IMG/VR virus record: IMGVR_UViG_3300021962_006767
Coordinates: 1 to 22,852 of that record
Source: a virus
Strand: one strand, 5' to 3'
Length of the DNA stretch: 22,852 nucleotides
Below the pieces are notes generated by a model. That model was not told where the DNA came from, ran no database searches, and saw only the letters and a list, made by a program, of their open reading frames with translations. Position 1 is the stretch's first letter, and every line of letters begins with the position of its first letter. The position numbers and the translations under genes are program-made. Below are positions 1 to 22,852 of this stretch, in pieces.

Positions 1-102
1 AAATTTTTCCAAAGAATGATGCAATTGAAGTGGAACGCAACGCAGTATGGGTTGGTGCAAGGAAGTCCTGATAAAATTATTCCAATTATTGAGAAAATAT
101 GA
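1..102 (+). CDS. C-terminal end of an unidentified protein (5' partial)
   Basis: Reading frame 1 is open from the first base to a TGA at 100-102 and encodes about 33 residues ending in PDKIIPIIEKI. The stop overlaps the ATG of the following radical SAM gene (ATGA, 99-102), the usual sign of translational coupling in this window, which is the main reason to call it a real gene end. The fragment is too short to assign a family. By position it probably belongs to the same enzyme unit as the two genes that follow. Confidence 0.6.
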   Translation, partial: KFFQRMMQLKWNATQYGLVQGSPDKIIPIIEKI

Positions 103-1436
103 GTTATAGTAAATTTAAAACAAGCAGTGGAAAACAATTCTTTTATAGAAATACTGATAATAGTATTCACAACGAAGATGGTGAACTTTTATCATTGCCT
201 CCAAAAGAAGGCTGGGAATATTTTGAAAATATCAACAAACAAAATATTTTTGGCGTAACACATAAGACAAATAAACCTACTGCTTTACGCATCTTATTAG
301 GTCATGCATGTAATTATTCATGCGGGTATTGCATGCAAAAAGATATTGGTAATCCTAATGAAAGACCTGAAAACTTTTGGCTACCATCTTTCATTGAATC
401 GATTAACACTCATTTAGATTTAGAGCAACTTGAAAGGGTAGAATTGTGGGGAGGCGAACCATTTTTATATTGGAATGATATGATGGCAATCATGAAATTG
501 CTTGATGCCCCCAATCGTCATTTCTATATTTCAACTAATGGATCTCCGTTGAGGCAAAAGCATGTAGATTTTTTTAAAACTATACAAGCTACTATCATGA
601 TGGGTATTTCACATGATGGACCTGGACAAGAACTTCTTCGTGGTGAAGATATCTTTATTAAAGAGAGCGTAGCAGATACTATTAGACAGCTGGGAGAGAT
701 GCATCCTAAAATTCAATTCAGTTTTAATACTGTTATCTCTGCTCAAAACTTCGATCTATTTAAAATCAATGACTATTTTAAAGACGTATCTAACAAACTT
801 GGATTAAAACATGCAAGGTTGAGTTTTATTCCAGCTCGTGTCTATGATGATACAGATTCACAAAATTCTGCAGATCATGTAATAAAGGGTGAATTATTAC
901 CAGAATTTAAAAAAATGGTAGACTCATATTTAAAAGCTGCTATTAAACAGGTAAAAGACGGCGGAGATCGTTTCTTAAATTGTAATATAGTTGATAATGA
1001 AGTTGGGGTTTTACGATACGCGTTATTAACTAGACACCAGATTCCAGTGACAATGACTTCAAGTTGTGGTGCAGATGCCGCAGATATATTATCCATGGAT
1101 ATACGAGGCAATGTTAGATTGTGTCCACACACCTCTGAGAAATTTACTGGAGGACACATCAACAATCTGAAGGGAGTGAAGATTATAGGTCTTACGCTAG
1201 AAAGAAAGGACACTCACTGTTCTACTTGTCCAGTTAAAAGGCTATGTAAATCTAGTTGCCCTATAGATTTTCCAACTGAAGTATTTTTACATAATTGTAG
1301 GGTTGAAAAAATTTGGTATTCAGCTATTCAACAAAACGCATTTGCGTTATTATTTGGAGAAGAGGTTGAATTATTAGAGACTGGAATACATGAAATTAGA
1401 TCTAAAGAAGATACAAGAACACCGATCTCAGCTTGA
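99..1436 (+). CDS. Radical SAM protein with complete SPASM domain
   Basis: This 445-residue protein belongs to the radical S-adenosylmethionine superfamily. The cluster-binding CX3CX2C motif is C71, C75, C78, and the GGEP motif of the SAM site is at 118-121. The C-terminal part matches a full SPASM domain: C323, then G337 and C342 (GX4C), then C374-X2-C377-X5-C383-X3-C387, then C400. All seven cysteines are present, so two auxiliary iron-sulfur clusters are expected. SPASM enzymes often modify peptides or proteins (anaerobic sulfatase-maturating and sactipeptide or quinohaemoprotein maturases), but some act on small molecules, and the substrate here is unknown. The start overlaps the previous stop by ATGA. 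The 3' end overlaps the DUF3050 gene by 47 bases, so the two are surely co-expressed. No small precursor peptide is visible nearby. Family confidence is high; the reaction is not predictable. Confidence 0.93.
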   Translation: MSYSKFKTSSGKQFFYRNTDNSIHNEDGELLSLPPKEGWEYFENINKQNIFGVTHKTNKPTALRILLGHACNYSCGYCMQKDIGNPNERPENFWLPSFIESINTHLDLEQLERVELWGGEPFLYWNDMMAIMKLLDAPNRHFYISTNGSPLRQKHVDFFKTIQATIMMGISHDGPGQELLRGEDIFIKESVADTIRQLGEMHPKIQFSFNTVISAQNFDLFKINDYFKDVSNKLGLKHARLSFIPARVYDDTDSQNSADHVIKGELLPEFKKMVDSYLKAAIKQVKDGGDRFLNCNIVDNEVGVLRYALLTRHQIPVTMTSSCGADAADILSMDIRGNVRLCPHTSEKFTGGHINNLKGVKIIGLTLERKDTHCSTCPVKRLCKSSCPIDFPTEVFLHNCRVEKIWYSAIQQNAFALLFGEEVELLETGIHEIRSKEDTRTPISA

Positions 1437-2136
1437 GAATCATTCTCTTCTTGTAACAAACAATATACAATCCATTGAAGATCTTAGAATCTTCATGAAA
1501 TATCACGTCTTTGCGGTGTGGGATTTCATGAGTCTATTGAAAACCATGCAACATCACGTTGTTCCGTCTGGGGAATTATGGTTACCTACTACAGGCACAA
1601 GATCTGATATTGCTAGGATGATCAATGAAATAGTTCTTTGTGAAGAATCTGATATATCTGCAGACGGTAAAGGATCTATGTCTCACTTTGATTTGTATTT
1701 GCAGGCTATGATGGAAGTAGATGCTGACACGAATCCTATTAGAGAATTTTTGCAGCGGGTTGAAAAAACCGGAGTTCCTTGGCATGCTCCGCAAATAGTA
1801 GAACCATTCATAGATACAACGTTTTCAGCTATTAGAAAAGGACCGCATTGTGCTGCCGCTTCATTCTGTTATGGTAGAGAGTCAGTCATTCCAGCCATGT
1901 TTAAAAAATTGCTTAGACAGATTGATATTTCTCAAACAGAAGCCCCCAAATTTCATTACTACTTAGAAAGACATATTCAAGTAGATGGGGAAAGTCATGG
2001 GCCCATGGCAGAACACTTGGTTAATTATTTTTGTAAAGATGATCCATTTTTGATTCATGAAGCTGAGCAAACTGCCATTAAAGCCATTAAAGCCAGAATA
2101 AAACTATTTGATGATATAGAATCGCAACTTATATAA
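1390..2136 (+). CDS. DUF3050 family, probable haem-oxygenase-like diiron oxygenase
   Basis: This 248-residue protein matches my recollection of the DUF3050 family throughout. The N-terminal helix carries H39-VFAVWDF; NEIVLCEESD follows at 79-88, SHF at 98-100, YGRES at 161-165, and a C-terminal E193-R-H195 with D199 and H203-G. The regularly placed His, Asp and Glu on predicted helices fit a helical diiron or non-haem iron oxygenase of the haem-oxygenase-like group, though I cannot assign ligands with certainty. The ATG at 1390 is preferred because family members keep the residues before the FAVWDF helix; the next ATG (codon 36) would remove that helix start. It overlaps the radical SAM gene by 47 bases, suggesting one pathway. 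A late promoter box overlaps its stop codon. Function unknown. Confidence 0.85.
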   Translation: MKLDLKKIQEHRSQLENHSLLVTNNIQSIEDLRIFMKYHVFAVWDFMSLLKTMQHHVVPSGELWLPTTGTRSDIARMINEIVLCEESDISADGKGSMSHFDLYLQAMMEVDADTNPIREFLQRVEKTGVPWHAPQIVEPFIDTTFSAIRKGPHCAAASFCYGRESVIPAMFKKLLRQIDISQTEAPKFHYYLERHIQVDGESHGPMAEHLVNYFCKDDPFLIHEAEQTAIKAIKARIKLFDDIESQLI

Positions 2137-2151
2137 ATAAAGCCAGAATAA
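2088..2151 (+). repeat. 14-base direct repeat flanking the end of the DUF3050 gene
   Basis: TAAAGCCAGAATAA occurs at 2088-2101 inside the 3' end of the DUF3050 gene and again at 2138-2151 just past its stop, 50 bases apart. The second copy starts inside the late promoter box. A shorter related copy (TAAAGCCATT) precedes the first. This looks like a small local duplication at a module boundary; no function is claimed. Confidence 0.7.
2132..2139 (+). promoter_or_regulatory. T4-type late promoter box
   Basis: A perfect TATAAATA overlaps the TAA stop of the DUF3050 gene (2134-2136) and lies 35 bases before the ATG at 2175. T4-like late promoters consist of this box, recognised by the gp55 sigma factor. 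It would start transcription of the fibre genes separately from the upstream enzyme pair. Confidence 0.75.
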
Positions 2152-2174
2152 CTCTTTTTTGGATTTTGCTATAA

Positions 2175-2507
2175 ATGTCTCAGTTAGTTAACCTAGTTAT
2201 AGATCAGGGGTCAGACTTTGTGGCCACATTGGACATCGAAGACTCAATCGGTACACCTATTGATCTTGGTCCATATACTGTTCGAGGACAGATTAGAAAG
2301 ACTTATACTTCATCAACTGCAACAATAATTGGTTGTGCTAAAACTACTAACCAAGGTGAAGTTAAGTTAACATTGACTGCTGCACAGACAAGTCTTATGA
2401 GAGACGGTCGTTATGTTTATGATATTGAAATCATTCATTCAACGCTTGGTACTGTTATTCGTGTCGTTGAAGGACAAGTAACAGTAACACCTAGAGTCTC
2501 GAGGTAA
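2175..2507 (+). CDS. Virion structural protein, baseplate/fibre-associated beta-domain type
   Basis: The 110 residues have the layout of a small phage structural protein widespread in marine T4-like phages: VNLVIDQGSDF near the start, a PIDLGPYTVRGQIRK strand pair, LTLTAAQTSLMRDGRYVYDIEI, and a VVEGQVTVTPRVSR ending. I recognise this as the BppU-like or upper-baseplate-like single beta-domain type from memory, not from a search. It is the first gene behind the late box at 2132 and is followed three bases later by the next small gene, so it heads a fibre-protein run. Exact location in the virion is unknown. Confidence 0.75.
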   Translation: MSQLVNLVIDQGSDFVATLDIEDSIGTPIDLGPYTVRGQIRKTYTSSTATIIGCAKTTNQGEVKLTLTAAQTSLMRDGRYVYDIEIIHSTLGTVIRVVEGQVTVTPRVSR

Positions 2508-2510
2508 CAA

Positions 2511-2738
2511 ATGTCTACCGCATTAAGATCCAAAATTAAGTTAGATACCCCGGTAACAGTACGTACGTTTGCCTTGGGTATTACATCATTGAATTTATTA
2601 GATTTGAATGATATTGATGCCACCGAATTGGAAGACGGTGCAATGATGATATATGATGCTGATACTGCAAAATTCAAATTAACAGCTACGGTTGATCACC
2701 CTAGATCAAAGGTCAAAATCATCGGAGGAAAGTACTAA
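2511..2738 (+). CDS. Small fibre-associated protein (75 aa)
   Basis: This short protein contains the pattern LLDLNDIDATELEDGAMMIY followed by DADTAKFKLT. It resembles the fibre motif 'L-x-D-(I/V)-x-x-x-x-L-x-D-G-x-x-L-x-Y-D-x-x-T-x-K-(W/F)' found in many phage tail fibres. It starts three bases after the previous stop and ends three bases before the next ATG, so the three genes form one translation unit. Its end also contains the GGAGG-like ribosome site (around 2724-2731) for the following fibre gene. Likely structural; no precise function can be given. Confidence 0.65.
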   Translation: MSTALRSKIKLDTPVTVRTFALGITSLNLLDLNDIDATELEDGAMMIYDADTAKFKLTATVDHPRSKVKIIGGKY

Positions 2739-2741
2739 GCC

Positions 2742-4127
2742 ATGGCAACCATTATTAAAATCAAAAATTCCGGGATAAGTGGACAGCCAAGTACACTTGC
2801 TACTGGTGAGTTAGCGTATTCATATTTAACACAATTACCTATTGAAGGACTAGTAACCTCAAACGGAGGAGACAGACTTTATATTGGTACTGGTGACGAA
2901 GTTGCTGGAGAAGCTACTAATATCGTTGCAGTCGGTGGTAGCTATTTTACGGGCATGTTGTCGCACCAAAATGGTGTCTTAGCTCCTAACGCCGCAGTTA
3001 TTACAGATTCAAATAGCAAAGTAAATCAATTAAACGTTGATAGTATTCGTTTAGATGGTAATACAATCTCTATTACTGAAACTAATGCTGACTTACACCT
3101 TGCTGCTAACGGAACTGGTACTGTTATTATCGATTCAGACATCGACTTAACATACATCAACGTTGACACAATTGGTTCTTCTAGAACTGATGGTAAGATC
3201 TTCATTGAACCAGCTGGTACTGGTTATGTTCAGGTCTCTAGCCAAAATGCTATTCGTGTTCCAGTAGGTAATACAGCAACTCGTGATGCATCACCTCTTG
3301 CAGGTATGTTCCGCTTCAACACAACAACAAACGTGTTCGAAGGTTATGACGGCATTGCGTGGAACGCGATCGGTTCTCGTTTACAAGATATTGATGGTAA
3401 CACCTATGTTTCTCCAGAAAATTCTCCTGGTTCAAACAACAACCAATTGCGTATGTTTACAGATGGTCTTGAAAGACTGCGTGTTGACAATAATGGTTCA
3501 TCAAAGTTCTCAGCTGACTTAACAGCAGCAACTCCAGTCGGTACACAGATCTTAAACAATAAGATCTCTACATTTGGTACTGATATTCTTTACTTGGATC
3601 CAAGTACAGGTGCTTCAAATACTGGTTCTGTTGTTATCGAAGGTAACTTGACAATTAAAGGTACTACAACAACTGTTAACTCCGCATCAGTTCAGTCGAA
3701 TAACCCAACATTCATCTTAGGTATGCAATCAGATGCAAACGGAGATGAAGAAGCTCTTACAGCACCAGATGGTCTTGATAAGGGTATGGAGTTTAGATGG
3801 CATAATGGTACATCAGCTAAGTCTGGTTTCTTCGGTTATGATACATCAGCCAATCGTTTAACCTTCATCGAAGATGCTACTAATACAAACGACACATTCT
3901 CTGGTACACCATCTGGCGTTCGTTTCGGTAATGCATTATTAACATCTTTATCATTCTCAACATTTACTGCTAACTCAGTTCCATTTGTTGATGTGAACGG
4001 AGATGCGCTATTTGCTGCTGGTGATGATCTATCAGTCTATAATGGTGGAGATACGACAGGTCAAATTTTACAGATCGGTTCTTCAGGAGTACCTAAGTTT
4101 GCACACATTGATTGTGGCACATATTAA
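2742..4127 (+). CDS. Tail fibre-like protein
   Basis: This 461-residue protein opens with IIKIKNSGISGQPSTLATGELAYSY and NGGDRLYIGTGDE, the N-terminal pattern of fibre proteins with a domain like that of the major tropism determinant. After it comes a shaft of short beta repeats (VNVDSIRLDGNTISI, LAANGTGTVIIDSDI, LTIKGTTTTVNSASVQSNNPTF). No enzyme motif is visible, and cysteine is nearly absent (one, in the C-terminal HIDCGTY). It probably forms a trimeric fibre or fibre-like appendage; which appendage cannot be told from sequence. It has a strong GGAGGAAAG ribosome site. Confidence 0.8.
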   Translation: MATIIKIKNSGISGQPSTLATGELAYSYLTQLPIEGLVTSNGGDRLYIGTGDEVAGEATNIVAVGGSYFTGMLSHQNGVLAPNAAVITDSNSKVNQLNVDSIRLDGNTISITETNADLHLAANGTGTVIIDSDIDLTYINVDTIGSSRTDGKIFIEPAGTGYVQVSSQNAIRVPVGNTATRDASPLAGMFRFNTTTNVFEGYDGIAWNAIGSRLQDIDGNTYVSPENSPGSNNNQLRMFTDGLERLRVDNNGSSKFSADLTAATPVGTQILNNKISTFGTDILYLDPSTGASNTGSVVIEGNLTIKGTTTTVNSASVQSNNPTFILGMQSDANGDEEALTAPDGLDKGMEFRWHNGTSAKSGFFGYDTSANRLTFIEDATNTNDTFSGTPSGVRFGNALLTSLSFSTFTANSVPFVDVNGDALFAAGDDLSVYNGGDTTGQILQIGSSGVPKFAHIDCGTY

Positions 4128-4147
4128 TTAAATCATAAGGATATATT

Positions 4148-4348
4148 ATGGCAATTGAAGCTAGTCAAGAATTTGTTAATAAGTTTGTAGAACGTCAGCA
4201 ACGAGCTATCGCTGATCTGATGAATAAAGTGGTTTTATTAGAGACACAGTTATCAATGGCGACTGACAAGTTAGCGGCTTTAGAAGCAGCGGCTAAAGAA
4301 GATAAAAAAGAAGAAGATGATTTTAAATCATCAGAAATTAAAGAGTAA
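4148..4348 (+). CDS. Small coiled-coil protein (66 aa)
   Basis: The protein is nearly all helix-forming. Hydrophobic positions recur in heptad style from about residue 8 to 48 (VNKFV, IADLM, VVLLETQL, LAALEAA), followed by a highly charged tail KEDKKEEDDFKSSE. This suggests a short coiled coil, perhaps an adaptor or trimeriser for a neighbouring fibre. It has an AAGGA ribosome site at about 4136, and its stop overlaps the next start (TAATG at 4346-4350). No family recognised. Confidence 0.7.
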   Translation: MAIEASQEFVNKFVERQQRAIADLMNKVVLLETQLSMATDKLAALEAAAKEDKKEEDDFKSSEIKE

Positions 4349-4854
4349 TGACAAACGGTACAATAGTTCAACTTCGTAGGAATAACACTCAGGATGCTGT
4401 GCCCGATGGTACAGTCTTGTATGAAGGCGAAGTTGCTATTAACACATATAATCGTAAACTTTATACTCGTGTAGCTGATGGTGAAGAAGTCGTTGAAGGT
4501 ATCCCATTTGGCATATTGGAATCAAATGCTAAGGGGTGGAATCATTCGGTTGAAACTACAGTTGTATTAGATTCATTTGATGTCACATTATATAAGACAG
4601 CAAAATATTTCGTTGAAATACAAAGCAGCGGTGGGACAGCACAACCCTATTATCAAGCGATGGAAGTCATTGCTATTACAAATGGCATTGATGCTTTTGT
4701 TACAAGATACGGTGTAATAGACACCAATGGTGAAATAGCAACTGTTACTGTTGATATTATGAGTGGACAATTGAGGCTAAAAATTACAAGCACTCCTCTG
4801 GCTTCCAATACTAATTATCAAGCTAAATTTGTTAGAATTATGCAACAGTTGTAG
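4348..4854 (+). CDS. Fibre protein with Mtd-like N-terminus and C-terminal beta domain
   Basis: The first 40 residues (IVQLRRNNTQDAVPDGTV, then LYEGEVAINTYNRKLYT) repeat the attachment-type N-terminal pattern of phage fibres. The rest, from about residue 55 (VVLDSFDVTLYKTAKYFVEI) to the end (NTNYQAKFVRIMQQL), matches a beta domain I recall from many marine phage fibres, where a 'Y-(R/K)-x-A-K-Y' strand pair is typical. The start shares a base with the previous stop, so its translation is coupled to the coiled-coil gene; a separate ribosome site is weak. Likely a short fibre or decoration protein of the baseplate region. Confidence 0.75.
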   Translation: MTNGTIVQLRRNNTQDAVPDGTVLYEGEVAINTYNRKLYTRVADGEEVVEGIPFGILESNAKGWNHSVETTVVLDSFDVTLYKTAKYFVEIQSSGGTAQPYYQAMEVIAITNGIDAFVTRYGVIDTNGEIATVTVDIMSGQLRLKITSTPLASNTNYQAKFVRIMQQL

Positions 4855-4863
4855 ATTAAAATA

Positions 4864-4871
4864 TATAAATA
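4864..4871 (+). promoter_or_regulatory. T4-type late promoter box almost touching a start codon
   Basis: A perfect TATAAATA ends six bases before the ATG at 4878. With T4 late-promoter spacing, transcription would start at about the start codon itself, giving a leaderless or nearly leaderless message for that gene. No Shine-Dalgarno-like sequence lies between the box and the ATG. The promoter may mainly serve the next genes at 5146 and 5498. Confidence 0.7.
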
Positions 4872-4877
4872 TAGCAT

Positions 4878-5141
4878 ATGTCCACATCAAATAAACCGTT
4901 TTTAGTTAGAGATGACTTAGTCATTGATAATTCTCCAGGCAGACAATTTGTTGTGCCTTGGGGTGGTGATGGTGAGAGACCCAGTTCTCCTATTATTGGA
5001 GCTACTCGTCTTAACCAAGATCGTGGCGTTTTAGAGATTTTTAATGGATCTGAATGGCAGTCAGCAGCTCAAGCTGGTGACGCTGTTAATGCCAGTGGTG
5101 CCGAAGAGATTGCACTAGTACAAGCTATTATTTTTGGATAA
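4878..5141 (+). CDS. Small virion/fibre protein (87 aa)
   Basis: The sequence has the feel of a fibre head-piece: NKPFLVRDDLVIDNSPGRQF, then GERPSSPIIGATRLNQDRG and LEIFNGSEWQSA. The last two resemble the common fibre pattern 'P-x-x-G-x-x-R-x-N-x-x-x-x-x-x-E-x-(F/Y)-(N/D)-G-x-x-W'. The start lies six bases after a late promoter box and lacks a ribosome site, so expression may be leaderless. It ends with a TAA four bases before the next ATG. Likely structural; location in the virion unknown. Confidence 0.7.
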   Translation: MSTSNKPFLVRDDLVIDNSPGRQFVVPWGGDGERPSSPIIGATRLNQDRGVLEIFNGSEWQSAAQAGDAVNASGAEEIALVQAIIFG

Positions 5142-5145
5142 TTAA

Positions 5146-5487
5146 ATGGCATCATCAAGCAATATTACAAACAAAGTATATCCTGAGGTTGGTAGAACTC
5201 CAGTTACTCTTGTCACAACAAATGCAAATCAAAAAGCGGCTGTTGTTGGTTTAAACATTTGTAACGTAGTAGATATCGGAGTTTATGTTTCTGTTACTAT
5301 AACAGATGCAGATGGTGATGAAGGATATTATATTAAAGATATTTTAATTGCTCCAAATAGCAGTTTAAAAGCAGTTAATGGTGGTGAGAAGTTGCTTCTA
5401 GCACCAAACAATACAGTTAAGATAGTGTCAAGTTGGGAAGGCGGAATTGATGCTCTCTTAAGTGTTGTTGTTATTACTTACACTTAA
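5146..5487 (+). CDS. Small virion structural protein, beta-rich (113 aa)
   Basis: The protein alternates strands typical of a single beta sandwich (VYVSVTITDAD, YYIKDILIAPNSSLKAV, GGEKLLLAPNNTVKIVSS, DALLSVVVITYT). The 'IKD-x-x-I-x-x-x-x-S-L' then 'G-x-K-x-x-L-x-x-x-(D/N)-x-(V/I)-K-(I/V)-x-S' order resembles a small structural protein I recall from marine T4-like phages. It is translationally coupled to the previous gene (TAA, four bases, ATG) without a clear ribosome site of its own. It probably belongs to the tail or fibre set around it. Confidence 0.7.
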   Translation: MASSSNITNKVYPEVGRTPVTLVTTNANQKAAVVGLNICNVVDIGVYVSVTITDADGDEGYYIKDILIAPNSSLKAVNGGEKLLLAPNNTVKIVSSWEGGIDALLSVVVITYT

Positions 5488-5497
5488 GAGGGATTAA

Positions 5498-5866
5498 ATG
5501 GCTCACGTAATTGGCGCAAGCGCAGAAGGCTATGCAAATCTAGACGAAAGACCACGCTACTATTATGGTCTACGTAGAGACGAGGAAGGCACACTATACA
5601 TTGGTAGTGCAGATCTAAAAGATCCTACTGATAGTGTGAGGTTGTATTCACAACCATTGACACGAGATGGTGGTTTATCCGCCCTCCCGTTTCATGAGTT
5701 TTTTAATCAAAGAGAACTTTATGATACCGACGCTGTGAATCCTGAAGAAGCGTTGTATTATCAGCAATGGCGTATTGATAAAGTTAAAATTTCGTACTAT
5801 ATTGACGACAATGGTGAGTTTGTTGCATCTGTTGGTGCTGACAGAACATATCCAACGGATGTATAA
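5498..5866 (+). CDS. Hypothetical virion-associated protein (122 aa)
   Basis: No family recognised. The protein is acidic and tyrosine-rich (RPRYYYGLRRDEEG, YYQQWRIDKVKISYYID), with no signal peptide or membrane segment. It follows a GAGGGA ribosome site 11 bases after the previous stop and precedes the large fibre gene by about 30 bases, so it is probably co-expressed with fibre proteins. By position it could be a fibre attachment or baseplate protein; this is only inferred. Confidence 0.65.
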   Translation: MAHVIGASAEGYANLDERPRYYYGLRRDEEGTLYIGSADLKDPTDSVRLYSQPLTRDGGLSALPFHEFFNQRELYDTDAVNPEEALYYQQWRIDKVKISYYIDDNGEFVASVGADRTYPTDV

Positions 5867-5872
5867 TAAATA
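5865..5872 (+). promoter_or_regulatory. Possible late promoter box (7 of 8 match)
   Basis: AATAAATA differs from the late consensus only in its first base. It lies at the stop of the preceding gene, 26 bases before the ATG of the 1099-residue fibre, a spacing like that of the perfect boxes at 2132 and 10900. Weaker evidence than those. Confidence 0.35.
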
Positions 5873-5898
5873 AATCACAAAGGTAACGAGGACCGAAT

Positions 5899-8800
5899 AT
5901 GGCAGAGTTTAAACTTGGTAGACTAAAGTTTTGGTGGAAAGGCGTATGGCAGACTAGCCACGCTTATGTTAAAGACGACGTAGTTAGCTACGGCGGTAAA
6001 ACTTATGTTTGTTTAGGAGCACACACATCAGGTATTAATGATGAGACCTTCTACACAGCTAAGGATACAGCACCATATAAATGGGAATTAATGCAAGACG
6101 GTATTCAATGGAAAGGTGCTTGGACGACAGGCATTTATTACAAAGAAGGCGATATCGTTAAGTACGGTTCGGATACTTACATCTGTATTGACGGTCATAC
6201 TGCCGATGCTGATTTCTGGGAAGACGAAGGTGTCAACTGGCAAAACTTCGTTAACGGTGTTGAATTAGAAGGTGATTGGTCCTCATCTTATCAATACCAA
6301 GTTGGTGATATTGTTCGTTACGGCGGCAATACTTACTTAGCTAAACAAGACAATCTGAATGCAAATCCAGAAACATCTACAACAAATTGGGGTTTATTCG
6401 TTCACGGTCTAAAATGGACAGGCAATTACTCAAGCTCAACCGCTTATCATGCTGGTGATGTCGTACAACTTGGCACATCATCATATGTTTGTATCTTATC
6501 AGTAACTGGTACATCTCCGTTAGAAGACTTATCAAACACATATTGGAATGCTGTTGCTCAAGGTGACTTAAGTGTTAACTTAACAACAACAGGTGATATG
6601 TTAGTTTATGGTACTGGAGCTATTCAACGTTTACCAGCTGGTTTAGATAACGCAGTTCTACAGATTGACGCTGCTACTAATGTTCCAGCTTGGAAGACTG
6701 ACGTTACTATCGCTGGCGAATTAACAGTTACAGGTAATGCACACATCATCAATGGAGATGTATTCCAAGGTGTAGATGCTATGGACTTAACAGTCGATGT
6801 TGGTGTCGACGATGTTACTTCTACTGTAGATGCTGTTACAAAAGCTGCAGGTAATATTACTATACATTACAACGTAGGTTCTCCATTAGCAAGTGCAACA
6901 ACTTCATACAAGATCCTATTTGAAGGTTTACAATCTCCACACGAAGTATTGAATACTGAGTGGACTGTTTCTGCAGTCGATACTGGTGCTAGAACAGTTA
7001 CAATCAACGGTACAGGTATATCTGGTAGCGGAGCTATCAGCACTACAGGTGCTACTATCACTTCGATTGCACCTGATGCTTACTATGGTTTAACAAATGC
7101 ATCTGGCGTTTTTGTTGGTGATGCAGACGATTTCGTACAACTATCACTCAAAAATAGAAACGATGGCACATCAGCTTCTACTGACCTTATCGCTTATGCT
7201 GATAACGGTGATAATAACTCTGGTTGGGTAGATCTCGGTATCACATCTTCTGGATTTAATAATCCAGATTTCTCAGTTACTGGTCCTAATGACGGTTATA
7301 TCTTTATGTCAGCTCCAGCTGGATCTACTGGTAAAGGTGACTTGATCATCGGTACTGGTGACGGTGGTACAAACAACGACATTACATTCTTCACCGGTGG
7401 CTTCGATGCTGCGAATGTGAAGATGCAAATAATTGGTACTTCTCGTGTTGTTAGCGGAGAAACTGTTGAACCCGGCGTTGTTATTACAATGCCTACAACC
7501 TCTGAAAATTTTGACGAAGGTGCTCTTCGTGTACAAGGTGGTATTGGTGTTTCTGGTAACCTATGTGCACAAGGTGACTTGCGTTCTGAAGGTGGTATCC
7601 TAGCTCAAGGTACAGAAGCTATTAGATTAACCGAAGATGATTACGTCTATGCTGGTTATGTTGGTTTAACAGATACATCTGCTATCCTAACTGGTAATGC
7701 CGATTCATTTGTACAAGTTGCAGTAAAGAATAACAATACTGGCACATCAGCTTCTACTGACATGATCCTCTACTCATCTGGTGGTGACAATGATTCCGGA
7801 TGGATCGATATGGGTATCTGTTCTGAGAACTATGATGATCCTTCATTCGGTGTAACTGGTAAAGGTGACGGCTACATTTTCATGTCGGCTAAAGAAGGTT
7901 CGACGGATGAATTAGGTAATTTATTCGTATCAACATCTGGTAATGGTACACAAAACGATATCGTATTCTCAACTGGTGGTTTCGAAGATTCTACATTTGA
8001 GCGTATGCGTGTTATTGGTACTTCACGCCCAGGTAAACAGCCTGGTGTAGAGATCTACTCGACATCAAACGCTGATTCTACTACAACTGGTGCTTTACGC
8101 GTTAGTGGTGGTATCGGTCTACAAGGTAACTTATTCGTTGGTGGTTCTGTTAATATTGACGGTGACACAACAATTGCTGGTGAGATCGTTATCGGTGGTG
8201 GTTCAACAACACTAACATCACAAAACTTAGCGGTTCAAGATGCGATGATCTTCGTTGCTGATGGTAACTCCGGTGACGTACTCGATAGCGGTTTAGTTAC
8301 TTCATACCGCGTAGAAGCAGATGCTTACACACCAACACCATTAACTGGTGCAGGTTTAACTGCAACTGGTGAAACACTTTATATCAGTAAAGAAAATCAT
8401 GGAGCTTCAGCTCTAGATCGTATCACAGTTAGTGGTTTAACCAGCAATACGATTTATAACGGAACGTATAACACTATTACCATTGTTGACGCAAACACAA
8501 TTTCTGTTGTTAAGACAGGCGCAACATACTCAGGCGTATTAGTTGGCGGTACAGTAAGTAGAGGTGCATTCGTTAACGGAATGCGTTATGGTGGTATGGT
8601 TCGTGACCATGGCACTGGTCGTTTCAGATTCTTTACTGCTTTACAACAAGCAGAGAAACCATCTACTACAGTCACTTTCTCTAGTACAACTCCAGGCACC
8701 ATAGAATGCGGTCCTGTTTATGCAAGTAGTTTCAATGGTCCTGGTGTATTCACAACAGCATCATTCAGCAATGACGTTGCAATCACTGCTTCGACAGCAT

Positions 8801-9198
8801 CAACTAGCGCTACAACTGGTGCATTAAAGGTTACTGGCGGTGTTGGTATTCAAGGTGCATTGCATGTAACAGCAGCATCATTCTTCTACAATGACATCAC
8901 ATCTTGGTATTCTTCTGACCGCAATTTGAAAGACAATATTGCTCCAATTGAAGGTGCTCTTGCTAAGATTTCTCAGATCGGTGGTTATACATTTGATTGG
9001 AAACCAGAAGCTGATAAGAACGAAGCACACGATGTCGGTGTGATAGCTCAAGAAGTTCAAGCAGTATTGCCAGAAGTTGTCGTAGAACGTGATAACGGTT
9101 ACTTAGCTGTTAACTATGAAAAATTAGTGCCTTTATTAATTCAAGGTATCAAAGAATTACAAGAAGAAGTTAACGCATTAAAAGCAAAACTTAAGTAA
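5899..9198 (+). CDS. Large tail fibre with carbohydrate-binding-like repeats and S74 chaperone domain
   Basis: The 1099 residues fall into three parts. Residues about 11-215 hold four repeats around W17, W71, W127 and W173, each of the form 'W-x(5-8)-Y-x-x-(G/D)-D-(V/I)-V-x-(Y/L)-G-x-x-(S/T)-Y', like chitin-binding type CBM5/12 modules. The middle is shaft, including a duplicated block of about 190 residues starting near 395 and 586, and the recurring motif TTGALRVSGGIGLQGNLFVGG or close variants. The last ~97 residues are a peptidase S74 intramolecular chaperone: SSDRNLKDNI with candidate catalytic S1006 and K1011, then GVIAQEVQAVLPEVV, and a terminal helix. By analogy this domain assists trimer folding and then cuts itself off before S1006, leaving about 1005 residues. 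A GAGGA ribosome site precedes the ATG. Confidence 0.9.
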   Translation: MAEFKLGRLKFWWKGVWQTSHAYVKDDVVSYGGKTYVCLGAHTSGINDETFYTAKDTAPYKWELMQDGIQWKGAWTTGIYYKEGDIVKYGSDTYICIDGHTADADFWEDEGVNWQNFVNGVELEGDWSSSYQYQVGDIVRYGGNTYLAKQDNLNANPETSTTNWGLFVHGLKWTGNYSSSTAYHAGDVVQLGTSSYVCILSVTGTSPLEDLSNTYWNAVAQGDLSVNLTTTGDMLVYGTGAIQRLPAGLDNAVLQIDAATNVPAWKTDVTIAGELTVTGNAHIINGDVFQGVDAMDLTVDVGVDDVTSTVDAVTKAAGNITIHYNVGSPLASATTSYKILFEGLQSPHEVLNTEWTVSAVDTGARTVTINGTGISGSGAISTTGATITSIAPDAYYGLTNASGVFVGDADDFVQLSLKNRNDGTSASTDLIAYADNGDNNSGWVDLGITSSGFNNPDFSVTGPNDGYIFMSAPAGSTGKGDLIIGTGDGGTNNDITFFTGGFDAANVKMQIIGTSRVVSGETVEPGVVITMPTTSENFDEGALRVQGGIGVSGNLCAQGDLRSEGGILAQGTEAIRLTEDDYVYAGYVGLTDTSAILTGNADSFVQVAVKNNNTGTSASTDMILYSSGGDNDSGWIDMGICSENYDDPSFGVTGKGDGYIFMSAKEGSTDELGNLFVSTSGNGTQNDIVFSTGGFEDSTFERMRVIGTSRPGKQPGVEIYSTSNADSTTTGALRVSGGIGLQGNLFVGGSVNIDGDTTIAGEIVIGGGSTTLTSQNLAVQDAMIFVADGNSGDVLDSGLVTSYRVEADAYTPTPLTGAGLTATGETLYISKENHGASALDRITVSGLTSNTIYNGTYNTITIVDANTISVVKTGATYSGVLVGGTVSRGAFVNGMRYGGMVRDHGTGRFRFFTALQQAEKPSTTVTFSSTTPGTIECGPVYASSFNGPGVFTTASFSNDVAITASTASTSATTGALKVTGGVGIQGALHVTAASFFYNDITSWYSSDRNLKDNIAPIEGALAKISQIGGYTFDWKPEADKNEAHDVGVIAQEVQAVLPEVVVERDNGYLAVNYEKLVPLLIQGIKELQEEVNALKAKLK
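7081..8140 (+). repeat. Internal duplication in the large fibre gene
   Basis: Two copies of roughly 190 residues can be aligned by eye. The first begins at about residue 395 (YYGLTNASGVFVG) and the second at about 586 (GYVGLTDTSAILTG). Both contain FVQ-x-x-(V/L)-KN, GTSASTD, a DN-x-SGW-(V/I)-D-(L/M)-GI segment, GYIFMSA and TGGF, and both end with a GAL/RV-x-GGIG motif. The DNA has drifted, so the duplication is not recent. Confidence 0.7.
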
Positions 9199-9226
9199 TT
9201 ATCATAGAGATTTAGGAAAATATCAT

Positions 9227-10057
9227 ATGGCAATTAAAATGACAAGTCAGTACATCGAGCATATCGATGGAACTAAACAATATACGAACGTTGAAGAAAA
9301 AGAATTCTATGTTTATAATTCTAACTTCTGGTCTCCAGTAAATGGCGGCATGTGTTGCTTATGGACAGTACCTAATGGAACTACGTCGATTAAGTTTGAA
9401 TTGTTATCGGGTGGTGGACCGGGTGGTTCATCTGGCGGCGATTATGATTTTGGCACTGGTGGTCAAGGTGGTAACTATACCGTTAAGACGATAACTCGCA
9501 ACGTTGCGGGATTTACAGATGGTAGCCAATACACAATCTGTGCGGCAGGTTCATCAGATTGCTCATGCTGCTGTTCATGTAATATGAATTGCAGACACGG
9601 TTGTACATCATTCGTAACTGGCCCAGGACTATCTAACTTCTGCGCTCTTGGTGGTATGGGTGGTTCAACAAGTTGGGACATCATGAGCAGTTGTTATAAC
9701 TGTTTTATTGGTAATGTACAATGTAGCGTTGGTAACTATAATGCTGGTTGGGTAAACCATGTATGTAACACACCGACGTATGGCGGTGATATAGAATTTA
9801 GAGGCACATCTGGATCAATAAGAAGAACTCAACCAGACTGTTGTGCTGACGTCAGCAATGCGCCTGGTTCTCCAACGGGCCCATTCGCAGCTTGGCATGG
9901 CATTGGTGGTAAACACTTATGCGTTGGTAACTTAGCATGTTGTTCAATGCATGCAGCATGGCCGGGTGGCGGTGGTGGTGGACATGGTACAGCTTCAACA
10001 GATGCATGTTGGGGTAGCTTTGGTGCAGGTGGTCTAGTTAGAGTAACTTATAGTTAA
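9227..10057 (+). CDS. Cys-rich, Gly-rich fibre tip-like protein, copy 1
   Basis: The first of three tandem paralogues, 276 residues with 21 cysteines. A short N-terminus has the IDGTKQY element, a degenerate form of the 'F-x-DGT-x-Q' motif that joins fibre shafts to tips. Then comes CCLWTVPNGTTSIKFELLSGGG, poly-glycine stretches (GGGPGGSSGGDY, GGQGGNY), a dense cysteine block DCSCCCSCNMNCRHGC, further paired cysteines (DCC, ACC), and FGAGGLVRVTYS. The 'WTVP-x-G' opening and 'GAGG-x-V-x-V-x-Y-S' closing match the Gly-rich tip of the fibre at 18174, so a glycine-rich receptor-binding fold is likely. No signal peptide. The cysteines could form disulfides, bind metal or be modified. An AGGAAAA ribosome site precedes the start. 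Confidence 0.8.
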   Translation: MAIKMTSQYIEHIDGTKQYTNVEEKEFYVYNSNFWSPVNGGMCCLWTVPNGTTSIKFELLSGGGPGGSSGGDYDFGTGGQGGNYTVKTITRNVAGFTDGSQYTICAAGSSDCSCCCSCNMNCRHGCTSFVTGPGLSNFCALGGMGGSTSWDIMSSCYNCFIGNVQCSVGNYNAGWVNHVCNTPTYGGDIEFRGTSGSIRRTQPDCCADVSNAPGSPTGPFAAWHGIGGKHLCVGNLACCSMHAAWPGGGGGGHGTASTDACWGSFGAGGLVRVTYS

Positions 10058-10065
10058 TAGGAAAA
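10054..10065 (+). promoter_or_regulatory. Ribosome-site element TTAATAGGAAAA (one of three)
   Basis: The same 12 bases occur just before the starts at 10070, 11788 (copy at 11772-11783) and 22549 (copy at 22534-22545), each ending three or four bases from the ATG. The AGGAAAA part serves as ribosome site; the TTAAT part carries no obvious role in translation. Confidence 0.6.
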
Positions 10066-10069
10066 GTAT

Positions 10070-10897
10070 ATGGCAATTCAATTAGACGACGATTCGATTT
10101 TATTCCCTGATGGCACACGACAATATAAAGCTGTTGAAAGAAGACACTTCTTCGTTTACAATAGTAATCACTGGAGTCCACAAAATGGTGGAGCTTGCTG
10201 TTTATGGACAGTTCCAGCAGGAACTACATCAATCAAATTTGAAATATTAAGCGGCGGAGGTCCAGGTGGTTCATCTGGTGGTGACTATGACTACGGCATT
10301 GGTGGTCAAGGTGGACATTACACTGCAAAGACTCTAAGAAAATCAGCTGGTGATTTCGTTGCTGGATGTCAATATACAATCTGTGCAGCTGGTACATCTG
10401 ATTGTTCATGCTGCTGTGTATGTAACTGCACCACTCGACATGGTTGTACATCATTTGTAACTGGTTCTGGCTTATCAAACTTCTGTGCAATAGGTGGTCA
10501 AGGTGGTTATACTGGTTGGGAAATCATGGATAACTGCTATAACTGTCACATAGGTAATGGTCAATGTAACTTAAGCATCTATAACGGCCAATGGGCTAAC
10601 TGTACATGTAATACACCAACTTATGGTGGTGATATTGAATTTAGAGGAACCATGGGTTCTATGTTCAAACAGTACAACTGTTGTGCTGACTTTACTACTT
10701 TACCTGGTTCTCCAACTGGTCCATTCTCGGCTTCTCATGGAATCGGTGGTAAACACTGGTGTGTCGGTGATTTTGCATGTTGTTCAGGTCATTCAGCATT
10801 CCCAGGTGGAGGAGGATTTGGTCACGGCACAGGTTCAAGTAATGCTTGTTGGGGTGGATTTGGTGCTGGTGGTTTAGTTAAAGTATCTTATAGTTAA
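10070..10897 (+). CDS. Cys-rich, Gly-rich fibre tip-like protein, copy 2
   Basis: This 275-residue paralogue has 22 cysteines. It begins MAIQLDDDSILFPDGTRQYK, where FPDGTRQ is the classic shaft-to-tip motif of phage fibres, then ACCLWTVPAGTTSIKFEILS. The cysteine block here is DCSCCCVCNCTTRHGC, with a different spacer from copies 1 and 3, and ANCTCNTPTYGG carries one additional cysteine. It ends with FGAGGLVKVSYS. Twelve bases separate it from copy 1. It lacks the long shaft expected of a self-sufficient fibre, so it probably caps another fibre, as separate Gly-rich adhesins do in some T4 relatives; that comparison is by fold type, not demonstrated homology. Confidence 0.8.
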   Translation: MAIQLDDDSILFPDGTRQYKAVERRHFFVYNSNHWSPQNGGACCLWTVPAGTTSIKFEILSGGGPGGSSGGDYDYGIGGQGGHYTAKTLRKSAGDFVAGCQYTICAAGTSDCSCCCVCNCTTRHGCTSFVTGSGLSNFCAIGGQGGYTGWEIMDNCYNCHIGNGQCNLSIYNGQWANCTCNTPTYGGDIEFRGTMGSMFKQYNCCADFTTLPGSPTGPFSASHGIGGKHWCVGDFACCSGHSAFPGGGGFGHGTGSSNACWGGFGAGGLVKVSYS

Positions 10898-10899
10898 TA

Positions 10900-10907
10900 T
10901 ATAAATA
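10900..10907 (+). promoter_or_regulatory. T4-type late promoter box
   Basis: A perfect TATAAATA lies in the 37-base gap between copies 2 and 3 of the Cys-rich genes, 27 bases before the ATG at 10935. It would allow copy 3 and the downstream chaperone to be expressed independently of copies 1 and 2. Confidence 0.75.
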
Positions 10908-10934
10908 GAACAGCAGACATTAAGGTAGAAAAAT

Positions 10935-11762
10935 ATGGCAATTCAATTAGATGACGACTCAATACTATTTGGTGACGGTACACGCTCATATAAAAACGTA
11001 CAAAAGAATGAATTTTATGTTTATAATGAGAATCATTGGTCGCCAGTAAATGGTGGAAAGTGTTGCCTCTGGACAGTTCCAGCTGGAACAACTTCTATCA
11101 TATTCGAGCTATTAAGTGGCGGCGGTCCAGGTGGTTCATCTGGCGGTGACTATGATCACGGCGTTGGTGGTCAAGGCGGTAACTATACGATGAAGACATT
11201 GCGAAGAAGCAATGGTGATTTCGTTGCAGGTTGCCAATATACAATCTGTGCAGCTGGCACATCAGATTGTTCTTGTTGCTGTTCATGTAACATGAATTGC
11301 CGTCATGGTTGCACATCGTTTGTAACTGGTTCTGGTTTATCAAACTTTTGTGCTATTGGCGGTATGGGTGGTTCAACAAATTGGGATATGACTTCAAATT
11401 GTTATAACTGTCATATCGGTAATATACAATGCGATAGAGGCAACTATAATGCTGGTTGGGTAAACCATGTTTGTAATACGCCAACTTATGGTGGTGATAT
11501 TGAATTTAGAGGCACATCTGGATCATTTCAAAGACAATACGATTGTTGTGCTCATGCTTGGTCGGTTGCCGGTTCTCCAAGCGGCCCATTCACCGCAGCA
11601 CACGGAATTAGTGGTAAACATCGTTGCGTAGGTAACTTAGCATGTTGTTCAGCACACGCTGCATTCCCAGGTGGTGGTGGAGCAGGTCATGCAACCGATT
11701 CATCTGATGCTTGTTGGGGTAGTTTTGGTGCTGGCGGTTTAGTTAAAGTAACTTATAGTTAA
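10935..11762 (+). CDS. Cys-rich, Gly-rich fibre tip-like protein, copy 3
   Basis: This 275-residue paralogue has 21 cysteines in the same order as copy 1. Its N-terminus (MAIQLDDDSILFGDGTRSYK) follows copy 2, but its cysteine block (CSCNMNCRHGC) and much of the C-terminal half (NAGWVNHVCNTPTYGG, GNLACCS, SDACWGSFGAGG) follow copy 1, so it looks like a mosaic of the two. The glycine stretches and the closing GAGGLVKVTYS are conserved. It has its own late promoter 27 bases upstream. The next gene is a fibre assembly chaperone, which supports a role at a fibre end. Confidence 0.8.
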   Translation: MAIQLDDDSILFGDGTRSYKNVQKNEFYVYNENHWSPVNGGKCCLWTVPAGTTSIIFELLSGGGPGGSSGGDYDHGVGGQGGNYTMKTLRRSNGDFVAGCQYTICAAGTSDCSCCCSCNMNCRHGCTSFVTGSGLSNFCAIGGMGGSTNWDMTSNCYNCHIGNIQCDRGNYNAGWVNHVCNTPTYGGDIEFRGTSGSFQRQYDCCAHAWSVAGSPSGPFTAAHGISGKHRCVGNLACCSAHAAFPGGGGAGHATDSSDACWGSFGAGGLVKVTYS

Positions 11763-11787
11763 TTATTAGGATTAATAGGAAAAAAAA

Positions 11788-12492
11788 ATGTCAAAAACAT
11801 TAACATACAATCTTCCAGATTATCATTTGTCTGATAAAAGAACAACGAATAAAACTGGAACACAAACATATTATGGACCGGATGAATTAATCCTTCATCT
11901 TGACGAAGATGGTTCTATTTTTGAATCATTTGCTCCTGGTGAAGAACACAATCGTCCGCTAGCGTTAAATCTAACTCGTGTAGTGTTTACTCCGGTAACC
12001 GATGAAGATTATATTAAAGCTGCTCTAATCTATGGTGGACTTGCTGTACCGAAGGTATATGAAGTAGATATCGGTCCAGCTGATTATCCAAATACTACCA
12101 TTAAAGATCCATCTGATATCCGTGAAGTATTTGATGAGATGGCCGTAATGCGAGATTATACTCAACCATTAAAATTCAGAACTTTAGAGCGTGATCGTTC
12201 TGATGAGTTTATTAGACAAAGAAGAAATACATTGCTTGAGCAATCTGACGGTAAAATATCTCCTGATATGCCAGAAGCATTAAAGCAAGCTTGGTTAGAC
12301 TATCGTCAAAAGCTGCGTGATTTACCACTTAATATGGCAGAAGTTCCTAATTATTTAATTAGATTCCCAATGTCTCCTGCTGATAAGTATGATCCATACT
12401 TTGAAGATCCAGCAGTAGAAGTAATTCGAATTGCTGATAGAACTCCAGAAGATCTCGTAAGATTACAACAGCTTCCTCCAGGAGCTAATTAA
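11788..12492 (+). CDS. Tail-fibre assembly chaperone-like protein
   Basis: Of the 234 residues, the segment at about 135-185 carries the pattern of the phage tail assembly chaperone-like domain (Pfam Phage_tail_APC): DEFIRQRRNTLLEQSD, then a Pro/Asp turn, then KQAWLDYRQKLRDLP. Proteins with this domain commonly lie directly after a fibre gene and help fold or attach it. The N-terminal part (LTYNLPDYHLSDKRTTNKTG, LILHLDEDGSIFESFAPGEE) is not recognised and may bind the fibre tip. Its place right behind the three Cys-rich tips suggests they are its clients. Start supported by the AGGAAAA element four bases before the ATG. Confidence 0.8.
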   Translation: MSKTLTYNLPDYHLSDKRTTNKTGTQTYYGPDELILHLDEDGSIFESFAPGEEHNRPLALNLTRVVFTPVTDEDYIKAALIYGGLAVPKVYEVDIGPADYPNTTIKDPSDIREVFDEMAVMRDYTQPLKFRTLERDRSDEFIRQRRNTLLEQSDGKISPDMPEALKQAWLDYRQKLRDLPLNMAEVPNYLIRFPMSPADKYDPYFEDPAVEVIRIADRTPEDLVRLQQLPPGAN

Positions 12493-12515
12493 ACTACGCT
12501 TGGTGTGAATTGATA

Positions 12516-12544
12516 TATACATTATACGACGTGTATAGTGTATA
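12516..12544 (+). other. Long intergenic inverted repeat (hairpin)
   Basis: TATACATTATAC (12516-12527) and GTATAGTGTATA (12533-12544) form a 12-pair stem with one T-G mismatch (G-U if RNA) around the 5-base loop GACGT. It sits in the 72-base gap between the fibre chaperone and the glycosyltransferase gene. There is no T run after it on either strand, so it is not a standard intrinsic terminator. It could be an operator, an RNA-processing or stability element, or a non-canonical terminator separating structural genes from the enzyme cassette. Confidence 0.7.
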
Positions 12545-12564
12545 ACAAATTATGAAGGATTGTC

Positions 12565-13554
12565 ATGAAGAAAGCTTTTTTTATTAATGGTGGCGCAGGT
12601 CGTGTACTCTGCGCCATTCCAGCTTTAGAATACCACATTCAAAATATTGATCCAACGGCGCCGATTATTGCGGAAAGCTGGATGGATCTTTTCTTAACTA
12701 GTAAGATCATTAGAAATAATGTATATCACCTCAATCATAATGGATTGTTTGATATCCTTAAAGATCGAGAACTAGTATCTCCAGAGCCGTATCGTCTAAA
12801 TGCCTATTTCAATCAAAAGGCAAATTTAATTCAAGCATTTGATATCCTTATCAATCAAGACGGTAATACACTCGAAATTCCAAAAACAAAAAAATTAAAT
12901 GTTGAATTGGGCAAAGCCGACATCGTCGTTGCTAAGAACCTTCTGAACGAGTGTAAACGTCATTTACAGCGAGATAAGGTTATCGTATTTCAACCGTTTG
13001 GTTCTGGCGCTAAAGTAGATGGATCTTACATCGTTGATACAAGCGGGAGATCTTTTGAAGTTGATGATATTAAAAAAATTATCAAAGAATTGAATAAGAA
13101 CTATGGAATTATCTTAATGTCAGATATTAAGATACATTCGAACGAACCTCTTAACGTTATGACTCCCGAAGGTTTAAACTTATTACAATGGGCAGCACTA
13201 ATTTCTGAAGCAGATTATTTCCTTGGATGTGATTCAGTCGGACAACATATGGCTAATGCCGTTGATAAACCAAGCACTGTAGTTATTGGCGCCACATATC
13301 CAGAAAATATCACATACCCAGAAAATAAGAAGTTTAATATTATCGATAACGGAAAAGAGGATAGAGTTTATTCTCCAATTCGAATCGCGTTTGATTTAGT
13401 GGCTGATAGGAATAATGAAAATTTAATGCAACTAAGTGATGAAACTATATCATCTCTCATTAAAAGCGTTGAGAGTAAATTGGGAAAAAATAATTTCAAA
13501 CAATTTGAAATGCCTGTGGCACCAACACAACAGGCTTCTTCTTGCTGCAAGTAG
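12565..13554 (+). CDS. GT9 (heptosyltransferase-like) glycosyltransferase
   Basis: This 329-residue protein has the two-domain pattern of family 9 glycosyltransferases. The N-terminal loop is INGGAGRVLCAIPALEY, like the glycine-rich loop and 'P-A-L' of heptosyltransferases. A strand VIVFQPFGSG opens the second domain. The nucleotide-sugar region reads YFLGCDSVGQHMANAVDKPS with D223, S224 and H228, matching the 'D-S-G-x-x-H-x-A-A' motif, then VIGATYPENITYP. The donor and acceptor sugar cannot be read from this. It ends in ASSCCK, an unusual Cys pair. GAAGGA precedes the start. It heads a cassette with two carbamoyltransferases and two oxygenases, so it may add a sugar that is then tailored. 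The acceptor may be a virion protein, a host surface glycan or a nucleotide-linked sugar. Confidence 0.78.
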   Translation: MKKAFFINGGAGRVLCAIPALEYHIQNIDPTAPIIAESWMDLFLTSKIIRNNVYHLNHNGLFDILKDRELVSPEPYRLNAYFNQKANLIQAFDILINQDGNTLEIPKTKKLNVELGKADIVVAKNLLNECKRHLQRDKVIVFQPFGSGAKVDGSYIVDTSGRSFEVDDIKKIIKELNKNYGIILMSDIKIHSNEPLNVMTPEGLNLLQWAALISEADYFLGCDSVGQHMANAVDKPSTVVIGATYPENITYPENKKFNIIDNGKEDRVYSPIRIAFDLVADRNNENLMQLSDETISSLIKSVESKLGKNNFKQFEMPVAPTQQASSCCK

Positions 13555-13560
13555 GTAATA

Positions 13561-14643
13561 ATGAAGACGGGTTATATTGTTGGTCTTTCATTGGGGCATA
13601 ATGCATCGACTTGTTTATTAAAAGACGGTCAAATAGTTTTTTCTGTTGAAGAAGAACGATTAACTAGACTTAAAGCAGATGGTTCTCCAATGCTTGGATT
13701 ATTAAAAGTTTTAGAATATACTGATAAAGTAGATTATATTGCAATTAGCTATCCAGGTGATGATAGACCAGTTATAGAATATACACGAGAACACATATAT
13801 CATGGTATGGCTAGAAAATTGGGTTTAGTTAGTGCATATGATGAAAATGTAAAACGTTCGCAATATTTAGATTATACAGATCAACACCATCTTGCGCATG
13901 CAACATGTGCGTACTATAACTCAGGATTTGAATCGGCCGCAGTAGTAGTAGTTGATAGTGCTGGTAGCGAAATAAATTTATCGTTCAAAGATGAGAATAA
14001 TAAATTTGTCAAAGGATATGAAATTGAATCTATATATAATTTTTCAAATGATGAATATAATACATTATACAAAAAATATGGTTCACAGGCGGTGCAAGTA
14101 ATACCAACAATAAGTTTTCGTAACGGCTGCGAAACTGTTATTGACTTTACTGCAGGAATTGGTAAAGCATACGATGCAGTAACAGACTATCTTGGTTTTT
14201 CGCTAAGAGATTGTGGTAAAACTATGGGACTTGCTCCATATGGTAAACCAAATAAAGACATCCCAGATTTTTTTATACATAATAGCAAATGGTCTAGTGT
14301 AAATCCAGCAATTATTACACCATGTTTCAGAGATGCAGCTAAAATTAATATCCATAAGTTTGAACAGTTTAAAGATGTTCCTAAAGAAGATATTGCATAC
14401 AAAATCCAACAAGAAACACAAGAAGAAGTTTTGAAATTATTAATTAAAGCATCTGAAATATCTGGTAATAAAAATGTTTGTTTGACTGGTGGCTATGCAT
14501 TAAACTGTGTTGCCAACTATTATTACAAAGAAAAATTAAACGAATTGGGAATTAATTTATACGTTGAGCCAAATTCAAGTGATGCTGGAACATCAATTGG
14601 TGTAGCATATTTGGCATATCATTATACAAAGGAAATTAAATGA
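13561..14643 (+). CDS. Short NodU/TobZ-type carbamoyltransferase lacking the YrdC-like domain
   Basis: Of the 360 residues nearly all form the Kae1-like N-terminal domain of O-carbamoyltransferases: GLSLGHNASTCLLKDGQIVF, EEERLTR, metal-site H109 and H113 (HxxxH) with D132 nineteen residues on, GKTMGLAPYG, GGYALNCVANYYY, and D341 in SSDAG. The spacing H113-D132 equals that of H118-D137 in TobZ. The C-terminal domain that makes carbamoyl-adenylate is absent: the gene ends in TGA overlapping the start of the full-length paralogue (ATGA), with no leftover of that domain. The metal site is intact, so it may be a working acceptor-specific transferase fed by its partner, or a regulatory subunit. Starts six bases after the glycosyltransferase stop. 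Confidence 0.85.
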   Translation: MKTGYIVGLSLGHNASTCLLKDGQIVFSVEEERLTRLKADGSPMLGLLKVLEYTDKVDYIAISYPGDDRPVIEYTREHIYHGMARKLGLVSAYDENVKRSQYLDYTDQHHLAHATCAYYNSGFESAAVVVVDSAGSEINLSFKDENNKFVKGYEIESIYNFSNDEYNTLYKKYGSQAVQVIPTISFRNGCETVIDFTAGIGKAYDAVTDYLGFSLRDCGKTMGLAPYGKPNKDIPDFFIHNSKWSSVNPAIITPCFRDAAKINIHKFEQFKDVPKEDIAYKIQQETQEEVLKLLIKASEISGNKNVCLTGGYALNCVANYYYKEKLNELGINLYVEPNSSDAGTSIGVAYLAYHYTKEIK

Positions 14644-16451
14644 AGAAGACTGGTTATATTGCTGGCATCGCTCGTGGTCATAATGCTGGCGTTTGCCTAT
14701 TAAAAGATGGTGAGATTGTTTTTTCTATTGAAGAAGAACGTTTAACTCGTCACAAATATGATGGTGGGCCTTTAGCATCTATTGTTAAAATTTTGGAATA
14801 TACTGATAAGATTGATTATCTTGTCATTTCTCACACACAGCCAGACGAAAGTCGTATTGATTTTACTGGTGAAAAAACATATAACTCATTAGCTCGTAAG
14901 TTAGGTCTAATTAAAAACGACGAACAAGTTATAGAGATGTGGGACAATCATCACCGCAATCATGCGGCTTGTGCATTTTATCGTTCAGGCTTTGATTCAG
15001 CAAACGTTATCATCGTCGATGGCGCAGGAACATTTCATCGTCGTCCAGACGGAGAAACAATGTGGGAAGTTGAATCGATGTATGAAGCATCCTATCCCGC
15101 AACATTTAAAGAAATATATAAGCATTTTGGTGGACGCGGTCCATGGCCAACTGAACATTATGAAATTAATGGGTGTGAAGTTTTAATCAATGATCGTCCT
15201 GGTATTGTTAAGGCATATGAAGCCGTTACACAGTTTTGTGGTTGGGCGCCAATTGAAGCCGGTAAAACTATGGGATTATTTCCATACGGTGAACCAAATA
15301 AAGCACCAAAGATCTTTAATGAATTTGGTGTAAGTCGCGATGTAATTATTCCAACATATCCTAATGGATCTATTGTTGATGAAAATAATTATCCGCAATT
15401 AAAAGACAGCAAATACGATGTTCAAGCAAGAGCTAGGACTTTAAATTCAAATTCACCTCAGCATGAATTGCGTGCTATGGATGAATACTACAAAGAATCT
15501 TTAACAGAAGATGTTACTCTGTTAGAATCTCGTAGGAACATGGCATATAACATCCAGACTGAATCACAGGCTGAGGTGTTAAAACTAATTCATAAAGCAA
15601 TTGAAAAGAATGGTAATAAAAATATTGTTATTAGTGGTGGCTACGGCTTAAATTGCGTTGCAAATTACTGGTACTTAGACAAGTTGCCAGAAGGTACAAA
15701 GTTATTTGTTGAACCAATTTCGAACGATGCTGGTACTGCCATTGGTGCAGCGTTATTAGCATATCATACTATTAGTGGAGATGATCGAGTGAGACAAAAG
15801 AATGAAACATTATACCTTGGGCCAGTACAAGAAATTACGCCTAAAAAAGTAATTGAAACCGCCATGAAATATGGTGGTACTGTATATGAGAATGTTGACT
15901 ACGAGCGCGTCATCAATACAATTAGAGATAAAAACATTGTTGCTCTATTTCAAGAACGCTGTGAGAATGGTCCTCGTGCATTAGGCAATAGAACATTGAT
16001 GTATGATGCGACAGATCCAAATGGTAAAGACTTTGTTAATCTAGTTAAGAAGCGCGAGTACTTCCGTCCATTTGCAGCATCAGTGTTACAAGACGATGTA
16101 CACGAATGGTTTGATTTGCGCGGTATGGAAGATTCTCCATCAATGATGTATGCTGTTAATTGTAAACCGGGAGTAGAAGAAAAGATTCCTGCGGTTATCC
16201 ATGTTGATGGTACTTGTAGAATTCAAACCGTTACTGAAGAACAGAATCCGCATTGGTATAACTTAATTAAAGAGTTTAAAAATCAGACAGGCATACCAGC
16301 GCTGTTCAACACATCATTTAATTTGGGCGGAGAACCATTGGTTGAAACTATCGATGATGCAATGAGAACATTGTATAACTCTGGAATCAATTATATCTAT
16401 TTCCCAGCAGTTCAAATCATGGTAGAGATCAAACATAATGACAGAGCATAA
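14640..16451 (+). CDS. Full-length NodU/TobZ-type O-carbamoyltransferase
   Basis: This 603-residue protein has both domains of the family. The Kae1-like part shows GIARGHNAGVCLLKDGEIVF, EEERLTRHK, H104 and H108 (HxxxH), D127, GKTMGLFPYG, GGYGLNCVANYWY and D363. The YrdC-like part, from about residue 390, carries GPRALGNR (444-451), FRPFAASVL, HVDGTCRIQTV and LFNTSFNLGGEPLV. Family members use carbamoyl phosphate and ATP to make carbamoyl-adenylate, then carbamoylate a hydroxyl, usually on a sugar or antibiotic. Compared with the short paralogue upstream there is an insert of about 50 residues before the AYNIQTESQAEVLKL helix. Its 3' end overlaps the next oxygenase by 14 bases. Likely to tailor the sugar handled by the GT9 protein; the acceptor is not known. 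Confidence 0.92.
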   Translation: MKKTGYIAGIARGHNAGVCLLKDGEIVFSIEEERLTRHKYDGGPLASIVKILEYTDKIDYLVISHTQPDESRIDFTGEKTYNSLARKLGLIKNDEQVIEMWDNHHRNHAACAFYRSGFDSANVIIVDGAGTFHRRPDGETMWEVESMYEASYPATFKEIYKHFGGRGPWPTEHYEINGCEVLINDRPGIVKAYEAVTQFCGWAPIEAGKTMGLFPYGEPNKAPKIFNEFGVSRDVIIPTYPNGSIVDENNYPQLKDSKYDVQARARTLNSNSPQHELRAMDEYYKESLTEDVTLLESRRNMAYNIQTESQAEVLKLIHKAIEKNGNKNIVISGGYGLNCVANYWYLDKLPEGTKLFVEPISNDAGTAIGAALLAYHTISGDDRVRQKNETLYLGPVQEITPKKVIETAMKYGGTVYENVDYERVINTIRDKNIVALFQERCENGPRALGNRTLMYDATDPNGKDFVNLVKKREYFRPFAASVLQDDVHEWFDLRGMEDSPSMMYAVNCKPGVEEKIPAVIHVDGTCRIQTVTEEQNPHWYNLIKEFKNQTGIPALFNTSFNLGGEPLVETIDDAMRTLYNSGINYIYFPAVQIMVEIKHNDRA

Positions 16452-17073
16452 GTGTGAAGATGAAGGACAGGTTTTAGGATTATTCCCAACCCCTGTATAT
16501 ACAACTAAGTTGACCGGCAAACAATATGATGCGGTACAAAATGAATTAAAAGTAGTCGTTGATAAATTGTATGCTAATGATACTTGGGGTCAAAATACTC
16601 AATGGAACTCTACTGAACATTTTCTATCCAATGCTGGTAATTTTGAACAGAATATTTTAGAAGAAGAAGATATGAAAGATGTAATATCAAATATCTTTCA
16701 TCATTGCATTCACTATATGAATGCTACAAACACTAAACCTGGATTTAGACCGTCTATAGTTAGTTCATGGTTAACATTAACAAAACCTGGATTACATGCT
16801 CATATCCACGATCATGGTACAAATCAGATTAGCGGTGTATATTGGTTTAAAACGAATGGCAAAGATGGTAACATCTATTTTAGAAATGCGCTTAAAGCTT
16901 TAAAGTGTAATCCTATTGGTGCGACCGTTGGACATGAAGCAGAGTTTGCTCCAGAACAAGGTAGACTTGTAATGTGGCCGAGTTTTATGGATCATGGCGT
17001 ATATGAAAATAAGACTGATGATGATCGTATTAGCTTATCATTCAACATCACTTTAGAACGAGTTGTTAAATGA
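16438..17073 (+). CDS. 2-oxoglutarate/Fe(II) oxygenase, 2OG-FeII_Oxy_5 type, copy A
   Basis: The 211 residues follow the TIGR02466/2OG-FeII_Oxy_5 plan: LFPTPVYTTKL near the start, SSWLTLTKPGLHAHIHDH, ISGVYW, a short loop, then GRLVMWPSFMDHGVYEN and DRISLSFNITLE. Likely iron ligands are H124 and/or H126 and the distal H186; R197 would bind 2-oxoglutarate. A classic HxD is replaced by HDH, which fits this family. Members are frequent in marine T4-like phage genomes and are often called proline or sugar hydroxylases without proof. The gene overlaps the carbamoyltransferase by 14 bases and its stop overlaps the next start, so it is part of the cassette. Substrate unknown. Confidence 0.85.
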   Translation: MTEHKCEDEGQVLGLFPTPVYTTKLTGKQYDAVQNELKVVVDKLYANDTWGQNTQWNSTEHFLSNAGNFEQNILEEEDMKDVISNIFHHCIHYMNATNTKPGFRPSIVSSWLTLTKPGLHAHIHDHGTNQISGVYWFKTNGKDGNIYFRNALKALKCNPIGATVGHEAEFAPEQGRLVMWPSFMDHGVYENKTDDDRISLSFNITLERVVK

Positions 17074-17681
17074 ATGTGTGGATAGACGGATATCCTGTAT
17101 CCATCATACGACTATCTGATAATGACTTAAAAGATCTACAGACACATTATCTTCCAAAATGTTTAGATATCAAGCCCGAAGATAAGAACGCAAATGGTGG
17201 ACAATCATTTGCAAAGAACGAGTCTCAGAGATGGTGTGAAGACCAAGACTTTTTTACAAAGTGGAATGAGACTATAACGCCATACATCAAAGGTTATATA
17301 GATTCATTTAATTTTCAATTCCCTTGGATCATGAGGATTAATACATGGTTTAATGTCCATGGGAAACATGATTTTCAATCATTACATGATCATATAACGA
17401 CTGATTGTCCTGCCTTTTCTTGTGCAGTTGTGTTAAAACAACCAAATAAAGACGCAGGACAATTCTGTTTCCGCTCTCCCAATTTTTCTAAACATTTAAA
17501 GTATTTAGAACTAGATCCTTTAAATGCATATGATAACACATATCAGCCTGAAATGGTTGATGGGGCAATGATGATATTCCCATCTTGCTTAGAGCACTAC
17601 GTCACTCAAAATATAACCGATGAATTGCGCGTTGTTTTTGCTTCGAACATAGTCGTGAAAAGAACAAATAGTCTGTTTTAA
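17070..17681 (+). CDS. 2-oxoglutarate/Fe(II) oxygenase-like protein, copy B (divergent)
   Basis: This 203-residue protein is a distant relative of the preceding oxygenase. It keeps the same order: MRINTWFNVHGKHDF, LHDH with H106 and H108, FSCAVVLKQP, AGQFCFRSPN, a long loop, then GAMMIFPSCLEHYVTQN with H176, and ELRVVFASNI with R187. The candidate iron triad and the 2-oxoglutarate arginine are therefore present. The spacing after the first His pair is three residues longer than in copy A and the 'SGVYY' strand is altered, so the substrate may differ. Its start overlaps the previous stop (ATGA). It ends the enzyme cassette; a late promoter follows. Confidence in the fold is good, in the reaction low. 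Confidence 0.75.
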   Translation: MNVWIDGYPVSIIRLSDNDLKDLQTHYLPKCLDIKPEDKNANGGQSFAKNESQRWCEDQDFFTKWNETITPYIKGYIDSFNFQFPWIMRINTWFNVHGKHDFQSLHDHITTDCPAFSCAVVLKQPNKDAGQFCFRSPNFSKHLKYLELDPLNAYDNTYQPEMVDGAMMIFPSCLEHYVTQNITDELRVVFASNIVVKRTNSLF

Positions 17682-17704
17682 ACACATTCACACGGTTTAA
17701 CAAT

Positions 17705-17712
17705 TATAAATA
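17705..17712 (+). promoter_or_regulatory. T4-type late promoter box
   Basis: A perfect TATAAATA in the 70-base gap after the enzyme cassette, 39 bases before the ATG at 17752. It would drive the second fibre unit and possibly the genes through gp14. An 8-base inverted repeat (AATAGATT / AATCTATT, 17709-17730) overlaps its 3' end. Confidence 0.75.
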
Positions 17713-17730
17713 GATTAGAAACAATCTATT
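17709..17730 (+). other. Short inverted repeat overlapping a late promoter
   Basis: AATAGATT (17709-17716) and AATCTATT (17723-17730) are perfect inverted repeats around AGAAAC. They begin inside the TATAAATA box and span the expected transcription start. This could be an operator or chance in AT-rich DNA; with one G-C pair the stem is weak as RNA. Confidence 0.4.
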
Positions 17731-17751
17731 AGGGCATAGTTAGGACGTAGA

Positions 17752-18177
17752 ATGGTGCAATGGCTAGAACAATTTTTTCAAAGACGCACTGACGGCAACG
17801 GTTTAGTCTTGCGCGGTGGTATATCTTACCATCATCAAACTACTGCGGGAGCATATGTTTATCCCGACAGACCTATTATCATAGATACGTTCCCAATGAT
17901 CGAAACTATGATAGCAAAATATACTGTAGTTTGCGAATCCCAAAAAGTCCAACCCCATAAACTTGACACATTTGAACTTACGGTTTTAGCTAATCGAAAC
18001 AGTGTCGTGTTCACAATTTTTGGTAGAGTATTCACTGACAGAAAATTGGTTGATATTGAAATTGAGCAGGACAACAATTTAGTTTATTTAAAGGCTACAG
18101 AGATTGATTATGGTGGTTCTGATAACGTAAAGATATCACTAATTAAAAACTACGTAGACACAAGCGGGACAGCATGA
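17752..18177 (+). CDS. Hypothetical virion-associated protein (141 aa)
   Basis: No family recognised. The N-terminus is helical and aromatic (MVQWLEQFFQRRTDG), followed by a beta-rich body (YVYPDRPIIIDTFPMIETM, FELTVLANRNSVVFTIFGRVF, DIEIEQDNNLVYLKA). It has no signal peptide or cysteine cluster. An AGGA ribosome site lies eight bases before the ATG, behind a late promoter. Its stop overlaps the start of the long fibre gene (ATGA), so it is expressed with that fibre and may be an attachment or trimerisation partner; this is inferred from position only. Confidence 0.7.
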   Translation: MVQWLEQFFQRRTDGNGLVLRGGISYHHQTTAGAYVYPDRPIIIDTFPMIETMIAKYTVVCESQKVQPHKLDTFELTVLANRNSVVFTIFGRVFTDRKLVDIEIEQDNNLVYLKATEIDYGGSDNVKISLIKNYVDTSGTA

Positions 18178-20006
18178 CAATTTTAAAAAAATTCAATGAG
18201 ATTGAACGCGGTTTAATCGTCGGTGAAGTAACGATCGATGGAGATACTGGCGAGATTTTAACAACTGGTCCATTAACAGTCAATAACAGTATTGATATTA
18301 ATGGCGAGATAACGCTTGCTGATAGCGGTGATGTTGATATCAATGGTTATTTAAAAGTCTTATCTGAAAAAACAACGTTACATTCTTTAGATGTAAACAA
18401 TGCTGTATTATTATCTTCTACATTAGCTGTACAGCAAGATGCTACATTCAGTCAAGATATTACTATTAGTGGCGGTGATTTAAAGACTACTAATACTACA
18501 TTCAATCTTTTAAACACTGTTGTAGAAACCATTAATTTTGGTGGAAATGCCACTACTATTAATATTGGTAAAACTGGTAATCATTCAGTTATTGCCAAAT
18601 CTAATTTACAAGTCACGAATATTCTATCTGTTGGTGATGAACTTACAATTACTGATGGCAAGTTCTTATTTGATGGTGCTGAAGGCACTCAAGGTGCTAC
18701 AACCTTATTAGGTACATTAGATGTTGGTCAAGCAGTCGATTTATCAGCAACATTAAATGTGGTTGGAGTAACAGATCTCCGCAGTGTTACTAACATTTAT
18801 GATGATCTTTATATTAAAACAGGAACTACTACAAAGTTTTCTGTTGATAATGCTAATGGAAATACAATAATCCATGGTACACAAAATACTAAAGGTGCAG
18901 TAGATTTAGATTCAACATTAAACGTTGATGGAACTACTACACTTAATGCAGCTACTACAATTAACTCAACATTACATACTACTGGTGCAGTAGATTTTGA
19001 TAATAACTTAAATGTCGATGGTACTTTAAACGTAGAAGGTGCTTCTGTAATAGATGATACATTGAATGTAACTGGTGCAGTAGATTTTGACAATAATTTA
19101 AATGTTGATGGTACTTTAAACGTAGAAGGTGCTACTACAATAGATGATACCTTTAACGTTACTGGTGCTGTAGATTTAGATTCAACCTTAAACGTTGATG
19201 GAGCAGTAGATTTAAATTCAACATTAACAGTTGATGGTGTTGTAATACTAAACAATGTTACTGAATCAACTAGTACTACAACCGGTGCTGTCAAGATTTT
19301 AGGCGGTTTAGGAGTTACAAAACGTGTAACAGCAAATGAACTTGCAGGCGATGGTTTAAACATCACTAATGTCCAAGGGCGCTTATTAAGTATTCAAACA
19401 TTTACTACACACACTGGTGATCCAGCAAACTATGATCTAAATACTGGAGGTAGTTATACTTGGACAAAGCCGGTTGGTTGTAAACATGTGTTAGTATATG
19501 TTACTGGCGGTGGTGGTGGTGCTCGTAGAAATAGCAATGCTTATCGCGGTGCTGGTGGCGGAGGTGGTGCAACATCAATTAAATATATTGATGTATCTGA
19601 TGTTTCATCTGTAGCTATTACTGTTGGTGGCGGTGGTGCATCTGCTTATAACGGAGGTCGAGGATCTACTGGTGGTACATCTTCCTTTGGATCATATGCT
19701 ACAGCAACTGGTGGTATAGGTGGTTACACAGACGGCCCGTATGAAGGTGGTATAGGTGGAACTGCAACAGGTGGAGATGTTAATATACCTGGAGGTGGTG
19801 GCACAATGTCACACGGCGCTGATCGTGAAGGCGGCGGCGGTGCATCATTCTGGTTTCAATCGGGTTCTAATCATTTAACAAGCGGTGGCAATTATTATAA
19901 TAACCGTGGCCAATGGGGTTCTGGTGGTGGTTCAGGATATTATTCACAGAACTTTGATGAAGGTCAAGGTGGTGCTGGCGTCGTTATCGTCTATAATTAT
20001 TCATAG
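18174..20006 (+). CDS. Tail fibre with tandem repeat shaft and Gly-rich tip
   Basis: This 610-residue protein begins with FNEIERGLIVGEVTIDG and a beta-repeat shaft. Residues about 240-359 are four 30-residue repeats with the core 'GAVD-(L/F)-D-x-x-LNVDG-T-L-N-V-E-G'. The STTTGAVKILGGLGVTKRV motif at about 365-383 is the same shaft element found in the 1099-residue fibre. From about residue 425 the C-terminus is a glycine-rich domain: YTWTKPVGCKHVLVYVTGGGGG, many GG steps with Tyr and Asn between, ending GQGGAGVVIVYNYS. Such domains form receptor-binding tips in phage fibres. Unlike the Cys-rich trio, it has only one cysteine in the tip, so the two types can be compared directly. The start overlaps the previous stop. 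Confidence 0.85.
   Translation: MTILKKFNEIERGLIVGEVTIDGDTGEILTTGPLTVNNSIDINGEITLADSGDVDINGYLKVLSEKTTLHSLDVNNAVLLSSTLAVQQDATFSQDITISGGDLKTTNTTFNLLNTVVETINFGGNATTINIGKTGNHSVIAKSNLQVTNILSVGDELTITDGKFLFDGAEGTQGATTLLGTLDVGQAVDLSATLNVVGVTDLRSVTNIYDDLYIKTGTTTKFSVDNANGNTIIHGTQNTKGAVDLDSTLNVDGTTTLNAATTINSTLHTTGAVDFDNNLNVDGTLNVEGASVIDDTLNVTGAVDFDNNLNVDGTLNVEGATTIDDTFNVTGAVDLDSTLNVDGAVDLNSTLTVDGVVILNNVTESTSTTTGAVKILGGLGVTKRVTANELAGDGLNITNVQGRLLSIQTFTTHTGDPANYDLNTGGSYTWTKPVGCKHVLVYVTGGGGGARRNSNAYRGAGGGGGATSIKYIDVSDVSSVAITVGGGGASAYNGGRGSTGGTSSFGSYATATGGIGGYTDGPYEGGIGGTATGGDVNIPGGGGTMSHGADREGGGGASFWFQSGSNHLTSGGNYYNNRGQWGSGGGSGYYSQNFDEGQGGAGVVIVYNYS
18891..19250 (+). repeat. Four 90-bp tandem repeats in a fibre shaft
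   Basis: Units begin at 18891, 18981, 19071 and 19161, each opening with (AA/AC)(A/T)GGTGC(A/T)GTAGATTT. Units two and three differ at few positions. The 30-codon period keeps frame, so unit gain or loss would lengthen or shorten the fibre shaft. A partial fifth start (GGAGCAGTAGATTTA) lies near 19200. Confidence 0.85.
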
Positions 20007-20015
20007 GGAATAAAA

Positions 20016-20303
20016 ATGAAAGCATTAGTAATAAATGGAAGAATTTGTGATGTCGTAACCGACGATAAAACATTTGAAGTGCATGAATCGTTACAGTGGA
20101 TTGATTGTCCAGATGATACAACAATTGACCATAAATATGAAGATGGACAGTTTGTTTATGCTCGTGTAGAACAACCATATAATGTAAATCGTAGCATGAA
20201 TTATCCTACAATACAACAACAATTAGATACTCTCTATCACGAAGGCTATGACGGATGGAAAGCAACAATAACAGAGATTAAAGAAAGATATCCGAAACCA
20301 TGA
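20016..20303 (+). CDS. Small protein with tail-accessory (XkdW-like) C-terminus (95 aa)
   Basis: The C-terminal half, MNYPTIQQQLDTLYHEG then DGWKATITEIKERYPK, matches a motif I recall from small proteins and fibre-operon products of many marine phages (the 'NYP-x-x-x-x-QLD-x-L-(Y/W)-H' and 'K-x-x-Y-P-K' pattern). The N-terminal half (ALVINGRICDVVTDDKTFEVHESLQWIDCP) looks like a short beta domain. It follows the fibre gene after nine bases with an AGGGAA ribosome site, a usual position for a fibre assembly or tail accessory protein. Its stop overlaps the Dps-like gene. Function not established. Confidence 0.65.
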   Translation: MKALVINGRICDVVTDDKTFEVHESLQWIDCPDDTTIDHKYEDGQFVYARVEQPYNVNRSMNYPTIQQQLDTLYHEGYDGWKATITEIKERYPKP

Positions 20304-20737
20304 ACAAATTAGTAGAACAACTTCGTAAAGTATTAGCATCTAACTTTGCACTATATCTTAAGACACATATGTTCCATTGGAACGTAGAAGGTGCAAACTT
20401 CAATGATTACCATGCATTCTTCGCAGGCGTATATGAAGATCTATTCGCTCAATCAGATCTATTAGCAGAATTCATTCGTCAACTAAATGAAAAAGCTCCA
20501 GGTTCATTATCAGTTTATAACGCTGAAAGCTTAGTAAAAGATGAAGAAGGTTTTCCAAGTGCAGATGAGATGTTTAATAAACTTGCATTTGATACACAGA
20601 CAATGATTGTTTTGTACCAAGGCTTATATGATGCTGCTGAAGAAGCAGGTGAACACCAAATTTCCAACTATGCAGCTGATCGCATGGCAGCTCATAAGAA
20701 AACAGCATGGATGGTTCGTTCTATCCTAAAAAAATAA
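20300..20737 (+). CDS. Dps/ferritin-like protein
   Basis: The 145 residues form a ferritin-like four-helix protein of Dps type. The family signature is clear: H26-W-N-V-E-G-A-N-F, H38, then D53 and E57, aligning with E. coli Dps ferroxidase ligands H51, H63, D78 and E82 at identical spacing. The fifth ligand, D67, is replaced by A42, so iron oxidation may be altered. It lacks the lysine-rich N-terminal tail used by E. coli Dps to bind DNA. Dps proteins form 12-subunit shells that oxidise and store iron and protect DNA. The gene is coupled to the tail accessory gene (ATGA) and followed ten bases later by gp13, an unusual place. It could be expressed late to protect DNA or hold iron, or be a virion component. 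Confidence 0.87.
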   Translation: MNKLVEQLRKVLASNFALYLKTHMFHWNVEGANFNDYHAFFAGVYEDLFAQSDLLAEFIRQLNEKAPGSLSVYNAESLVKDEEGFPSADEMFNKLAFDTQTMIVLYQGLYDAAEEAGEHQISNYAADRMAAHKKTAWMVRSILKK

Positions 20738-20747
20738 GAGAAATTAA

Positions 20748-21485
20748 ATGGCAACTCCAACAAGTAGAGCAGAGCTAAAAGAATATTGCCTTAGAGCACT
20801 GGGTCAACCGGTTCTTGAAGTTAACATTGATGATGATCAACTTGATGATCGTATCGATGAAGCACTTCAAAAGTATTACGACTACCATTATGATGCACAA
20901 CGAAGAGTGTATATTCCGCATCTAGTTACCGATGTTAATATAGCCAATGGTTATTTGGAGTTAAGCGATGATGTGATATCAGTGACTCGTATATTACCTC
21001 TGACTTCTGCATGGTCGGGTATGAACATGTTTAATATGAAGTATCAGATGTACTTAAACGACTTTTATGCTTTATATAGAGCAGACTCAATGCAATACTT
21101 CGTTGAAATGCAACAGTATCTTTCAACTCTTGATTCACTGTTAAATGGTGTCCAAACAGTACAATATCAAAGACACGGAAATAGATTATACATTGAAACT
21201 AAATGGAGCGAGAAGATTCAACCTGGACAATACATCATGGTTGAAGGCTATGGAAGAGTGACGAGTGATGAGATTTGGAATGACTTTTGGTTAAAGAGAT
21301 ATGCTACTGCATTGATACAATTTCAATGGGGTGCAAACTTAGCTAAGTTCGATGGTATGCAATTACCTGGTGGTGTTACAATCAATGCACGTCAATATAT
21401 CGACGATGCTGAGAACGATATTAGATTATTAGAGGAAGAACTACGCAATACGCACGAGTTACCAGTTGACTTTTTCTGTGGATAA
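20748..21485 (+). CDS. gp13: T4-type neck protein gp13
   Basis: The 245 residues begin MATPTSRAELKEYCLRALGQ and continue with VNIDDDQLDDRIDEALQKYYDYH, the hallmark opening of gp13 in T4-like phages. The end (YIDDAENDIRLLEEELRN, then ELPVDFFCG) also fits. gp13 and gp14 form the neck that seals the filled head and accepts the tail. T4 gp13 is longer (about 309 residues), so this is a compact version, as in marine relatives. It is directly followed by gp14, the conserved T4 order, and this pair gives the firmest taxonomic anchor in the window. Confidence 0.9.
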   Translation: MATPTSRAELKEYCLRALGQPVLEVNIDDDQLDDRIDEALQKYYDYHYDAQRRVYIPHLVTDVNIANGYLELSDDVISVTRILPLTSAWSGMNMFNMKYQMYLNDFYALYRADSMQYFVEMQQYLSTLDSLLNGVQTVQYQRHGNRLYIETKWSEKIQPGQYIMVEGYGRVTSDEIWNDFWLKRYATALIQFQWGANLAKFDGMQLPGGVTINARQYIDDAENDIRLLEEELRNTHELPVDFFCG

Positions 21486-21489
21486 TTAA

Positions 21490-22527
21490 ATGCCAACCAA
21501 TGTGTACTTTAATCCCGGGGTCTTATCCGAACAAAGACTTTATGAGGATATGATCGAAGAGTCCTTAAGGATTTATGGACAGGATATTTACTATATCCCA
21601 CGAAACCTTAAGAACTTAGATAACGTGATGAATGATGCTATAGCATCTGAATTCAATCAAGCTTACTTCATCGAAATGTATATCGATGAAGGCGGATATA
21701 CCGGTGAAGGTACAATCATGTCTAAGTTTGGTTTAGAGATTCGAGACCAAGCGACATTTGTTGTATCACGTAGAAGATGGGAAAACTTCATTGGTCGAGA
21801 AAACACTACCATGATTGGTGGTCGTCCAAACGAAGGCGATTTATTATACATCCCGCTTTCTGGCACATTTATGGAAATCAAGTTCGTTGAACACGAAGCA
21901 GCTTTCTATCAATTGGCTAACATCTTCGTGTATGAATTACACTGTGAGACATTTGAATACTCTGGTGAGAAGTTCAATACTGGTTACGATATTATTGACG
22001 GCATCGAAAATACTTTCGCTGCAGCTCAAAGCTTGAGTTTAGGTTCTGGTAATAGTAAATCATTCGTTCAGAACGAAGAAGTACAACAGTTCTTAGGATA
22101 CGACGAAGATAATAAACCTATATTTGTATATGGTAACTTAGCTTCAGTTGACTTTGCCGGTGGTGTTGCTGCATCTATTACAGTAAATCAAATAAGATCT
22201 ACTGATAAGAAACCAAGGTACTTCCAAGAATCCGGCATTGGTGACGCTGCTGTAGAACGTCGATTGATTGGTATGACATCTGGCGCCGCATTTTTAATTA
22301 CCACAGCTGGTAGTGGTCTTGAATTACCTAATGATCCGAATGCACAGAATCAAAACTTTGAAAGTTTTGGAGATACTATACTCGATTTCTCAGAAACAAA
22401 TCCTTTTGGAGAACCAGGCGGAGCATATGAACAACTTACATTATCAGATTATGAACCCGCTGCAATTTCACTAGACAATAACCTCTTACGTTTTGACGAA
22501 AATACGGCAACGTGGGATGCAAGATAA
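21490..22527 (+). CDS. gp14: T4-type neck protein gp14
   Basis: The 345-residue protein shows the gp14 signature: VYFNPGVLSEQRLYEDMIEE, SLRIYGQDIYYIPR (compare T4 'ESIQMRGVECYYVPRE'), FIEMYIDEGGYTGEGTIMSKF, GLEIRDQATFVVSRRRW, then GDLLYIPLSGTFMEIKFVE and YQLANIFVYELHCETFEYSGE. It is longer than T4 gp14 (about 256 residues), mostly through the C-terminal part after residue 180, which has acidic low-complexity stretches. It follows gp13 by four bases and the junction GGATAATTAAATG has no ribosome site, so coupled translation is likely. Confidence 0.92.
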   Translation: MPTNVYFNPGVLSEQRLYEDMIEESLRIYGQDIYYIPRNLKNLDNVMNDAIASEFNQAYFIEMYIDEGGYTGEGTIMSKFGLEIRDQATFVVSRRRWENFIGRENTTMIGGRPNEGDLLYIPLSGTFMEIKFVEHEAAFYQLANIFVYELHCETFEYSGEKFNTGYDIIDGIENTFAAAQSLSLGSGNSKSFVQNEEVQQFLGYDEDNKPIFVYGNLASVDFAGGVAASITVNQIRSTDKKPRYFQESGIGDAAVERRLIGMTSGAAFLITTAGSGLELPNDPNAQNQNFESFGDTILDFSETNPFGEPGGAYEQLTLSDYEPAAISLDNNLLRFDENTATWDAR

Positions 22528-22548
22528 CAGAATTTAATAGGAAAAATC

Positions 22549-22852
22549 ATGGCAAAACAAGTACTTAACGTAGGCACAGCTAATAATGATAAGACCGGTG
22601 ATACACTGCGTGCTGGTGGAATAAAGATCAAATCGAACTTTGAAGAGATTTACACCGCACTAGCTTCTGATGGAATTAATATCTCAGGCGGTAACTTATT
22701 AAAGACTGGCGATTATAGCGACTTAATAAACAAACCTTCTTTTTCAAATGTGGCTATCAGCGGAGACTTCTATGACTTATCTAATCGTCCGGATCTAGGC
22801 ATATTTGTTGGTGCACCTCCAAATAATGCTGGTGTGGATGGACACGTTGCTG
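22549..22852 (+). CDS. Virion structural/fibre-like protein (3' partial)
   Basis: An ATG at 22549, three bases after the TTAATAGGAAAA element, opens a frame that stays open to the window end (101 codons). The N-terminus MAKQVLNVGTANNDKTGDTL, then RAGGIKIKSNFEEIYTAL, matches an attachment-type start I recall in structural proteins of marine T4-like phages. It continues with fibre motifs of the kind 'YSDLINKPSF' and 'FYDLSNRPDL'. In T4 the next gene would be 15, so a structural protein is inserted here. The C-terminal domain is outside the window. Confidence 0.75.
   Translation, partial: MAKQVLNVGTANNDKTGDTLRAGGIKIKSNFEEIYTALASDGINISGGNLLKTGDYSDLINKPSFSNVAISGDFYDLSNRPDLGIFVGAPPNNAGVDGHVA

Follow-up and report, generated by a model that had tools for sequence, protein, structure and literature searches.

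A radical SAM/SPASM and DUF3050 gene pair at the end of a putative phage cassette for modifying cysteine repeats of tail proteins

In the PapB (ranthipeptide), SCIFF and CXXX-repeat systems, the gene for a radical SAM/SPASM enzyme adjoins one for a small protein that consists of a leader and a core and has its cysteines at regular intervals; PapB forms thioethers between a cysteine sulfur and an aspartate or glutamate carbon. In the biosynthesis of PQQ, a radical SAM/SPASM enzyme (PqqE) and an oxidase of the heme-oxygenase fold (PqqC) work from a peptide precursor. HamA-type proteins (HamA, PvfA, and MgoB), which belong to the DUF3050 family, act in diazeniumdiolate pathways, where their exact step is still putative; the structure of HamA has been solved. 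Phage adhesins are usually regarded as unmodified protein. Radical SAM genes are nevertheless on record from phages: the host-recognition clusters of pelagimyophages carry radical SAM cassettes, noted there without a function (PMC7029224), and the 12 radical SAM genes of one marine T4-like genome have been discussed in terms of Fe-S metabolism (PMC5332604).

The DNA analysed here (the window) is a whole IMG/VR virus record of 22,852 bases, which opens with three overlapping reading frames on the plus strand. Positions 1–102 encode the last 33 residues and the stop codon of a protein designated C3 (translation KFFQRMMQLKWNATQYGLVQGSPDKIIPIIEKI*, matching the C-terminus of C3 in the relative L016), and its TGA overlaps the ATG of the next gene (ATGA). 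This gene, rSAM-C (99–1436), encodes a radical SAM/SPASM enzyme of 445 aa (PF04055, E = 9e-10; phrog_1802, E = 1e-42), with a radical SAM CX3CX2C motif at 309–332 (C71, C75, and C78) that is kept among its relatives and with SPASM cysteines at 1065–1298 (C323 to C400) that would hold auxiliary Fe-S clusters. The third gene (1390–2136) encodes a DUF3050 protein of 248 aa (PF11251, E = 2e-75), a HamA-like diiron oxidase/oxygenase of the heme-oxygenase fold with predicted diiron ligands E86, H99, E164, H195, D199, and H203 (1645–1998). It overlaps rSAM-C by 47 bp (1390–1436), an arrangement found in most relatives, and translational coupling is possible.

The original prediction had placed these overlapping radical SAM/SPASM and DUF3050 genes in a phage late region, and this description stands: both reading frames are intact, all ten cysteines are present, tail and fibre genes follow downstream, and a gp13-like neck protein in the window is ~43% identical to neck proteins of the T4 superfamily (Stenotrophomonas, cyanobacteria, and Pelagibacter phages). 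A Dps/ferritin-like gene also lies in the structural region (20300–20737). No close DNA relatives of the window were found among isolated phages. An environmental relative, contig L002, is identical to the window in every common gene and extends it upstream into C3, of which it carries 310 residues (97% identity). Judged by gene arrangement, the rSAM-C/DUF3050 pair closes an operon at its 3′ end, and the edge of the window cuts this operon.

IMG/VR was scanned with profiles of DUF3050 and radical SAM proteins, and with others added later, and the genes at the matching loci were compared; gene calls were based on open reading frames, and the contigs are fragments, several of them near-identical. 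The pair had been expected to be conserved next to fibre genes, as was found: rSAM-C lies directly upstream of DUF3050 in 13 of the 14 DUF3050 loci of the first scan. Gene order in these relatives makes the pair the tail of a cassette of six to eight genes, in which a cysteine-repeat protein encoded upstream, beyond the window, is the candidate for a dedicated substrate. The usual order is C5, pre (the small candidate precursor), rSAM-A (~585 aa, SPASM), rSAM-B (~370 aa), C3 (~355 aa), rSAM-C, and DUF3050, and a second protein related to pre (C1L) is usually present. One contig with the whole operon, including pre (L016), has 93.6% DNA identity to the window over rSAM-C, and the cassette spans widely differing phages, on contigs of up to 379 kb. 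In a selected set of 46 viral contigs, pre, rSAM-A, rSAM-B, C3, and rSAM-C were present in all 46 (in two of them pre was taken from a second locus on the same contig), C5 in 42, C1L in 41, and DUF3050 in 30. As a less biased check, a DNA pattern scan for the repeat only, blind to the enzymes, returned 31 loci, 29 of which have the cassette radical SAM genes; of the other two, one has these genes in another part of its contig, and the other is a chance match. The matches of a five-cysteine DNA scan were mostly chance. In some cassettes a gene is inserted at the start, encoding a rubrerythrin-like protein (L018:1729-2517) or a class III aminotransferase (L004:455-1729). The sole match for C3 in a genome collection (L034) is a 14.8-kb contig with a full cassette in an Alteromonadales MAG bin, probably a phage contig.

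The candidate precursor pre (63–93 aa, 45 distinct forms) was read from near relatives of the window (L016), the window's own copy lying beyond its edge. It ends in alternating cysteines (e.g., ...DDYTTVCECQCQCDCSRGTL), and its common features are an HxH motif, D(D/N)[YF], the alternating cysteines, and RG with a few residues at the end (CECQCACACGRGTV, CNCNCNCNCTRGIL, and NCQCNCSRGSI). The core has three to six cysteines, and the residues between them across the 45 precursors are Q (51), N (44), A (29), E (24), D (15), and a single R. A small precursor with a conserved leader and a core of variable length was found beside the enzymes in 46/46 contigs, all relatives of the cut window; as far as sequence can tell, the layout of pre is that of a radical SAM peptide precursor. 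The leader (HxHxFxDDY) resembles C-terminal modules of tail proteins, and two larger phage proteins with C-terminal repeats are also picked up by a leader HMM (25.5 and 19.2 bits).

The cysteines of rSAM-C (71, 75, 78; 323, 342, 374, 377, 383, 387, and 400) are spaced CX3CX2C and CX13GX4C ... CX2CX5CX3C ... C. C71, C75, C78, C323, and C342 are invariant in 63/63 relatives and the remaining cysteines are nearly so, C400 being replaced by histidine in 6/63; given this conservation, the pattern is not a product of chance. The protein scores 39.4 bits with PF04055 (cut-off 29.5) and has the seven-cysteine SPASM pattern CX9-15GX4C-CX2CX5CX3C-C; its score with the TIGR04085 SPASM model (25.2 bits) is just below the cut-off of 27. 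Among solved structures, the radical SAM protein 8vpo is its best profile match. rSAM-C is more distant from the peptide maturases than rSAM-A, whose best NCBIfam matches are PapB (118 bits), SCIFF (76), and CXXX-repeat (76); both miss the PapB equivalog cut-off of 340 bits (NF047865), rSAM-C at 46.6 bits. RiPP maturases are also among the matches of rSAM-B. C3 has no Pfam match, but three observations make it a probable, divergent fourth radical SAM enzyme of the cassette: a CX3CX2C motif in 41/42 members, hhalign probabilities of 78–80% against rSAM-A and rSAM-B with larger alignments (a single rSAM-B sequence gave none), and an AF2 model (pLDDT 87) whose top PDB match is the radical SAM RiPP maturase SkfB, weak at E = 0.008 and TM 0.37. 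C5 has no PDB match and evolves too fast, and a catalytic assignment for it was dropped. The phage cassette differs from the PapB, SCIFF, and CXXX-repeat systems in scoring under all curated cut-offs, in a repeat period of two (CXCXC), in combining three clear radical SAM enzymes with the probable fourth, in being phage-borne, and in the occurrence of its repeats also as fusions to tail fibres.

The DUF3050 protein is of the HamA type of HDO, with 254 bits against PF11251 and six diiron ligands (E, H, E, and HX3DX3H), assigned after the CADD/DUF3050 model (PMC4520260) and each kept in 36–37 of 37 relatives. Its AF2 model matches HamA (9VWB) with TM 0.79, 37% identity, and E = 6.5e-47, followed by CADD, UndA, PolF, and PqqC. 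The statement that DUF3050 lacks an assigned reaction therefore needs qualification: HamA, PvfA, and MgoB are proteins of this family with a place in diazeniumdiolate pathways, and it is their exact reaction that is still unproven. The phage protein shares Pfam family, fold, and ligands with them but is tied to radical SAM enzymes and a peptide and has no visible diazeniumdiolate partners; no NRPS or AurF-like N-oxygenase was recognised among the genes listed or scanned around the cassette. The combination of a radical SAM/SPASM enzyme, a heme-oxygenase-fold oxidase, and a peptide precursor also resembles PqqE with PqqC, but PqqC is only a distant fold match, PqqA, PqqB, and PqqD were not recognised in the cassette gene lists, and the precursors here are cysteine-repeat proteins, which places the cassette outside the PQQ pathway. 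On gene content, DUF3050 is a dispensable part of the cassette: it is missing from 16/46 cassettes and from the loci that carry rSAM-C without the cassette (solo loci, below), and it occurs elsewhere without rSAM-C. DUF3050 loci without the cassette (L118-L121, L125-L127) showed no consistent partner.

Tail proteins encoded beside related radical SAM genes also carry cysteine repeats. In 14 of the 20 solo rSAM-C loci there is a gene for a small polyglycine protein whose start has a CxC/CxxC motif (CGAC[AS]C or a close variant, CACAC[DA]C, or CQCQCQCQC), a fifteenth (L181) has the motif with a GTG start, and five, one of them truncated, lack such a protein; a protein of this kind was found in 0/79 other fibre-region loci totalling 1.14 Mb. 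Four unrelated contigs (L200, L239, L249, and L271) encode gene-like (CX)4C tails of the (CN)n type or similar to it, and each has a radical SAM relative close by; the repeat-tailed proteins of L239 and L249 match tail-fibre families, that of L271 does so marginally and that of L200 does not, and the radical SAM enzymes of L249 and L271 score best with PapB, below its cut-off. In the cultured Achromobacter phages JWF and 2-1, a radical SAM gene, gp030 in JWF, lies two genes after the fibre gene. The JWF fibre gp028 (YP_009224034.1; L128:3676-5127) has the segment ...VKPRQNCNCDCNCNCS, ending NCNCDCNCNCS and immediately followed by a Hint domain (PF05203, E = 3e-12), and self-cleavage by this domain would leave the repeat at the C-terminus of the fibre; the fibre of phage 2-1 (L393:2688-4130) is similar (NCNCDCNCS), the Hint domain having been searched for in JWF only. 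The radical SAM proteins of the two phages belong, like rSAM-C, to the phrog_1802 family and adjoin a fibre with a (CN)n segment; they differ from the cassette in being single enzymes with no DUF3050, and in JWF in the position of the (CN)n stretch before the Hint domain.

Other genes accompany some of these loci. Directly 3′ of five solo rSAM-C genes lie TonB-dependent-receptor-like and Tct-type transport genes (L160:3907-6006, L157:5147-8198, L159:6453-9522, L162:6100-8199, and L177:2989-5798), the receptor call resting on PF00593 in L160 (E = 1e-42) and on judgement by eye in the other four. Three more solo loci (L176:3753-4196, L155:4537-4992, and L156:4144-5004) have nearby proteins that are cupin-like (by eye, with no Pfam match) or of the fatty-acid-desaturase family (PF00487, E = 2e-27, in L156), which perhaps replace DUF3050 as an oxidative step. 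Five tandem radical SAM genes lie beside tail genes on a 543-kb viral contig (L394:4484-10891).

The pair had been proposed to work in sequence on one substrate, perhaps a virion protein. Independent comparative evidence backs a tail protein as the target; as the pair is not the unit and DUF3050 is dispensable, sequential action of the two enzymes is only possible. With moderate confidence, we favour the reading that the pair ends a RiPP-like modification cassette whose substrates would be (CX)n cysteine-repeat segments destined for the tail tip. Phages would then probably remodel chemically the host-contacting portion of their virions, where we infer both the chemistry and the virion location. 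The HxH leader of pre, or an equivalent C-terminal module of a fibre, would present the repeat to rSAM-A and rSAM-C, which would install carbon-radical modifications or cross-links on the (CX)n stretch. Thioether (ranthipeptide-like) cross-links to Asx/Glx residues between the cysteines would be the most likely product, because rSAM-A is nearest to PapB (a similarity far under the curated cut-off) and the inter-cysteine residues are mostly Q, N, E, D, and A. Additional changes would come from rSAM-B and C3, and cassettes with DUF3050 would perform one more, optional step, the O2-dependent oxidation of the product or an adjacent residue by this diiron enzyme. The HxHxFxDDY leader may both recruit the enzymes and dock the modified repeat onto the tail, where the repeat could harden the receptor-binding tip or let it bind a metal or a receptor.

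It is unlikely that the cassette instead makes a free RiPP natural product, such as an antimicrobial, a signal, or a superinfection-exclusion peptide, that is released and forms no part of the virion. A leader-plus-core protein with several radical SAM enzymes as direct neighbours has the classic layout of RiPP systems, the affinities of rSAM-A and rSAM-B to RiPP maturases fit it, and a stand-alone pre could be a secreted peptide; however, the gene lists examined showed nothing recognisable as an exporter, a RiPP peptidase, or an immunity gene, other phages fuse the same repeat to tail fibres or polyglycine tail proteins beside related radical SAM genes, and the leader HMM reaches two larger repeat-ended phage proteins. 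A further proposal, which concerns the role of the product and overlaps the tail-tip reading, is that the (CX)n stretches are metal-binding (metallothionein-like) tips, with the radical SAM enzymes modifying a nearby residue or building a metallophore-like tip that exploits metal uptake receptors. CXC is a metal-binding motif, the leader has its HxH, and several solo rSAM-C loci precede TonB-dependent receptor or Tct-type transport genes; this link to TonB is confined to a minority of the solo loci, and we consider the proposal doubtful. Action of rSAM-C and DUF3050 on a small molecule, as for HamA, with the cassette as an auxiliary metabolic pathway, draws on the closest solved DUF3050 structure being that of HamA, from the fragin/valdiazen pathway, and is improbable: the regions examined hold no NRPS or AurF-type N-oxygenase partner, DUF3050 is missing from cassettes that never lack the precursor, and rSAM-A is most like peptide maturases. 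A role of the radical SAM genes in the Fe-S or cofactor metabolism of the infected host, as proposed for the T4-like genome in which 12 radical SAM genes occur with Fe-S assembly genes (PMC5332604), is very improbable, as it explains neither the conservation of the (CX)n protein nor the location by the tail fibres nor the (CX)n fibre tails of unrelated phages, and the assembly genes could merely supply the cassette enzymes with clusters.

The window carries a second conserved tail-associated cassette. Three tandem Cys-rich Gly_rich_2 fibre proteins with ~25 cysteines each (9227–11762) are followed, within 9227–17681, by genes for a 234-aa protein, a GT9-like glycosyltransferase, two NodU/TobZ-type carbamoyltransferases, and two 2OG-Fe(II) oxygenases, and this CysGly-234aa-GT9-carbamoyltransferase-2OG set recurs in L317 and L319-L331. 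One carbamoyltransferase paralogue (13561–14643) consists of the N-terminal domain only and lies directly before the full-length copy. The fibre proteins were considered as substrates of the radical SAM enzymes and dropped as members of this separate cassette, which occurs without radical SAM cassette genes in reach (no HMM matches to these genes in 79 loci). Contig L317 is closely related to the window, and its slot ahead of the same fibre genes (L317:461-2905) holds a different radical SAM gene, covered by the profile scan, and two 2OG-Fe(II) oxygenase-like genes, called by sequence reading, which suggests that this slot takes exchangeable modification enzymes.

No description of such a system was found in the literature on phage radical SAM proteins, of which most subscription papers lay outside the coverage. 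The pelagimyophage cassettes are alike in the insertion of radical SAM genes in a phage host-recognition region and differ in that the accessible text describes no substrate, function, or cysteine repeat (PMC7029224). The kind of chemistry, radical SAM peptide modification, is known; the target is unusual. Whether tailed phages of several lineages use multi-radical-SAM cassettes to turn tail-tip cysteine repeats into cross-linked or metal-binding receptor-contact structures, a class of virion modification not described so far in which a HamA-type diiron enzyme would tailor a peptide, is in our estimate evenly balanced. The cultured phage JWF, with its repeat beside a Hint domain in the fibre, offers a direct test. 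If the reading is right, DUF3050 would gain a peptide context and new (CX)n maturases would be on offer, the function-less radical SAM genes in the host-recognition clusters of marine phages would be explained, and the cassette would give phages a chemical route to diversify their contact with the host.
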